Positions 1 through 64,000 of a DNA stretch of 64,000 nucleotides are shown here, piece after piece (position 1 is the stretch's first letter; the number at the start of each line of letters is the position of its first letter). The DNA comes from Tenacibaculum pacificus (lineage in GTDB: Bacteria; Bacteroidota; Bacteroidia; Flavobacteriales; Flavobacteriaceae). Below the pieces are notes generated by a model, which was given only the letters and a program-made list of their open reading frames with translations, did not search any database and had not been told where the DNA came from. The position numbers and the translations under genes were made by a program. The stretch lies in NCBI RefSeq assembly GCF_027941775.1, contig NZ_CP115917.1, positions 1,100,501 to 1,164,500 of the forward strand, in the 5' to 3' direction.

Positions 1-1021
1 GCTGACATTGATGAGTATGTGGTAAAAGAAATTATATCATATAAAGATGAAGAGACAGGAAGTGAAATTATTTTAATGCCTTCTGATGAATATCAAATAA
101 CTACCATGGTAGATTTTGGTACTCAAGTTCTAGGTACTCAAAATGCTACTTTAAATACCATTTCTGATTTTAAAGAAGAAATTTCGGAAGCAAGAACTTT
201 TAGTTTCTTACATGAAATTGAAATGTTATTAGATAACGATTTAATTAAAGGTGGAGATTTAAATAATGCTATTGTATATGTTGATAAAGAATTATCAGAA
301 AGTACTACGGAAAAATTAAAGAAAGCTTTTAATAAAACTGATATAAAAATACAATCTAATGGGATTTTAGATAATCTAGAATTACATTGGGCTAATGAAG
401 CTGCTCGTCATAAATTATTAGATGTAATTGGTGATTTAGCATTAGTTGGTACTCGTATAAGAGGTAAAATTATAGCTAATAAACCAGGGCATTCAATTAA
501 TACAGCTTTTGCTAAGAAATTAGCAAAAATGATAAAGTTAGAGAAGCGTAATTATGTTCCTCAGTATGACTTGAATAAGAAGCCATTAATGGATATTCAT
601 CAAATAATGGACATCTTACCTCATAGACCACCATTTTTATTGATAGATCGTATTTTAGAGCTATCGGATACGCATGTTGTAGGTATGAAAAATGTTACAA
701 TGAATGAACCTTTTTTTACAGGTCATTTTCCAGGAGCACCCGTAATGCCAGGAGTTTTACAAGTAGAAGCAATGGCACAATGTGGTGGTGTTTTAGTATT
801 AAACACCGTACCAGATCCTGAAAATTATTTAACTTATTTCAATGAAAATGGATAATGTTAAATTTAAACAAAAAGTGCTTCCAGGAGATACTTTAACTTT
901 TAAATGTGAATTAATAACTCCTATCAGAAGAGGTATTTGTCATATGAAAGCTTTTGGATATGCAAATAACAAAGTGGTTGTAGAGGCCGAATTAATGGCT
1001 CAAATAGCCAAAAAACAGTAA
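1..1021 (+). CDS. lpxC/fabZ: LpxC-FabZ fusion (3' part, one frameshift)
   Basis: Bifunctional UDP-3-O-acyl-N-acetylglucosamine deacetylase and (3R)-hydroxyacyl-ACP dehydratase, acting in lipid A and fatty acid synthesis in the cytoplasm; this fusion is normal in Bacteroidetes. The gene enters from the left, open from base 1. The first roughly 190 residues match the C-terminal half of LpxC ([22 protein letters not shown] carries its conserved His/Asp residues). FabZ follows with [11 protein letters not shown] and the [18 protein letters not shown] helix. Frame 1 stops at 853-855, inside FabZ. The missing FabZ end ([15 protein letters not shown] to AQIAKKQ) continues in the frame of 842 and stops at 1019-1021, so one base too many lies near 841-842. 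lpxA follows 4 bases later. Both activities are essential, so a sequence error is more likely than a dead gene. Confidence 0.93.
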
Positions 1022-1024
1022 AAT

Positions 1025-1810
1025 ATGAATCAACCACTAGCATACGTACATCCGCAAGCAAAAATTGCTAGAAATGTAGTAATAGAACCATTTACAACTA
1101 TACATTCAAATGTAGAAATTGGTTCAGGAACTTGGATAGGTTCTAATGTTACTATTATGGAAGGTGCACGTATAGGTAAAAATTGTAGAATTTTTCCAGG
1201 TTCAGTAATTTCAGCAATTCCTCAAGATTTAAAATTTAACGATGAAGAAACAACTGTTGTTATTGGAGATAATGTTACCATAAGAGAATGTGTTACCATA
1301 AACAGAGGTACTTCTGATAGAATGAAAACTGTTATTGGAGACAATTGTTTAATAATGGCATACTGTCACGTTGCTCATGACTGTTTAGTTGGAAAAAATT
1401 GTATTTTTTCTAATAATACTACTTTAGCAGGGCATGTTACTGTGGGTGATAATGTTGTATTAGCAGGTATGGTTGCTGTACATCAATTTGTATCAGTAGG
1501 TAATCATGCATTTGTAACAGGTGGTTCTTTAGTTCGTAAAGATGTGCCTCCTTATGTAAAAGCAGCACGTGAACCTTTATCATATGTAGGTATAAACTCT
1601 GTAGGTTTACGAAGAAGAGGATATACTATTGATAAAATAAGAGAAATTCAAGATATATTTAGAATTTTATTCCAACAAAACTATAATAATACTCAAGCAA
1701 TAGATATTATTGAAGCCGAAATGGAAGCAACATCAGAACGAGATGAAATTATTCAGTTCATAAAAAACTCTAATAGAGGAATTATGAAAGGATATTTTAA
1801 ATCAAATTAA
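1025..1810 (+). CDS. lpxA: UDP-N-acetylglucosamine O-acyltransferase LpxA
   Basis: First enzyme of lipid A synthesis, transferring a 3-hydroxyacyl chain from ACP to UDP-GlcNAc in the cytoplasm. The 261-residue protein has the usual family length. Residues 1-190 are a left-handed beta helix of hexapeptide repeats (for example IGSGTWIGSNVTIMEGARIG). The catalytic histidine of the AHDC motif is at residue 118, and the C-terminal part is helical (YTIDKIREIQDIFRILF). It begins 4 bases after the true end of lpxC-fabZ, so both are very likely co-transcribed; the pair is conserved across the phylum. Nothing unusual is seen. Confidence 0.97.
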   Translation: MNQPLAYVHPQAKIARNVVIEPFTTIHSNVEIGSGTWIGSNVTIMEGARIGKNCRIFPGSVISAIPQDLKFNDEETTVVIGDNVTIRECVTINRGTSDRMKTVIGDNCLIMAYCHVAHDCLVGKNCIFSNNTTLAGHVTVGDNVVLAGMVAVHQFVSVGNHAFVTGGSLVRKDVPPYVKAAREPLSYVGINSVGLRRRGYTIDKIREIQDIFRILFQQNYNNTQAIDIIEAEMEATSERDEIIQFIKNSNRGIMKGYFKSN

Positions 1811-1874
1811 TAAATAACTATTTTAAACTGTTTATATTAAGTTATAAAAAGTATTAAAAATTAAATTTAAATAA

Positions 1875-2441
1875 ATGGCAACTACATCAGATATTAAAAA
1901 TGGATTATGCATGAAATATAACAACGATATATATAAAGTTGTTGAATTTTTACATGTAAAACCAGGAAAAGGACCAGCATTTGTAAGAACAAAATTAAAA
2001 AGTGTAACTAATGGTAAAGTAGTTGATAATACTTTTCCTTCAGGAAGAAAAATTGACGATGTTAGAGTAGAAACTCATAAGTTTCAATACCTATATAAAG
2101 AAGGAGAAACTTTTCATTTTATGAATCAAGAAGATTATTCTCAAATTACTTTAGAAAAAAGTGCTTTAGATGCACCTGAATTAATGAAGGAAGGAGAGGT
2201 AGTTACAATCATTATCAATTCTGAAGATGATATGCCTTTATCTGTAGACACGCCAGCAAGTGTAATTTTAGAAGTTACGCATACTGAACCAGGTATAAAA
2301 GGAAATACAGCTACAAACGCAACAAAACCAGCAACTGTTGAATCTGGAGCAATTGTAAATGTGCCATTATTTATCAATGAAGGTGATAAAATTAAGGTAG
2401 AAACTACCAAAGGAACGTATCAAGAACGTGTTAAAGAATAA
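1875..2441 (+). CDS. efp: Translation elongation factor P
   Basis: EF-P, 188 residues, the standard three-barrel length. It relieves ribosomes stalled on polyproline stretches by entering the E site. The exposed loop of domain I reads KPGKGPAF, with lysine 32 at the tip where a post-translational modification is expected in many bacteria; the window does not show which modification enzyme is used. The C-terminal OB domains end with GDKIKVETTKGTYQERVKE. It lies 64 bases after lpxA and is followed by a strong hairpin that may limit read-through into the lpxD-like gene. Confidence 0.97.
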   Translation: MATTSDIKNGLCMKYNNDIYKVVEFLHVKPGKGPAFVRTKLKSVTNGKVVDNTFPSGRKIDDVRVETHKFQYLYKEGETFHFMNQEDYSQITLEKSALDAPELMKEGEVVTIIINSEDDMPLSVDTPASVILEVTHTEPGIKGNTATNATKPATVESGAIVNVPLFINEGDKIKVETTKGTYQERVKE

Positions 2442-2445
2442 ATAT

Positions 2446-2473
2446 ATTCCCGCTTTGGCGGGAATTTCTTTTT
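2446..2473 (+). terminator. Rho-independent terminator after efp
   Basis: An 8-bp stem (attcccgc / gcgggaat) with a tttg loop is followed by ttctttttat. It ends only 4 bases before the lpxD-like start, so it either attenuates or separates the two genes. Confidence 0.75.
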
Positions 2474-2476
2474 ATA

Positions 2477-3403
2477 ATGAAATTTAAAAATACACAAACC
2501 TTAGTACAAATAGCTACCTTATTAGAGGTAGAATTTGTTGGTGATGAAAATTTTCCTGTAAAAGGAATTAATGAAATTCATGTAGTCGAAGATGGAGATA
2601 TTGTTTTTGTTGACCATCCTAAATATTATGATAAAGCATTAAATTCTAAGGCAACAACAGTTTTAATCAATAAAAAAGTTGATTGTCCTGAAGGAAAAAC
2701 ATTATTGATTTCTGATGATCCATTTAGAGACTTTAATAAAGTCACTAAACATTTTAATCCATTTATAGCATCTAAAGAAAGTATTTCTGAAAGTGCTATT
2801 ATAGGAGAAGGAACTGTTATTCAACCAAATGTTTTTATTGGTGATGATGTTCTTATCGGTAAAAATTGCTTGATTCATCCTAATGTTACTATTTATAGTA
2901 ATACTATTATTGGTAATAATGTTACAATTCATGCAAATACTGTTTTAGGAGCTGATGCTTTTTATTATAAAAATAGAGTTGAAGGCTTTGATAAGTTATT
3001 ATCAGGAGGAAAAGTTGTTTTAGAAGATAATGTCGATTTAGGAGCTTCTTGTACCATAGATAAAGGTGTTACAGGAAATACGACTATTGGAGCAGGAACA
3101 AAAATAGACAATCAAGTACATGTTGGGCATGATACTGTTATTGGTAAAAAATGTTTAATCGCATCTCAAACAGGTATTGCAGGTTGTGTTATTATTGAAG
3201 ATGAGGTAACTATTTGGGGGCAAGTAGGTACAAACAGCGGAATTACAATAGGTAAAGGTGCTATAATACTTGGTCAAACAGGTGTTACGAAATCAGTAGA
3301 AGGCGGTAAATCGTATTTTGGAACACCTGTTTCAGAATCGAGAAGTAAGCTAAAAGAATTAGCAGAAATAAAACGCTTTTTAAAAGAACAAAAAAAGAAA
3401 TAA
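2477..3403 (+). CDS. LpxD-like UDP-3-O-acylglucosamine N-acyltransferase
   Basis: A 308-residue left-handed beta-helix acyltransferase of the LpxD family. Residues 1-95 form an LpxD-like N-terminal uridine-binding domain (VKGINEIHVVEDGDIVFVDHPKYYDKAL). From about residue 100 it has many hexapeptide repeats, including the conserved GADAFYYK and HVGHDTVIG motifs; the His of the latter matches the catalytic His region of LpxD. It is somewhat shorter than canonical LpxD (about 340). In flavobacteria a main lpxD usually sits just upstream of lpxC-fabZ, so this is probably a second paralogue whose acyl or sugar substrate may differ. The family call is firm; the exact substrate is inference. Confidence 0.88.
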   Translation: MKFKNTQTLVQIATLLEVEFVGDENFPVKGINEIHVVEDGDIVFVDHPKYYDKALNSKATTVLINKKVDCPEGKTLLISDDPFRDFNKVTKHFNPFIASKESISESAIIGEGTVIQPNVFIGDDVLIGKNCLIHPNVTIYSNTIIGNNVTIHANTVLGADAFYYKNRVEGFDKLLSGGKVVLEDNVDLGASCTIDKGVTGNTTIGAGTKIDNQVHVGHDTVIGKKCLIASQTGIAGCVIIEDEVTIWGQVGTNSGITIGKGAIILGQTGVTKSVEGGKSYFGTPVSESRSKLKELAEIKRFLKEQKKK

Positions 3404-3430
3404 AAGTTTCACAAATCAATTACAAAAAAC

Positions 3431-3438
3431 TATTTTTG
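3431..3438 (+). promoter_or_regulatory. Bacteroidetes -7 promoter element for sucD
   Basis: tatttttg matches the TAnnTTTG -7 consensus and lies 27 bases before the sucD start. Confidence 0.6.
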
Positions 3439-3465
3439 TAAAGCTTAATAAATAAAAATATACCA

Positions 3466-4353
3466 ATGAGTGTTTTAGTAAATAAAGATTCAAAAATTAT
3501 AGTTCAAGGTTTTACAGGAAGTGAAGGTACTTTTCACGCTGGTCAAATGATCGATTACGGAACAAACGTCGTAGGAGGTGTAACACCAGGTAAAGGAGGA
3601 CAAGAGCACATAGGTAAACCAGTTTTTAATACAGTTGACGAAGCTGTACAAAAAGTAGGAGCAGATACTTCTATTATTTTTGTACCACCAGCATTTGCTG
3701 CTGATGCTATTATGGAATCTGCTGAAGCAGGAATTAAAGTAATCATTTGTATTACTGAAGGAATTCCTACAGCTGATATGGTAAAAGTAAAGTCTTATAT
3801 CGATCAATTAGAAGGATGTACTTTAGTAGGTCCTAACTGTCCAGGAGTAATTACTCCAGATGAGGCTAAAGTTGGTATTATGCCAGGTTTTATCTTCAAA
3901 AAAGGAAAAATTGGAATCGTTTCTAAGTCAGGTACTTTAACTTATGAAGCTGCTGATCAGGTTGTAAAACAAGGATATGGTATAACTACTGCAATAGGTA
4001 TTGGTGGAGATCCAATTATTGGAACGACAACAAAAGAAGCTGTTGAGTTATTAATGAACGATGATGAAACAGAAGCAATCGTTATGATTGGTGAAATCGG
4101 TGGTAACTTAGAAGCTGAAGCTGCTCGTTGGATTAAAGCAGATGGTAACCGTAAGCCAGTTATTGGTTTTATCGCAGGTCAAACTGCACCAGCTGGTAGA
4201 ACAATGGGGCATGCAGGTGCAATTGTAGGTGGTGATGATGATACTGCACAAGCAAAAATGAAAATTTTAGCTGAAAATGGAGTACACGTTGTAGATTCTC
4301 CAGCTAAAATTGGTGAAATGGTTGCAAAAGTATTAAAAAATGTTTTAGCATAG
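3466..4353 (+). CDS. sucD: Succinyl-CoA ligase alpha subunit SucD
   Basis: TCA-cycle enzyme subunit that carries the phosphohistidine in the conversion of succinyl-CoA to succinate with nucleotide triphosphate formation. The 295 residues match the family length. Visible are the CoA-binding Rossmann part (VQGFTGSEGTFHAGQMIDYGT), VGPNCPGVITP, and the active-site GHAGAIVGG loop with histidine 249. The partner sucC is not in the window, as is common in Bacteroidetes, where the subunits are encoded apart. It has its own promoter and a strong terminator, so it is probably monocistronic. Confidence 0.97.
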   Translation: MSVLVNKDSKIIVQGFTGSEGTFHAGQMIDYGTNVVGGVTPGKGGQEHIGKPVFNTVDEAVQKVGADTSIIFVPPAFAADAIMESAEAGIKVIICITEGIPTADMVKVKSYIDQLEGCTLVGPNCPGVITPDEAKVGIMPGFIFKKGKIGIVSKSGTLTYEAADQVVKQGYGITTAIGIGGDPIIGTTTKEAVELLMNDDETEAIVMIGEIGGNLEAEAARWIKADGNRKPVIGFIAGQTAPAGRTMGHAGAIVGGDDDTAQAKMKILAENGVHVVDSPAKIGEMVAKVLKNVLA

Positions 4354-4382
4354 TTTTTTAAAACTAAGTAAACAATATATCT

Positions 4383-4420
4383 AAAAAATCCGTTGAATTT
4401 TAAATTCAACGGATTTTTTT
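4383..4420 (+). terminator. Terminator after sucD
   Basis: Long, nearly perfect hairpin (aatccgttgaattt / aaattcaacggatt) followed by seven T. It is symmetric (A run before, T run after) and may also work for the cobN side. Confidence 0.88.
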
Positions 4421-4484
4421 GTTTTTTAACAGCTTCTTTAATTTTTAAAGAAAGTATTTTTTAAAACAGATAAAGGTTAATAAA

Positions 4485-4570
4485 CGTCATGCTGAGTTTA
4501 TTTTAACATCGCATCAACAGGAGAACGACGTTAAATAAGGCTGAGAACTTGAACTAAATTCAGGTTGACG
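4485..4570. repeat. REP-like palindromic repeat, family A copy 1
   Basis: About 86 bp with outer ends cgtcatgctgag and caggttgacg. It is an imperfect inverted repeat and aligns along its whole length with 31587-31673, which has the cleaner arms (gctgaatttatttcagcatc). It lies between the sucD terminator and the end of cobN. No coding function is seen. Confidence 0.7.
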
Positions 4571-4602
4571 AATTATTGTTTTCTACTATTTTTAAAAACA
4601 AT

Positions 4603-7395
4603 TTACTCTGTTATAGCATCTGATTTTTTATAAATTTCTTTTAATTCTTCTATCGTTTCTTCGGATGGATTTTCCCATAAACCTCTTTGAATTGCTTCCA
4701 ACATACGTTCCGACATATCTTTTAAAGCCCAAGGATTATGTTCTTCGATAAAAGCTTTATTATCATCATCAAACAAATACTTTTCTGTAATTTGCTGATA
4801 CATAAAATCTTCAATTAAGTTAGTTGTAGCATCATAAGCAAATAAATAATCCATAGTAGCAGCCATTTCAAAAGCGCCTTTATATCCGTGTTCTTGCACG
4901 CCTTGCATCCATTTCGGGTTTACAACTCGAGATCGAAATACTTTTAATAATTCTTCTTTTAAAGATTTTACCTTCGGATTATCAGGGCGAGAATGATCAC
5001 CAAAATAAGTTTCAGGTTGTGCTCCTTTTATAGTATTTACAGCAGCCGTCATTCCTCCTTGAAATTGATAATAATCATCAGAATCTAAAATATCATGTTC
5101 TCTATTATCTTGATTTTGCATGACAACTTCAATATTCGCTAATCGTTTTTTAAAGGTTTCATGTGCCGATTTTCCGCTGTTATTTTTCCCATGATATGCG
5201 TAACCACTCCAATTAATATAAGCATTTGCTAAATCATCCGAAGTAGTCCAGTTTTTACCATCAATTAAACCTTGTAAACCTGCACCATAAGCTCCTGGTT
5301 TCGAACCAAAAACTCGATATAAAGCTCTTTCATTGGCTTGTTTTTCATCTAAACCTTCTTGTTTCCATTCTTGTTTTTCTTCATCAAAACGTTTTTTTAT
5401 AGGATTTTGTTCCGCAGTTTCATCCAAAGAAGCTACTTTTTCGATAGCAGCATTAAACAGTGAAATTAAATCAGGAAAAGCATCTCTAAAAAAACCAGAA
5501 ATACGCAACATTACATCAACTCGAGGTCTTTTAAGTTCTAAAGTAGAAAGCACTTTAAAATCTTTAACCCTTCTGTTGCTTCCTTGCCAAACGGGTTTTA
5601 CGCCAATTAAAGCCAAGGCTTGCGCAATATCATCGCCACTAGTTCGTACGGTAGAAGTTCCCCAAACCGATAAACCGATAGAAGTAGGATATTCTCCATT
5701 TTCTTGTAAATAGCGATCAATAATATTTTGCGCACTTTTTTGCCCTATTTGATACGCAGTTTCAGACGGAACAGTTCGCACATCAACAGAATAAAAATTT
5801 CTTCCCGTAGGTAAAATATCGATGCGTCCTCTTGTTGGCGCACCAGAACCTCCCGCAGGAATATATTGTCCGTTTAAGCCTTTTATTAAATGTGTAATTT
5901 CATTACTTGTTTTGTGTAAAACAGGTAATGTATGTTGTTTTATATAGCTTATTATTTGTTGTGTATAATCACCAATATTTTCAATTTCTTTGTTGTTTAA
6001 TAAATTATTGATGATATTTTTAGCTTTATTTTCTAATAATTCGACAGCTTGTCCGAAAGTTCGACAATAAATTCCAAAAATTTCTTTGTCAAAAACATCT
6101 GAATAAACAACATTTATAGGGTTAAAATTAAGTTGTAAATCTTCGGATAAACATTGTGTAATTCCTTTTAAATTTGCTTGTGGTAAACGATGTAAGGCAA
6201 CAATTAAATCAACTAATTTTTCTTGTCTTGGTAATTTTCCTAAAATATGTAAACCACCTCTAATTTGAGATTCTTTTAATTCACATAAATAACCGTCAAT
6301 AACTTCTAATAAAGCATCAATATCTTTTCCATCTTGATTTAAATCTGATTTAAGATGCGTTTCATTTACTAAGTTTTCAATTTTAGTTTTAATCAGCGAA
6401 GCACGTTTTCTATCTACTAAAGCCGATTCATAAAATTCATCAATTAAAAGTTCTAGTTTTAGTAAATCGCCATAATTTTCAGCCCGTGTCATTGGCGGAA
6501 TTAAATGATCTAATATAATGGCTTGATTTCTTCTTTTGGCTTGAGTTCCTTCGCCAGGATCATTAATAATAAAAGGATAAAAATGAGGAATTGCTCCTAA
6601 AATTGCAGCAGGAAAACAAGTTTCTTTACTTAAAGCCACACTTTTACCAGGAAGCCATTCTAAATTTCCATGTTTACCAATATGCACTAAAGCATCAGCA
6701 TTAAAGCTGTGTTGCAACCAAATATAATACGCCAAATAAGCAGGCGGTGGCGGTAAATCAGGAGAATGATAACTGGCTTGTAAATCTAAATTATAACCTC
6801 TACTTGGCTGAATACTAACAAATATATTATCAGAAAGAAACCCAGGAATTAAAAAATAACCGTTTTGATAATTGGGCGATTTTTCAGGATTCCCCCATTG
6901 TTTTTCTACTTTTTCACGAAGTTCTACAGATAATTGATTGTAGTATTTATAAAAAATAGTGGCATCTAACTTAATTGTTTGTCGTTCGTTTAAGCTGTTT
7001 ATTGTTTCTAAATCGTTGGTTACAGAATTTGTTAATTTATCTATAAGTTGATTTGTTGTTGTTGGAAAATCATCCGATAAGCTGTAATTTTCTTCGGATA
7101 ATTTTGCTAATATTTGCAAGGTACTTTGTGGCGTATCTAAACCAACACCATTTGCTAAACGACTATTTTTATTCGGATAATTAGGTAAAACTAAGGCGAT
7201 TTTTTTATCAGAATTATTTTTTTTTTGAAGATTAATCCAATTTTTAGCCATTTTAGCAACAAATTCGCAACCTTCAATATTTGGAATATAAGAAACAACT
7301 TCCGAATCGGTTAAAGCATCTTTTTCAATGGATTCTTTAAATGAAATAACTTTTGATATAATTTTTCCATCAACTTCTGGCAAGGCAATATTCAT
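4603..7395 (-). CDS. cobN: Cobaltochelatase CobN, C-terminal three quarters (frameshifted gene)
   Basis: Large subunit of the ATP-dependent cobalt chelatase that inserts cobalt into the corrin ring. This frame starts with MNIALPEVDGKI, a segment internal to CobN, and runs to the normal C-terminus (LWENPSEETIEELKEIY). Conserved CobN/BchH signatures are HIGKHGNLEWLPGKSV, INDPGEGTQAKRRNQA, PAGGSGAPTRGR and FGSKPGAYGAGLQGLID. The homologous frame continues upstream to about 7443 (WLEGNFGLPPTDIA), where it meets the 7431-8348 frame. One missing base in a short A run (minus strand) explains the split, and a joined protein of about 1248 residues fits the family. The AAA+/VWA partner is the chlI-chlD fusion at 11576-13219. 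It is the last gene of the cobalamin operon. Confidence 0.93.
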   Translation of the reverse strand: MNIALPEVDGKIISKVISFKESIEKDALTDSEVVSYIPNIEGCEFVAKMAKNWINLQKKNNSDKKIALVLPNYPNKNSRLANGVGLDTPQSTLQILAKLSEENYSLSDDFPTTTNQLIDKLTNSVTNDLETINSLNERQTIKLDATIFYKYYNQLSVELREKVEKQWGNPEKSPNYQNGYFLIPGFLSDNIFVSIQPSRGYNLDLQASYHSPDLPPPPAYLAYYIWLQHSFNADALVHIGKHGNLEWLPGKSVALSKETCFPAAILGAIPHFYPFIINDPGEGTQAKRRNQAIILDHLIPPMTRAENYGDLLKLELLIDEFYESALVDRKRASLIKTKIENLVNETHLKSDLNQDGKDIDALLEVIDGYLCELKESQIRGGLHILGKLPRQEKLVDLIVALHRLPQANLKGITQCLSEDLQLNFNPINVVYSDVFDKEIFGIYCRTFGQAVELLENKAKNIINNLLNNKEIENIGDYTQQIISYIKQHTLPVLHKTSNEITHLIKGLNGQYIPAGGSGAPTRGRIDILPTGRNFYSVDVRTVPSETAYQIGQKSAQNIIDRYLQENGEYPTSIGLSVWGTSTVRTSGDDIAQALALIGVKPVWQGSNRRVKDFKVLSTLELKRPRVDVMLRISGFFRDAFPDLISLFNAAIEKVASLDETAEQNPIKKRFDEEKQEWKQEGLDEKQANERALYRVFGSKPGAYGAGLQGLIDGKNWTTSDDLANAYINWSGYAYHGKNNSGKSAHETFKKRLANIEVVMQNQDNREHDILDSDDYYQFQGGMTAAVNTIKGAQPETYFGDHSRPDNPKVKSLKEELLKVFRSRVVNPKWMQGVQEHGYKGAFEMAATMDYLFAYDATTNLIEDFMYQQITEKYLFDDDNKAFIEEHNPWALKDMSERMLEAIQRGLWENPSEETIEELKEIYKKSDAITE

Positions 7396-7430
7396 AGCAA
7401 TATCAGTAGGAGGTAAGCCAAAATTGCCTT

Positions 7431-8348
7431 CTAACCAGCTTTCTTTGTTGCAACTCCCATGATTGCTTGAATAACAGGAATGTTAAAAACATCAAACAAA
7501 CTTTGTGTAGTATCATGAAATCCTTGCACACTAAAACCAGTTGTATTTATAATAACTTGCGGTTTTTCTATGTGATGTGATTTAAGTAAATCAAAAATTT
7601 GTTGTTGAATATCTTGCTCTCGATATCCTGCAGCCATTAAAGCGATAGCTGAAATTCCTTCAGCTTCTAAGGTATCAATAATACTATGTATAGGTGCTAA
7701 ATTATTGGATAAATAATAACTTCGATAACCAAAAATGATGGCTTGTTTTTGAGTGCTTTTTGGTTTTAAAGAAATGTAAATTCCTTCTTTAGGATGATAT
7801 AAAAATAAATCAGGAATCGTTTTGATAGCATTCGGAATTACTTTTGTATCGGTAATTCGATTGCTAATTAATTGCAATGCCGATTGACAATTTTCAATAC
7901 CACCAGATTGAATGTATTTCCAAATAATGTCAACATCTTTTAAAGGAATATTAGACGATTGCATCAACTCTAAATCGGGTTTGTTATCACCAGGTAAAAA
8001 CAGTAACTGAATATTATTTTCTTCACAACATTCAGTTACAGCTTCACATAGATAATTGTAATATGCTTTTCCTCCTAAAAGTTTAAGTACCACAATTTTT
8101 GCGGTAGCAATTACTTCATCAACATAGGTATCAATAGTTAATTCTTGCTTAAAATAACTAAGGTTGGCAAACCTGAAAGAAGGCGTTTTTTCTACAGAAT
8201 TATGTATTAATTTGTAGGCGTTATTCATCATAAATAAATCAGAATCTGCGGAAGATAAAAAAACAATATCCCCTGGAGATTGGTCGATGTAAAACACTCC
8301 TTCATCATTAGGATTCCAGCCTCCTGGTATGGTAGATATTAAATGCAC
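7431..8348 (-). CDS. cobN: Cobaltochelatase CobN, N-terminal part (frameshifted gene)
   Basis: The first 305 residues of CobN, starting MHLISTIPGGWNPNDEGVFYIDQSPGDIVFLSSADSD, which is the usual CobN N-terminus. It proceeds to NIPVIQAIMGVATKKAG and then stops early at 7431. In the next frame the expected continuation (WLEGNFGLPPTDIAMNIALPEVDG) begins immediately, so the gene is interrupted by one base in the segment around 7440-7447. The start lies 55 bases downstream of cobW in the operon direction. It is unlikely to be a separate gene, because it lacks the catalytic half. Confidence 0.9.
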   Translation of the reverse strand: MHLISTIPGGWNPNDEGVFYIDQSPGDIVFLSSADSDLFMMNNAYKLIHNSVEKTPSFRFANLSYFKQELTIDTYVDEVIATAKIVVLKLLGGKAYYNYLCEAVTECCEENNIQLLFLPGDNKPDLELMQSSNIPLKDVDIIWKYIQSGGIENCQSALQLISNRITDTKVIPNAIKTIPDLFLYHPKEGIYISLKPKSTQKQAIIFGYRSYYLSNNLAPIHSIIDTLEAEGISAIALMAAGYREQDIQQQIFDLLKSHHIEKPQVIINTTGFSVQGFHDTTQSLFDVFNIPVIQAIMGVATKKAG

Positions 8349-8403
8349 GCTTTATAATTGTTTATGAAACCTAATTGATATAGAATAGAAAATTAATTAT
8401 TTG

Positions 8404-9468
8404 TTAATGAGCGTGAGAGTGGTCGTGACTATGTGAATGTGTAATCACTTCGTTATTTTTAGTAAGTTCAATATTTTTACCAATAACGACTAAACTTGTT
8501 TTTCTTTCTTCGTTTTCACCCCAAGGCCTTTCAAAATAATAATCGAAACGAGAACCAACACCTTGTAAAACCATACGCATTGGTTTGTTCGGAATATTTA
8601 CAAATCCTTTGATTCTATAAATTTCGTGGTCTTCAACAAGTTTTTTCAAGTCTTTAACTAATGCTTTAATATCAGAAGTTTCAGAATATTCTAACAAAAC
8701 AGTTTTAATATCATCATTATGGTGATGGTGATTTCCAGATTTATGGTGTTCTTCGTGAATTGAATGACGATTATCAACATCATCTTCTGCAGAAGCTTCA
8801 ATTCCTAATAATAATGTATTATCTAATTCACCACTTTCAACAGGAATTATTTTGATGTTAGGTCTTGCTTTGGCTGATATTAATTTTTCAATTTCTTCAA
8901 ATTTTTGGTCATCAACCAAATCTCTTTTACTAACTAAAACCAAATCGGCACAAGCTAATTGATCTAAAAATAATTCTTCAATAGGTGTTTCATGATCTAA
9001 AGAATCATCCGCTAAACGTTGTGCTTGTACACGTTCTCTATCGCAAATTTCACCTGTTGCAATTCCTACAGCATCAACTACAGTAATAACTGCATCAATA
9101 GTAATATGAGGTTTTAAATCTGGCCAGTTTACCGCTTTTACTAAAGGTTTCGGCATTGATAAACCTGATGTTTCAACAACAATATGATCAATTTCTTCTT
9201 TACGCTCTAGTAATTGTAACATCGATGGTAAAAATTCTTCTTGAACCGTACAGCAAATACATCCGTTTGGTAATTGCACTAAATTACAGCCTTCATCGCC
9301 ACATTCAGAAGAGGCAATTAATTGACCATCAACATCAACTTCACCAAATTCATTAACCAAAACAGCGATGCGTTTTCCATTGGCATTTTTTAACATATTA
9401 TGTACTAAGGTCGTTTTTCCTACGCCTAAAAATCCTGTTACTATGGTAATTGGTATCTTCTTATTCAT
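8404..9468 (-). CDS. cobW: CobW-type GTPase metallochaperone
   Basis: Member of the COG0523 P-loop GTPase family, 354 residues. Residues 11-20 are the Walker A loop TGFLGVGKTT, and the metal-binding GCICC motif is at 69-73. SKRDL serves as the guanine-specificity motif (normally NKxD). There is an internal His-rich loop (HEEHHKSGNHHHHND) and a His-rich C-terminus (THSHSHDHSHAH); both suggest divalent metal handling. Its position between ATR and cobN in a cobalamin operon supports cobalt delivery to the CobN chelatase; this role is inferred from context and from known CobW family members. Confidence 0.93.
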   Translation of the reverse strand: MNKKIPITIVTGFLGVGKTTLVHNMLKNANGKRIAVLVNEFGEVDVDGQLIASSECGDEGCNLVQLPNGCICCTVQEEFLPSMLQLLERKEEIDHIVVETSGLSMPKPLVKAVNWPDLKPHITIDAVITVVDAVGIATGEICDRERVQAQRLADDSLDHETPIEELFLDQLACADLVLVSKRDLVDDQKFEEIEKLISAKARPNIKIIPVESGELDNTLLLGIEASAEDDVDNRHSIHEEHHKSGNHHHHNDDIKTVLLEYSETSDIKALVKDLKKLVEDHEIYRIKGFVNIPNKPMRMVLQGVGSRFDYYFERPWGENEERKTSLVVIGKNIELTKNNEVITHSHSHDHSHAH

Positions 9469-9510
9469 TTTTTAAGTTTTGTTTGATGAGTTTTTTATTA
9501 GGTTGTATTT

Positions 9511-9631
9511 TGTCACTTCGAATGAAATTATTTGTAATAAAATGAAAAATAATTTTGTATCGAGAAGTATTGTATTGTTCTCGATACAATTTTTACTTCG
9601 TTCCATTTATTAAAAATTACTCGAACTGACA
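9511..9631. repeat. REP-like palindromic repeat, family B
   Basis: About 121 bp bounded by tgtcacttcgaa and tcgaactgaca, which are inverted. It holds an internal perfect hairpin (ttgtatcgaga at 9556-9566 and tctcgatacaa at 9579-9589). It fills the 193-base gap between ATR and cobW inside the operon, so it is transcribed with it. Elements of this look are dispersed in flavobacterial genomes; no second copy is seen here. Confidence 0.6.
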
Positions 9632-9661
9632 GTGTTAAATAATTTATCAGAAAAAATCAGC

Positions 9662-10252
9662 TTATTTAGTAACTGCTTTCTTCTTTCTTTTGTATAAAAA
9701 TAAATTCCATTTCTCTTCGGCAACACCGTGTTTGTCCATTTCGGCTCTTGCCATGGTGAAAAATAAATCAGACATTCTGTTTACGTAGCTCATAATATAA
9801 TCGTGTACACATTCAGGATCTTCTTGCATTAAGGTTACTAATTGTCGTTCACCTCTTCTCATTTGTGTTCTACAAACGTGGCAAAGTGCCGATATTTCAT
9901 TTCCTCCAGGTAATAAAAAGTAATCAGAAGGAGAACTTATATTGTCTTCCATTTCATCCATCCAAACTTCACAGAAATCTGCGCCATCTTTAGGTTCAGG
10001 ATTTGGATTTATTTTTTTAGTACCTGACGGACGTGCTAAATGCGACATCATATTCATCATATCTTTTTGAATACGGTGTAAATTTGGTTGCCATTCGTGA
10101 TCGTTTCCTAATTTAGAACGCATCAATCCTATGGTAGAATTTACTTCGTCTAAAGTTCCGATACATTCAATTCTTGCTGAGTTTTTAAATTCTCTTTTTC
10201 CTCCAAAAACGCCAGTTGTACCTTTGTCTCCTTTTCTTGTGTAAATTTTCAT
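9662..10252 (-). CDS. Cob(I)alamin adenosyltransferase, PduO type
   Basis: Transfers the adenosyl group of ATP to cob(I)yrinic acid a,c-diamide or a related corrinoid. The 196-residue protein begins with the PduO-type signature MKIYTRKGDKGTTGVFGG and has ECIGTLDEVNSTIGL. Near the C-terminus it carries SYVNRMSDLFFTMARAE, with the Arg-x-Ser-Asp that binds ATP and the corrin face. The start overlaps the end of cobB by 4 bases (translational coupling). The C-terminus is basic (YKRKKKAVTK). Confidence 0.95.
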   Translation of the reverse strand: MKIYTRKGDKGTTGVFGGKREFKNSARIECIGTLDEVNSTIGLMRSKLGNDHEWQPNLHRIQKDMMNMMSHLARPSGTKKINPNPEPKDGADFCEVWMDEMEDNISSPSDYFLLPGGNEISALCHVCRTQMRRGERQLVTLMQEDPECVHDYIMSYVNRMSDLFFTMARAEMDKHGVAEEKWNLFLYKRKKKAVTK

Positions 10253-11565
10253 ATAGTATTATTTATTTCGTTAATCAATTGTAAAAGTATTTCTGATGTA
10301 CCAAAATAATGATGTACATAAGAAGCCATTACCTTGTTTTTTTTATAAATTTTAGTGGTAGTATTACCTGCTCTGGCATTTGTAATTATTGCGTTAATAG
10401 ATGTTTCGTTATCATTTATTAAGCTTGAATAATGAAATTCGTGTCCTTTAAAAATATGCTCGTTAATTTTAGAAGTTCGATATCCTAAATGTAATTTTTT
10501 ATCAGCAATTGTAGCTTCAAAATCAAAAATACCCGCCATTTTAAAAGCGGTCTTATTTTCTGATATAATCGTTTTTCCTAAATACATCATTCCGCCACAT
10601 TCAGCATAAATTTGCCCGTTATTTTCTGCAAATTTTTGAATACTCGTAAGCATTTTTGTATTACAAGATAATTCTTTTAAATACGATTCAGGATACCCTC
10701 CAGCAAAATATATAAAATCACAATCAGGAATTTTATCATCTTTTATAGGACTGAAAAATTCAACAGTTCCTAATGTTTCCATCGCTGAAATACTTTGAGG
10801 ATACATAAAATTAAAAGCTTCATCTTTAGCTACTGCAAATTTTATTTTTTTAGGCTGAATTATTTTTTCTGATGAAACACTTATTGGTTTAATTTCTTTG
10901 GATGCTTCTAAAATAGCTTTCCAATCGATTGTTTTTTCTAGCTCATCAGCAATTTGATTGATAACAGTATCAAATTTTTCAATTTCTTGAATATTTAAAC
11001 CTAAATGTCTTGAAGGAATTTCAATGTTTTTTAAGTTCGATAAATAACCAAAACAGTGTACGCTAATATCATCACAAGCTTCTTTTAACATTTTATAATG
11101 TCTTTCAGAACCAACACGATTAAAAACAACGCCCATTATTTGAACTTCTTTATCAAAGTTTACAAAACCCTGAATAAGCGGCGCAACAGAATACGCAACA
11201 GATTTGGCATCAATCACCATTAAAACGGGTGTTTTTAGCTTTTTAGCCATTTCGGCGGTACTTCCTTGGTCTTTTTTTGCGCCATCAAATAAACCCATAA
11301 CACCTTCGATACAACTAATTTGAGCATCTTTACCATAAAAATGCAAACTATTATGTATCTGATTTTGTGTCATCATAAATAAATCGAGATTCACACCAAC
11401 TTTGTTACAAGCTAATTGATGAAATTTTGGGTCGATATAATCTGGACCAACTTTAAAAGGTTGTACAGCGTATTTTTTTCGTTTGAATAAACGCAATAAT
11501 CCTAAGGTAAGGGTTGTTTTACCTGCGTTGCTACTTGGTGCTGATATGATGAGTTGTTTGGTCAA
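10249..11565 (-). CDS. cobB/cbiA: Cobyrinic acid a,c-diamide synthase
   Basis: Glutamine-dependent amidotransferase that amidates the a and c side chains of the corrin ring. In its 438 residues, the N-terminal ATPase has the P-loop-like SAPSSNAGKTTLTLGLLR and PFKVGPDYIDPKFH. The C-terminal glutaminase has FAGGYPE, the nucleophile cysteine in YAECGGMMYLG, and the late histidine pair in MASYVHHYFG. It lies 10 bases after chlI-chlD and overlaps the ATR gene. Because CbiG and CbiD are present, cbiA is the alternative name; substrate choice (with or without cobalt) cannot be read from sequence. Confidence 0.95.
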   Translation of the reverse strand: MTKQLIISAPSSNAGKTTLTLGLLRLFKRKKYAVQPFKVGPDYIDPKFHQLACNKVGVNLDLFMMTQNQIHNSLHFYGKDAQISCIEGVMGLFDGAKKDQGSTAEMAKKLKTPVLMVIDAKSVAYSVAPLIQGFVNFDKEVQIMGVVFNRVGSERHYKMLKEACDDISVHCFGYLSNLKNIEIPSRHLGLNIQEIEKFDTVINQIADELEKTIDWKAILEASKEIKPISVSSEKIIQPKKIKFAVAKDEAFNFMYPQSISAMETLGTVEFFSPIKDDKIPDCDFIYFAGGYPESYLKELSCNTKMLTSIQKFAENNGQIYAECGGMMYLGKTIISENKTAFKMAGIFDFEATIADKKLHLGYRTSKINEHIFKGHEFHYSSLINDNETSINAIITNARAGNTTTKIYKKNKVMASYVHHYFGTSEILLQLINEINNTI

Positions 11566-11575
11566 AAAATAAAAT

Positions 11576-13219
11576 TTATAGGTTTTCAGTAATTAAAATT
11601 TCATAATTGGCGTGAATACTGTTTGCAAGTTCTTTTGCTTCACCAATTTTTACGATTCCTTTTTCGGCATCAATAATTTGTGTTTTATCAATTCCTTTGC
11701 AATAAGTTTGAAAAGATAATACGGTATCTTCTAAATTATTTTCTGCGTTTAATTTACCATCAGTAATAATATGAAGATTGTGATTAAAATCTATATTAGC
11801 ACAATTTCTTTTTATCAATTTAAAACCTGCACTTAAATTTGTTTTTCCGCCTGTTTTAAGATTTTTTAACGCTATTTCAACATCACCTAAAACAGCAGTT
11901 TGATTTAAAATTAATTGCGCATCTCCATCAAATAATGAAATAATAGAAAATTGTGTGTTTTGATTTTTAGAGTTTTCGGCTATTTTATGCACACTTCCTT
12001 TTGCATAAGCAATAATTTGATTTTTTAACATAGAACCGCTAGAATCTATTAAAAAAATATGATGCTGTTTTAAAAGTGTACTTTTTCGTTTGGTTTTTAA
12101 GTCAAATTTATCGGTAGCTAAATATTGTCCAACTGTTTTTTTTGTATCAGTAATTGTAATATTTCCTGCTGAATTTTTAATTGAATTAACACCATTTTCT
12201 TGGGTGTTTTTAGTGCTGTTTTTTTGCTTCTGAAATTTATTCTTCGGAATTAAAAATGCTATTTTTTCTTCTTTTGATGCGTTTGTTTCAGAAGGATTTT
12301 TAGGAGGTTTTTCGTCTTTATTTTCTGGAGCTTGGTTTTGCTGATTTTGATTCGGATTTAAACTTCGATGATTTAAAACAAAATCGGCAATAGTATCTAC
12401 GTCTTTTTTTGTGATTTCAGTAGCATTTTTATAAGCAGAAAAAGCTCTTGCAGTTTTTACTAATAAAATATCGGCACGAAGTCCTTCTACTTGATGTAAA
12501 ACGGCTATTTCGCTACAATATTCAATAATTTCATCAGTTATTTTTATCGATAATAAAACCTCTTTTGCCTTAATTATTTGTTTAGCGATAGTAGCATCTT
12601 TACTTTTATAAGCATCGATAAAAGGGATAGGCGCATCATCAAACAAAAAACGTTGCTTTATTATTTTTTGACGGATTTTTACATCCGTAGGAGTTGTAAC
12701 GTTTACACTTAAACCAAAACGATCTTTTAGTTGTGGTCTTAAACTTCCTTCTTCAGGATTCATAGAACCGACTAAGCAAAATCTACTTTTAAAATAACGA
12801 GAAATTCCTTCTCTTTCTAAATAATAATTTCCAGAAGCGGCGGCATCTAATAAAATATCAGTAAGATAATCTTGTAATAAATTAACTTCATCAACATATA
12901 AAATACCTTGATGTGCTTGTGCCATTAATCCGAGGTTAACAACTTCTTTTTTAGTGTTTATCAATTGCTCTAAATCGATACTTCCAAGAAGTCTATCTTC
13001 AGAAACACCAATAGGTAAATTAACAAAAGGGTGTTTTTGTTGATTTTCCATTAGGCTAGTTAACGAACGTATTAAAGTGGTTTTTCCTGTTCCTTTATCG
13101 CCGATGGCTAATACGCCACCAATAAGCGGATCGACCAAATTTAAAATTAAGGCTAACTTAAAATTATCTTGTCCAACGATTGCCGAAAAAGGGAAGTGGT
13201 ATTTTTTTTTATTTTCCAT
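11576..13219 (-). CDS. ChlI-ChlD type chelatase AAA+/VWA fusion
   Basis: Motor subunit for the CobN chelatase. Residues 1-290 form a BchI/ChlI-like AAA+ ATPase with Walker A GDKGTGKTT at 40-48, Walker B ILYVDEVNLL and an SMNPEEGSLRPQLKDRFG insert. A hydrophilic Asn/Pro/Lys-rich linker follows (NQNQQNQAPENKDEKPPKNPSE). The C-terminal part is a von Willebrand A domain with the MIDAS sequence DSSGSML. In other bacteria this function is split into CobS/CobT or ChlI/ChlD; here one 547-residue protein carries both. Placement in the cobalamin operon and the absence of any chlorophyll gene indicate cobalt rather than magnesium (inference). Its start is adjacent to the end of the metal transporter gene. 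Confidence 0.92.
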   Translation of the reverse strand: MENKKKYHFPFSAIVGQDNFKLALILNLVDPLIGGVLAIGDKGTGKTTLIRSLTSLMENQQKHPFVNLPIGVSEDRLLGSIDLEQLINTKKEVVNLGLMAQAHQGILYVDEVNLLQDYLTDILLDAAASGNYYLEREGISRYFKSRFCLVGSMNPEEGSLRPQLKDRFGLSVNVTTPTDVKIRQKIIKQRFLFDDAPIPFIDAYKSKDATIAKQIIKAKEVLLSIKITDEIIEYCSEIAVLHQVEGLRADILLVKTARAFSAYKNATEITKKDVDTIADFVLNHRSLNPNQNQQNQAPENKDEKPPKNPSETNASKEEKIAFLIPKNKFQKQKNSTKNTQENGVNSIKNSAGNITITDTKKTVGQYLATDKFDLKTKRKSTLLKQHHIFLIDSSGSMLKNQIIAYAKGSVHKIAENSKNQNTQFSIISLFDGDAQLILNQTAVLGDVEIALKNLKTGGKTNLSAGFKLIKRNCANIDFNHNLHIITDGKLNAENNLEDTVLSFQTYCKGIDKTQIIDAEKGIVKIGEAKELANSIHANYEILITENL

Positions 13220-13935
13220 TATAAAGCCGAAATACTATTATACAACCATACAAATCCGATAATTGCCGATGCAACTCCCGCAACGCCGTTCATCCATTTA
13301 AAAATAGCTAAATTTCGCTCTAAAAAACGACTCATTACATAAATTAAAACATAACTATAAACACCCATTGCTACAATAATTCCTAAAGATTCTACAGCAA
13401 GAATAAGAATCGCTTCACTTACGGTATCACTACTTAAAACTAAGGCGGAAGTTAAAGCGCCACCTGTACCTGCTAAACCGTGTAGCATTCCAATCCAAAA
13501 TGATTTATTCATCGGATTTACAGCAATTTCTTCGCCTTTAGTTCCGTGTAAATGTATCGGATTAGAAAGGTCGTGTTCGTGTGCTTCAATTTTTTTATGA
13601 TCTTTTACCATTTCATTTATTTCATGATTTCTTTTGATAGCCACAATTCCTAGCCAAATCATAATAGGACCAACAGCAAGTTCAGCATAAAAAGATATAT
13701 CATTGATAAATAAAGTAGCCATACTTTTAAAAAGGAGTGCTATTCCTCCGAAAAGTAATAAAGTTACAGAATGTCCAAATGCCCATTGTGATGCTTTAAA
13801 AACAGTTTTAAAACTCACTTTTTGTTTATTGATAGCATTTTCGGTAGCTAAAACTGAAACTGCGGTTACATGGTCAGGCTCAAAAGAATGTAAAATTCCT
13901 GCCATTAAAGGTCTAACTAATGATACTATTGTCAT
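13219..13935 (-). CDS. NicO/UreH-like nickel-cobalt transporter
   Basis: Integral membrane protein of 238 residues with about six hydrophobic segments. The metal-binding signature HSFEPDHVTAVS sits in the first segment, and GMLHGLAGTGGALTSALVL in a later one; both are typical of the NiCoT/RcnA/UreH superfamily. A hydrophilic loop rich in His (HEHDLSNPIHLHG) lies in between. It overlaps the end of cbiD by 23 bases, and chlI-chlD follows at once. The operon context under a cobalamin riboswitch supports cobalt uptake. Efflux (RcnA-like) is possible from family alone but fits the context less well. Confidence 0.87.
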   Translation of the reverse strand: MTIVSLVRPLMAGILHSFEPDHVTAVSVLATENAINKQKVSFKTVFKASQWAFGHSVTLLLFGGIALLFKSMATLFINDISFYAELAVGPIMIWLGIVAIKRNHEINEMVKDHKKIEAHEHDLSNPIHLHGTKGEEIAVNPMNKSFWIGMLHGLAGTGGALTSALVLSSDTVSEAILILAVESLGIIVAMGVYSYVLIYVMSRFLERNLAIFKWMNGVAGVASAIIGFVWLYNSISAL

Positions 13936-15016
13936 TTTTAATGTATTTAATAAGTGTTCCGTCTTTATGAATTAGGTAAATATTTAAGTCTACCTTTTTA
14001 ATTTTTGTATGTGTATGTTTGTAACAGTGGGCTAATAATAGTTGAAAAAATGGCGAATTTTGTTCAAATTCAAACAGCTCAATTAATCGCCCAGCCATGT
14101 TTAATTCTTTAATTTTATCAGCATCGTAAAAACCAACTTCTTTCGCTAATTTTACTACAAAATCTTTATTCCAGCTAGACACACAACTATGTGTATCAGT
14201 AATTCCGCCAGCTAATTTTACTGCTTTTCCTAGCATAATTCCAATGCTAACTTTTTTTATAGCACATTGATTTACTTTCGTAAGTGTTTCTCCAATCCAG
14301 TTTCCATAATGAATAAAAGCATATTCGGGTAAATGACTAAATTTATCAGATAAAAACTTTTCACTTCTTGCGCCTGAATTAATTACTAATTCGGAAATGT
14401 TATTTGCAATAGCAACATCAATTCCTTGCTCAATACTTGCAATATATGATGATGATGAATATGGTTTTACAATTCCTGTTGTTCCTAAAATAGATAATCC
14501 ATTCATAATTCCAACACGTTCATTAAGCGTACGCTTGGCTAATTTTTTTCCATCGACAACATAAACAGTAACCGAAACACCACATTCTAAATCGTAATCA
14601 TGTAACAATTTTTGAATTGCACTGCTTATCATTTTTCTAGGAACAGGATTTATAGCAGGTTCGCCAATTGCTAATTCTAAACCTTTAAGCGTAACTGTTC
14701 CAACGCCATCACCTGCAAAAAACTGAATACCTTTTTGCTGCGTTAATTTTAAAACACAACCTATTTCAGCTCCGTTTGTAACATCAGGATCATCTCCTGC
14801 ATCTTTAATAACTGAACATTTAGCGGTGTCTTGTGTAAATTCACAATGATGAATTGGAATTTCGATTATTTTATCAATAGGTAAATGAACTTTTACGGTA
14901 GCGTTTTTTTTCTGATGAATAATTGCCATCAATCCAGATTTTGCCGAAGCAGTAGCACAAGTTCCTGTAGTGAAACCATCCCGTAAAGGTCCTTTTGGAA
15001 TTTTTCTTAAACTCAT
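13913..15016 (-). CDS. cbiD: Cobalt-precorrin-5B C1-methyltransferase CbiD
   Basis: Methylates C1 of the corrin ring in the oxygen-independent branch. The 367 residues start with LRKIPKGPLRDGFTTGTCATASAKSG, the CbiD signature, and contain KDAGDDPDVTNGAEIGC and GDGVGTVTLKGLELAIGEPAINPVPR. The GNWIGETL and GITDTHSCVSSWN segments are also family hallmarks. It overlaps cobK by 4 bases and the transporter by 23. Its presence, with CbiG, places the ring-contraction steps in the anaerobic-type pathway. Confidence 0.96.
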   Translation of the reverse strand: MSLRKIPKGPLRDGFTTGTCATASAKSGLMAIIHQKKNATVKVHLPIDKIIEIPIHHCEFTQDTAKCSVIKDAGDDPDVTNGAEIGCVLKLTQQKGIQFFAGDGVGTVTLKGLELAIGEPAINPVPRKMISSAIQKLLHDYDLECGVSVTVYVVDGKKLAKRTLNERVGIMNGLSILGTTGIVKPYSSSSYIASIEQGIDVAIANNISELVINSGARSEKFLSDKFSHLPEYAFIHYGNWIGETLTKVNQCAIKKVSIGIMLGKAVKLAGGITDTHSCVSSWNKDFVVKLAKEVGFYDADKIKELNMAGRLIELFEFEQNSPFFQLLLAHCYKHTHTKIKKVDLNIYLIHKDGTLIKYIKNDNSIIS

Positions 15017-15774
15017 ATTTTTGAGTTTTTTAGAGTTGATAATTCGCTAATTAGCTCATTTTCATTAAAAACCATCTTAAAATACTTCGAAATTTTGGGT
15101 TGTTTGATAATTATTATTTGTGTGTCAGTTTTTAAAGCTGCTTGAATTTTCGTATTTAAAAAACCGCTGTTTCCTGTTTCTTTAGTTAAAATGATATCAA
15201 TATTTTTTTCTTTGATAATCGAAATTTCTTTATCTAAATCCGAAGAAGGAAATTCTAAAATTAATTGATTTTTTGGGAAATTACTTTCAGATGCAATCGC
15301 TAAAGATTCTGGTCTGTTTAATATTCTAAAATAAGTAATATTCTTTAACCACCAAGGTTTTAATATTTTAATAGATTGAACGCCTGTTAATGCCAATACT
15401 ATTTTTTCTGATGATAATAAATTTAAAGCATCGGTATAATTATTTACATAAAATACTGATGAATTTATGGTTTTAGAAAGTAGTTCTCGTCCAAAACGTA
15501 TTACAGGGATTTGTAAATTTTCGGCAACTTTCGCAATAGTTTTGTGTAAAATTTCTGCAAAAGGATGCGAGGCATTTATAATGATGTTAATATTATTTTC
15601 GATTAGATAATTTTCTAAATCTTTTTCAGTTAACGCACCATATCTGTAACTGGCAATTTGAGTTTCTTTAAAAGAGATACTTGTTTTTGTTGAATACACA
15701 AAAGGCATCAGTTTTTCTTGAAGCAAGGTTGCTACTTTTTTACCTTCTGTTGTTCCTCCAAATACAAGTATCAT
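15013..15774 (-). CDS. cobK/cbiJ: Precorrin-6A (cobalt-precorrin-6A) reductase
   Basis: NAD(P)H-dependent reduction of the corrin macrocycle before the CbiET step. The 253-residue protein begins MILVFGGTTEGKKVATLLQ, the CobK nucleotide-binding motif, and has NASHPFAEILHKTIA and ILTKETGNSGFLNTKIQAA. All are conserved in the family. It lies 30 bases after cbiG-cbiF, and its end overlaps the cbiD start (ATGA). Confidence 0.94.
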   Translation of the reverse strand: MILVFGGTTEGKKVATLLQEKLMPFVYSTKTSISFKETQIASYRYGALTEKDLENYLIENNINIIINASHPFAEILHKTIAKVAENLQIPVIRFGRELLSKTINSSVFYVNNYTDALNLLSSEKIVLALTGVQSIKILKPWWLKNITYFRILNRPESLAIASESNFPKNQLILEFPSSDLDKEISIIKEKNIDIILTKETGNSGFLNTKIQAALKTDTQIIIIKQPKISKYFKMVFNENELISELSTLKNSKI

Positions 15775-15804
15775 TTTATCTTTTATTATTTTATAGATGA
15801 TTTA

Positions 15805-17646
15805 TTACTCGGTAACTACAAATTTTTTGTTAGTTCTAAAAATATGTTTCCATTCAGGATTGTATAATTGCGATCTATTTTTACGTGCTCCAATAGCACT
15901 ACCAACAACAATTAATACGGTTCTTGTTTTTTTACTCTTCTTTACAATTTCGGCAAGGTTTTCTAATTTTCCTTGATAAATTTCTTCATCTTTCCAAGTG
16001 ATTCTGTATAGTACAGCTACTGGAGTATCGGCATCAAAATGTTCTAATAATTGCGCTTGTACTTTTGATGCAATTCCTGCACTTAAAAAAATACACATTG
16101 TTGAATTTGTTGCTGCAAATGCCGAAATACTTTCTTTTGATGGCATTGGCGTTTTTCCTTCACCACGAGTTAAAACAATAGATTGTACAACTTCAGGAAT
16201 AGTAAATTCTGATTTTAAAACGGCAGCGGCTGCACTAAATGACGATATTCCTGGAACAATAAAATACTCCATTTCTAACTCATCAAAAATGGTCATTTGC
16301 TCTTGAATTGCACCATATAAAGAAGGATCACCACATTGTAAACGAACAATTGAATTCCCTTTTTTATAATGTTCTTGCATTAAAGAAACTTGTTCTTCCA
16401 AGGTCATCATTGCAGAATTTCTAACTACAGCAGAAGGTTTACACCAATTGGTCATTTCTTCAGGAATTAAACTTCCTGCATATAAAACACAATCAGCTTC
16501 TTCTAAATATATTTTTCCTTTTACGGTTATTAATTCCTCATCACCAGGACCTGCACCAATAATTGCAACAGCAGTTTTACGAACTGCTTTTGCATCTAAA
16601 GCAACCGAAAAAGTGAATTTTTCATTGTTTTCAATATGAATTTTTTGTTTTTCAACAAGTAATTCTTTATTTCCAGATAATAACATTGCACAAGATTCTG
16701 AAACTCCTGCAACACCAATTTTAGATTGTACCATTTCACTCGGATTTGGTATTGAAATAGTATTTATTTCATCCGAAGTAAATGTGCTAAAAGGAATATT
16801 ATTTTTTGTGCTAAAATCTAAATATGCTTGTTGATTAGCTTTTATATCAATAGAACCAAAGTTTTTAATTGCTGAAAAATGCAATCCTTCGTTAGCTAAT
16901 TTATTTTTGAATGTTTCTTGAAAAACATTGAAATCTAATTTTTTAGAACATCCAGAGCCAACTGATAATACTTTAGGAATAAAAAATAAACTAGGAATTT
17001 TTGCTTCGTATATTTTATAACTTACAGCAATAAATAAATCAAATTGTGTGTAATCAATATCTTTTTCATCATAAAATACAGTCACAAAACTAGGAACTAT
17101 TTTTTCTAAATGCTGTGTTCCTTTATCTTTAATATCTAAAAGTAAAGCGGTTGGTTTATTATTCACAAACAACGCCATTGTTTTAGTTATTGATAATGAA
17201 CTTTCTGTTTGCCAGTCAAATTGAGTACCAAGCGTATCTAAAGCCCAAATTTCTTGCACATCGCTAGATGTTGATATCACAGGGTTTGCTCCTAAAACAG
17301 CCGATACTTTTAAAGCGAAATTATTAGCACCTCCTTTGTGTCCGCTTAATACAGATTGTACATTTACTCCTAAATCATCCACAGAAATAACCGCAGGATC
17401 GGTGTTTTTATCTTGAATATATGGTGCAATTAATCGCACACAAATACCTAATGCTGTAACAAAACAAATACCATCTAATTTTGAAAAATTATCGGTTAAA
17501 TAATCAGAAATAGAGGTAATAGTTGATACATTTCCGTTTGTAGATTCTAAGGTAGTTATTACCAATGATTTTGAAAATTCTTTCTGAATGATAAGGGCTT
17601 TTTCTAATCCTTTTTCAGTAACTGCTATAATGGCTATTTTTTTCAT
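15805..17646 (-). CDS. CbiG-CbiF fusion: cobalt-precorrin-5A hydrolase and C11-methyltransferase
   Basis: A 613-residue two-domain protein. Residues 1-350 are CbiG (DGICFVTALGICVRLIAP, VQSVLSGHKGGANNFA, VLSVGSGCSKKLDF, GVAGVSESCAMLLSG), which opens the lactone and releases acetaldehyde. Residues 357-613 are CbiF/CobM (AIIGAGPGDEELITVKG, VRLQCGDPSLYGAIQEQ, VPGISSFSAAAAVL, LTRGEGKTPMP), an SAM-dependent corrin methyltransferase. The two act in consecutive steps (C11 methylation, then lactone opening), so fusion may favour channelling of an unstable intermediate (inference). It is contiguous with cbiET. Confidence 0.94.
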   Translation of the reverse strand: MKKIAIIAVTEKGLEKALIIQKEFSKSLVITTLESTNGNVSTITSISDYLTDNFSKLDGICFVTALGICVRLIAPYIQDKNTDPAVISVDDLGVNVQSVLSGHKGGANNFALKVSAVLGANPVISTSSDVQEIWALDTLGTQFDWQTESSLSITKTMALFVNNKPTALLLDIKDKGTQHLEKIVPSFVTVFYDEKDIDYTQFDLFIAVSYKIYEAKIPSLFFIPKVLSVGSGCSKKLDFNVFQETFKNKLANEGLHFSAIKNFGSIDIKANQQAYLDFSTKNNIPFSTFTSDEINTISIPNPSEMVQSKIGVAGVSESCAMLLSGNKELLVEKQKIHIENNEKFTFSVALDAKAVRKTAVAIIGAGPGDEELITVKGKIYLEEADCVLYAGSLIPEEMTNWCKPSAVVRNSAMMTLEEQVSLMQEHYKKGNSIVRLQCGDPSLYGAIQEQMTIFDELEMEYFIVPGISSFSAAAAVLKSEFTIPEVVQSIVLTRGEGKTPMPSKESISAFAATNSTMCIFLSAGIASKVQAQLLEHFDADTPVAVLYRITWKDEEIYQGKLENLAEIVKKSKKTRTVLIVVGSAIGARKNRSQLYNPEWKHIFRTNKKFVVTE

Positions 17647-18846
17647 TTATATTTTTTCTGCTGAATGAATGCTAATTTTGTTATGCTCATTTACTTGAAT
17701 CACACTCGTATTTATAGTATAATTTAATGTAGTAAGCTCTTTTATAAATATATTGGTACTGTTTTGTTTTACGGCATTGGTAACAATCCTAGCTTTCGGA
17801 TTTAATTTATGAATTAGATAAATTAATTCATTTAATCTGCCACCGTGTCCGCCAATAAATACGACATCTGGAATTTGAAATTCTTCTAAATTGAGGTTAA
17901 AAAAATCATCAATAATAATAGCGATGCCAGGAGTAGAGAAGCGTTCTGTATTTTGCTGAATAATATTTCCGCATACAGTTCGTTTTTCAAAAGCGACTAT
18001 TTTTAAATGTGGATACTGTTGTTTTGCTTCAATAGCAACCGAACCTGTGCAAGCTCCAATATCCCAAAAAACTGTTTTATTTTGTAATTGTAAAGCGTTT
18101 ATCGTACTTAATCGGATAGGCATTTTGGTAATCATATTTGCCCGATTCGGTAAAGGAATAAAAGCATCATCAGCCATTCCAAAAGGTTTTTCTTTGGATG
18201 TTGTTTTCTTTAATAAAACACAATTTAAATGGTCATGTGATTTTTTTGTACAAGTTGCTAAATCAAGTGTTTCAATATGTTCATTATTTCCGTCTAAAGC
18301 TTCGCCAACGGTAATACTGTAATTATCAAAACCATATTTTAACAAACGTTTTGCAATTTCCGAAGGTGTTTTTTTAGCATCTGTTAATACGCCGATTAAT
18401 TTATTTCTGTTGATTAAAGCTTCATCTAAAGCCGACCAATCTCTACCGTGAACAGATATCGATTTTAAAGCATTATAATTTGTTTGTGTTTTATGACATA
18501 ATAATTGAATACTGTTAAAATAGGGGGTAGCTTTTAATTTTACGTTTGGTAATAAGCGTTGTAACGTGTTTCCGAATCCATAGAAAAAAGGATCTCCAGA
18601 AGCGAAAACTACAATTGTTGTATCAATTTTTTTATATTTATTGATAAGAAAATCCATTTTACCTGAAATTTCAATCCAAGTATGATTTTCTGGTAAGTAT
18701 GATTTTACCAATTGATAATGACGTTTTCCGCCAGAAAAAACACTTGATTCTTGAATCAATTTCAAGACATCATTATTAAATTTTGGCGTTGGATGATTGC
18801 TAGTTCCAATCAAATGAAAATCGATATGTTTTTGAATTTTATTCAT
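17647..18846 (-). CDS. cbiET/cobL: CbiE-CbiT precorrin-6Y C5,15-methyltransferase (decarboxylating)
   Basis: A 399-residue fusion equivalent to CobL. Residues 1-215 are the CbiE methyltransferase (FHLIGTS, SGGKRHYQLV, VVFASGDPFFYGFGNTL, SVHGRDWSALDEAL). Residues 235-399 are CbiT, a Rossmann methyltransferase with motif I DIGACTGSVAIEA at 262-274 and PDVVFIGGHGGRLNELI. It adds methyl groups at C5 and C15 and decarboxylates the C12 acetate. It abuts bluB and cbiG-cbiF without a gap. Confidence 0.95.
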   Translation of the reverse strand: MNKIQKHIDFHLIGTSNHPTPKFNNDVLKLIQESSVFSGGKRHYQLVKSYLPENHTWIEISGKMDFLINKYKKIDTTIVVFASGDPFFYGFGNTLQRLLPNVKLKATPYFNSIQLLCHKTQTNYNALKSISVHGRDWSALDEALINRNKLIGVLTDAKKTPSEIAKRLLKYGFDNYSITVGEALDGNNEHIETLDLATCTKKSHDHLNCVLLKKTTSKEKPFGMADDAFIPLPNRANMITKMPIRLSTINALQLQNKTVFWDIGACTGSVAIEAKQQYPHLKIVAFEKRTVCGNIIQQNTERFSTPGIAIIIDDFFNLNLEEFQIPDVVFIGGHGGRLNELIYLIHKLNPKARIVTNAVKQNSTNIFIKELTTLNYTINTSVIQVNEHNKISIHSAEKI

Positions 18847-19491
18847 TTATTGATAACATTCTTTAATAACAACATCATTTATATTTTTACGTTTTTCCCA
18901 TTTTAAACGCTCTAATTCGGGGTTTTCATAAAATTTATCTACATGACCTAAACATAAATAACCGATTAATTGTCTGTTATTAGGAGCATTTAAAATAGTT
19001 TTAACTTTGTTTTCATTTAAAATACTAACCCAACCTAAACCGACATTTAACGCTCTTGCCATTAACCACATATTTTGAATGGCACAAACCACCGAATAAA
19101 CACCTGCTTCTTTCATCGAAGTTTGTCCTAAAATAGGATGTTGACTTGGTTTGTAAAAAACCGCGATATTTAATGCCGATTCTACAATTCCTTCTAATTT
19201 TAATTGTGTGTATGCGTCAGCTTTTTTTCCTTCGAAAAGAGTTTTAGCCTTTTCATTTTCTTCAAAAAAACTGTCTTTAATTTTATTTCTGATTTCTAAA
19301 TCTTTAATGACAACAAATTCCCACGGTTGAGAAAACCCAACAGATGGTGCATTTACTCCAGCAAATAGAATTTTATCTAAATGTTCTTTAGATATAGGTG
19401 TATTTATAAACCGATTCCCTCTAACATCTCTACGTGCAAGTATTATTTGTTCGAGGGTTTCAATATTTTCTGGAGTAAATTTGTTCATCAT
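18847..19491 (-). CDS. bluB: 5,6-dimethylbenzimidazole synthase BluB
   Basis: Nitroreductase-fold enzyme that breaks down FMNH2 with oxygen to give DMB, the lower ligand of cobalamin. In its 214 residues, RRDVRGNRFINTPIS, FAGVNAPSVGFSQPWEFVVI, NMWLMARALNVGLGWVSIL and YLCLGHVDKF are diagnostic for BluB rather than general nitroreductases. It sits between cbiH-cbiC and cbiET. Its oxygen requirement implies that the host meets oxygen, although the ring genes are of the oxygen-independent type. Confidence 0.95.
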   Translation of the reverse strand: MMNKFTPENIETLEQIILARRDVRGNRFINTPISKEHLDKILFAGVNAPSVGFSQPWEFVVIKDLEIRNKIKDSFFEENEKAKTLFEGKKADAYTQLKLEGIVESALNIAVFYKPSQHPILGQTSMKEAGVYSVVCAIQNMWLMARALNVGLGWVSILNENKVKTILNAPNNRQLIGYLCLGHVDKFYENPELERLKWEKRKNINDVVIKECYQ

Positions 19492-20868
19492 TTAAGAATT
19501 AAAATAAATTGAAGCTTCAGGCAAAGTAAATGCAGCGTTCACAATAGCTGCGGCAACATTACTTCCGCCTCTGTTACCTTCTATAACTACCCAATTTGTG
19601 TTTTTTGTTTGTGATAATTGCTCTTTTGCTTCTAAAACATTGACAAAACCAACAGGCACACCAACAACTCCAACAGGTTTAAAAGTGTCGTTATCTTTTA
19701 TTTGATCTACAATTTCGAATAAAGCAGTCGGAGCGTTTCCAACAACATATAAAGCGTTTGGATATTTTTCAATAGCTTTTCTAATTCCTGCTTGAGAACG
19801 TGTAATATTTTCTGAAGTGGCTAATAATTGCGCATCTTCATCATTTAATAAACAATGTATTTGATTTCCATATTCTTTTGTGAAAGCCTTTGTAATTCCT
19901 GCTTTAACCATAGTAACATCTGTTACAATTTCGCCACCATTTTTAAGATGTTCACGCCAGTTTTCAATCGCTTCTGGAGTTGCTGAATAATGATTAAAAT
20001 CTTCTAAAATTCCTGTGGTATGAATTACTCTTGTTATTGCCCATTTATCAGCAATCGCAAAAGGTAAATCTTGAATATGTTCGGTAACAATTCTAAAACT
20101 TTCTTGTTGAATTTCTTTTCCTGTATGTGGTTTTCGATTTAAGTATCCTCTAGGAGTAACTAAATAATCTTTAAAACGATATGTTTGCGAATTTCCAATC
20201 ATCACCAAACAAAACATATCTACATCTTCAGGATTAAATTCTCCTAAAGTGGTGATTTTACATTCTTCTTCAGGGCGAGTTACATGCCTAATAATTGCAA
20301 CAGGAGTAGAAGGAGAGCGTTTTTCTAAAAATATTTTTTGTAATCTACCTAATTGCCAATGCCTTTTTTTACTTTTCGGATTGTATAAACTAGTTACAAA
20401 ATCGCCCATTGCGGCAGCCTTAATTCTTTGTTCTATTTTGTTCCAAGGAGTCATTAAATCTGACAAAGAAATACAACAAAAATCGTGACCTAATGGCGCA
20501 CCTAATTTACTTCCAGCAGCTAAAAAAGCAGAAACACCAGGTAAGGTTTCTAACTCAATATCATCATGATTTCCTTTAGATACAACTTCGTAAACAATAG
20601 CAGCCATTGCATAAATACTGGCATCACCAGAACCAATAACTACTACATATTTATCTTCGTTTGCTTTTTCAACAGCTTTGTGAGCTCTTGCTTCTTCTTT
20701 TCCTAAAGGCATCGAAATTAATTCGGCATCTTCTTTAAATAACGATTTTCCAAATTGAAAATAATAGTCGTACCCAATAACAACATCAGCTTTTTGTAAA
20801 GCATTTTTAACAACGGGTAACATATAATCTATATCTCCAGGACCTAATCCCGCAACGGTTATTTTCAT
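19492..20868 (-). CDS. CbiH-CbiC fusion: C17-methyltransferase and precorrin-8X methylmutase
   Basis: A 458-residue protein. Residues 1-240 are the ring-contracting precorrin-3B/cobalt-factor III C17-methyltransferase (VAGLGPGDIDYMLP, VIGSGDASIYAMAAIVYE, TLPGVSAFLAAGSKLGAPLGHDFCCISLSD). Residues 250-458 are the methylmutase (IADKWAITRVIHTTGILED with the catalytic His, VVGNAPTALFEIV, GVPVGFVNVLEAKEQL, NRGGSNVAAAIVNAA). The steps are not consecutive, so the fusion is organisational rather than a simple channel. The start overlaps cobI by 4 bases. Confidence 0.94.
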   Translation of the reverse strand: MKITVAGLGPGDIDYMLPVVKNALQKADVVIGYDYYFQFGKSLFKEDAELISMPLGKEEARAHKAVEKANEDKYVVVIGSGDASIYAMAAIVYEVVSKGNHDDIELETLPGVSAFLAAGSKLGAPLGHDFCCISLSDLMTPWNKIEQRIKAAAMGDFVTSLYNPKSKKRHWQLGRLQKIFLEKRSPSTPVAIIRHVTRPEEECKITTLGEFNPEDVDMFCLVMIGNSQTYRFKDYLVTPRGYLNRKPHTGKEIQQESFRIVTEHIQDLPFAIADKWAITRVIHTTGILEDFNHYSATPEAIENWREHLKNGGEIVTDVTMVKAGITKAFTKEYGNQIHCLLNDEDAQLLATSENITRSQAGIRKAIEKYPNALYVVGNAPTALFEIVDQIKDNDTFKPVGVVGVPVGFVNVLEAKEQLSQTKNTNWVVIEGNRGGSNVAAAIVNAAFTLPEASIYFNS

Positions 20869-21575
20869 TTTTTTATTTTTTTAATAATGATAAGAGAAAA
20901 ATAAGGAGTTTCTCTTTTACTGGCTGTATTCCAGTTATTGGTTATAAATTGCTCGTCAGTTCCTAAGCGTTCGGCATAGGTGACGCTATGTTTTTGAGTG
21001 TCAATTACAGCGGTGATTATAGCAACAACCGATATAATTTTCATTAAAACTACGGTGTCAAAATTATCAATAGCTTCTTGTAATTCTTGTTTACTTTGGA
21101 TACGAGGAATAACGGTTACTTTTTCATTTTGCAAACACAAAGGAATTTGACTTTCTGATGATAAATGTAAGTAAGACGTAATTCCTGGAATTAAATCTAT
21201 TTTTAATTGATGTTTTTTAATTTTTTCTAATAGATAAGAAAATGAGCTATACGTACTAATATCGCCTTCGCTAACAATTGCTATTGATAAACCATTTTTA
21301 TAATCGCTTAAAATTTGTTGAAAAGTAGTTTCGTAAACCTCTTTAGCCTGAACTCTTTCTAAATCCATTTTTAGATAAAATCCAACTAGTTTTTGAGTAT
21401 CTAAATTATAGTTATTTAAAATAGTACGTGAATAACTCACTTTTCTACCATCTTTAAATAATGAACCAGGATAATATATTTTATCAGCTTGCTGTAAGGT
21501 TTTTAATCCTTTTAAGGTAATTAAATCAGCATCACCAGTTCCTAACGAAACACCATGTACTTTACCCGTTATCAT
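20865..21575 (-). CDS. cobI/cbiL: Precorrin-2 / cobalt-factor II C20-methyltransferase
   Basis: SAM-dependent C20 methylation of the tetrapyrrole. In its 236 residues, GVSLGTGDADLITLKGLKTLQQADKIYYPGS is the N-terminal family signature, followed by SEGDISTYSSFSYLLEKI, DLIPGITSYLHLSSE and TYAERLGTDEQFI. It overlaps cbiX upstream and cbiH-cbiC downstream by ATGA-type junctions. Confidence 0.94.
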   Translation of the reverse strand: MITGKVHGVSLGTGDADLITLKGLKTLQQADKIYYPGSLFKDGRKVSYSRTILNNYNLDTQKLVGFYLKMDLERVQAKEVYETTFQQILSDYKNGLSIAIVSEGDISTYSSFSYLLEKIKKHQLKIDLIPGITSYLHLSSESQIPLCLQNEKVTVIPRIQSKQELQEAIDNFDTVVLMKIISVVAIITAVIDTQKHSVTYAERLGTDEQFITNNWNTASKRETPYFSLIIIKKIKK

Positions 21576-22504
21576 ATTCCTAATCCTTTTTTAATTTTAG
21601 TAAATACATTGCTTTTCTGCCCAACTTTTTCATCTTCTTCAAATAAAACACCTTTTACACCTAAATGATGTCCAACTTGTTCTTTTCCAATTTCATCTTC
21701 TAAGCCAACAATTTGTTTTCGGTATTTACATAATTGGCAATTCATATTTGCCGTACCATTAATGGTTTCATCTAAACGTTCATCAAAAGCTTTTAAGATT
21801 AATTCATCGCTTCCAAAAGCATCGGTATAAATATGTTCAAAAGGAGAAGTTTCATTAAAAGTGCGAATTTGATTATAAATACGTTCTAAAAGAATTCCTG
21901 TAAAAAAGAAAAATGGAATCGCAATAGTTCGTTTAAATTCCATTTTACTGGTTAATTCTAAACTTTTAGTAACCGTCGGATATGCCGTTCCGCTGTATGC
22001 AACCGTTGTAAAACCAAATCCCATTCCTTCGCCTAACATACAGGCTAATTTGTGTACATCAGAATTTGCATCGGTATCTGTAGTTCCTCTACCAACCACC
22101 ATTAAACAAACATCTTTTCTATTGATAACAGGATGTTTATTTTCTTCTTCTAAAATTCTTTTTTGAGCCAATTCTAATAAAAACGAATTTACACCAAGAT
22201 GTTTTCCCATTTTGATGGTCAAATCGCTATAATAACTCTGTATGGTATTCATTTCATACGGAATATCATTTTTAGCGTGAGAACCTGCAAAAAGAATAAT
22301 CGGCAAAGCATAAATTTCACGAATTCCTTTTTGATACATGCGTTCAATAGAAGCTTCATAAACAGGATGATTGAATTCTAAAAACCCGTAATCAACTTCA
22401 TAATCGGTATAACGAGCCTGTAAAGCTTCAACTAATTGTTTAAAAGCATCAGTTCCTGTTTTGGTTCTGCTACCGTGTCCGCAAAGTAAAATTCCTTTTT
22501 TCAT
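21572..22504 (-). CDS. cbiX: Sirohydrochlorin cobaltochelatase CbiX (long form)
   Basis: Inserts cobalt into sirohydrochlorin, the early step of the anaerobic pathway. The 310-residue protein is the two-domain long form. The first domain has LLCGHGSRTKTGTDAF with the metal-binding His10, and LPIILFAGSHAKNDIP. The second half has VGRGTTDTDANSDVH and FFFFTGILLERIYNQI. A C-terminal NMNCQLCKYR with two cysteines may bind an iron-sulfur centre or metal, as reported for some CbiX. Sitting next to cobA and cobI supports cobalt rather than iron chelation. Confidence 0.94.
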   Translation of the reverse strand: MKKGILLCGHGSRTKTGTDAFKQLVEALQARYTDYEVDYGFLEFNHPVYEASIERMYQKGIREIYALPIILFAGSHAKNDIPYEMNTIQSYYSDLTIKMGKHLGVNSFLLELAQKRILEEENKHPVINRKDVCLMVVGRGTTDTDANSDVHKLACMLGEGMGFGFTTVAYSGTAYPTVTKSLELTSKMEFKRTIAIPFFFFTGILLERIYNQIRTFNETSPFEHIYTDAFGSDELILKAFDERLDETINGTANMNCQLCKYRKQIVGLEDEIGKEQVGHHLGVKGVLFEEDEKVGQKSNVFTKIKKGLGI

Positions 22505-22508
22505 TGAT

Positions 22509-24056
22509 TTAATTGATTGGTTTTACACCTATTAAAAAGACTACAGGCATTTGTAGTGGTTGTTTTTTGATATCGTTTTCTATGTCGCCTAATGTTGATG
22601 AAAGTACCACTTCATTTTCTCTTGAAACATTAGAAACGGCATTAATAGGGATTTCGGAGTTGCCACAAACAGCTATTAATTTCGGAATTAATTTATCTAA
22701 GCTTTTTAAGCCCATATAAAGTGCCAATGTATTTCCTGCTTTTAGCATTTCGGCAATTCCTTTCAATTGTGCGGTTGAATAATCTGCCGTATGTGCGGTG
22801 CAAATTAAAATAGCGTTTGATTTTCTTCTTTCGGTAATCGGAATATTTGCGGTACTCGCAGCGGCTAAAGCGGCTGAAATTCCTGGAACAACGCAAAAAG
22901 GAAGTTTATGTTTCTTTAAAAAACGAACTTCTTCGGCAGCTCTTCCATAAATATAAGGATCACCAGATTTTATGCGAACTACTTTATCACCTTGTTCACA
23001 ATGTTTTTTCATCAATAAATTGATGTTATCTTGACGTGTTTCTTGATCTTCTTTATCACCAAATTTTCTACCAACGTAAATACGTTCCGCTTGTGTATTG
23101 ATGTTTAATATTTCTTCAGAAATTAAATTATCATGTAAAATAATTTCCGCAGTTTCAATCGCTTCAAAAGCTTTTAAAGTTAGTAGGTTTTTATTTCCAG
23201 GACCTGCGCCAACAATCGAAATTTTAGGTAAATATTCTCTGGTGAAAATCCATTCAGGATTAGCAAATTGATACGTAAAATTCAATAAATATTTTGATTT
23301 TGAATTATCAATTATTTTAAAACGTTCTTCTGATGCTGTTTCAAAAATAGGAGCAGGCATATTTAATTTGCTGGCTGCATTCTCATAAAATTCTTTTCGC
23401 TTCGGATGTATATCTGCACAACCGTTAATAATTTCGCCAAAACAATTTTGTTCTAAAATAGTTTCGATTAAACCAATAACATCTTTCTGATGAATTAAAT
23501 TAACAGGTACATTCGGGTTTTTTAATTGCTTTTTATTAGCAAGAAATCTCCCAGGATGACGTTTAGCACCAATTAATCCTGCTAAACGTAAAATAGTTAA
23601 ATTATCACCAAAATGTTGTTGTAATAATTCTTCGGCTTTAATTAATGCGTGTCCAGATGCTTTTTCAGGAACACATTTTTCAGTCTCATTTATAAGACTA
23701 TTATTGTTTTGATAAACTGAAGTAGAACTCACAAAAATAACTTTTGTCGTTTTTGGAGTTCGTTGTATAATCTGTGCTATTTGCTTCGGATGAATTGTTT
23801 CAATATTATCAATTCTCTTTGGCGGGAAATTGATAATAAGGACATTTGTATCAGTAATAAAAGATTCCCAATCACCAGTAATAGTATCAGCTTCAAGTTT
23901 TATTCTGCAAGTATGAAACGAATATTTGGCTAATGTTTTTAATTTTTCTAACGAAGAAGTAGTTCCGTTAACGGAATAGCCACTTTTTTGTAATTTCAAC
24001 GCAAGCGGTAAACCTAACCAGCCTAATCCTAATATGGAAATATGTTGTTTGTTCAT
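22509..24056 (-). CDS. cobA: NAD(P)-binding SDR/epimerase domain fused to uroporphyrinogen-III C-methyltransferase
   Basis: A 515-residue fusion. Residues 1-270 are an extended SDR/NAD-dependent epimerase-like domain (ISILGLGWLGLPLALKLQKSGYSVNGTTSS, VIFVSSTSVYQ, ILRLAGLIGAKRHPGRFL), resembling YeeZ-like proteins. Residues 277-515 are a complete SUMT (ISIVGAGPGNKNLLTLKAFEAIETAEIILHDNLIS, VRIKSGDPYIYGRAAEEV, VVPGISAALAAASTANIPITER, TLALYMGLKSL), which makes precorrin-2. Siroheme enzymes of the CysG type fuse SUMT to a precorrin-2 dehydrogenase; this SDR is a different family. It could oxidise precorrin-2 to sirohydrochlorin for CbiX (inference), or do something unrelated. Confidence 0.9.
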   Translation of the reverse strand: MNKQHISILGLGWLGLPLALKLQKSGYSVNGTTSSLEKLKTLAKYSFHTCRIKLEADTITGDWESFITDTNVLIINFPPKRIDNIETIHPKQIAQIIQRTPKTTKVIFVSSTSVYQNNNSLINETEKCVPEKASGHALIKAEELLQQHFGDNLTILRLAGLIGAKRHPGRFLANKKQLKNPNVPVNLIHQKDVIGLIETILEQNCFGEIINGCADIHPKRKEFYENAASKLNMPAPIFETASEERFKIIDNSKSKYLLNFTYQFANPEWIFTREYLPKISIVGAGPGNKNLLTLKAFEAIETAEIILHDNLISEEILNINTQAERIYVGRKFGDKEDQETRQDNINLLMKKHCEQGDKVVRIKSGDPYIYGRAAEEVRFLKKHKLPFCVVPGISAALAAASTANIPITERRKSNAILICTAHTADYSTAQLKGIAEMLKAGNTLALYMGLKSLDKLIPKLIAVCGNSEIPINAVSNVSRENEVVLSSTLGDIENDIKKQPLQMPVVFLIGVKPIN

Positions 24057-24058
24057 AA

Positions 24059-24859
24059 TTATGTTAAATCTAAGCAGGTGTTTTGTAACTGAATTTTAGT
24101 ACAATATAACCAAGCTTTATTTTCGATGGAATCGAATGTTATTTTTCCTAAAATTTCACCAAATTTATTTTTGAAACGAATACCTGTTAGCGCTGTTTCT
24201 TTTTGATGAAAATATTCTGTGCTAGAAATTTTTGATTGTTGCAATTCTTTATTTTCTTTAGGAACTGCGGCAATCGTTAATTTTATAATATTTGTTTCAG
24301 TTTTTAATTCAAGCGTATGTGTATCTGAATAATTTACCGCATTTATTTTTTCAAATGAAATAAGTTTTTTATCAGCCATAGCAAGGGTTATCCCTTTTGG
24401 GTTTTCCAACAAATATAAGAAAAGAGGATATAAATATTGATCAGAACTAAAACCTTTGGTAATAAAACATTCGCCTAATTCAGCATCATTTTTTAATTCA
24501 AAAGGTTTCGGTTTTATAGGCGCTCTTTCGTTATTTGATATTTGCTCTTTCCATCCTTTTTTATATAACAAATTTGTTTCATCAATAGCTTCATTATTAA
24601 TATGCGCTTTTACAATTGGAGTAATTTTTTCAGGAGTTAATTCTTTATACCAAAATTCACCTGGTTGCACAATACAAGTCGGAGCATCTTCACATCTACC
24701 ATTACATCTTGTTTTAATCGTATGGGTTTTATCCCAAAGATTATTGTTACGTAAGTAAGCTCTGGCGGCTCTTGTTACTTGTTCACTTCCTGCTTTTTGA
24801 CAAGAACCTCCGTCGCAAAAGAAAAAAGTATGTGTTGTATTGGCGATATTTTTGCCCAT
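24059..24859 (-). CDS. [2Fe-2S] thioredoxin-like ferredoxin domain protein
   Basis: A 266-residue protein. Residues 1-90 form a thioredoxin-like [2Fe-2S] domain with four cysteines spaced as CDGGSC and CNGRCEDAPTC, then VQPGEFWYKELTPEKI. The remaining 170 residues are not recognised; they contain an alternating beta-like pattern and no motif. It lies between the cobalamin receptor and cobA and is almost contiguous with the latter, so it is under the riboswitch. A role in electron supply to a corrin reductase or in receptor-linked reduction is possible but only inferred from location. Confidence 0.75.
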   Translation of the reverse strand: MGKNIANTTHTFFFCDGGSCQKAGSEQVTRAARAYLRNNNLWDKTHTIKTRCNGRCEDAPTCIVQPGEFWYKELTPEKITPIVKAHINNEAIDETNLLYKKGWKEQISNNERAPIKPKPFELKNDAELGECFITKGFSSDQYLYPLFLYLLENPKGITLAMADKKLISFEKINAVNYSDTHTLELKTETNIIKLTIAAVPKENKELQQSKISSTEYFHQKETALTGIRFKNKFGEILGKITFDSIENKAWLYCTKIQLQNTCLDLT

Positions 24860-24875
24860 AATTTAAAATAAATAT

Positions 24876-26918
24876 TTAAAAGAAATAAGTGAAATTCAAT
24901 TTTGCTAAAAATGGTGTTCCTGGTGTAAAATGGATATCATCTACAGGTTGTAATTCTCCTTGTAATTGTGAAGAATCATAAAATACAGCTTCTCTCCATG
25001 CGGTATCAAAAATATTTTCTACGGATAAACCTATTTGATATTTTGGTTTTGTATAGTTGATAACAAAATCGGCAATAAAATAACTTTTAGCAATTACAGA
25101 GTCATCTTCAATCAAAGGACGTTCTCCTAAAAAACGATAACGTAACGATGTGTTAATTCCATTTTTTAAACGGAAAGTAGCGCCACCAGTTGAGGTAAAA
25201 CGAGGCGCACTTGGAATTTTGTTTTCATCTTTTGGAGCGTCTAATAAAGTTCCGAAGCTATAATTTAAATCGGTATCTAACCAAAAATAATATAGTGGTT
25301 GATATCTAAAAGAAGCTTCACTACCAATTCGTTTAGATCTTCCTTTGTTTTCAAACTCAAAACCATCACTACCAAAAACAAATTCAGCATCACTTTGTAA
25401 GTAAAAAGTAGCAATATTAGCAACAAAGTTTTTTCCTATTTTAAATTCTGTACCAATATCGTATCCGACAGCTTTAGGTAACGGGTTAATTTCTTTGTTT
25501 TTTACAGCTGCGTTTGCGTAGTTTGAATGAAAACCAGAACTTGCTTTCGCATATAATTGTAAGTTTTTAGTTGCATCATAAAACAAACTAAATTTCGGAC
25601 TTATTCTAATAGAATTTGTCTTTCCTTTTTGAGGTACTGGTACTATTTCAGTTACGTTAAAATCGAAATAATCAGCTCTAATACCTGCTAAAGCCGTTAA
25701 TTTAGGAGCTACTTGAATTCTTTCTTTTAAAAATAAAGCAACATTTGTTTCTTTAATATCAAACTCATTTATAGGATTTGATAACGTACGTCCAATAGCA
25801 TTATTTAAACCAATATTGTTATTATTTCGTTTAGCTTCCCAGCCAAAAGTTGTTGTGCTATTTGGTATTTGAAGTATATTTTTTATTGAAATATTTCCTT
25901 TATAAGCATACATTTTACGATTTTCTTGTTGATGAATCATATCACCATCAATAGGATTATTTTGATAAAAAGTAAAGTTAGAAAATAAATTATAGATATT
26001 AGAAACGTAGTATAATTGATTTGTAAGTTGTGTTTTTTCTGAGATGTTAGAGTTCAATTGTATATTAAAATGTACTCTTTCAGTATCACCACCTTCTTTA
26101 TCATCAATAGCTCCAAATCTATCGATTAATCCACTTTTAACGGCTCTTAAAGGCACTTGTCCTGAAGCATTCCAGTTACTATGAAATGTAGAAATAGATG
26201 TTCTTAATTTATGAATATCAGAAAGTGCAACTGTATATTTTGTAAATGTATTTAATCTTTTAAGTCTTTGTTCGCTTTCAAAAAAACTGTCATTATAAGT
26301 TCCTTCAATAGCAATATAAGCACTTTCTTCGTTTTTAGTTAAAAAGTTATTTTTATCGATAAGCGATACCATTGCTAAAGCTCTTGCAAAATCGTATTGA
26401 CCATATTCTAACTTCACAAAATTACGATGTACTTTATCTTTCGATGTAAATTTTGCTGCTCCAGAAACGGCAAAATTACCTAAAGAAGTTTCATGAGGTC
26501 CTTTATAATAATCGGCATTTTGAACAGTTTCAGGAATTAAAAAGTGTAAATCGGCATAACCTTGCCCGTGTGCATGAGAACTTAAATTGATACCTATATC
26601 ATCAACTAAAACAGCAAAATCAGTTCCGTGGTCATTATCAAAACCTCTTAAAAATATTTGTTCGGCTTTTCCTCCACCAGCATGTTGCGCAATAAATAAA
26701 CCAGGCACTGTTTTTAAAAAATCGTGAGCGCTGTTTATTGGTCTTAACTTTAATGCTATTTTAGAAACCTTATGAGTTCCTAATTTTTTTTCGTGTTTAG
26801 CATTAATAATTACTTCAGAAAGTTGTGTTTCTGTTTCGTTTGTACTAGTACTTTTTTGTGAGAATATGGCATGTACAAAAAACATGAACCATACACTGCA
26901 TAAAATCAATTTTTTCAT
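24876..26918 (-). CDS. TonB-dependent outer membrane receptor, probable corrinoid/cobalt uptake (BtuB-like)
   Basis: A 680-residue outer membrane receptor. An N-terminal signal peptide (LILCSVWFMFFVHAIFSQ) is followed by a TonB-box-like segment (TQLSEVIINAK). The plug domain has PGLFIAQHAGGGKAEQIFLRGFDNDHGTDFAVLVDDI, a His-rich loop SSHAHGQGYADLHF, and a 22-strand barrel-like C-terminal part ending in Phe (AKLNFTYFF). It is the first gene after the cobalamin riboswitch, which is strong evidence for a vitamin B12, cobinamide or cobalt substrate. It lacks the CarboxypepD_reg extension common in Bacteroidetes SusC-like receptors. The exact ligand cannot be told from sequence. Confidence 0.9.
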   Translation of the reverse strand: MKKLILCSVWFMFFVHAIFSQKSTSTNETETQLSEVIINAKHEKKLGTHKVSKIALKLRPINSAHDFLKTVPGLFIAQHAGGGKAEQIFLRGFDNDHGTDFAVLVDDIGINLSSHAHGQGYADLHFLIPETVQNADYYKGPHETSLGNFAVSGAAKFTSKDKVHRNFVKLEYGQYDFARALAMVSLIDKNNFLTKNEESAYIAIEGTYNDSFFESEQRLKRLNTFTKYTVALSDIHKLRTSISTFHSNWNASGQVPLRAVKSGLIDRFGAIDDKEGGDTERVHFNIQLNSNISEKTQLTNQLYYVSNIYNLFSNFTFYQNNPIDGDMIHQQENRKMYAYKGNISIKNILQIPNSTTTFGWEAKRNNNNIGLNNAIGRTLSNPINEFDIKETNVALFLKERIQVAPKLTALAGIRADYFDFNVTEIVPVPQKGKTNSIRISPKFSLFYDATKNLQLYAKASSGFHSNYANAAVKNKEINPLPKAVGYDIGTEFKIGKNFVANIATFYLQSDAEFVFGSDGFEFENKGRSKRIGSEASFRYQPLYYFWLDTDLNYSFGTLLDAPKDENKIPSAPRFTSTGGATFRLKNGINTSLRYRFLGERPLIEDDSVIAKSYFIADFVINYTKPKYQIGLSVENIFDTAWREAVFYDSSQLQGELQPVDDIHFTPGTPFLAKLNFTYFF

Positions 26919-26973
26919 TTAAAAAAGAGTTTAAGCAGGCAAGGAAAGAAAATATGAAAAAACATAATTTTCT

Positions 26974-26992
26974 AACTCTTTACCCGAGAGTT
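26974..26992 (-). promoter_or_regulatory. Leader hairpin between riboswitch and receptor gene
   Basis: Short perfect stem (aactct / agagtt, 7-base loop) lying between the riboswitch and the receptor start. It has no long T run, so it could be part of a translational expression platform rather than a terminator. Low certainty. Confidence 0.35.
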
Positions 26993-27013
26993 ATTAATAT
27001 AAATTATTGTTTT

Positions 27014-27190
27014 AGTGGCAGGTCTCCTGACTTAACTCTATTTTATTTACCTTCCCATAGTTATAACTACAGTGGTTTTTGATAATAAAATATTGATATG
27101 AGTTTTACAGTTGCGGGAACAGTTTCGGATTTACACCAAATTCCCTTTTAATTTTTACAATAATGTAAAAAACCATTTAACAGCCGCGAA
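27014..27190 (-). promoter_or_regulatory. Cobalamin (B12) riboswitch
   Basis: Reading the minus strand gives the conserved core in order: GGGAATTTGGTGTAAATCCG, then CTGTTCCCGCAACTGTAA (the B12 box), CCACTG, GGGAAGG and AGTCAGGAGACCTGCC, all in the usual spacing of about 175 bases. This is unambiguous as an AdoCbl/cobalamin riboswitch. It lies directly upstream of the TonB receptor, so high cobalamin should shut off the receptor and the long cob operon behind it. The cobQ-cobD, cbiB and kinase genes lie upstream of it and would escape it unless read-through occurs. Confidence 0.96.
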
Positions 27191-27227
27191 GATACTTCTT
27201 TTATTTAAACAAATATTATTTATTGTG

Positions 27228-27770
27228 CTACTTTGGTTTGTGTTGTTTTTTTATCAGTTTTTTTAAAAATTCCACTCTTTTGTTTACTGATTTCTTTGGT
27301 AAAATATAAATAGAAAAACCTAAGTTAGTATAAGTTTCTAAAAGTAACTCTTGTAATTTTTTAGCTTCTTCAAAAGATTGTAATCGTTGTGGATCTTCTT
27401 TATAAATAGCTTTCCAAAGTGGAAGTACAAAAACGGTTGTATGATATTTTTTTTTATAATCGAAATTAAAAAAATGTTTACTAATAGGTAGTTTATGTAA
27501 TTTTAAATAAGCAATGTTATCTGCTAATCCACGATCAACAAAAGTAGTTTTATCACTTAAAATATTTAAATCGGCTATTGTTTTTTGATAAACTAAATTG
27601 GTAAAACCAACAACATCTTGCCAAGGAGTTTTATTTCCGTTGTTTTTTTGTTCAGCAATAATAATTTTACGAGAAACTTCCTCTAAACAATAAAAATTAT
27701 TGGTACGCAAAGCATTGATTAAAGTAGTTTTTCCTGTTCCAGGCGCACCCGTAATTATATATCGTTTCAT
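27228..27770 (-). CDS. P-loop ATPase/kinase-like protein (AAA_28/NadR-like)
   Basis: A 180-residue protein with Walker A GAPGTGKTTLINAL at residues 8-21 and a lid-like FVDRGLADNIAYLKL, resembling NadR kinase-like/AAA_28 ATPases. The usual adenosylcobinamide kinase CobU signatures are not seen. It sits directly after cbiB and before the riboswitch, where cobU often lies in other cobalamin clusters. A role as a replacement adenosylcobinamide kinase is an interesting possibility but is purely contextual. Its start is directly adjacent to the end of cbiB. Confidence 0.75.
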   Translation of the reverse strand: MKRYIITGAPGTGKTTLINALRTNNFYCLEEVSRKIIIAEQKNNGNKTPWQDVVGFTNLVYQKTIADLNILSDKTTFVDRGLADNIAYLKLHKLPISKHFFNFDYKKKYHTTVFVLPLWKAIYKEDPQRLQSFEEAKKLQELLLETYTNLGFSIYILPKKSVNKRVEFLKKLIKKQHKPK

Positions 27771-28696
27771 TTAAAATAAAAAGTAGGTTATCAAACCAAT
27801 TAAAAGTACAAAGGTAAGGGTAACAGAATGATTGATAAAAGCAACTTTTTTAAATTCGATTTCTTTTATAATACGGTTGTTATTTCCGATAAAAGGTTTG
27901 TGTACTAACTTACCATGATAATAATTAGGACCTCCAAATCTGCAATTTAAAATAGTAGCCAAAGCAGCTTCGGGATATCCTGCATTAGGGCTTGAATGGT
28001 TTTTACCTTGTTGCCATACAAAACCAATTTTATCTAAAGAAAAAGTAACGAGTAGCATTAATATTGCTGTTAAACGTGAAGGAATGTAATTTAAAACATC
28101 GTCTAATTTAGCTGCAAATTTTCCAAAATTTATATAACGTTCATTTTTGTAGCCAATCATAGAATCGAATGTATTGACCATTTTATAAAGCATTGCTCCA
28201 GGTACGCCTAAAATAGCAAAGTAAAAAAGTGGAGCAATAACTCCGTCGCTTAAATTTTCTGAAAGTGTTTCAAAAACAGCTTTTATAATTTCTTGCTTAT
28301 TAAGCTTAGAAGTATCACGACCAACAATCCAAGCAACACGATTTCTTCCTTGAGTAATTCCTTTTTTAAGCGCTGTAAAAACAGCTTTTCCTTCTTCAAT
28401 TAAACTTTTATTAGCTAAAGCATAAAATAAAAAAATGGCATCAAAAATTATTCTAATAATATTATTGGTTATAAATTTTCTACAGATAAAAAAAAATAAA
28501 AAAGTACCAATGCTAAGTAATAATGTTAAGAATGCACCTTTTAAAAATCGATTTTTATTTTTGTTTAATTTTTTTCGCCAAAAGAAATTAAATTTCCAAA
28601 TAAACGTATAGGATGTGGTAACCATCTAGGATCACCTAAAATTAAATCTAAAATATAAGCCAAAAATAATGGTGCTATGTAAATTAAGAAATCCAT
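27771..28696 (-). CDS. cbiB/cobD: Adenosylcobinamide-phosphate synthase CbiB (5' frameshift)
   Basis: Membrane enzyme that joins aminopropanol (phosphate) to adenosylcobyric acid. The true N-terminus is read from the ATG at 28696: [43 protein letters not shown]. This contains the family [11 protein letters not shown] motif. That frame then hits a stop because a T run (28569-28575, A run on the coding strand) is one base short. The rest continues in the next frame ([14 protein letters not shown] to the end), with [34 protein letters not shown] and [12 protein letters not shown]. About 308 residues when joined, normal for the family. The start overlaps the cobQ-cobD stop by 13 bases. Confidence 0.92.
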
Positions 28697-31155
28697 TTTT
28701 TTAAAGCTTTAATTAAAGTATTATTTGCTGATTTATTTTGGGTAGCAAGTCGAATATATTCACCATTTAATTCTTTAAAATTAGTTGCATCTCTAATTAA
28801 AATTTGATGTTTTTCAATTAAATATTCTTTTAAATCACTTGCTTTTTTATTATTTAGTAATTCTACTAAGAAGTACGATGTATTACTTTTACAAACTTTT
28901 ATTCCTTTTAAATTAGATAACTCTTTTTGAAATTGTATTGTTTCGGCAATTAATTCTGTAGCGCTAAATTGAAGCGTTTTATAATTATCAAAAATAAACT
29001 CACCCGCTTTTACAGCTAATAAATTAACACTCCAAGGCATTTTTAATTTTAAAAGCGATGTTATCAATTTATCATTAGAAATAATATATCCTAAACGTAA
29101 ACCAGGAATGGTAAATGTTTTTGTTAATGAGCGAACGATTATTAAATTATTAAACTCTTTTATTAATGAAACAATGGATGTTCCGCTATTGGTAAACTCA
29201 ATATAAGCTTCATCAATAACAAAAATAGTATTTGGTTTTTGTTTAAAAAAGGCTGTTAATTCTTCGGATGAAAAAATAGCTCCAGTAGGATTATTTGGAT
29301 TACAAATAAAAATAATGTCGGCATTTGTTACGCTTATTTTATCCCTAGAAATTAATTGATAATCTAATTTAAAAATTTTGCAAGAATCCTCATATTCCGA
29401 AAAAGTAGGAGCAACAATAGCTGTTTTTTTATCAGAAAATAATTGAGCAATCAAATAAAAAGCTTCTGTAGCGCCATTGGTAAATAAAAAATTTTCGTTT
29501 TTTAAGTCGAATTTTTTAGCAGCTAATATATTTAATTCGCTAGCAGTAGGCGAGGGGTAACTCTGAATTAAAGGAACATTTTTTGAAATATGAGAAAGTA
29601 ACATTTCAGGGCATCCTTTATAATAAACATTTGAGCTAAAATTGTGCTTAATTTCTCCTTTAATTAAATGAAGGTCATCTCCATGTCCGTTTAACATTCT
29701 TTTGTGCTGTTTTTTATGATGGCTTTCACTGTCTAAATTTTCATCAATCCAATTGGCTAATTTATCAAATTGAATTGCTTTAAAATCTTTGTAATTGATA
29801 GCCTTTGTATTAGGATATTTTAAATGTAATAATTCGGTTACTATTTCTTGATTATCAAAAATACCGTGTAAATATGTTCCCCAACTTTTATTTCCGTCAA
29901 AATAACCTTCTTCTTTTCCGTTTATATAATTTAGATGCTTATTTTTAGGAACAATAGTTTCTCCCATATGAATTTCATAACCTTCACAAAGTTCTTTTTT
30001 ATCTTTGAAATAAAAATTACGCTGTATTGTTTGTTTAGTTTTAGAAAGTGTCGTTTCAATATCAAATAAACCTAAACCTTTTTCTGATTTAATGTTACTT
30101 TCTACAGAAAAAGGGTCGTTAATTGTTTTACCTAACATTTGATATCCGCCACAAATTCCAAGAACAGGAACGTGTTTATATTGCTCTTTAATAACAGTAT
30201 CTAAATTATCTTTTTTTAAAGCGATTAAATCTTCAATAGTATTTTTTGTACCTGGAATAATAAGTACATCGGCTTTTTTTAGTTCTTCGGAATCCCTTGT
30301 AAAATATAAATTAATAAGTGGTTCTTGTTCTAATGCTTGAAAATCGGTATAATTAGACATGTAACGAAGTTTTACTACCGCAATATTTAATTTATTATCG
30401 ATAGCTGTTGTAGCTCTTTTATTCAAAGCAACAGAATCTTCTTCTTCGATAATAATATCTGTAGCATACGGTAAAATTCCTAATACAGGAACATTTGTAA
30501 GTTCTTCTAACTTCTTTTTTCCTTCGATAAATAAATCAGGATCTCCTCTAAACTTATTAATTATAATACCTTTTATAAGTTTTCGCTCCCAAGGTTCAAG
30601 TAATTCAATCGTTCCATAAACGCTACCAAAAACGCCACCTTTATCAATGTCAGCGATTAAATAAACACAAGCATTTGCAGCTGCTCCCATTGGCATATTT
30701 ACAATGTCTCGATGTTTTAAATTTAATTCACTGATGCTTCCTGCACCTTCCATAACAACAGGATTGTGTTTTGATGCTAATTTTTTAAACGATTTTTTAG
30801 CTTCTTCAAACAGTTGTTTTTTATTATCGCCTAAAAAATATTCTTTTGCTGTTTGATCACCAATTGGTTTTCCGTGTAAAACAATTTGCGATTTATTTAA
30901 AGAAGATGGCTTTAATAAAATAGGATTCATTTCTACAGTTGCCGAAATACCACAGGCTTCAGCTTGTACCGCTTGCGCCCTTCCAATTTCAAGATTATCA
31001 GGAGTAGAAAAACTATTTAACGACATATTTTGCGCTTTAAAAGGCGCAGGATTATATCCTTTTTGTTTTAGCCACCTACAAATTCCTGTAGTTATCCAGC
31101 TTTTACCAACATCAGAGCCTGTACCGACTAACATTATAGGGTGTAGGTTTTTCAT
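28684..31155 (-). CDS. CobQ-CobD fusion: cobyric acid synthase and L-threonine-phosphate decarboxylase-like
   Basis: An 823-residue two-domain protein. Residues 1-475 are cobyric acid synthase: [31 protein letters not shown], the glutaminase nucleophile Cys335 in [11 protein letters not shown] and His430 in GTYLHGIF. It amidates four side chains. Residues 487-823 are a fold-type I PLP enzyme of the CobC/CobD group: [48 protein letters not shown], and the PLP lysine 679 in [16 protein letters not shown]. It would supply aminopropanol phosphate for CbiB, encoded next. A HisC-like aminotransferase activity is the alternative, but a dedicated hisC exists at 40866-41891. Confidence 0.92.
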
Positions 31156-31171
31156 TTTATTTTTTGAAGCA

Positions 31172-31179
31172 CAAAAATA
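31172..31179 (-). promoter_or_regulatory. Bacteroidetes -7 promoter element for cobQ-cobD
   Basis: On the minus strand TATTTTTG matches TAnnTTTG and is 17 bases upstream of the start codon. It shows that the cobQ-cbiB-kinase block has a promoter of its own, separate from the riboswitch transcript. Confidence 0.5.
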
Positions 31180-31242
31180 TTGAATAAAATATAGATTTTG
31201 TTTAAATAGTAGTAGTATTATTATAGTGATTTTAGGATATTT

Positions 31243-31276
31243 GATAGCACAAGCGTTACGCTTACGCTAGCGGGGG
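31243..31276. repeat. REP-like short palindrome
   Basis: Contains aagcgttacgctt (stem aagcg/cgctt) followed by acgctagcgggg. The gctagcg core recurs in the larger palindrome at 32541-32659, so it is probably a related single REP unit. It lies between cobQ-cobD and a small hypothetical ORF. Confidence 0.45.
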
Positions 31277-31325
31277 TTATTCCAAAGAGGTTAAAAAACA
31301 ATAATAAATAGAGTTTTTTAATAAG

Positions 31326-31559
31326 ATGAAAAGTAATCCGCCAACGAAAAAAAGGATTCAATTACTTCGAAACTTAGATGATCTCATTGAGTATTCTTCT
31401 AGAACAGAAAAACTTCTATTAAATACTTTAACTGCCTTTTATGTTGTTAGAGAAGGTATTGAGTTCGAAACAACTAAAATGTCTAGTATAAGAGCAAAAA
31501 CAGATATTAATTTCCCAATAGATATGAGTGTAAATATAAAGAGCCTGTTTAAATTTTAA
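31326..31559 (+). CDS. Small hypothetical protein
   Basis: A 77-residue open frame starting ATG (MKSNPPTKKRIQLLRNLDDLIEYSSRTEKLL), with a basic helical N-terminus and no signal peptide or membrane segment. I do not recognise it. Its last 16 coding bases (gagcctgtttaaattt) are repeated in inverse orientation at 31711-31726, on the far side of a REP-like element. The original C-terminus may therefore have been replaced by that element. Coding status is uncertain; the island around it carries other gene remnants. Confidence 0.4.
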   Translation: MKSNPPTKKRIQLLRNLDDLIEYSSRTEKLLLNTLTAFYVVREGIEFETTKMSSIRAKTDINFPIDMSVNIKSLFKF

Positions 31560-31726
31560 ATAAAGTGTGTTTTTTTTAGATATAAACATCATGCTGAATT
31601 TATTTCAGCATCACATAAAACTAAGAACTACGGCAAATTAAGGATGCGAAACTGAAATAAATTCAGTTTGACGGATTCGATTTTTTAGCGATAAAAGGTT
31701 TTTAAATGAAATTTAAACAGGCTCAA
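31541..31726. repeat. 16-bp inverted repeat flanking a REP-like element
   Basis: gagcctgtttaaattt at about 31541-31556 and its exact reverse complement aaatttaaacaggctc at about 31711-31726 enclose the family A palindrome (31587-31673). This looks like the ends of an inserted or inverted segment of about 185 bases. The rest of the enclosed DNA is AT-rich with no gene seen. Confidence 0.5.
31587..31673. repeat. REP-like palindromic repeat, family A copy 2
   Basis: About 87 bp. The left arm catgctgaatttatttcagc pairs with the right arm ctgaaataaattcagtttg. It aligns end to end with the copy at 4485-4570, including the outer catgctga and ttgacg ends. It lies outside genes. Confidence 0.7.
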
Positions 31727-31905
31727 AGAATCAATTTGTAGCTTTAGGATTATTTAAATATAAGGATTTAAGTGATGATGAGTTATTGCGATATAATGAA
31801 TATTTAAAATCAGTAACAAATAAGAATTATTTAAATATTCTGAATAAAGGCTATAATTTCATTTTTACAAAAATGTTTTTAGATTATAAACTTATAAAAA
31901 ACTAA
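31717..31905 (+). pseudogene. Remnant open frame of an unknown gene
   Basis: A stop-to-stop frame without a proper start encodes SKNQFVALGLFKYKDLSDDE and onward for about 62 residues, ending LDYKLIKN. The composition looks like protein (charged helices). An ATG at 31706 opens another frame (MKFKQAQR) that would join it after a one-base shift. It may be the tail of the gene whose start is at 31326, or a separate fragment. It converges with the 31892-32467 gene and overlaps its end by 14 bases. Confidence 0.25.
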
Positions 31906-32467
31906 CCGTATTTTTTAGATAAGCTATCTTTGGATTTGTTTTATTAACAATAATTCTGTATTTATTATTTATTTTATATTCAGAAGAATTGTTAATATAA
32001 ACAAATCTTTTATATCTTTTATCAAGGTAAATATAGTTGAATTCAATTTTAGTAAGTGTAAAAGTCTCAGAACTTTTAACTTCTGCGGTGACTTCAATGT
32101 AATCGTTTCTATCCTTGACTACTGGCTTAGTAAGAAATATTTTGCAAATATCAGGATTAACTTTAGAGTATTTAATCTTAAAATATTCACCTTTACAAAA
32201 CTCTAGACTATTATTATTAGGGTACTTATAACTTTTATTGTTAACAAAATATTCAAATTCATTTCCGTTTATTTTACTGTTATTGAATCCTACAACCTCG
32301 CATATAGTTATTTCATAATTAGAACTTAAAAGTTGTTTTTTTTCTTTTTCTAAAGAGGTTTTGTAATAGGTAAAGGCAAGAATTACAGCTATAAGAAGGA
32401 AAATTTTAATAATAGATTTCTTTTTTTCTTTTGCTGATAAGTTATCTGGCTTTATAAATTTTTTCAT
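31892..32467 (-). CDS. Hypothetical membrane-anchored protein, two DUF3592-like repeats
   Basis: I chose the ATG at 32467 (MKKFIKPDNLSAKEKKKSII, 191 residues); the longer 221-residue version starts inside a REP palindrome. A single transmembrane helix (IIKIFLLIAVILAFTYY) lies near residues 18-36. Two similar beta-rich units follow: CEVVGFNNSKINGNEFEYFVNNKSYKY with GEYFKIKYSKVNPDICKIFL, and LTKIEFNYIYLDKRYKRFVYI with NKYRIIVNKTNPKIAYL. The pattern (short strand, aromatic turn, KYxxxNP) resembles DUF3592-type domains. Function unknown. It sits alone in the accessory island. Confidence 0.6.
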   Translation of the reverse strand: MKKFIKPDNLSAKEKKKSIIKIFLLIAVILAFTYYKTSLEKEKKQLLSSNYEITICEVVGFNNSKINGNEFEYFVNNKSYKYPNNNSLEFCKGEYFKIKYSKVNPDICKIFLTKPVVKDRNDYIEVTAEVKSSETFTLTKIEFNYIYLDKRYKRFVYINNSSEYKINNKYRIIVNKTNPKIAYLKNTVSFL

Positions 32468-32540
32468 TTTTTTTGAAATATAAAATTTTGAAAATAGTTT
32501 TAAGACTTTGTGTAAAAGTAGTTTTTTAAAATGGTATTCC

Positions 32541-32659
32541 CTTGCTAGCGCGAGCATCCTGCTCGTGACGGTATGAGTAAGCGGTAATGATTATATATAA
32601 AAGGATTAGTAGTTGTGATAAAAGTATATAGATAACGAGCGAGACGCTCGCACTAGCAA
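32541..32659. repeat. BIME-like pair of REP palindromes next to a RAYT remnant
   Basis: The left arm begins ttgctagcgcgagcatcctg and the right arm ends cgctcgcactagcaa, which is nearly its reverse complement. Each arm also folds on itself (cgagca-tcc-tgctcg and cgagcg-aga-cgctcg). They enclose about 75 AT-rich bases. The element lies 26 bases upstream of the truncated REP-associated transposase, the usual arrangement for REP/RAYT pairs. Confidence 0.7.
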
Positions 32660-32684
32660 AAAAGAAGTTAAAAAAAAGTGAGTA

Positions 32685-32891
32685 ATGAGTAGAAAATATA
32701 AATTTCATAACGAATCAGGAGCATACTTTATAAGTTTTGCTACGGTATATTGGTTAGATATTTTTACTCGACAAGTTTATTTTTCTGTGTTAGAAGAAAG
32801 TATAGATTATTGCAGAAAAGAAAAAGAAATGGAAGTATTTACGTATTGTTTTATGCTGAGTCATGTTCATTTAATTTTTAGAGCAAAATAG
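32685..32891 (+). pseudogene. Truncated REP-associated tyrosine transposase (RAYT, IS200-like)
   Basis: The first 68 residues of a Y1 transposase of the REP-associated type: MSRKYKFHNESGAYFISFATVYWLDIFTR, then CRKEKEMEVFTYCFMLSHVHLIFRA with the HxH (HUH) metal-binding motif. Full RAYTs are near 180-220 residues and carry a catalytic tyrosine after the HUH motif. Here the frame stops straight after HUH and no continuation is seen before the aroB terminator, so it is inactive. The RAYT family mobilises or maintains REP sequences; its own palindromes are just upstream. Confidence 0.8.
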
Positions 32892-32937
32892 GCTCTAAGA
32901 ATCTAAAAAAATATTTAGTTTAATTTAATATTTTGTT

Positions 32938-32976
32938 AAAGCGGAAATTTCTAAGGAAATTTCCGCTTTTTATTTT
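32938..32976 (+). terminator. Terminator between RAYT remnant and aroB
   Basis: Perfect 14-bp stem (aaagcggaaatttc / gaaatttccgcttt, loop taag) followed by ttattttttt-like sequence on the plus strand. On the minus strand it lies just after the aroB stop but with a weak T tract, so it may serve aroB too. Confidence 0.8.
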
Positions 32977-32979
32977 TTA

Positions 32980-34038
32980 CTATGAATTATAGTAAGCGAT
33001 ACTATCAATAATTAATTGACTATCAACTGTGCAATTAATTTTAAAATCACTGTAATCATTTAAAAGTACAAAATTGATTTCTCCACCAATATTTTTCTTA
33101 TCATGTTTCATTAATTCCATAATATGAGGAATATCATCATCTAAAATAGCAACTTTACCATAAATAGCAATAATAGCTTTTTTAGCTTCTTTAAGTTTAT
33201 CCGAAGGGAAATTTAAAACTTTAGAAGAAAGATATGCTTCACAAATTATACCGATTGCAATCGCTTCTCCGTGTGTTAAGTTTTCTTTATGTGCACTTTC
33301 TAAAAAGTAAGATTCTATTCCATGTCCAATAGTGTGTCCCCAGTTTAATGCCTTACGAACGCCATGTTCTTTCGGATCTTCTAAAACAACTTCGTTTTTT
33401 ATTTCGATAGAACGATGAATTAAATCAACAATATTTAACTTTGGATTGTCTTTAATTTCTTTAAACAAATGAGAATCATGTGTCATTCCGTATTTGATAA
33501 TCTCAGCTGTTCCTGATCTTATTTCTCTAGGAGAAAGCGTTTGTAAATATTCAGGATCTAAAACAATCAATTCAGGATTAGCAAATAATCCAATTTGATT
33601 TTTTAAAACACCTAAATCAACGCCTGTTTTACCTCCAACAGAAGCATCTACCATACTTAATAATGTTGTTGGGATATTTACAAAATCAATTCCACGTTTA
33701 AAAGTCGAGGCTACAAAACCACCTAAATCGGTAATAACACCACCACCTAAGGTAATTAATAAACTTTTTCTGTCTGCGCCTAACTCGGTCATTGCATTCC
33801 AAACACCTACGCAGGTTTCAATGTTTTTATGAACTTCACCTGCTTCAATTTGAATAACTTCAATTTTTTTGTCTGTTTCTAATAATTCTATAAATCGAGG
33901 ATAACAATCAGTAAATGTATTATCATCAACTAATATAAAAAGAGAAGAGTAGTTATTAGTACGAATTAAACTTGCTAATTCTGTATAGCCTTTCTCATTA
34001 AAATGAATAAGGTATGTTGCTGCTTGAATAGAGGTCAT
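32980..34038 (-). CDS. aroB: 3-dehydroquinate synthase
   Basis: Second step of the shikimate pathway, converting DAHP to 3-dehydroquinate with NAD and a divalent metal. In its 352 residues the NAD/substrate region GGGVITDLGGFVASTFKRGIDFVNIPTTLLSMVDASVGGKTGVD is unmistakable. The metal ligands lie in EIIKYGMTHD, LNWGHTIGHGIE and ENLTHGEAIAIG. It is divergent from the proline dehydrogenase gene. Confidence 0.97.
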   Translation of the reverse strand: MTSIQAATYLIHFNEKGYTELASLIRTNNYSSLFILVDDNTFTDCYPRFIELLETDKKIEVIQIEAGEVHKNIETCVGVWNAMTELGADRKSLLITLGGGVITDLGGFVASTFKRGIDFVNIPTTLLSMVDASVGGKTGVDLGVLKNQIGLFANPELIVLDPEYLQTLSPREIRSGTAEIIKYGMTHDSHLFKEIKDNPKLNIVDLIHRSIEIKNEVVLEDPKEHGVRKALNWGHTIGHGIESYFLESAHKENLTHGEAIAIGIICEAYLSSKVLNFPSDKLKEAKKAIIAIYGKVAILDDDIPHIMELMKHDKKNIGGEINFVLLNDYSDFKINCTVDSQLIIDSIAYYNS

Positions 34039-34100
34039 TTTAATATTAAATTTAAAGCAAAAATAAATAGAAAAAACTAAAATATATCATTGAGTACATT

Positions 34101-34108
34101 TATATTTG
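34101..34108 (+). promoter_or_regulatory. -7 promoter element for proline dehydrogenase
   Basis: tatatttg is a full TAnnTTTG match, 33 bases before the ATG at 34141. It lies inside the longer open frame that begins at 34090, which supports the 34141 start. Confidence 0.6.
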
Positions 34109-34140
34109 TGTTTGAAATAAAAATAACACGACTTCCATTA

Positions 34141-35304
34141 ATGACAATTTTTAACAACACCGAAACTGCTTTTAAATTAAAATCTGACTCAGAGTTAGAA
34201 CGCGCATATTTTTTATTTAAAATGATTCAAAATCAGCCAATGGTTCGCATTGGTACAGCAGTCACTAATTTTGCTTTAAAAGCGCACTTACCTGTTGAAG
34301 GTTTAATTCGTTCAACTGTTTTTGACCATTTTTGTGGTGGAGTAACCGAAGATGACTGTTTACCTAATATTGATAAAATGTACACTAAAGGTAATGTGTA
34401 TAGTGTATTAGATTATTCAGTAGAAGGTAAAGAAGCTGAAGAAAGCTTTGATGATGCTCTTAATAAAATTGTAAGAATTATTCAATTTTCAGATGAAAAA
34501 GAATCAATTCCGTATGCAGTTTTTAAACCAACAGGATTTGGACGTTTTGCTTTATATCAAAAATTAAGCGAAAAAAAGGAATTATCTGATGATGAAAAAT
34601 CAGAATGGGCTAGAGTTTTAAATCGTTTTCATACTGTTTGTAAATTAGCTGTAGAAAAAGATGTTCCTTTATTAATTGATGCAGAAGAAAGTTGGATGCA
34701 AGATGCAGCTGATGATTTGATTGAAGAATTAATGGAATTGTATAATAAAGACAAAGCTATTGTTTTTAATACATTACAAATGTATCGTCATGATCGTATG
34801 GATTATTTACGTGCTTTATATCAAAGAGCTCATCAAAAAGGGTATCATATTGGTATGAAAGTAGTACGTGGTGCTTACATGGAAAAAGAACGTGAAAGAG
34901 CTGAAGAAAAAGGGTATGCTTCTCCTATCTGTAAAGACAAAGAAGCTACTGATGAAAACTATAACGAGGCTGTTCATTTTATGATGGAACATAAAAATAT
35001 GGCTATTTTTGCAGGTACTCATAATGAAGAAAGTTCTTATTTATTAATGAACTTAGCTAAAGAGTATAGTATAAAACCAACTGATAAACGTATGTGGTTT
35101 GGTCAGTTATATGGTATGAGTGATCATATTAGTTTTAATTTAGCCAAAGAAGGTTATAATGTAGCGAAGTACGTTCCTTTTGGTCCTGTACGTGATGTGA
35201 TGCCTTATTTAATTCGTAGAGCTGAAGAAAATACCTCTGTAGCAGGGCAAACTTCAAGAGAACTTAATTTAATAAAAATAGAAAGAAAACGTAGAAAACT
35301 GTAA
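34141..35304 (+). CDS. Proline dehydrogenase
   Basis: FAD enzyme oxidising proline to pyrroline-5-carboxylate, monofunctional (387 residues from the chosen start MTIFNNTETAFKLKSDSEL). The open frame extends upstream to a TTG at 34090, but a promoter -7 box lies there and homologues start near MTIF. The beta/alpha barrel shows PLLIDAEESWMQDAADDL, FNTLQMYRHDRMDYL, GMKVVRGAYMEKER, IFAGTHNEES, FGQLYGMSDHISF and YVPFGPVRDVMPYLIRRAEEN, the last being the substrate-binding RRxxEN motif. The partner P5C dehydrogenase is not in the window. Confidence 0.95.
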   Translation: MTIFNNTETAFKLKSDSELERAYFLFKMIQNQPMVRIGTAVTNFALKAHLPVEGLIRSTVFDHFCGGVTEDDCLPNIDKMYTKGNVYSVLDYSVEGKEAEESFDDALNKIVRIIQFSDEKESIPYAVFKPTGFGRFALYQKLSEKKELSDDEKSEWARVLNRFHTVCKLAVEKDVPLLIDAEESWMQDAADDLIEELMELYNKDKAIVFNTLQMYRHDRMDYLRALYQRAHQKGYHIGMKVVRGAYMEKERERAEEKGYASPICKDKEATDENYNEAVHFMMEHKNMAIFAGTHNEESSYLLMNLAKEYSIKPTDKRMWFGQLYGMSDHISFNLAKEGYNVAKYVPFGPVRDVMPYLIRRAEENTSVAGQTSRELNLIKIERKRRKL

Positions 35305-35364
35305 TGAATACAGTAGGTAAAATAAATTATTTACCTAGTAGTGTTTTATTTATATATAAAACAC

Positions 35365-35372
35365 TAGTTTTG
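35365..35372 (+). promoter_or_regulatory. -7 promoter element for typA
   Basis: tagttttg fits TAnnTTTG, 23 bases before the typA start. Confidence 0.5.
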
Positions 35373-35394
35373 CAACTTTAAAAAACGACCAAGA

Positions 35395-37167
35395 ATGCAA
35401 CCAATTAGAAATATTGCTATTATAGCCCACGTTGACCACGGTAAGACAACCTTAGTTGATAAAATTATAGATCAAGCAAAAATATTAGACGATCGTAAAG
35501 AACGTACTGATTTATTGTTAGATAATAATGATTTAGAGCGTGAAAGAGGAATTACAATTCTTTCTAAAAACGTATCAGTAAACTATAAGAACACAAAAAT
35601 CAACGTAATAGATACACCTGGTCACGCCGATTTCGGAGGTGAAGTAGAGCGTGTATTAAAAATGGCTGATGGTGTTTTATTATTAGTTGATGCATTTGAA
35701 GGACCTATGCCACAAACTCGTTTTGTATTAGGTAAGGCCTTAGAATTAGGTTTAACTCCTATTGTTGTAGTTAACAAAGTAGATAAAGAAAACTGTACTC
35801 CTGACATCGTTCACGAAAAAGTTTTTGACTTAATGTTTGCTTTAGAAGCTACTGAAGAGCAGTTAGATTTTACTACTGTTTACGGTTCTGCTAAGAACAA
35901 CTGGATGAGTACTGACTGGAAAAATGAAACTGATAATATCGTACCTTTATTAGATGCTGTATTAGAATCTATTCCTGCTACTAAGTATAACGAAGGAACT
36001 CCTCAAATGCAAATTACTTCTTTAGATTTTTCTTCTTTTACAGGAAGAATTGCTATTGGACGTATTTTCCGTGGAGATTTAGAAGCTGGTAAAGATTACA
36101 TGTTATGTAAAGCTGACGGTACTAATAAAAAAGTAAGAATTAAAGAATTACACGTATTCGAAGGAATGGGTAAAGTTCAAGTTGATAAAGTTCCTTGTGG
36201 AGATATCTGTGCTATTACAGGTATTGAAGGATTCGAAATTGGTGATACTATCGCTGATTTAGAAAACCCAGAAGCATTACCAAGAACAGAAATTGACCAG
36301 CCTACTATGAGTATGTTGTTTACAATTAACAACTCTCCTTTCTTCGGAAAAGAAGGTAAATTTGTAACTTCTCGTCATATTCGTGACCGTCTGTTTAAAG
36401 AATTAGAAAAGAATTTAGCTTTAAAAGTTGAAACTACTGATTCTGAAGATAAATTTAACGTTTTTGGACGTGGAGTATTACATTTATCTGTATTGATTGA
36501 AACAATGCGTCGTGAAGGATATGAATTACAAGTGGGAAGACCACAAGTAATTATTAAAATGGTAGATGGTAAGAAACATGAGCCAATGGAAACATTGTCT
36601 ATTGATGTACCAGAAGATGTTGCTTCTAAAGCGATTAACTTAGTATCTCTTAGAAAAGGAGATATGTTAGTTATGGAGCCTAAAGGAGATTTACAACATT
36701 TAGAATTTTCTATCCCTTCTCGTGGATTAATTGGTTTAAGAAACAAGATTTTAACAGCAACTGGAGGTGCAGCAATTATTAACCACAGATTTAGTGAATA
36801 TGGTCCTTATAAAGGAGACTTTACTGAAGAAGTAAAAGGAGCTATCGTTTCTGCAGCAACTGGTAAAGCTACTGCTTATGCGTTAAACCGTTTACAAGAT
36901 AGAGGTAAGTTTTTTATTGATGTAAATCAAGAAATTTATGTTGGACAGGTAATTGGTGAAAACAGCAAATCTGATGAGATGGCTGTAAACTTAATTAAAG
37001 GAAAGCAATTAACAAACATGCGTAAATCTGGAACAGATGATGCTATGAAAATTGCTCCAAAAATTGATTTTTCTTTAGAGGAAAACATGGAATACATTAA
37101 AGCTGATGAGTACTTAGAAGTTACTCCATTAAGTTTACGTATGCGTAAAATTAACTTTAAAGCATAA
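35395..37167 (+). CDS. typA: Ribosome-associated GTPase TypA/BipA
   Basis: Translational GTPase involved in ribosome assembly and stress adaptation. In its 590 residues, G1 is [10 protein letters not shown] at residues 11-20, RGITI marks switch [13 protein letters not shown] is G3 and NKVD is G4. EF-G-like domains III and V and the BipA-specific C-terminal domain follow ([44 protein letters not shown]). Codon use is slightly richer in C-ending codons than its neighbours, as expected for a highly expressed gene. It ends in a shared terminator with abiH. Confidence 0.97.
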
Positions 37168-37198
37168 TTTTAACAAATTATATTTTAAAATTTTATAT

Positions 37199-37230
37199 AA
37201 AAAACCACCTATTTATAGGTGGTTTTTGTT
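37199..37230. terminator. Bidirectional terminator shared by typA and abiH
   Basis: aaaaccacctat / ataggtggtttt stem with T runs on both strands. The last codons and the stop of the abiH gene (minus strand) are encoded within this hairpin. Confidence 0.85.
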
Positions 37231-38412
37231 GTTTTAATAGTAACATGATTACTTTTTCTTGGAAATAACTCTTTTTCTCTTTCATTAATTGTAGTATAAT
37301 CAATAGATGTCATTAAAGGGAAATTAACAGATTGTTGTAAAGAAATTACTTTTTTTCTTAAAGAAGCTTCTGAATCAAATATTCTAGCAAGGTTTGCGTG
37401 TAATTCAAATGAATTGTCTTCTTTTTCTTTTTCACTATCTAAATCAGAACGTTTTAATAATTCAATATTTTGACAAGAATTATTATCTAAAATGGTTTTT
37501 AAAATAGTTTTATCTGTTCCTCCTAATGAATGACCGATTACTAAAACATCATATCCATCTTTAAAAGCAGCTAATTGATTAAGAACTTTTCTGTAATTTT
37601 TGCTTTTTAAATAATCAAAAGTTTTAAAATATTTTAAAAAATCATTATTTTTACTAGCTTTCATTTGTTGATACATTTCGTCTGTATCATCTCCATAACC
37701 AAAAATAATATCTTCGGATAAACTATTGTGAATATGTATGTTGGAATTAATATTCGCCAAATCACGATAACAGTTTATAGTATTTGTATAATTAAAATTA
37801 ATGAAAGAGATATTTTCTCTATCGATAAAATGATTTTCAAAAGAATTATTTACAGAACCACTCCATGTTGGTTTTATTTTATCGTTTAAATATTTTTTTA
37901 AGGCTTCTTTTATTTCTTGTAAATTTTTATTAAGTATGTCTAATTCTTCATTATGATTTTCTTTTGGTGAATTATAAATACCTTTTAATTCTTCATAATA
38001 TGCTTGTTCTATGTCAAACCAGTTTTCAAAGGAATTTGAATATAGTTTCCCCAGTAATTTGTTAGATATTAAAAGTTTAATATAGTCATTGTTAGAATTT
38101 AAACATTGTAAAACTTCATTTATATTCTGATTAGATATATGATTTAAAAGGTTTTTAAGCCAGTCTAATTCTAATTCATTATAGCTAAATGCCACAGTAG
38201 TACCTTTATATTTAATTATATTTTTGTTTTGAACAAACTTGTTATTTAAAAAGTGCTTTTTAGAACTGTTACTATCTAAGTTTAATAACTCATCAACAAT
38301 AATTTCTTCTAAATAATAATTAGCAAAATCGTTATAACTTGTTTTTAATCCGTGGGCTAAATCAAAGCCATTACCGATAATTACAATTAAATTTTTACTT
38401 TTTTTCTGTCAT
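37209..38412 (-). CDS. abiH: AbiH-family abortive infection protein (5' frameshift)
   Basis: Phage-resistance protein family first known from lactococcal AbiH; its mechanism is not established. The real start is the ATG at 38412: MTEKKSKNLIVIIGNGFDLAHGLKTSYNDFANYYLEE, where IIGNGFDLAHGLKTSYNDF is the family signature. A T run at 38399-38405 is one base short, which breaks the frame after five codons; the rest is open to 37209. Later family features are SFINFNYTNTI, IHIHNSL, IIFGYGDD and VLVIGHSLGGTDKTIL. About 401 residues if joined. It stands alone between housekeeping genes. A GTG at 38195 would give a truncated protein and is not credible. Confidence 0.88.
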
Positions 38413-38471
38413 GAGTTTTTAAAGTAAATATATTAACTTTTTAAATTAATTTGTTTAATTTTTATTTTTCC

Positions 38472-38502
38472 TTGTGAGATATCAAAAAAAAACAAATATT
38501 TG
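38472..38502 (+). promoter_or_regulatory. Probable promoter of the his leader
   Basis: A ttg at 38472-38474 and aatatttg at 38495-38502 are separated by 20 bases, close to the Bacteroidetes -33/-7 arrangement. The leader peptide starts 18 bases further on. Confidence 0.5.
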
Positions 38503-38519
38503 CAGTAAGAATAAAGAAC

Positions 38520-38576
38520 ATGAATTTTAATCAAGTACATCATCATCATTCTCATATTTGCACTCAGGCGAACTAA
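38520..38576 (+). CDS. hisL: Histidine operon leader peptide
   Basis: An 18-codon ORF, MNFNQVHHHHSHICTQAN, containing five histidine codons (four consecutive and one after a serine). It lies 132 bases upstream of hisG and is followed by a terminator hairpin. This is the classical attenuation arrangement: ribosomes stalled at the His run when charged histidine tRNA is scarce would favour an antiterminator. No homology was used; the call rests on composition and position, which are very specific. Confidence 0.92.
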   Translation: MNFNQVHHHHSHICTQAN

Positions 38577-38608
38577 AGATGTATTGACTAAAAACAACAT
38601 ATATTTTA

Positions 38609-38641
38609 AACCCGTTTGAGCAAATCAAGCGGGTTTTTTAT
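38609..38641 (+). terminator. his operon attenuator
   Basis: An 11-bp stem (aacccgtttga / tcaagcgggtt, one G-U pair) with loop gcaaa, followed by a T run. It stands between the leader peptide and hisG, as an attenuator should. A gtttgagcaaat-like segment recurs as tttgctcaaatt downstream (38677-38688) and could form an alternative pairing with the terminator's left arm. Confidence 0.85.
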
Positions 38642-38708
38642 TTTTAAAAAATAAAGTAAACTACACGTTAAAAATTTGCTCAAATTAAATTGATAAATAA
38701 AAATTAAG

Positions 38709-39566
38709 ATGAGTAAATTAAGAATTGCAATTCAGAAATCAGGAAGATTAAACGAAGATTCATTAAGTCTTTTAAAAAATTGTGGTATTTCTATCGATAA
38801 TGGAAAAGACCAATTAAAAGCCGTAGCAAGTAATTTTCCTTTAGAAGTTTTTTATCTTCGAAATGGCGATATTCCTCAATATTTAAAAGATGGTGTTGTC
38901 GATATTGCTATTATTGGTGAAAATTTATTAATTGAAAAAGGAGGAGATATTGAGTTCATTGAAAAATTAGGTTTTTCTAAGTGTAAAGTATCTTTAGCAA
39001 TTCCTAAAGGTGATGAATACACAGGATTATCTTATTTTCAAGATAAGAGAATAGCAACATCATACCCGAATACAGTTCAAAATTTTCTGAAATCAAAAAA
39101 TATTACTTCTCAATTACACATCATTAACGGTTCTGTTGAAATTGCTCCAAATATTGGATTGGCAGACGGTATTTGTGATATTGTATCAAGCGGATCAACT
39201 TTATTTAAAAATAATTTAAAAGAAGTAGAAGTTATTTTAAGATCGGAAGCTGTTTTAGCGGTTTCTCCGAAATTAGAAGCATCTCAAAAAGAATTATTAG
39301 ATAAACTTCAATTTAGAATTCAATCAGTTTTAAAAGGAAGACGTTCGAAATATATTTTATTAAACGCGCCGAATGATAAATTAGAAAAAATCATCAATAT
39401 TTTACCAGGAATGAGAAGTCCTACGGTATTACCATTGTCTGAAAAAGGATGGAGTTCTGTACACTCTGTTTTAGATAAAAATGAAGTTTGGGAAATTATA
39501 GACGAGCTTAAAAAGAATGGAGCAGAAGGTATTTTAGTATGCCCGATTGAAAAAATGGTTGTTTAA
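38709..39566 (+). CDS. hisG: ATP phosphoribosyltransferase HisG
   Basis: First and committed step of histidine synthesis. The 285-residue length indicates the long, self-contained form with a C-terminal ACT-like regulatory domain (ILLNAPNDKLEKIINILPGMRSPTVLPL), which is feedback-inhibited by histidine in other species. Catalytic-domain motifs are LRIAIQKSGRL, DGVVDIAIIGENLL, ATSYPNTVQNFL, and GLADGICDIVSSGSTL, the PRPP-binding loop. It heads the operon after the attenuator. Confidence 0.96.
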   Translation: MSKLRIAIQKSGRLNEDSLSLLKNCGISIDNGKDQLKAVASNFPLEVFYLRNGDIPQYLKDGVVDIAIIGENLLIEKGGDIEFIEKLGFSKCKVSLAIPKGDEYTGLSYFQDKRIATSYPNTVQNFLKSKNITSQLHIINGSVEIAPNIGLADGICDIVSSGSTLFKNNLKEVEVILRSEAVLAVSPKLEASQKELLDKLQFRIQSVLKGRRSKYILLNAPNDKLEKIINILPGMRSPTVLPLSEKGWSSVHSVLDKNEVWEIIDELKKNGAEGILVCPIEKMVV

Positions 39567-39583
39567 AAAGCAAAGATAACAAA

Positions 39584-40873
39584 ATGAAGATTATACAGTA
39601 TCCTCAAAGAAAAGATTGGAAACCTCTTTGTAAAAGAGCAACTTTTAACGAAAATAGTTTACAAGAAACAGTACAAGCTGTACTAAAAGATGTAAAACTT
39701 AATAAAAACGAAGCATTAACAAAATATGCAGCATTATTTGATAAAGTAGCAATTTCTTCTTTTGAAGTAACAGCTACAGAAATCGAAGAAGCTGATAAAT
39801 TAGTTAGTTCGGAGTTAAAAGAAGCAATTCAATTAGCAAAAAGTAACATTGAAGTTTTTCATAATTCTCAAAAAGAGGAAGAGAAAAAAGTAGTTACTAC
39901 TGCAGGTGTTACTTGTTGGCGTAAAAGTGTTGCTATCGAAAAAGTTGGTTTGTATATTCCAGGAGGATCTGCACCTTTATTTTCAACTATTTTAATGCTA
40001 GCAACTCCTGCAAAAATAGCAGGTTGTAAAGAAATCGTATTGTGTACGCCTCCAAATAAAGAAGGAAAAGTTCACCCTGCAATTTTATATACGGCGGCAT
40101 TAGTTGGCGTTACCAAAATTTTTAAAGTTGGTGGAGCTCAGGCTATTGCAGCAATGGCGTACGGTACAGAAACTATTCCTAGTGTGTATAAAATATTAGG
40201 TCCAGGAAATCAGTATGTAACAAAAGCGAAAGAATTAGTTCAGCAAGAAGGGCTTTCTATTGATATGCCAGCAGGACCAAGTGAAGTTTTGGTTATTGCA
40301 GATGAAACTTCAAATGCGGCATTTGTAGCTGCTGATTTATTATCACAAGCAGAACACGGAGCAGATAGTCAAGCAGTTTTAGTAACAACTTCATTAGAAG
40401 TTTCAGAAAATGTACTTGCCGAAGTAGCGAAGCAAGTAAAAGTATTACCTAGAAGAGAAACTGCCGAAAAAGCATTAGAAAACAGTTTTGTAGTTGTTTT
40501 AAATTCTTCGGATGAAATGATTGATTTTAGTAATGTATATGCACCAGAACATTTAATTATTGCTTCTGAAAATGCATCAATATATATTGATAAAATAATT
40601 AATGCAGGTTCAGTATTTTTAGGAAATTATAGTTGTGAAAGTGCAGGTGATTACGCAAGTGGTACAAATCACACTTTACCAACAAACGGGTATGCAAAAA
40701 ATTATAGTGGTGTTTCTTTAGATAGTTTTATCAAAAAAATTACTTTTCAGGAAGTAACAAAACAAGGAATAGCTACTATCGGAAAAGCAATAGAATTAAT
40801 GGCAGAAGCCGAAGGTTTACAAGCACACAAAAATGCTGTTACTTTAAGATTAAAAGATATTGAAAATGTTTAA
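39584..40873 (+). CDS. hisD: Histidinol dehydrogenase HisD
   Basis: Zinc enzyme performing the final two oxidations from histidinol to histidine. In its 429 residues are KVGLYIPGGSAPLFSTILML, KVGGAQAIAAMAYGTE, GPGNQYVTKAKELVQ, DMPAGPSEVLVIAD, DLLSQAEHGADSQAVLV, YAPEHLII and SAGDYASGTNHTLPTNGYAK, with the zinc-binding His and Asp/Glu residues. It overlaps the hisC start by 8 bases. Confidence 0.97.
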   Translation: MKIIQYPQRKDWKPLCKRATFNENSLQETVQAVLKDVKLNKNEALTKYAALFDKVAISSFEVTATEIEEADKLVSSELKEAIQLAKSNIEVFHNSQKEEEKKVVTTAGVTCWRKSVAIEKVGLYIPGGSAPLFSTILMLATPAKIAGCKEIVLCTPPNKEGKVHPAILYTAALVGVTKIFKVGGAQAIAAMAYGTETIPSVYKILGPGNQYVTKAKELVQQEGLSIDMPAGPSEVLVIADETSNAAFVAADLLSQAEHGADSQAVLVTTSLEVSENVLAEVAKQVKVLPRRETAEKALENSFVVVLNSSDEMIDFSNVYAPEHLIIASENASIYIDKIINAGSVFLGNYSCESAGDYASGTNHTLPTNGYAKNYSGVSLDSFIKKITFQEVTKQGIATIGKAIELMAEAEGLQAHKNAVTLRLKDIENV

Positions 40874-41891
40874 TTTAGATAAAATAGTTCGCCCAAATAT
40901 TCAGAAATTAAAGGCGTATTCATCAGCAAGAGATGAATTTAAAGGAACTGCAGAAGTATATTTAGATGCAAATGAAAATCCTTTTGGAGTTTTAAATAGA
41001 TATCCTGATCCTAGACAAATAAAAATTAAAGAACGATTATCAGTAATTAAAAAAGTTGCTGAAAATCAAATTTTTATAGGAAATGGTAGTGATGAAGTAA
41101 TTGATTTAGCATTCAGAATTTTCTGTGAACCAGGAAAAGATAAAGCCTTAACATTTTCGCCTACTTATGGTATGTACGATGTTTCTGCAGGTATTAACGA
41201 TGTTGAGTTGATTAAACAACCTTTGGTAAATGATTTTCAAATAAGTTTGAACCAATTAGAACCATATTTAGATATGGAAGAGGTGAAAATTATATTTATT
41301 TGTTCGCCAAATAATCCAACAGGTAATTGTTTCGATGATGAAACGATTGAATATATATTGGAAAATTTTAATGGAGTAGTAATTATTGATGAAGCTTATA
41401 TTGATTTTAGTTCAAGAGCTTCTTATAGTACTAAATTAGAGAAATATCCAAATTTAATTGTAAGCCAAACTTTTAGTAAAGCTTGGGGATTGGCAGGAGT
41501 AAGAGTTGGTGCAGCATACGCAAATTCGGAAGTTATCGATTTGTATAATAAAGTAAAACCACCTTATAATGTTAGTACTTTAAATCAAGAAGCTGTAGTA
41601 GCATCTTTAGATAATTTAGCTCAGTTTGAAATCAATAAAAACATTATTATCAACGAAAAAGAAACGTTGATAAAAGAGTTAAGCGATATTAAATTAGTTA
41701 AAAAAATATATCCTACCGAAGCTAATTTTATTCTGATAGAAGTAACGGATGCAAATGTAATTTACAATAAATTAGTAGCCGATAAAATAATTACCAGAAA
41801 CAGAAATACGTTAGTAGATAACTGTTTACGAATTACGGTAGGAAGTATAGACGAAAATAAACGATTAATCACAGCATTAAAATCAATTTAA
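40866..41891 (+). CDS. hisC: Histidinol-phosphate aminotransferase HisC
   Basis: PLP-dependent aminotransferase, 341 residues. I chose ATG at 40866 (MFNLDKIVRPNIQKLKAYSSARDEF); a TTG six bases earlier also opens the frame. Motifs: VYLDANENPFG, IFIGNGSDEVIDLAFRIF, ICSPNNPTGNCF, VVIIDEAYIDFSS, and the PLP-lysine segment SQTFSKAWGLAGVRVGAAYA. The 5' end overlaps hisD, suggesting coupled translation. Confidence 0.96.
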   Translation: MFNLDKIVRPNIQKLKAYSSARDEFKGTAEVYLDANENPFGVLNRYPDPRQIKIKERLSVIKKVAENQIFIGNGSDEVIDLAFRIFCEPGKDKALTFSPTYGMYDVSAGINDVELIKQPLVNDFQISLNQLEPYLDMEEVKIIFICSPNNPTGNCFDDETIEYILENFNGVVIIDEAYIDFSSRASYSTKLEKYPNLIVSQTFSKAWGLAGVRVGAAYANSEVIDLYNKVKPPYNVSTLNQEAVVASLDNLAQFEINKNIIINEKETLIKELSDIKLVKKIYPTEANFILIEVTDANVIYNKLVADKIITRNRNTLVDNCLRITVGSIDENKRLITALKSI

Positions 41892-41946
41892 TAATTATCA
41901 CTTCAAAAATAAATTAACGGAGTATTTTTATTGAAAATCAGCACAC

Positions 41947-43080
41947 GTGAAAAAAGTATTATTTATAGATAGAGACGGAACTTTAATTAAAGAACCAGCA
42001 GACGAACAAACAGATTCATTCGAAAAATTAGAGTTTTATCCGAAGGTATTTCAAGGATTAAGCAAAATAGCTAAAGAATTAGATTTCGAATTGGTTTTAG
42101 TTACAAATCAAGATGGATTAGGAACAGAAGTGTATCCAGAAGATACTTTTTGGCCTGTGCATAAATTTGTAATGCGTACATTGGCTGAAGAAGGAATTGT
42201 TTTTTCAGAAGAAATTATTGATATTACTTTTGCTAAAGATAATCAGCCTACAAGAAAACCAAATACAGGTTTGTTAACAAAGTTTTTTTCGGAAGAATAT
42301 GATTTAGCAAACTCATTTGTTATTGGAGATCGTTTAACAGATGTTGAATTAGCAAAAAATTTAGGAGCAAAAGGGATTTATATAAATGATGAAACTTTTT
42401 TAGGTACTGATGAAATTACCGTTAAAAGAAGTGCATTAGATGATTTTATCGCCTTAGAAAGTAGCGATTGGAATGCTATTTATGAGTTTTTAAAGTTAGA
42501 AGAAAGAACATCTGAAATTGTTAGAAATACCAATGAAACTAAGATTGATATTAAATTAAATCTTGATGGAACTGGTAAAAGTAATATTAGTACAGGAATT
42601 TCTTTTTTCGATCATATGTTAGATCAAATTGCACGTCATGGGCAAATGGATTTAGATATTCAAGTTAAAGGAGATTTAGAAGTTGATGAACATCACACAA
42701 TTGAAGACACCGCTATTGCTTTAGGTGAAGTTTTTAACAAAGCTTTAGGTAATAAATTAGGAATAGAACGTTACGGTTTTTGTTTGCCAATGGATGATTG
42801 TTTAGCGCAAGTAGCTATCGATTTTGGAGGTAGAAATTGGTTAGTTTGGGAAGCAGATTTTAAAAGAGAAATGGTAGGTAAAATGCCAACAGAAATGTTT
42901 TTTCACTTTTTTAAATCGTTTACAGATGGAGCTAGATGTAATTTAAATATTAAAGCCGAAGGTGATAATGAACATCATAAAATTGAAGCTATCTTTAAAG
43001 CATTTGCAAAAGCAATAAAAGTTTCTGTAAAAAGAGATAGTAGTAAAATGATTTTACCATCAACTAAAGGAACGCTATAA
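41947..43080 (+). CDS. hisB: Bifunctional HisB: histidinol-phosphatase and IGP dehydratase
   Basis: A 377-residue fusion with a GTG start. Residues 1-165 form the HAD-type histidinol-phosphate phosphatase ([56 protein letters not shown]). Residues 185-377 form imidazoleglycerol-phosphate dehydratase ([57 protein letters not shown]), with the paired metal-binding HH motifs. This is the gamma-proteobacterial/Bacteroidetes type of fusion. Confidence 0.96.
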
Positions 43081-43085
43081 TTAAT

Positions 43086-43667
43086 ATGATTGCAATTATA
43101 AAATACAATGCAGGTAATATACGCTCTGTTCAAAATGCTATTACTCGTTTAGGGTACGATAGTATTATAACAGATAACCCTGCTGAAATACAACAAGCCG
43201 ATAAAGTAATTTTTCCTGGTGTTGGCGAAGCTAGTTCGGCAATGGCATATTTAAAAGAACGTAAATTAGACGAACTTTTAGTATCGCTAACCCAACCCGT
43301 ATTAGGTATCTGTTTAGGATTACAACTTATGGGAATGTCTTCAGAAGAAGGAGATACAAAATGTTTAGGTATTTTTAATACGGTTACAAAAAAGTTTCCG
43401 CCTTTAGAAAAAGTACCACACATGGGATGGAATAGTTTTGCTGAAATTAAATCATCAAAAATCATCAAAAATTTAAATAGTAATGATGATGTATATTACG
43501 TACATGGATATTATGCAGAAGTTTGTGAGCAAACAATAGCAACCTGTAATTATATACAGCCATTTAGTTCAATTATGCAAAAGGATAATTTTTATGCGAT
43601 GCAATTTCACCCTGAAAAATCAGCAAGTATTGGTGAAAATTTATTGAAAAACTTTTTAGAATTATAA
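43086..43667 (+). CDS. hisH: Imidazole glycerol phosphate synthase, glutaminase subunit HisH
   Basis: Supplies ammonia to HisF. In its 193 residues are YNAGNIRSVQNAITRLGYD, VIFPGVGEASSAMAYL, the nucleophile cysteine in LGICLGLQLMG, VPHMGWN and the catalytic His-Glu pair in AMQFHPEKSASIG. Placed six bases after hisB and before hisA. Confidence 0.97.
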   Translation: MIAIIKYNAGNIRSVQNAITRLGYDSIITDNPAEIQQADKVIFPGVGEASSAMAYLKERKLDELLVSLTQPVLGICLGLQLMGMSSEEGDTKCLGIFNTVTKKFPPLEKVPHMGWNSFAEIKSSKIIKNLNSNDDVYYVHGYYAEVCEQTIATCNYIQPFSSIMQKDNFYAMQFHPEKSASIGENLLKNFLEL

Positions 43668-43676
43668 AATAAGAAA

Positions 43677-44390
43677 ATGAGAATTATACCTGCCATAGAT
43701 ATTATTGATGGAAAATGTGTACGCTTAACAAAAGGTGATTACGCAACCAAAAAAATATATAACGAAAATCCTGTTGAAGTAGCCAAAGAATTTGAAGACA
43801 ACGGAATTGAGTATTTACATTTAGTAGATTTAGATGGTGCTAAATCGCAACATATTGTAAATTATAAAATATTAGAACAAATTGCAGCTAAAACTAATTT
43901 AAAAATTGATTTTGGTGGTGGATTAAAATCTGATGAAGATTTACGTATTGCTTTTGAAAACGGAGCTAGTCAAATAACTGGAGGTAGTATTGCAGTTAAA
44001 AACCCTGATGTTTTTACAGGATGGATAAACAAGTATGGTAGCGATAAAATTATTTTAGGTGCTGATTGTATCAACAGAAAAATAGCAACTCATGGTTGGT
44101 TAGAAACATCAGAAGTTGATGTTGTTGACTTTATCAAACAATATGAACAAATAGGCGTGAAAAATACTATTTGTACAGATGTTGCTAAAGATGGAATGTT
44201 ACAAGGTGCTTCTGTAGATTTATATAAAGAAATTTTAAGTAAAAGCGATGTAAATTTAATTGCTAGTGGAGGTGTTGCTAGTATTGACGATTTAATAGAG
44301 TTGAAAGAAATAGGTTGTGAAGGCGCTATTTTAGGAAAAGCTATTTACGAAGGTTATATCAGCTTAAAAGAATTACAAAAGCTATGTTAA
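43677..44390 (+). CDS. hisA: ProFAR isomerase HisA
   Basis: Beta/alpha-barrel isomerase, 237 residues: [73 protein letters not shown] and [33 protein letters not shown]. The end overlaps hisF by 7 bases. Confidence 0.97.
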
Positions 44391-45136
44391 AAAAAAGAAT
44401 AATACCTTGTTTAGATATTAAAAACGGAAGAACTGTAAAAGGTGTTAATTTTGTTGATATTAAAGATGCTGGTGATCCGATAGAATTAGCAAAACAATAT
44501 GTAAAAGATGGCGCTGACGAATTAGTGTTTTTAGATATTACAGCTACTCTAGAAAACAGAAAAACATTAGTTGATTTAGTTGAAAAAATAGCACAAGAAA
44601 TAAACATTCCTTTTACTGTTGGAGGTGGAATTAGTACTGTTGATGATGCATTAGCTTTAATAAAAGCAGGTGCAGACAAAGTGAGTATTAATTCATCGGC
44701 AGTAAAAAATCCGCAGTTAATTACCGATTTAAAAAATAGATTTGGAAGTCAGTTTGTAGTGGTTGCTATTGATACTAAACATATCGATAATCAATGGAAA
44801 GTATTTACAAAAGGAGGTACTAACGAAACTGAATTAGAAACAGTTGCTTGGGCTAAAGAAGCAGAAAAATTAGGAGCTGGTGAAATTTTACTAACTTCTA
44901 TGAATAGTGATGGAACTAAGGCTGGTTTTTCAATTGATATAACGAACTCAGTGAGTAGCGCAATTAATATTCCAGTTATAGCATCAGGAGGTGCAGGTAA
45001 AGAAGTACATTTTAAAGATGTATTTACAAAAACTCAAGCTAGTGCAGGTTTAGCAGCAAGTATTTTTCATTTTGCTGAAATACCAGTACCACAACTTAAA
45101 CAATATTTAAAAGAACAAAATATACCAGTACGATGA
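44384..45136 (+). CDS. hisF: Imidazole glycerol phosphate synthase, cyclase subunit HisF
   Basis: Cyclase partner of HisH, 250 residues: [83 protein letters not shown] and [13 protein letters not shown]. The conserved catalytic Asp residues are in CLDI and NSDGT. It overlaps hisA at the start and hisIE at the end (ATGA). Confidence 0.97.
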
Positions 45137-45327
45137 ATATAGATTTTACAAAAGGAGACGGGTTAGTTCCTGTAATAATTCAGAATGATACCACATTACA
45201 AGTTTTAATGTTAGGGTATATGAATGAAGAAGCGTTCTTAAAAACAAAAGATACAAATAAAGTTACTTTTTTAGCAGAAGTAAAAGTAGGTTGTGGACAA
45301 AAGGAGAGGAGTCTGGTAACTTTTTAG
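45133..45327 (+). CDS. hisI: HisIE N-terminal part (frameshifted gene)
   Basis: Start of the bifunctional phosphoribosyl-AMP cyclohydrolase / phosphoribosyl-ATP pyrophosphatase: [46 protein letters not shown]. After VTF the expected [17 protein letters not shown] is found one frame over. A T run of six at 45267-45272 is one base short of giving VTFFSRSK. The residues after VTF in this frame are therefore meaningless. Together with 45291-45716 it forms one gene, about 195 residues when joined. Confidence 0.88.
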
Positions 45328-45716
45328 CAGTAAAAGATATTCAAATCGATTGCGATAACGATACTATTTTAATAAAAGTAATACCAGCAGGACCAACGTG
45401 TCATAAAGGAACTACATCGTGTTTTGCTGATGAAACTCCAAAAGGTTTTTTATATGAATTAGAGCGTATTGTTTCTGATAGAATTGATACTGATCATCCA
45501 ACTTCATATACAAATAAATTGTATAAAAGAGGAATTAATAAAGTTGCTCAAAAAGTTGGAGAAGAAGCTGTAGAGCTTGTTATTGAAGCAAAAGATAATG
45601 ATGCCGATTTATTTAAAAATGAAGCTGCCGATTTATTTTATCATATTGTGATTCTTTTAAAAGCAAAAGGTTTTACGTTAAGTGAAATAGAAGCAGTTTT
45701 AAAAGAAAGAAATTAA
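45291..45716 (+). CDS. hisIE: HisIE C-terminal part (frameshifted gene)
   Basis: Rest of His[47 protein letters not shown] completes the cyclohydrolase (metal-binding D-x-D-x-D and Cys residues). YELERIVSDRIDTDHPTSYTNKLYKRGINKVAQKVGEEAVELVIEAKD is the MazG-like pyrophosphatase domain, with EExxE and DLFYH. The homologous frame begins near 45273, after the short T run. It is the last gene of the operon and is followed by a terminator. Confidence 0.9.
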   Translation: MWTKGEESGNFLAVKDIQIDCDNDTILIKVIPAGPTCHKGTTSCFADETPKGFLYELERIVSDRIDTDHPTSYTNKLYKRGINKVAQKVGEEAVELVIEAKDNDADLFKNEAADLFYHIVILLKAKGFTLSEIEAVLKERN

Positions 45717-45740
45717 TAGTAATTATTATAATAAATAAGA

Positions 45741-45774
45741 AAAAGATAGCAAGTTTAAACTTGCTATCTTTTTT
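45741..45774 (+). terminator. Terminator of the his operon
   Basis: Perfect palindrome aagatagcaagttt / aaacttgctatctt with a long T run, 25 bases after the hisIE stop. Confidence 0.9.
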
Positions 45775-45880
45775 TTAAAACTTTATTTATTACTGAAAAT
45801 GAAATCATTCAAAACTATTTTTGATTAATTAGTTCAGCTAAATTTTATTACTTATTACTAATAAACCAAAGCATATTAAC

Positions 45881-45888
45881 TATTTTTG
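45881..45888 (+). promoter_or_regulatory. -7 promoter element for the methyltransferase gene
   Basis: tatttttg fits TAnnTTTG and is only 5 bases before the ATG at 45893, so the mRNA may have a very short leader. Confidence 0.5.
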
Positions 45889-45892
45889 CAAA

Positions 45893-47044
45893 ATGAATGA
45901 ATTCCAACAATTAAAAGACACCTTAAACGAAAGCGTTTTAGATAATAATTTTGTAAAACTAACATTAAGTAAACCTATCAAAAAAAGTGATGGATTGCCA
46001 AATGTATATGTTCGTTTGGTAAAGATAAAAGGAACAGAAATGTTTCAATTTACGTATCATTATAATACAAATGATAAGGTTAAAAACTATACAGTTTCAG
46101 AAGCTATTACTGAAATAGAAATTTTATTGATGGATAACTTTAGAGCAGCAACGTTGTTTACATTATCTAAAGATTTATTGATATTTATATCTAAAAGAAA
46201 ACTAGTTTCTTACCGAGTAAATGCCGCTAGTTTTAAGCATAAATTACCTGAAACACACGACAAACCAAAAGAGCGTTTAGCCGAAGCAGGAAGTTATTTA
46301 CATCACTTAGGAATTACCGACAAAGAAGGAAAGGTTATTCATAAAATGGCAGATAAATATCGTCAAATTAATAAATATTTAGAAATTATTGAAGGTTTAT
46401 TAAAATCTACAAAATTACCAAAACATATTAATATTGTTGATATGGGATCGGGTAAAGGCTATTTAACATTTGCTTTGTACGATTATTTAGTAAATCAAAA
46501 AAAATACAGCGCAACCGTTACAGGTATTGAGTTACGTAAAGAATTAGTAGATTATTGTAATGATGTTGCAGAGAAATCAGTATTTACTAATTTATCATTT
46601 GTAGCACAGCCAATTCAAGAATACGATAACAATAAAATTGATATTTTAATAGCATTGCACGCTTGTGATACCGCTACTGATGATGCTATTTATAAAGGTT
46701 TATCAGCAAAAGCAGAATTGATTATTTGTGCACCTTGTTGTCATAAACAAATTCGTCAGCAAGTAAAAGGAAAAGAGCAAGAAAGTCCGTTATTAAAATA
46801 TGGAATTTTTAAAGAACGTCAGTTTGAAATGGTTACAGATACTATTCGTGCGTTAATTTTAGAAAAAAGTAATTATAATACAAAAGTTTTTGAATTTATA
46901 AGTAACGAACATACTCGTAAAAACGTAATGTTAGTAGCAAGTAAATCAATAAAAAAGAACGATATATCTAAAATTGATGCTAAAATAGCAGGTTTAAAAG
47001 AAGCTTATGCTATCGAAAATCATTACTTAGAAACACTTGTGTAA
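45893..47044 (+). CDS. SAM-dependent methyltransferase (Methyltransf_32-like)
   Basis: A 383-residue protein. The N-terminal 130 residues are an unassigned domain conserved in Bacteroidetes homologues (KPIKKSDGLPNVYVRLVKIKG). A Rossmann methyltransferase follows with motif I HINIVDMGSGKGYLTFALYDYL, GIELRKELVDYCN and DILIALHACDTATDDAIY. The CxPCCHKQ segment (ICAPCCHKQIRQQ) is typical of the Methyltransf_32 group, which includes TRM13-like and GSTCD-like proteins. An RNA substrate is plausible but not shown. Monocistronic, with its own promoter and terminator. Confidence 0.85.
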   Translation: MNEFQQLKDTLNESVLDNNFVKLTLSKPIKKSDGLPNVYVRLVKIKGTEMFQFTYHYNTNDKVKNYTVSEAITEIEILLMDNFRAATLFTLSKDLLIFISKRKLVSYRVNAASFKHKLPETHDKPKERLAEAGSYLHHLGITDKEGKVIHKMADKYRQINKYLEIIEGLLKSTKLPKHINIVDMGSGKGYLTFALYDYLVNQKKYSATVTGIELRKELVDYCNDVAEKSVFTNLSFVAQPIQEYDNNKIDILIALHACDTATDDAIYKGLSAKAELIICAPCCHKQIRQQVKGKEQESPLLKYGIFKERQFEMVTDTIRALILEKSNYNTKVFEFISNEHTRKNVMLVASKSIKKNDISKIDAKIAGLKEAYAIENHYLETLV

Positions 47045-47074
47045 AATATTTATTTTGATGTTTTTATATAAAAA

Positions 47075-47097
47075 GCCACCAAATTGGTGGTTTTTTT
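47075..47097 (+). terminator. Terminator after the methyltransferase gene
   Basis: gccacca / tggtgg hairpin with loop aat and a following run of seven T. The rest of the 47045-47328 gap is AT-rich with no gene seen. Confidence 0.8.
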
Positions 47098-47328
47098 AGT
47101 TTATCTATCTATGTGAAATTACATTTTTTTTAGTGATTATTATTAATATATTTTTTTATTGAATTTCTTTTTATTTTAATAAAATTGAAATTATATTTTT
47201 AGTATTGTTTTGTTGATTTTATTAGTATAATCGAAGGGTGTTTTATCTTTTTTTAAGATTAAACACTTATTTGTTAAGATATTTTTAACTATATTTAAAG
47301 AAAAATAACTAAAACCCCCGTTTTCTTT

Positions 47329-47895
47329 ATGAAAAAATTGTCTGATGAAATTTTATGGAAATCATTAAAAGAAGGAAATTTAACTGCTTTTGAAGCACTT
47401 TTTAAAAATTATTATACTAGTTTATTTAATTATGGTTTAAAAATTTCAGGAAATAAAACAATAACAGAAGATTCTCTTCAAGATTTTTTTATGTACGTAT
47501 ATGAACATCGAGAAAATTTAAGTGATTTAAATAGTATTGCGCCTTATTTATTTACTTCTTATAGGCGATTTTTGATTAAAATACTTCAGAAAAATCAAAA
47601 AAATAAGTTCATCAGAAATATTAATGAAAACATTGTTGATATTCATTTTACACCTGAAGAGTTACTAACAAGTCAAGAATCTACTTCTTTTAGAAATAAA
47701 AATCTTAGTGTATCGTTAAATAAACTTCCTAAAAAACAACGAGAAGTATTATACTTAAAATATAACTGTGAACTTAAAACTCAAGAAATAGCTGATGTTA
47801 TGGGGATTAACTACCAAAGTGTTGTTAATTATATTCATAAAGCTATAAAACGATTAAGAGAGGATATTCAGATTTTACAATTATTTAATTCTTAA
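47329..47895 (+). CDS. ECF-type RNA polymerase sigma factor
   Basis: A 188-residue sigma-70 family factor with region 2 (FEALFKNYYTSLFNYGLKISGNKTITEDSLQDFFMYVYEH) and region 4 (LPKKQREVLYLKYNCELKTQEIADVMGINYQSVVNYIHKAIKRLRE). This is the Bacteroidetes sigma-70 type partnered with FecR-like anti-sigma factors. The FecR gene and an STN-domain receptor follow, forming a cell-surface signalling module in which ligand binding outside triggers receptor expression. Confidence 0.94.
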   Translation: MKKLSDEILWKSLKEGNLTAFEALFKNYYTSLFNYGLKISGNKTITEDSLQDFFMYVYEHRENLSDLNSIAPYLFTSYRRFLIKILQKNQKNKFIRNINENIVDIHFTPEELLTSQESTSFRNKNLSVSLNKLPKKQREVLYLKYNCELKTQEIADVMGINYQSVVNYIHKAIKRLREDIQILQLFNS

Positions 47896-47971
47896 ATTTG
47901 CACTCTCAAAAAGAGTATATATTATAATTTAATTACTTATTGTAATATAAGCATGTATTTTCTATATTTAA

Positions 47972-48964
47972 ATGATAAATAAACTATACAATAATATTGA
48001 TGATTTCTTAAAAGATACCTCTTTTAAAAACTGGGCTTTAAACTCTAAATTAAGTGATGTTTCTTTTTGGCAGTATTGGTTAATTAATAATCCTGATAAA
48101 AAAGAAATTGCAGAAGAAGCAAAAGCAATTATTATAGGAATTCAATTTAAAGAAAACCTTATCTCTAAAGAAAAAGTTAATTTTGCTTGGAATGATTTTG
48201 AAGCAAAAATTTTAGAAAGAGAGCAAAAAATTAAAAAGAATACTTTTAATAAAAATAGGTGGTTAGCTATTGCTGTAAGTGTTATCCTATTTATTTCAAT
48301 AGGTATTTATACATTTGTACAAAATAATATTACAAGTTATACTAGTGGATTTGGAGAAATTCTACATATAAAGCTTCAAGATGGTAGCTTGGTTACATTA
48401 AACTCTAATTCTACTATTTCTTATTCAAAAGAAACTCCCAGAGAAGTTACATTAAATGGAGAGGCTTATTTTGAAGTAGCTAAAAAGGAAACAACAAATG
48501 CGAAATTTTGGGTGTTTACTAATGATTTAAAAGTTGAAGTATATGGTACTAAGTTTAATGTGAAATCTAATACTGATAAAACGCAAGTTTTTTTAGAAGA
48601 AGGTAACATTTGGTTAGCTTTAAAAAATGGTACTGCTAAAAAAATGATTCCAGGTGATTTAGTTTCTTTTTCTGTAAATGAAGATAAAATTTTAGAAAAT
48701 CGCTCAAAAGTATTAGCGACTGAAAATACTTCATGGAAAACAGGTATACTAACTTTTAATAATGCAACTCTATCTAAAGTATTTAAAAAAGTTTCTGAAG
48801 CCTATGGTTATGAAGTTGTTTTTAAGAATACTGATCTTAAAAATATATTAATCTCAGGAGCAATACCAACAAGTAATTTAGAAATTTGTTTAAAAGCGAT
48901 AGAAAAATCGGTAAATGTTATAATTACAAAAGAAAACACTAAATTAGTTGTTTCAAAAAAGTAA
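47972..48964 (+). CDS. FecR-family anti-sigma factor
   Basis: Inner-membrane anti-sigma regulator of 330 residues. A cytoplasmic N-terminus (residues 1-90) is followed by a transmembrane helix (WLAIAVSVILFISIGIYTFV) near 93-112. The periplasmic FecR domain has SGFGEILHIKLQDGSLVTLNSNSTISY, EVTLNGEAYFEVAK and VEVYGTKFNVKS. The C-terminal DUF4974-like domain (GILTFNNATLSKVFKKVSEAYGYEVVF) is typical for Bacteroidetes FecR. It lies 76 bases after the sigma factor and directly before the receptor. Confidence 0.95.
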   Translation: MINKLYNNIDDFLKDTSFKNWALNSKLSDVSFWQYWLINNPDKKEIAEEAKAIIIGIQFKENLISKEKVNFAWNDFEAKILEREQKIKKNTFNKNRWLAIAVSVILFISIGIYTFVQNNITSYTSGFGEILHIKLQDGSLVTLNSNSTISYSKETPREVTLNGEAYFEVAKKETTNAKFWVFTNDLKVEVYGTKFNVKSNTDKTQVFLEEGNIWLALKNGTAKKMIPGDLVSFSVNEDKILENRSKVLATENTSWKTGILTFNNATLSKVFKKVSEAYGYEVVFKNTDLKNILISGAIPTSNLEICLKAIEKSVNVIITKENTKLVVSKK

Positions 48965-48975
48965 TTTTATATTCT

Positions 48976-50379
48976 ATCAAACAATTAAGTTATTTTAAAA
49001 ATCGTTTATTAGTAAACATAATCCTTTTTGGGTTTTTATGTTTTTCCTTGACACTCTTAAGTCAAAATAAAAAAAATACCCAAAAAAATAATATTTCGTT
49101 ATCTTACCTACTAGCAGACTTAAGTGAAAAATATGCGCTACATTTTACATATAATCCAACAATTATAAAGGGTATTACTATTGATAAATCAAAATTTAAA
49201 AACCTTTCTTTAAAAAAAACCTTTCGTCTTTTAAAAAAAATAACATATTTAAATATTGATGCACTAGGTAATAATTATTACGTTATTTACAGTAATACAT
49301 CCAGAAAAACACCTAAAAAAAAACCTGATTTAATATCAACAAAAAAGAAAATAGAACATACATTTATTAGTGGAGTTGTCTTCAATGAACATTACAGTCC
49401 TTTAAAAGGTGCTAGTATTATAGAAAGTCAAACAAATAACGGTACAAGTTCTTCTTCTAATGGTTCTTTTAAATTAAGATTGAAAAAGAATCAACCTATA
49501 ATAATAGCTCATATTGGCTATAAACCACAAACGGTTATACCTTCAGATAAAAAAACAATTATCATATTAGAATGTTTACATCTTGATGAGGTTTTGATAA
49601 TTGGTTCTCGTAATAATTTAAGAGCAAAAAAAGATGCTGTAACTGCAATTGATATTATCCATTTAAATAAAATAGCATTAAAGAGTAGTTTGTTAGAGGT
49701 TAATCAATTTTTACAATATAACATGCCATCTTTTAATGCGACTAAACAATCTGGAGCTGATGGTGCTGATCATATTGTTCCTGTAACTTATAGAGGTTTA
49801 GGTCCTGATCAAACATTGGTGTTAGTCAATGGAAAAAGAAGACATCAGGCTTCGCTTGTTAATTTACAAGGAACAAGAGGTAGAGGAAATTCAGGTACAG
49901 ATTTGAATACGATACCAATATCAGCCATTAAAAGAATTGAAATTTTAAAAGATGGAGCTTCGGCTCAATATGGTTCTGATGCTATTGCAGGTGTTATAAA
50001 TATAATTTTAAAAAATAATAAAAATTCATTAAAAGTAAATACAACACTTGGTTTTAATAATGCTACGATTAATACAAGTTCTAAAAATAATAGTGTTGAT
50101 GGCTTTACTTATAAAGTAGATGTTAATTATGGTACTAAAATATTTAAAAAAGGATTTTTAAATGTTTCAACAGATTTTTTATCTAAAGATCATACTTGTA
50201 GATTAGGTACTGATGTTAGAGAGCAGTATGGAGATGTAAAAACAAAAAATATAAGTACTTTTTTTAATTCAGAAATTCCTATTTCTAAAAAAACAACATT
50301 ATATGCTAATGGTGGATATAATTTTAAAGACACACAAGCTTATGCATTTTCAAGAAAAAAAATAGCGAAAGAAATGTAA
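48976..50379 (+). CDS. STN-domain TonB-dependent receptor, N-terminal part (frameshifted, no ATG)
   Basis: Signal-transducing outer membrane receptor. The frame is open from the end of fecR. A signal-peptide-like stretch (KQLSYFKNRLLVNIILFGFLCFSLTLLSQ) begins right after an ATC at 48976-48978 where an ATG would be expected; the first usable start in frame is a TTG at 49048, which would lack the signal peptide. The STN domain (LSYLLADLSEKYALHFTYNP), a CarboxypepD_reg unit (ISGVVFNEHYSPLKGASI) and the plug (RGLGPDQTLVLVNGKRRHQASLVN, ILKDGASAQYGSDAIAGVINIIL) follow. The frame breaks at the A run 50355-50362 (one A short) and resumes in the next frame. Confidence 0.85.
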   Translation: MKQLSYFKNRLLVNIILFGFLCFSLTLLSQNKKNTQKNNISLSYLLADLSEKYALHFTYNPTIIKGITIDKSKFKNLSLKKTFRLLKKITYLNIDALGNNYYVIYSNTSRKTPKKKPDLISTKKKIEHTFISGVVFNEHYSPLKGASIIESQTNNGTSSSSNGSFKLRLKKNQPIIIAHIGYKPQTVIPSDKKTIIILECLHLDEVLIIGSRNNLRAKKDAVTAIDIIHLNKIALKSSLLEVNQFLQYNMPSFNATKQSGADGADHIVPVTYRGLGPDQTLVLVNGKRRHQASLVNLQGTRGRGNSGTDLNTIPISAIKRIEILKDGASAQYGSDAIAGVINIILKNNKNSLKVNTTLGFNNATINTSSKNNSVDGFTYKVDVNYGTKIFKKGFLNVSTDFLSKDHTCRLGTDVREQYGDVKTKNISTFFNSEIPISKKTTLYANGGYNFKDTQAYAFSRKKIAKEM

Positions 50380-50546
50380 TAGCGATTTATCCTGAGGGGT
50401 TTAATCCTATAATAACTTCTCATATTTCTGATGTATCTTTTTCAGCAGGATTAAAATCAACCTATAAAAAATGGGATATCGATTTTAATAATACCTTTGG
50501 AATTAATAATTTTCATTATTTTATTAAAAATAGCTTAAACGCTACG

Positions 50547-51848
50547 TTGTTAGAAAAATCTCCAACAACGTTTGATGCAGGTGGGCATTTATTAAGTCAG
50601 AATACTACTAGTATTGATTTTTCTAAAAATTTTACTGATTTTTTTAAAGGAGTAAATATTGCTTTAGGAGCAGAATATAGATTAGAAAATTACGAAATAT
50701 TCTCAGGCGAAGAAGCCTCGTATGCATCATATAATATAAAAGGTGATGTTGTAAATAATTTTACACGAGCTAATTTAGTAACTTTAGATGGTAAAATAAG
50801 ACCTGGAGCTTCACAAGGTTTTCCAGGATATTCTCCCAAAAATGAACTTAAAAAAAAACGTACTAATTTAAGCTTTTATATAGATACCGAATTTGATTTC
50901 ACAAAAAAATGGATGCTTGCTACAGCTTTAAGGTATGAAAATTATAGTGATTTTGGGTGTAGAATAAACTATAAACTAGCAACAAGATTAAAATTGCTTC
51001 CTATACTTAATTTAAGAACTTCTTTTAGTACAGGTTTTAGGGCTCCTTCGTTAGCTCAGGCTTATTATAATTTTAGTTTTACAAATTATGTTGGAAATCA
51101 ATTGGTTGAATCTTTGCTTATTGCAAATAACAATCCTATTACAGGTAAATTTGGTATTGGTAAATTAAAAGAAGAAATTACTAAAAATATTAGTATCGGA
51201 ATTACTTATAACCCTAAACATAATTTTGCAATTAATCTTGATACTTACTTTATTTCAATAAAAGATAGAATTATATTGAGCGGTAATTTTAATACTGATG
51301 ATTTAAATTTACGTGCCGAAAATGTACAATTCTTTGCTAATGGAGTAAATACTACTACATGTGGTTTGGATATTAAAGTAAAATGGTTTAAGAAATTTAA
51401 TAAGTCTAAGTTTTCAATAGATTTATTTGGAAATGTAAATTCGATGAAAATAGATGAAATAAAACATAAAAATCTTGATGAAGAAACTTTTTTTGGTATT
51501 CGAGAACGTCATTTTTTATTAGCATCTGCGCCTAAGAATAAATTTAGTTTGAATTTTAATTATCAAAAAGAAAAATTTAATGCAAATGTAAATGTTACTC
51601 GATTTAGTGGTGTTGAATTAATTGACTGGGAAATGAATAAAGATATTTATCATCCAAAATATACCGTTGATGTACAGTTGGGATATCATATTTTTAAAAA
51701 TATAATTTTTCAAATAGGCGCTACAAACCTTTTTAACGCTTACCCAACTATGCAAGATAAATATACTGATAGTGGAGGTGTATGGGATTCAACACAAATG
51801 GGAACTAATGGTGCTTTTTATTATTCTAAACTTCAATTTTCTTTTTAA
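50547..51848 (+). CDS. STN-domain TonB-dependent receptor, C-terminal barrel part (frameshifted gene)
   Basis: Continuation of the receptor. The homologous frame already resumes near 50363 (NSERNVIAIYPEGFNPIITSHISDVSFSAGLKSTYKKWDIDF); the M at 50547 is internal. It is a beta-barrel with alternating strands and aromatic girdles (FRAPSLAQAYYNFSFTNYVGNQ, a TonB-receptor C-terminal signature), ending in LQFSF with a terminal Phe as expected for outer membrane insertion. Joined with the first part it gives about 957 residues. The substrate is unknown; the ECF/FecR context suggests inducible uptake of iron chelates or a similar nutrient. Confidence 0.87.
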   Translation: MLEKSPTTFDAGGHLLSQNTTSIDFSKNFTDFFKGVNIALGAEYRLENYEIFSGEEASYASYNIKGDVVNNFTRANLVTLDGKIRPGASQGFPGYSPKNELKKKRTNLSFYIDTEFDFTKKWMLATALRYENYSDFGCRINYKLATRLKLLPILNLRTSFSTGFRAPSLAQAYYNFSFTNYVGNQLVESLLIANNNPITGKFGIGKLKEEITKNISIGITYNPKHNFAINLDTYFISIKDRIILSGNFNTDDLNLRAENVQFFANGVNTTTCGLDIKVKWFKKFNKSKFSIDLFGNVNSMKIDEIKHKNLDEETFFGIRERHFLLASAPKNKFSLNFNYQKEKFNANVNVTRFSGVELIDWEMNKDIYHPKYTVDVQLGYHIFKNIIFQIGATNLFNAYPTMQDKYTDSGGVWDSTQMGTNGAFYYSKLQFSF

Positions 51849-51883
51849 AAAATAGTATAGTTTTAGAACTATAAAAAGAATTA

Positions 51884-51973
51884 GAAGCAATTTCCCGCTT
51901 TCCGCACTCGCTTTTTTTGTTTTTGAAAAGAAAAACAAAAAAGAGCTCAAACAATTGCTTCAATCGGGGCTAG
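51884..51973. repeat. Dispersed structured repeat, family C copy 1
   Basis: gaagcaat and attgcttc form the outer stem; inside are ccgctttccgcactcg, an A/T hairpin (tttttgtttttg / aaaaacaaaaaag) and the conserved gagctcaaacaa. The copy at 55717-55806 shares the ctttc-actcgcttttttt and aaaaaagagctcaaacaa cores. It accounts for much of the 311-base gap between the receptor and ffh; beyond it only AT-rich DNA and the ffh promoter are seen. Confidence 0.65.
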
Positions 51974-52140
51974 GCATTCTTACTTTTTTAAAAAAAACAG
52001 TTATATAGTTTTTTATTTTTATCTTCTAAAGAAACAAGAAGAAGCTTTAAAAAACAGCTTAATTTTAAATAAAATATATCAAAATTAAAATTTATCGAAC
52101 AAACGCTTCTAAAAAATCATAGTCCTAACAACTAAATTAT

Positions 52141-52148
52141 TATATTTG
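52141..52148 (+). promoter_or_regulatory. -7 promoter element for ffh
   Basis: tatatttg, a full TAnnTTTG match, 23 bases before the preferred ffh ATG at 52172. Confidence 0.6.
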
Positions 52149-52171
52149 TAGCTCTAAAAATGAAGCCGATC

Positions 52172-53500
52172 ATGTTTAATAATTTAAGTGAAAAGTTAGA
52201 TAAAGCGTTACATACGCTTAAAGGACACGGGAAAATTACAGAAGTTAATGTTGCTGAAACACTAAAAGAAGTTCGTAGAGCTTTATTAGATGCCGATGTT
52301 AACTTTAAAATTGCGAAAGACTTTACTAAAAGAGTACAACAAAAAGCCATAGGACAAGACGTATTAACAACGTTAAACCCAGGGCAATTAATGGTTAAAT
52401 TAGTTAAAGATGAATTGACTGATTTAATGGGTGGTGACACTGTTGGTATTAATTTAGGTGGTTCAATGAGTGTTATCCTAATGTCTGGTTTACAGGGGTC
52501 TGGTAAAACTACTTTTTCAGGAAAATTAGCGAACTTCTTAAAAACTAAAAAATCGAAAGAAGTATTATTAGTTGGTTGTGATGTTTATCGTCCTGCGGCT
52601 ATTAATCAGTTACAAGTTGTTGGAGAACAAATTGGTGTTGAAGTGTATGCGGAAGTAGACAATAAAAACCCAATTGAAATTTCTGAAAATGCAATTAAGC
52701 GTACAAAGGCAACGGGTAAAAATGTAGTTATTATTGATACTGCTGGTCGTTTAGCTGTTGATCAGGAAATGATGGATGAAATTTCAAACATTCATAAAGC
52801 TATAAATCCTCAAGAAACATTATTTGTTGTAGATTCTATGACAGGTCAAGATGCTGTAAATACGGCAAAGGCTTTTAATGATATTTTAAATTTTGACGGT
52901 GTTGTACTTACCAAATTAGATGGTGATACACGTGGTGGAGCTGCGTTATCTATTAAATCAGTTGTTAATAAACCTATTAAGTTTATTGGTACTGGTGAAA
53001 AGATGGATGCAATTGATATTTTTCACCCAGATCGTATGGCAGATCGTATTTTAGGAATGGGAGATGTTATCTCATTAGTAGAACGTGCCCAAGAACAATA
53101 CGATGAAGACGAAGCTAGAAAACTTCAGAAAAAAATTGCAAAAGATCAATTTGGTTTTGATGACTTTTTAAGTCAAATTCAACAAATCAAAAAGATGGGT
53201 AGCATGAAAGATTTAGTAGGAATGATTCCTGGTGCTGGTAAAGCCTTAAAAGATGTTGAAATTGATGAAGGTGCTTTTACAGGTATTGAAGCAATTATAC
53301 AATCGATGACTCCGTTTGAAAGAAGTAATCCTGCTTCTATTGATGCAAATCGTAAAAAACGAATTGCAAAAGGTTCTGGTACATCAATACAAGAAATTAA
53401 TCAGTTGATGAAGCAATTCAATCAAATGAGTAAAATGATGAAGATGATGCAAGGCGGTGGCGGAAAAAAAATGATGCAAATGATGCAAAACATGAAATAG
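52172..53500 (+). CDS. ffh: Signal recognition particle protein Ffh
   Basis: SRP GTPase that targets nascent membrane proteins, 442 residues from the chosen start MFNNLSEKLDKALHTLKGHGKITE; an ATG at 52160 would add MKPI. The N-domain is followed by the G domain with LMSGLQGSGKTTFSGKLANFL, VGCDVYRPAAINQL, IIDTAGRL, TKLDGDTRGGAALS and GTGEK. The methionine-rich M domain ends MNQMSKMMKMMQGGGGKKMMQMMQNMK-like, as usual for binding signal peptides and 4.5S RNA. Confidence 0.97.
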   Translation: MFNNLSEKLDKALHTLKGHGKITEVNVAETLKEVRRALLDADVNFKIAKDFTKRVQQKAIGQDVLTTLNPGQLMVKLVKDELTDLMGGDTVGINLGGSMSVILMSGLQGSGKTTFSGKLANFLKTKKSKEVLLVGCDVYRPAAINQLQVVGEQIGVEVYAEVDNKNPIEISENAIKRTKATGKNVVIIDTAGRLAVDQEMMDEISNIHKAINPQETLFVVDSMTGQDAVNTAKAFNDILNFDGVVLTKLDGDTRGGAALSIKSVVNKPIKFIGTGEKMDAIDIFHPDRMADRILGMGDVISLVERAQEQYDEDEARKLQKKIAKDQFGFDDFLSQIQQIKKMGSMKDLVGMIPGAGKALKDVEIDEGAFTGIEAIIQSMTPFERSNPASIDANRKKRIAKGSGTSIQEINQLMKQFNQMSKMMKMMQGGGGKKMMQMMQNMK

Positions 53501-53504
53501 CAAC

Positions 53505-53533
53505 AAAGAGAAGCTTTTGCTTCTCTTTTTCTT
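53505..53533 (+). terminator. Terminator after ffh
   Basis: aaagagaagc / gcttctcttt stem with a tttt loop and T-rich tail. Confidence 0.85.
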
Positions 53534-53566
53534 TACATATAATTATTAACAACAACACAGTACAAA

Positions 53567-54445
53567 ATGATTTTACTAGACGGTAAAAAAACATCAGCAG
53601 ATATTAAAGAAGAAATTGCTATTGATGTATTAGATTTAAAAAATCAGGATAAAAAAACACCTCATTTAGCAGCTGTTATAGTTGGTAATGATGGTGCAAG
53701 TTTAACCTACGTTAATGCAAAAGTAAAAGCTTGTGATAGAGTAGGTTTTGAATCATCTTTAATTAGATTGCCTGAAAGTACCACTGAAAAAGAATTATTA
53801 AATGAAATAGCTATATTAAACATTGATAATGATATTGATGGTTTTATAGTACAATTACCTTTACCTAGTCATATTAATGAACAAAAGGTTTTAATGGCAA
53901 TAAACCCAGACAAAGATGTTGATGGTTTTCATCCAATGAATGTTGGTAAAATGGCTTTAAATTTACCTACTTTTATTTCGGCAACACCTTACGGAATTTT
54001 AGAATTATTAGATCGTTACAAAGTAGAAACTTCTGGTAAACACGTAGTTGTTATTGGTCGTAGCCATATTGTAGGTAGCCCAATGAGTATTTTATTAGGA
54101 CAAAAAAGAAAAGTAGGTAATGCTACGGTAACTTTAACACATAGTAGAACTAAAAATTTAAAAGAAATTACCTTACAGGCTGATATTATTATCGCTGCAA
54201 TAGGAATTCCTGAATTTTTAAAAGCAGATATGGTTAAAGAAGATGTAACTGTTATTGATGTAGGTATTACTCGTATTGCCGATTCATCTAAGAAAAATGG
54301 TTTCCGTTTAGTTGGTGATGTTGATTTTAATGAAGTTGCTCCAAAATCAGCTTTTATAACACCTGTTCCGGGAGGAGTTGGTCCAATGACAATAGCAATG
54401 TTATTAAAAAATACATTATTAGCTTCTAAAAGAAATAATCAATAA
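53567..54445 (+). CDS. folD: FolD: methylene-THF dehydrogenase/cyclohydrolase
   Basis: Bifunctional one-carbon enzyme, 292 residues. Motifs: [25 protein letters not shown] with the catalytic Tyr and Lys, [52 protein letters not shown] for NADP binding, THSRTKNL and [15 protein letters not shown]. It stands alone between terminators. Confidence 0.97.
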
Positions 54446-54474
54446 TATTTTTTTAAAATATTACATATAGTAAA

Positions 54475-54507
54475 AATCACTTTACAAAAAATGTAAAGTG
54501 ATTTTTT
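54475..54507 (+). terminator. Terminator after folD
   Basis: aatcactttaca / tgtaaagtgatt stem followed by six T. Confidence 0.85.
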
Positions 54508-54579
54508 ATAAATAAAATACTTTTTTTAATAAAATGTAAACAGTACAAAATAAACATTTAAAATTTAAAGCAAAAAAAG

Positions 54580-54587
54580 TATATTTG
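54580..54587 (+). promoter_or_regulatory. -7 promoter element for ychF
   Basis: tatatttg, a full consensus match, 28 bases before the ychF ATG. Confidence 0.6.
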
Positions 54588-54614
54588 TACGCAAATTTTC
54601 AATAAATAGATAGA

Positions 54615-55706
54615 ATGAAAGCAGGAATTGTAGGGTTACCAAATGTTGGAAAATCAACGTTATTTAATTGTTTATCAAATGCAAAAGCACAAAGTGCAAA
54701 CTTTCCTTTTTGTACTATTGAGCCAAATGTTGGTGTTGTAAATGTACCAGATAAAAGAATTCAGGTTCTAGAAGGTATGGTAAACCCTGAGAGAGTAATG
54801 CCTGCAACAGTTGAGATTGTTGATATTGCTGGTTTAGTTAAAGGGGCGAGTAAAGGTGAAGGATTAGGTAATCAGTTTTTAGCAAATATTAGAGAAACAG
54901 ACGCTATTATTCACGTATTACGTTGTTTTGACAATGATAATATTATTCATGTTGATGCTTCTGTAGATCCTATTAGAGATAAAGAAACTATCGATATTGA
55001 GTTACAATTAAAAGATTTAGAAACTGTTCAAAAACGTTTAGAGCGTGTAAAAAGAACGGCTAAAACTGGTAATAAAGAAGCTCAAATAGAATTAGAAATT
55101 TTATTAAAAGTTGAAGAAACTTTATTACAAGGTGTTTCAGTAAGAGCAATTGATTTTTCAGAAAAAGATCAAGAAATTGTTGATACATTACAATTTATTA
55201 CATCAAAACCTGTATTATATGTTTGTAATGTTGACGAAGGTGCGGCTGTAAACGGTAATGATTATGTTACTAAAGTAAGAGAAGCGGTAAAAGATGAAAA
55301 TGCAGAAGTGATTGTATTGGCGGTAGGTACTGAAGCTGATATTACTGAATTAGACGATTACGAAGAACGTGAAATGTTTTTAGCCGATATAGGTTTAACA
55401 GAAGCTGGTTCAGCTGTTTTAATTAGAGCTGCTTATAAATTATTAAACTTACAAACTTATTTTACCGTAGGTGTAAAAGAAGTAAGAGCTTGGACTATTA
55501 ATATTGGAGATACTGCACCACAAGCTGCTGGGGTTATTCATACCGATTTTGAAAAAGGATTTATTCGTGCTGAGGTAACAAAGTATGAAGATTATACTAC
55601 CTTAGGAGGTGAACAAAAAGTAAAAGAAGCAGGTAAATTAGGCGTAGAAGGAAAAGAATATATCGTACAAGATGGTGATATTATGAATTTCAGATTTAAC
55701 GTTTAA
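54615..55706 (+). CDS. ychF: Redox-regulated ATPase/GTPase YchF
   Basis: Obg-family P-loop ATPase, 363 residues: G1 GLPNVGKSTLFNCLS, PFCTIEPNVGVV, DIAGLVKGASKGEGLGNQFL, and NVDE in place of the canonical NKxD, which explains the ATP preference of the family. A coiled-coil insert (LKDLETVQKRLERVKR) and a C-terminal TGS domain (INIGDTAPQAAGVIHTDFEKGFIRAEV) follow. Its role concerns ribosome or proteasome-like stress; not further defined from sequence. Confidence 0.97.
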   Translation: MKAGIVGLPNVGKSTLFNCLSNAKAQSANFPFCTIEPNVGVVNVPDKRIQVLEGMVNPERVMPATVEIVDIAGLVKGASKGEGLGNQFLANIRETDAIIHVLRCFDNDNIIHVDASVDPIRDKETIDIELQLKDLETVQKRLERVKRTAKTGNKEAQIELEILLKVEETLLQGVSVRAIDFSEKDQEIVDTLQFITSKPVLYVCNVDEGAAVNGNDYVTKVREAVKDENAEVIVLAVGTEADITELDDYEEREMFLADIGLTEAGSAVLIRAAYKLLNLQTYFTVGVKEVRAWTINIGDTAPQAAGVIHTDFEKGFIRAEVTKYEDYTTLGGEQKVKEAGKLGVEGKEYIVQDGDIMNFRFNV

Positions 55707-55716
55707 TATATTTATT

Positions 55717-55806
55717 AGGGCGTTCGGGCGGGCTTTCACTACTCGCTTTTTTTATTTTTTAAGAAAAATAAAAAAGAGCTCAAACAAGCCGTTCAATCCC
55801 TAACGC
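55717..55806. repeat. Dispersed structured repeat, family C copy 2
   Basis: Starts agggcgttcgggcgggcttt and ends gccgttcaatccctaacg; the ends pair imperfectly. The middle has actcgctttttttatttttt, aaaaaataaaaaagagctc and caaacaa, shared with the copy at 51884-51973. It lies just after the ychF stop and may also end its transcript. Confidence 0.7.
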
Positions 55807-55905
55807 AAAATAAAAAACAAAGCAAACGTTGTAGATTTTTCTACAGCGTTTTTTTGTACCTTTCAATTAATTATCAAACTAAATTATCAAGAATAAAAAA
55901 TACTG

Positions 55906-56580
55906 ATGCAAGTAGAAAAATCAACACTTCAATTTTTAAAAGCCTTAAAAGAAAATAATAATCGTGAGTGGTTTACTGAGCAAAAAACAACTTTTGTTGA
56001 GGTTCAAAATAAAGCCAAAGATTTTTATGGACATATAAGAGCCGATTTAGAATTAGATGATAGTATTGATAAATTTAAGTTGTTTCGTATTTATAGAGAT
56101 GTTCGTTTTTCGAAAGATAAAACGCCATATCAACCACATTTTGCGGGTTCATTTTCTCGAAAAGGAAATCATTTAAGAGGCGGTTATTATTTAAGAATTC
56201 GTCCAGGAGGCGAAAGTTTTTTAGCAGGTGGTTTTTGGGAACCAAATAAAGAAGATTTACTTCGTATTAGAAAAGAAATTGAAATGGATGCTTCTGAATT
56301 TAGAGCTATTTTAAATAATCCTGAGTTTGTTAAAAATTTTGGAAATAAATTTGAAGGTGCTGAATTAAAATCTGCACCAAGAGGATTTGATAAAAATCAT
56401 CCTGATATAGATTTATTACGAAAAAAAGGATTTATAGCTGTTCGTAATTTTACAGATAAAGAAGTATTATCTAAAGATTTTTTATCAGAAATAAATACAT
56501 CTTATAAAGCTTTACGACCTTTTTTTGATTTTATGAGTGAGATTTTAACCACCAATTTAAATGGCGAAAGTTTAATTTAA
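55906..56580 (+). CDS. DUF2461/TIGR02453 family protein
   Basis: A 224-residue protein of a conserved but uncharacterised family. FLKALKENNNREWFTEQKTTF, KLFRIYRDVRFSKDKTPYQPHFAGSF, YYLRIRPGGESFLAGGFWEPNKEDLLRIRKEIE and VRNFTDKEV are the family signatures. No signal peptide or membrane segment. It overlaps the converging MATE gene by 9 bases at the 3' end. Confidence 0.9.
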   Translation: MQVEKSTLQFLKALKENNNREWFTEQKTTFVEVQNKAKDFYGHIRADLELDDSIDKFKLFRIYRDVRFSKDKTPYQPHFAGSFSRKGNHLRGGYYLRIRPGGESFLAGGFWEPNKEDLLRIRKEIEMDASEFRAILNNPEFVKNFGNKFEGAELKSAPRGFDKNHPDIDLLRKKGFIAVRNFTDKEVLSKDFLSEINTSYKALRPFFDFMSEILTTNLNGESLI

Positions 56581-57909
56581 ACTACGCTTAATTTCTCTGT
56601 TTAAGTATAAAAAAGTAACTAAGGTTGCTAAAAAATCGGCAATAGGAAAAGACATCCAAACACCATCTATTCCATAAAATTTAGGTAAAATATAAACTAA
56701 CGGAATTAATAAAAAACCTTGTTTTAAAAGTGTTAGTAGTAATGCTGGCAATGCTTTTCCAGCTGCTTGAAAATAAGCCGAACCAATTAATTGTGTGGTA
56801 ATTACAGGAGTTGCTAAAAAAGCGATTATTAAAGCATCCGAAGTAAGATTTATAAGTTTTTTATCATTAGTAAAAAGTCCTATTAACTCCGAAGGAAATA
56901 CCATAATTATAATAAAAATAAATGTAGCGATTACTGTACCAAATAAAATTGCTGTTTTTATAGATTCTTTGACTCTTTTTGAATCATTTGCTCCGTAATT
57001 ATAACCTGCAATGGGTAAAAATCCCTGAGTAACTCCAAGTACAGGAAATAAGGCAAATAACATTATTCTATTTATAATTCCATAAACGGCAATAGATATT
57101 TCTCCACCATATTTAAATAATGTATAGTTTAATATGATAATTAAAATACTGATAGTTCCTTGTCTAATAATTGTAATTCCTCCGAGTGAAATAATTTCTT
57201 TTAAAATAGATAAATCAATTTGAAAATATTTCGGAATAATTTTTAAGTCGGTATTTTTTGATAAAAAGAACCATAAAATAAAAAGTCCACTTACTCCGTA
57301 TGAAATAGAAGTTGCTAATCCTGCTCCAAACATTCCTAAATTTAGAAATTTTATAAAAATAACATCTAATAAAATATTAGCTATTGCAGGTAATATCATT
57401 GTAAACATTGCGTAATTTGGTTTTCCAACAGCTCTAATAACAGGGTTTCCCATCATGGCAAAAGCTAAGAAAGGAACTCCCCAGATAATAACTCGAAAAT
57501 ATTCTGTAGCAGGAATTACAATACTTCCTTTTGCACCAAATAATTGTAAAATAGGAAAACAAAAAAAAGTTCCCATCCCAACAAATAATACAGACAAACC
57601 AACTGTTAAAGTAATTTGATTTCCAAGGACTTTAAAAGCTTTTGAAGTATTTCCTTTTCCTAATGATCTAGAAATGATAGAACTTCCTCCAATACCAATT
57701 CCCATTCCTATAGATGAAATTAAAAAAGCAATCGGTAAAACGACAGTAATAGCCGCAATAGCCATTACACTAATCCAACGACCAACAAAAATAGTATCAA
57801 CAATCATATTTAATGACATCACCAAAATTCCTATAGAAGCAGGTATTGCTTGTTTTAGTAATAGTTTACTTATTTTTTCGGCACCAAAATTGCTTGTTGT
57901 TTTATTCAT
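56572..57909 (-). CDS. MATE-family efflux transporter
   Basis: A 445-residue polytopic membrane protein with about 12 hydrophobic segments. KISKLLLKQAIPASIGILVMSLNMIVDTIFVGRW and IGMGIGIGGSSIISRSLGKGN are typical N-terminal MATE sequences. The mirrored second half has VTQGFLPIAGYNYGANDSKRVKES. It probably exports drugs or organic cations using Na+ or H+; the substrate is not predictable. It stands alone on the minus strand. Confidence 0.93.
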   Translation of the reverse strand: MNKTTSNFGAEKISKLLLKQAIPASIGILVMSLNMIVDTIFVGRWISVMAIAAITVVLPIAFLISSIGMGIGIGGSSIISRSLGKGNTSKAFKVLGNQITLTVGLSVLFVGMGTFFCFPILQLFGAKGSIVIPATEYFRVIIWGVPFLAFAMMGNPVIRAVGKPNYAMFTMILPAIANILLDVIFIKFLNLGMFGAGLATSISYGVSGLFILWFFLSKNTDLKIIPKYFQIDLSILKEIISLGGITIIRQGTISILIIILNYTLFKYGGEISIAVYGIINRIMLFALFPVLGVTQGFLPIAGYNYGANDSKRVKESIKTAILFGTVIATFIFIIIMVFPSELIGLFTNDKKLINLTSDALIIAFLATPVITTQLIGSAYFQAAGKALPALLLTLLKQGFLLIPLVYILPKFYGIDGVWMSFPIADFLATLVTFLYLNREIKRSLN

Positions 57910-57998
57910 AGATTATTTTAAAGATCCGAATATCCGTAATATTATGTTATTGTAATAAAATCAGCGGTATATTTAAGTAATAATTAACATCATTCGTG

Positions 57999-58006
57999 TA
58001 ATTTTG
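57999..58006 (+). promoter_or_regulatory. -7 promoter element for the thioesterase gene
   Basis: taattttg, TAnnTTTG type, only 4 bases before the ATG at 58011; the transcript leader is very short or absent. Confidence 0.5.
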
Positions 58007-58010
58007 TGGC

Positions 58011-58403
58011 ATGAATTTTTACGAAAAAAAATATATCGTTACACGTAGCGAAATTGACGAATACCAACATGTAAATAATGTGGTATATGTGCAATGGATG
58101 CAAGAAGTATCTACAGCACATTGGTTATTATTAATAAAAGATGTTCCTAAACCAGATTATGTTTGGTTTGTAATTCGACATGAAATAGATTATAAAAAAC
58201 AAGGAGTTTTAGGTGATGAAATAACAGTGAAAACATGGGTTGGTGAAACAGAAGGAATACGCTCTATTCGTCATTTTGAAATGCATAAAGGTTCGGATTT
58301 ATTAGTGAAATCACAAACATCTTTCTGCTTGTTAGATGCAGCGACACAAAAACCAAAAAGAATAACTAAAGAAGTAACAAACTTACTTTTAGGAAAAAAA
58401 TAA
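58011..58403 (+). CDS. Acyl-CoA thioesterase, 4HBT/hotdog fold
   Basis: A 130-residue single hotdog domain: YIVTRSEIDEYQHVNNVVYVQWMQEVSTAHW matches the 4-hydroxybenzoyl-CoA thioesterase/YbgC pattern, with the conserved Asp (IDEY) and HVNN. VIRHEIDYKKQGVLGDEITVKTWVGE follows. It hydrolyses acyl-CoA thioesters; the chain preference is unknown. Upstream neighbour of the DEAD-box gene, which has its own promoter. Confidence 0.9.
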   Translation: MNFYEKKYIVTRSEIDEYQHVNNVVYVQWMQEVSTAHWLLLIKDVPKPDYVWFVIRHEIDYKKQGVLGDEITVKTWVGETEGIRSIRHFEMHKGSDLLVKSQTSFCLLDAATQKPKRITKEVTNLLLGKK

Positions 58404-58407
58404 GCAA

Positions 58408-58415
58408 TATATTTG
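58408..58415 (+). promoter_or_regulatory. -7 promoter element for the DEAD-box gene
   Basis: tatatttg full match, 20 bases before the ATG at 58435. Confidence 0.55.
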
Positions 58416-58434
58416 CACATTATATATAGAAATA

Positions 58435-59553
58435 ATGACAACATTTACAGGGTTAGGAGTACAAAAAGAATATGTTCAAGGACTTAAGGAATTAGGAATT
58501 ACAAAACCTACCGAAGTACAAGAAACAGCAATACCTTATTTATTGCAAAATAATGCTGATTTTATTGGATTAGCACAAACAGGTACTGGTAAAACTGCTG
58601 CATATGGATTGCCTGTTTTACATAAAATAGATGCATCAAAAGATACTGTTCAAGCATTAATTTTATCGCCAACAAGAGAATTGGTTCAGCAAATAAAAAA
58701 ACAACTTTTTAAGTTTACCAAATATGTAGATGATAAAATTTTTATAGAAGCTGTTTACGGTGGAGAAAAAATTGATCGTCAAATAAATAATTTAAAAAGA
58801 ACAACGCACGTAATTGTTGCTACTCCAGGGCGTTTAATCGATTTAATAGAAAGAGGTGAAGTAAATTTAAAAGATATTCAAACTTTAGTACTTGATGAAG
58901 CAGATGAAATGCTAAGTATGGGGTTCAAATTAGATTTAAATCGTATTTTAAAATATACTTCAGGAACTAGAAAAACTTGGTTGTTTTCTGCAACAATGCC
59001 AGAAGAAATAAGAAATATTGTCAAAAAATATATGGATCCATCAGCAAAACAAGTTGAGGTGAATAAAAATACTTTGGTAAATGCAAATATTACACATCAG
59101 TTTATACAAACTACTATTCCTGAAAAAGTAGATGTAATTGTAAAGTTTTTAGAAAAAAGAGATGCTGAAAGAGGAATTATTTTTGCAAGAACTAAAGCAG
59201 GAGCTCAAAAAATAACCAGAGAATTAAAAGAAGAAGGTTTTTCTGTAGAAGCTTTAGAAGGAGACATGCAACAAAGAGATCGTGAGAAAGTAATGCGTGC
59301 TTTTAAAAATGAAAGTCTTCAAATTTTAGTTTCTACCGATGTTGCAGCAAGAGGTATTGATGTAAAAGGTTTAGGATTTGTAGTACATCATCAATTACCA
59401 GAGCAATTAGAATATTATACACACAGAAGTGGAAGAACTGCAAGAGCAGGTAAAAAAGGCGTTTCATTAGTATTAATTTTAAATAACGAAAAAAATAATA
59501 TTAAAGACGTTGAAAGAACATTACAAATAAAATTTTCAGAAATAAATATCTAA
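58435..59553 (+). CDS. DEAD-box RNA helicase
   Basis: A 372-residue helicase consisting almost only of the core: GITKPTEVQETAIPYLL (Q motif), AQTGTGKT (I), SPTREL (Ia), TPGRLID (Ib), DEAD (II), SAT (III), RGIIFARTK (IV), VSTDVAARGIDVKGL (V) and HRSGRTARAGKKG (VI). There is no C-terminal RNA-binding extension as in DbpA, CsdA or RhlE, so it is a minimal member, probably acting in RNA or ribosome remodelling. The TRIC-like gene begins immediately at its stop. Confidence 0.95.
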   Translation: MTTFTGLGVQKEYVQGLKELGITKPTEVQETAIPYLLQNNADFIGLAQTGTGKTAAYGLPVLHKIDASKDTVQALILSPTRELVQQIKKQLFKFTKYVDDKIFIEAVYGGEKIDRQINNLKRTTHVIVATPGRLIDLIERGEVNLKDIQTLVLDEADEMLSMGFKLDLNRILKYTSGTRKTWLFSATMPEEIRNIVKKYMDPSAKQVEVNKNTLVNANITHQFIQTTIPEKVDVIVKFLEKRDAERGIIFARTKAGAQKITRELKEEGFSVEALEGDMQQRDREKVMRAFKNESLQILVSTDVAARGIDVKGLGFVVHHQLPEQLEYYTHRSGRTARAGKKGVSLVLILNNEKNNIKDVERTLQIKFSEINI

Positions 59554-60180
59554 GTGAATATTATCTACGCCCTTGATATTGCAGGAACATTTGCATTTGC
59601 CATTAGTGGTGCATTAGTTGCAATTAAAAAAAAATTTGATGTATTTGGAGTTATTATTATTGCCTTTGTTACTGCCGTAGGTGGTGGTATGATACGAGAT
59701 GTTTTAATTAATGCACATCCTATAAATTGGATTAGTGATCTTAATTATATTTGGACAATTTTAACTGCTGTTGGTTTTACTTTTTTGTTCAGAAGTAAAA
59801 TAGCACCATTTCGTAAAACAATGTTTTTGTTTGATACAATTGGTATTAGTGTATTTACTTTGTTAGGCTTAGAAAAAGGCTTAGCTTATGATTTACATCC
59901 TTTTGTAGCGTTAATTATGGGAATGGTTTCGGCTGTTTTTGGTGGTGTACTTAGAGATGTACTTACTCGAAAAGTTCCTTTAATATTTAAAAAAGAAATT
60001 TATGCTTTGGCTTGTTTAGCAGGTGGAGTAGTGTATCTTATTTTAGCAGAATTTAATATAAATAAAGACCTTCAATTTGTAGTACCTACATTTGTTGTTT
60101 TTTTAATAAGGTCAATTGTTGTTAAATACAAGTTAGAATTACCAAAGATAAAAATTGATGCACTAGGTGAACGTAGTTAA
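59554..60180 (+). CDS. UPF0126/TRIC-type membrane protein
   Basis: A 208-residue protein with a GTG start directly after the helicase stop (TAAGTG), so translation is probably coupled. It has two glycine-rich UPF0126 repeats: DIAGTFAFAISGALVAIKKKFDVFGVIIIAFVTAVGGGMIRDVLI and LGLEKGLAYDLHPFVALIMGMVSAVFGGVLRDVL. About seven membrane segments. Structural homologues are trimeric cation channels (TRIC); other family members have been linked to glycine transport, so the substrate is open. Confidence 0.88.
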   Translation: MNIIYALDIAGTFAFAISGALVAIKKKFDVFGVIIIAFVTAVGGGMIRDVLINAHPINWISDLNYIWTILTAVGFTFLFRSKIAPFRKTMFLFDTIGISVFTLLGLEKGLAYDLHPFVALIMGMVSAVFGGVLRDVLTRKVPLIFKKEIYALACLAGGVVYLILAEFNINKDLQFVVPTFVVFLIRSIVVKYKLELPKIKIDALGERS

Positions 60181-60226
60181 ATAAATATGAAAATAACGGA
60201 AATTGTAGCTTTAAAAAAATAAAAAA

Positions 60227-60880
60227 ATGAAAAAGGAAATTACTGTAGCACTTTTATTATCAATAGGATTATATAGTTTTTCACAAGATAAAAAATTACC
60301 AGCTGGTTGGGATATTGTTTCTTTAGATGATAAACCAGCTTATATGAACTTAATTACAGGAACTATTTCTAGAACATACCCTAGAAAACCTGCTCTAATA
60401 AAGCCTCTAGAAAAACAAAAATTTGATTCAACAATTACTCACACAGTAAAAAAAGGAGAAACATTAAGTGTGATTTCAAGAAAGTATGATTTGAAATTAT
60501 CAAGATTATATAGGTTAAATAGCATGACTAATTTTGATACATTAAAAATTGGTCAAGAAATTGTAATTGGATATGGGCAAAGTGAAGCAGAAAAAATTGC
60601 TTTTTTTAATAAGAAAACAAAAATTAATACTAAAAAACCTCAAACTCAAACCAAAGCTGTTTTAAATAAGCAATACGAAAAACGTTTTGCATTGATTGTT
60701 GAAAAAGATACTGATATTAAAAGTGAAAATAAAGTAACTAATAAATATCATATTGTAACAGAGAGTGAAACTTTATATGGTATTTCTGTACACTATAAAT
60801 TATCTATAGATAAATTGAAAATACTAAATAAGTTAAAGGATAATACTATATTTTTAGGGCAAAAATTAATAGTTAAATAA
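60227..60880 (+). CDS. Secreted LysM protein with a WW-like N-terminal motif
   Basis: A 217-residue exported protein with signal peptide MKKEITVALLLSIGLYSFSQ. Two LysM domains follow: THTVKKGETLSVISRKYDLKLSRLYRLNSMTNFDTLKIGQEIVI (about 71-114) and YHIVTESETLYGISVHYKLSIDKLKILNKLKDNTIFLGQKLIV (about 173-216), which bind peptidoglycan. Residues 24-53 (LPAGWDIVSLDDKPAYMNLI and then TGTISRTYPR) show the spacing of a WW domain: LPxGW, YxN, TGT, and Pro at the end, but the second tryptophan is missing. Function is probably cell-wall associated; the WW-like stretch is an observation, not a tested domain. Confidence 0.87.
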   Translation: MKKEITVALLLSIGLYSFSQDKKLPAGWDIVSLDDKPAYMNLITGTISRTYPRKPALIKPLEKQKFDSTITHTVKKGETLSVISRKYDLKLSRLYRLNSMTNFDTLKIGQEIVIGYGQSEAEKIAFFNKKTKINTKKPQTQTKAVLNKQYEKRFALIVEKDTDIKSENKVTNKYHIVTESETLYGISVHYKLSIDKLKILNKLKDNTIFLGQKLIVK

Positions 60881-60995
60881 GTGTCAAACAAAAAAAAACG
60901 TTAAACTCATTTTATTTTGTAACGATTAATAGTCAAAACCGTCATATATCATAGAATCATAATGTTTAGTGATTTTTTAGTTTTTAATAGTTGAT

Positions 60996-61031
60996 AAAAA
61001 AAGCTCGGAATTTTTAAATTCCGAGCTTTTT
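60996..61031. terminator. Terminator between LysM gene and rsmB
   Basis: aaaaagctcggaattt / aaattccgagctttt stem with T runs on both strands, placed between converging genes; it likely serves both. Confidence 0.85.
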
Positions 61032-61049
61032 AATTTCATTTAATAGTTA

Positions 61050-62262
61050 TTATTTTTTGACTAATTGAGCCATATAAAAACCATCGAACCCAAATTCAGC
61101 GAGCCAATACTTTATAATCTTTAACTAAGGTAAAATCTTTACCATCTTCAGATGCTAAAAATATTTCAACTTGTTCTTGATTTTCAGAAGGTAAAACAGA
61201 ACATGTAGCGTATACTAATTTACCACCTGGTTTAACCATCCTTGAGTATCTTTGTAAAACATCTTGCTGAATTTCTTTAATATTATCGATGAATTCAGGC
61301 TGTAACTTCCATTTACTATCAGGATTTCTACGTAAAACACCTAAACCAGAACAAGGAGCATCAATTAAAACTCTATCAGCTTTACCGTATAATTTTTTAA
61401 TTACTTTGGTAGAATCTATAACTTTTAAATCGATATTACTAATACCATTTCTACGTGCTCTAACTTTTAATTTACGTAATTTACTTTCGTAAATATCCGT
61501 AGCTACAATTTGCCCTTTATTTTTCATTAAAGCAGCTAAATGTAATGTTTTACCACCTGCACCAGCACAAGTATCAATTACTTTCATACCAGGAGCAACA
61601 TCTAAATAAGCTGCTACTAATTGAGAAGAAGCATCTTGTACTTCAAAAAATCCTTTATGAAATGCTTCTGTTTTAAAAACATTAGCACGTTCTACTAAAC
61701 GTAGAGCATCGTCACAACCGTTTACAAATTCGGTTTCAATACCTTCTTGTTGTAAATCTTTTTGTAAATGTTCTTTTGTTACATTTAATGTATTTGTACG
61801 TAAAATAACATCAGCTCTTTTGTTTAAGGCTGCCATTTCTTTAGTCCAAACAGTTTCACCTAACTCTTTAACACCTAATTCATCAATCCAATCAGGAATA
61901 GATTCTCTGTATTTTCTAATTTGAGAAAGTTCATCAAATTTTCCTTTAATTCTTCTAGTTGGTGTTTCTTCAATCTGATTCCAATCAGGTAATTTAATTC
62001 CTTTTAACACACACCATACTACTAATAAACGCCATAAATCGGGTCTTGAATATGGAGTTTTTACATCCGCAATTTCAGCGTATAAACGTTTCCAGCGTAC
62101 GATGTCATAGATAGTTTCAGCAACAAATTTTCTGTCACGTGCTCCCCATCTTTTATCTCTTTTTAATGCCTTTTCAACAGCTTTATCTGCATATACGTCA
62201 TCATTAAAAACGTCACGTAAACTATCAATAACTGCGTAAACTAAATTTCTATGTAATCTCAT
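61050..62262 (-). CDS. rsmB: 16S rRNA m5C967 methyltransferase RsmB (3' frameshift)
   Basis: RNA (cytosine-5) methyltransferase. The main frame (61096-62262, 388 residues) has an N-terminal NusB-like region, a GxGGK motif I in IDTCAGAGGKTLHLAALMKN, RVLIDAPCSGLGVLRRNPDSKWKL and KLVYATCSVLPSENQEQV with the catalytic cysteine pair. It then ends abnormally (YKVLAR). The expected C-terminus EFGFDGFYMAQLVKK is found one frame over and stops at 61050-61052, so an extra base lies near 61098-61106. About 403 residues when joined. Confidence 0.92.
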
Positions 62263-62323
62263 TTGGTGAATTTATGGGTACAAAGATAGTGGATTTTAAT
62301 GTCTTTTTGTATTTTCGTATTTA

Positions 62324-64000
62324 ATGAATTTAAATCATCCGATAACATATATAAAAGGCGTTAGTGTAGCCAGAGCAGAATTGTTGTTTACCGAGTTAGG
62401 TATTAAAAGTTGTAATGATATTCTACATTTTTTTCCGTTTCGTTATATTGATAAAACTCAGTTTTATACAATTAATGAATTAACTCAAAATACGGCTGAA
62501 GTTCAGGTGGTTGGTAAGATAAAAGCAGTTAAAGAAATAACTCAACAAAGAGGAAGTAGGCTAGTAGCTACCTTTTATGATGGAACAGGTACTTTAGATT
62601 TAGTATGGTTTAAAGGTGCTAAATGGATAAAAAATAGTTTAAAAACAGATGTTCCGTATGTGATTTATGGAAAATTAAATTGGTATAATGGTGTTGCAAA
62701 TATGCCACATCCAGAAATGGAAACTGTAAAAGAATATAAAAGTAAGCCTCAAACGGCAATGCAACCTGTATATCCAGCTACAGAAAAATTAGCTAATAAA
62801 GGAATTACAAATAAAATACTTCGAGGATTTATTCAGAATTTATTTGAACAATTTTTTGATATCATAGAAGAAACACTTCCTGATTATCTTTTAAAAGAAC
62901 ATCAATTATTAGATAAAAAAGAATCATTATTTAATATTCATTTTCCTAAAAGTCAAGAATTATTAGCAAAAGCACAATATCGATTAAAATTTGAAGAATT
63001 ATTTTTTATTCAAATTCAATTATTACAGAAAAAACTCATCAGAAAATCAAAAATAAAAGGCTATGTTTTTGAAAAAGTAGGCGAATATTTTACCGATTTT
63101 TATACGAATCATTTACCTTTCGAATTAACCAACGCACAGAAAAGAGTTTTAAAAGAAATCAGAAAAGATATTGGTTCTACTGCACATATGAATCGTTTAT
63201 TACAAGGCGATGTAGGTTCTGGTAAAACAATTGTGGCATTATTAAGTATGTTAATTGCTATTGGTAACGGGTATCAGGCAACTATTATGGCACCAACCGA
63301 AATTTTAGCAATTCAGCATTATAACGGAATTGTTGAGTTATTAGAAGGAACAACTATCAAAGTTGAATTATTAACAGGTTCAACTCGAATTAAAAAAAGA
63401 CGTGAAATTCATACAGGTTTAGAAGACGCATCGGTACATATTTTAGTAGGAACACATGCTGTTTTAGAAGATAAAGTCCGTTTTAGAAACTTAGGATTAG
63501 CTATTATTGATGAGCAACATCGTTTTGGAGTTGCACAACGTTCTAAATTATGGCAGAAAAATCAAGCGCCAGCATCTCTTGATAAAAAAGGAGTAATTCT
63601 TCTTGAAAAATATAAAACTGAACATCCGAAGATATATAAGTTACATAAAGAAATAGCTTTAAAACGTAAAAATAAAACATCTAAAGAAGAAAGAGTTTTA
63701 TGGGATGTTTTAAGTACGATATCAACTACATCTAAATTTATAAGATATTATATTATTGATGAGTTTCTTATTGATTTTATCTGTCTAGAAAAAAAACTGA
63801 TTATAGAAGTTAATGGAAAATATCATACAACCGAAGTACAGCAAGAAGCAATTAATTTGCGTACTGAAGTTTTAACAGCATTTGGTTATAAAGTTGTTCG
63901 TTTAAATGAAAATCAAATAATAAATACATTAGAAAAAACAATTGCAAGAATTATTGCCACTTTAAAAATTCTTCCTACTATTATTGTTCAAAAGTCTGTT
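62324..64000 (+). CDS. recG: ATP-dependent DNA helicase RecG with inserted DUF559 domain (partial, runs off window)
   Basis: 559 residues are visible. The wedge/OB domain (TAEVQVVGKIKAVKEI, LVATFYDGTGTLDLVWFKG) covers the first 150. The helicase core has GDVGSGKT at 295-302, MAPTEILA, GTHAVLEDKV and DEQH at 396-399, then RFGVAQRSKLWQKNQAP ending at 416. Here RecG should continue with a MTATPIPRTLA motif. Instead at least 143 residues of a DUF559 (PF04480, Vsr-like PD-(D/E)XK nuclease fold) domain follow in frame: ALKRKNKTSKEERVLW, FLIDFICLEKKLIIEVNGKYH, FGYKVVRLNENQI. The window ends before helicase sequence returns. No stop or frameshift at the junction. Confidence 0.9.
   Translation, partial: MNLNHPITYIKGVSVARAELLFTELGIKSCNDILHFFPFRYIDKTQFYTINELTQNTAEVQVVGKIKAVKEITQQRGSRLVATFYDGTGTLDLVWFKGAKWIKNSLKTDVPYVIYGKLNWYNGVANMPHPEMETVKEYKSKPQTAMQPVYPATEKLANKGITNKILRGFIQNLFEQFFDIIEETLPDYLLKEHQLLDKKESLFNIHFPKSQELLAKAQYRLKFEELFFIQIQLLQKKLIRKSKIKGYVFEKVGEYFTDFYTNHLPFELTNAQKRVLKEIRKDIGSTAHMNRLLQGDVGSGKTIVALLSMLIAIGNGYQATIMAPTEILAIQHYNGIVELLEGTTIKVELLTGSTRIKKRREIHTGLEDASVHILVGTHAVLEDKVRFRNLGLAIIDEQHRFGVAQRSKLWQKNQAPASLDKKGVILLEKYKTEHPKIYKLHKEIALKRKNKTSKEERVLWDVLSTISTTSKFIRYYIIDEFLIDFICLEKKLIIEVNGKYHTTEVQQEAINLRTEVLTAFGYKVVRLNENQIINTLEKTIARIIATLKILPTIIVQKSV

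Follow-up and report, generated by a model that had tools for sequence, protein, structure and literature searches.

The recG gene of Tenacibaculum pacificus carries a DUF559 nuclease domain inside its open reading frame; the insert is a real feature and represents a widespread in-frame element in decayed form. On sequence comparison, it is probably a decayed copy of a mobile DUF559 nuclease element that sits in frame and does not splice. That the element is mobile is well supported by its anatomy and distribution; its way of moving is something we infer, and neither target duplication nor co-conversion was found. The window, i.e. the whole stretch of DNA analysed (64,000 nucleotides, positions 1100501-1164500 of a one-contig genome of 2,791,743 bases), holds these features:

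62324..64000, + strand: recG, first 559 of 842 codons; the ORF continues past the window end to a stop on the same contig
63566..64000, + strand: in-frame insert, about codons 415-559, between helicase motifs II and III
63566..63658, + strand: left linker of the insert, at the position of the left terminal repeat in relatives with intact ends; none detectable here
63659..63964, + strand: DUF559 (PF04480) Vsr-like PD-(D/E)XK domain, residues 446-547 (Pfam E 1e-20; PDB 3hrl E 1.1e-06; structure model)
63773..63775, + strand: codon of the conserved active-site Asp (D484)
63806..63814, + strand: E495-V496-N497, the conserved second acid being Asn here (ExD in 143 of 165 domains)

The frame from 62324 reads as RecG up to DEQHRFGVAQRSKLWQKN (residue ~414) and then as DUF559 in the same frame. 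The best NCBIfam RecG model covers residues 2-417 of the window ORF, and the PF04480 match reaches 74.1 bits against a curated cut-off of 20.6. Beyond the window, the whole-genome ORF resumes with PPHVLVMTATPIPRTLA (motif III) and includes the C-terminal helicase part before reaching a normal stop (842 aa in total); it does not end without the rest of RecG. A sequence-only reading of the window had proposed a DUF559 domain in frame within the RecG helicase core, and the PF04480 match together with the single 842-aa ORF confirms it. RecGs of relatives without the insert align to the window RecG as residues 1-416 and 557-842, and the insert, about 145 codons long, is taken up by DUF559 plus linkers. 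By RecG, the closest named relatives are Tenacibaculum piscium and T. finnmarkense (86% identity). We found no second RecG in the one-contig genome; the other helicase-type match is 35% over 190 residues, inside a 1114-codon frame.

Structure prediction of the joined protein, based on a 23-sequence alignment, places an alpha/beta unit at residues 421-550 (block pLDDT 71-86), with residues 421-549 forming a separate run of helices and strands; mean pLDDT for the whole model is 66 and pTM 0.39, and we draw only this domain-level statement from it. PDB 3hrl ('Endonuclease-Like Protein') is the only PDB relative covering the insert among the matches listed. Misassembly is a very unlikely source of the insert: 24 of 92 RecGs of the genus align over all 842 residues with no stops, and filled RecGs recur in a separate set of 80 loci from isolates and metagenome-assembled genomes.

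The insert is one of two in this genome. PF04480 has two matches, in RecG and in leucyl-tRNA synthetase (LeuRS), both in frame, so that a second housekeeping protein does carry the domain, as the sequence-only reading had suggested looking for. LeuRS is a single locus in all eight genomes checked, including this one (six as a single match, two as two pieces of one open frame), and the second insert therefore lies in the sole LeuRS. Across 36 genomes of the genus (G000-G035), 40 DUF559 matches fall in RecG (13), LeuRS (22), MetH (1), free-standing proteins (two) and other proteins (two, weaker). The expectation that DUF559 usually stands free thus fails in the genus, where 36 of the 40 matches lie within RecG, LeuRS or MetH.

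DUF559 is common beyond the genus, with matches in at least 169 of 395 genomes at family level (E 1e-6), at least 158 of 396 at class level (1e-10) and at least 128 of 296 at phylum level (1e-15). From the family and class matches listed, 60 loci each were taken, picked for long frames, and the fused share is not estimable from them. We examined 162 DUF559 domains in Bacteroidia and found 155 of them joined in frame to a recognisable host, with 16 host genes in all: LeuRS (78), MetH (22), RecG (19), HemD (9), IleRS (8), Acs (4), RecJ (3), HisD, IcmF and HisF (2 each), and one each for HutU, HsdM, a pseudouridine synthase, a RecB/UvrD-like helicase, a TPR-SpoIIE protein and HutG, where the HutG and RecB/UvrD-like assignments fall under the NCBIfam cut-offs. 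HemD, HisD, HutU and IleRS were read by eye, after which a family search checked between one and three members of each; the remaining members of a host were matched to these through BLAST or by eye. Outside the 155 are a RecQ-like protein by eye (L071, E 1.4e-5), L072 (E 2e-8), L272 (mostly N), three free copies (L073, L074, L274) and L253 (GATase_5 plus DUF559, handled as free in the tree).

There are at least 21 insertion positions in total. By flank mapping, LeuRS inserts fall at two sites (69 and 9 copies) and MetH inserts at three (14, 2 and 6); RecG has 18 inserts at one site, that of the window included, and 1 at another, and the two IleRS sites hold 7 and 1. DUF559 is N-terminal in HemD, HisF and the pseudouridine synthase, C-terminal in HisD and HutG, and internal elsewhere; it splits the host Pfam domains DHH (RecJ), AMP-binding (Acs), N6_Mtase (HsdM) and tRNA-synt_1 (IleRS). 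A longer insert at L362 was an artefact, a tblastn match running on into the next gene. Six long-frame loci were read outside the class: Pfam scans of five gave HsdR twice, a type ISP enzyme, an N6/N4 methylase protein and one without host assignment, and the sixth is MetH. In the two HsdR proteins (L406, L408), DUF559 lies between HSDR_N and SWI2/SNF2, possibly as the same element or as an ordinary accessory domain.

Filled and empty alleles occur at the identical RecG site, including in sister pairs. A RecG match was found in 92 of 97 genomes of the genus; 24 are full-length (842 residues) and filled, and the rest lack a full-length match. The 80 loci from isolates and metagenome-assembled genomes comprised 21 filled, 35 empty and 24 unparsed. 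For a RecG tree, for which 26 of the 68 other RecGs of the genus were fetched, 48 RecGs were parsed (27 filled and 21 empty, with six of these coming from beyond the genus) and 8 of 56 loci were left unparsed. Presence changes 14 times over these 48 taxa; with shuffled labels the mean is 15.9 and the minimum 10. Several sister pairs of a filled and an empty RecG have good support. Hence, presence among relatives is patchy.

Eleven of the 21 empty RecGs have a plain 15-residue loop. Some others (L100, L104, L289 and, in the isolate and metagenome set, L363) hold remnants resembling fused or shortened ends, with palindromes in AGCCCTTCTGACGGAAGAGCT (L100) and in the peptide EEVGGAI (L363). We read these remnants as likely frame-keeping internal deletions; alternatively, a lone palindrome may have been inserted. 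No target-site duplication was seen in 12 RecG comparisons, where the loop is variable. In another one-contig genome, a RecG C-terminal match lies in a 543-codon frame (G028:C1:1121164-1122018), possibly a broken recG.

We found terminal inverted repeats at the ends of many inserts. The MetH copies first read start with GCCCCC-nnn-CCCCCAAAGGGGGAG and finish with its near reverse complement, and RecG copies whose ends are visible open with AGCCC or GCCCA and close with GGGCT, with a small palindrome at each end. When each insert was compared with 100 triplet shuffles of its own right flank, 72 of 154 inserts scored better than all of theirs, where 1.5 were expected. Some free-standing copies have them as well: of 16 loci tried, 13 could be parsed, and 6, whose end sequences differ, scored above all 400 pooled shuffles. 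The window RecG insert has no detectable repeats (score 17; 64 of 100 shuffles equally good).

Palindromes also occur alone. Searching with a pattern for one end type gave 19 sites in five of seven genomes; the reversed control gave none, and none was found in the window genome. Ten of the 19 were read, some intergenic and some in frame within genes, e.g. in the LeuRS of G439. There, an isolated in-frame palindrome (L202, G439:C8:1770313) lies in the C-terminal part of LeuRS with a full DUF559 insert upstream in the same gene. In metH of G041 (L041), a longer sequence (peptide about SDGHTTVPPPAGEVRRGS) flanks the DUF559 unit as direct repeats, the ends elsewhere being simple inverted ones. The second MetH site of G026 (L039) holds a different in-frame palindrome (peptide KPRHFERSREVKEGLDCARPDISQ), where G301 and G439 have DUF559. 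Hence, the second MetH site accepts unrelated repeats.

Possible movement between sites was assessed on a tree of 165 domains. Grouping is mostly by site (HemD 9 of 9, RecJ 3 of 3), and all 18 inserts of RecG site 1 fall in one clade, together with five from IleRS, one from HutU and one from RecG site 2; LeuRS-site and IleRS-site inserts are polyphyletic. The MetH site-2 inserts of G301 and G439 nest within the MetH site-1 clade. G301 MetH carries two copies at two sites that are 82.4% identical in DNA, and its parsed relatives lack DUF559 at site 2; other insert pairs within one genome reach at most 65.3%. At one LeuRS site, the window genus has two insert types (insert identity 0.48 vs 0.88 for the host). 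A SAM riboswitch lies near the start of the doubly inserted G301 metH (L138:8145-8264, - strand).

The active site is decayed in the window copy. D...E-x-D...H is kept in 143 of 165 domains; the window RecG copy has E-x-N and two close relatives have E-x-I, so the domain is not the complete-looking one of the sequence-only reading. We take the loss of the ExD acid as a probable loss of nuclease activity. Among fused inserts whose flanks could be tested, none of the 22 acid-lost ones was positive in the repeat test vs 72 of the 133 with the acid kept (p 4.7e-7), a p value that overstates independence, as the 22 copies come from about three lineages. Both DUF559 copies of the window genome (RecG and LeuRS) are among the 22, and one decayed type is common to 18 LeuRS inserts of the genus.

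In one RecG clade, the insert is younger than its host. For G017/G027, synonymous divergence (pS) is 0.22 in the insert and 0.55 in the host (p 4.8e-6), and throughout G017/G022/G027/G101 the insert has fewer synonymous differences than the host on either side. The borders are sharp, with insert pS of 0.18-0.19 next to 0.58-0.67 in the adjoining 25 codons (G017/G027 and G101/G027), and no co-conversion of flanking DNA was found in this clade. The pair G001/G021 goes in the same direction, a difference lost after correction. Insert and host divergence are alike in the clade of the window RecG, a control against general constraint. Of 816 same-site pairs, two are significantly lower after Bonferroni correction, both from the G017/G022/G027/G101 clade, and one (IleRS) is higher. 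Hence, the low insert pS is one event confined to one RecG clade and not a rule.

Omega in 14 pairs is 0.06-0.35 for the insert and 0.02-0.11 for the host. The insert is under purifying selection, as expected if it is translated. At RecG, 9 of the 10 supported splits of the insert tree agree with the host tree, and the patristic correlation is 0.39 against a 99% null of 0.32; incongruence as proof of transfer was therefore not obtained. The sole conflicting split, perhaps a product of long-branch attraction, places L096 with the decayed clade of the window copy. Since the splits agree in 9 of 10 cases, the recent history of the RecG insert looks mainly vertical, with losses.

The explanation we prefer is that the element would consist of one gene, a Vsr-like PD-(D/E)XK nuclease (DUF559), between terminal inverted repeats each with a small hairpin, and that it would enter conserved genes. 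Internal copies would have no stop of their own, so that the host frame would stay open and the nuclease would be made within the host protein, apparently translated as part of it and not spliced out. DUF559 may drive copying by cutting DNA, either at the empty site or at its palindromic ends, and the host protein presumably functions with the insert in place. Loss would occur by internal deletion, leaving part of a palindrome behind. An insert in a needed gene may outlive its dead nuclease because only a clean in-frame deletion could remove it. Several points count against this explanation: no target-site duplication was found, nor any co-conversion, which classical homing would predict; synonymous-site evidence of transfer comes from one clade only; the recent history of the RecG insert is mainly vertical; 61 of the 133 inserts that keep ExD are repeat-negative in the shuffle test; and Y1 transposases, matched in most genomes checked, could move palindromes.

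How such a unit would move can be argued in two ways. Allelic homing, in which a site-specific DUF559 subfamily cuts the empty allele, repair proceeds from the filled allele and new sites are rare accidents, is the mechanistic version of the preferred explanation without transposition, and we regard it as plausible though somewhat short of an even chance. It fits the clustering of domains mostly by site, the usually unrelated copies at different sites of one genome (DNA identity up to 0.653, the G301 MetH pair at 0.82 excepted) and the young insert of one RecG clade. It sits poorly with the polyphyly of LeuRS-site and IleRS-site inserts and with the repeats, to which ordinary homing gives no role; classical homing with co-conversion was set aside, as the flanking tract was looked for and not found. 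The other way, transposition on the palindromic ends by DUF559 itself or by a Y1 (IS200/RAYT-type) enzyme in trans, is a little more doubtful. It would account for repeats on both in-frame and free-standing copies, for the G301 MetH two-site pair and for isolated palindromes, intergenic and in frame, as a non-autonomous form. Y1_Tnp matches occur in 13 of the 15 genomes checked; however, G017 and G022 have none, yet their RecG inserts show repeats by eye (automated scores 20 and 15, unflagged), which weakens a Y1 transposase as the sole mover. Pfam scans of 22 filled proteins found no Y1 (HuH) transposase inside the unit, recent jumps are few, and the missing target duplication (in a variable loop) also speaks against transposition. 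The window itself has a weak remnant of a Y1 (IS200-type) transposase at 32736-32915 (G000:C1:1133236-1133415), with two stops and under the family cut-off.

The remaining readings fare worse. An old fixed architecture, with DUF559 gained once per host long ago as a useful domain and lost many times, would agree with the shared RecG splits, the purifying selection and the single decayed type of the 18 LeuRS inserts. It is unlikely, given that the domain occurs in 16 unrelated genes, in some of them at two or three sites, that the insert ends carry repeats, and that a single LeuRS site in one genus holds two insert subfamilies. A nuclease accessory to RecG at stalled forks was one of two alternatives offered by the sequence-only reading, and its position inside a helicase is what speaks for it. 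We ruled it out as highly improbable, since the same domain lies in aminoacyl-tRNA synthetases (LeuRS among them), MetH and other metabolic enzymes, the conserved acid is lost in the window copy, and 68 of 92 RecGs of the genus have no full-length match. The other alternative, a domain-level mobile element that tolerates in-frame insertion, gained support from the many hosts, the terminal inverted repeats, the patchy site and the two related MetH copies; the earlier proposal thus held in part. An intein or self-splicing intron that removes itself is just as improbable: the in-frame position in conserved genes is intein-like, but the frame is open across both ends and the ~145 codons are filled by DUF559 plus linkers. 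No Hint splicing domain was found in the window protein and 21 other filled proteins (Pfam E limits 0.01 to 1e-8), in line with the earlier observation that intein blocks are absent, and no group I or II intron RNA family reached the gathering threshold at six loci.

Going beyond the single insert, we consider it nearly an even bet that these are phylum-wide autonomous elements that live translated and unspliced in essential or housekeeping proteins, built of DUF559 and REP-like ends, with internal copies lacking their own start and stop, isolated palindromes as non-autonomous offspring and dead copies as inert domains; DUF559 would then mobilise Bacteroidota palindromes as RAYT does REPs. RecG, LeuRS, IleRS, MetH and other host proteins seem able to accommodate some 145 additional residues. 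If the preferred explanation is true, it describes a route for selfish DNA to create new protein domains and accounts for a 'domain of unknown function' that recurs in unrelated enzymes. Inference from domain fusion (DUF559 plus RecG taken as fork repair) could then mislead, and the insertion sites would mark loops able to take an inserted folded domain.

We found no earlier description of an in-frame DUF559 element in the open-access literature, the scope of our search (subscription papers and most preprints lie outside its coverage). The DUF559/PF04480 family name assigns no function, and PDB 3hrl, of the same family, differs in being a stand-alone 104-residue chain. Mobile nucleases inside conserved genes are thought to depend on splicing. 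REP/BIME sequences with their RAYT (Y1) transposase consist of inverted pairs of hairpin palindromes around a small nuclease gene, plus isolated palindromes. The DUF559 units likewise have paired hairpin palindromes and isolated ones; unlike REP/RAYT, the gene is DUF559 and not a Y1 HuH enzyme, and the units lie in frame within coding genes. For the nuclease, the nearest precedent is the homing endonucleases, of which PD-(D/E)xK and EDxHD are known families and which self-splicing hosts allow to invade conserved sequences (PMC3943268). As described there, homing endonucleases and inteins resemble the DUF559 insert in placing a nuclease gene in conserved genes with filled and empty alleles (PMC3943268). 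The DUF559 insert differs in that no intron or intein that removes it was found, in its terminal inverted repeats and in the absence of co-conversion. For in-frame palindromic insertion, the nearest precedent is the Rickettsia palindromic elements, described as palindromic repeats within ORFs that keep the frame and lie at the same place in orthologues (PMC3767692). Those elements are given there as 100-150 bp (PMC3767692), whereas the DUF559 unit includes an entire nuclease gene, comes with several types of end and occurs in a different phylum.
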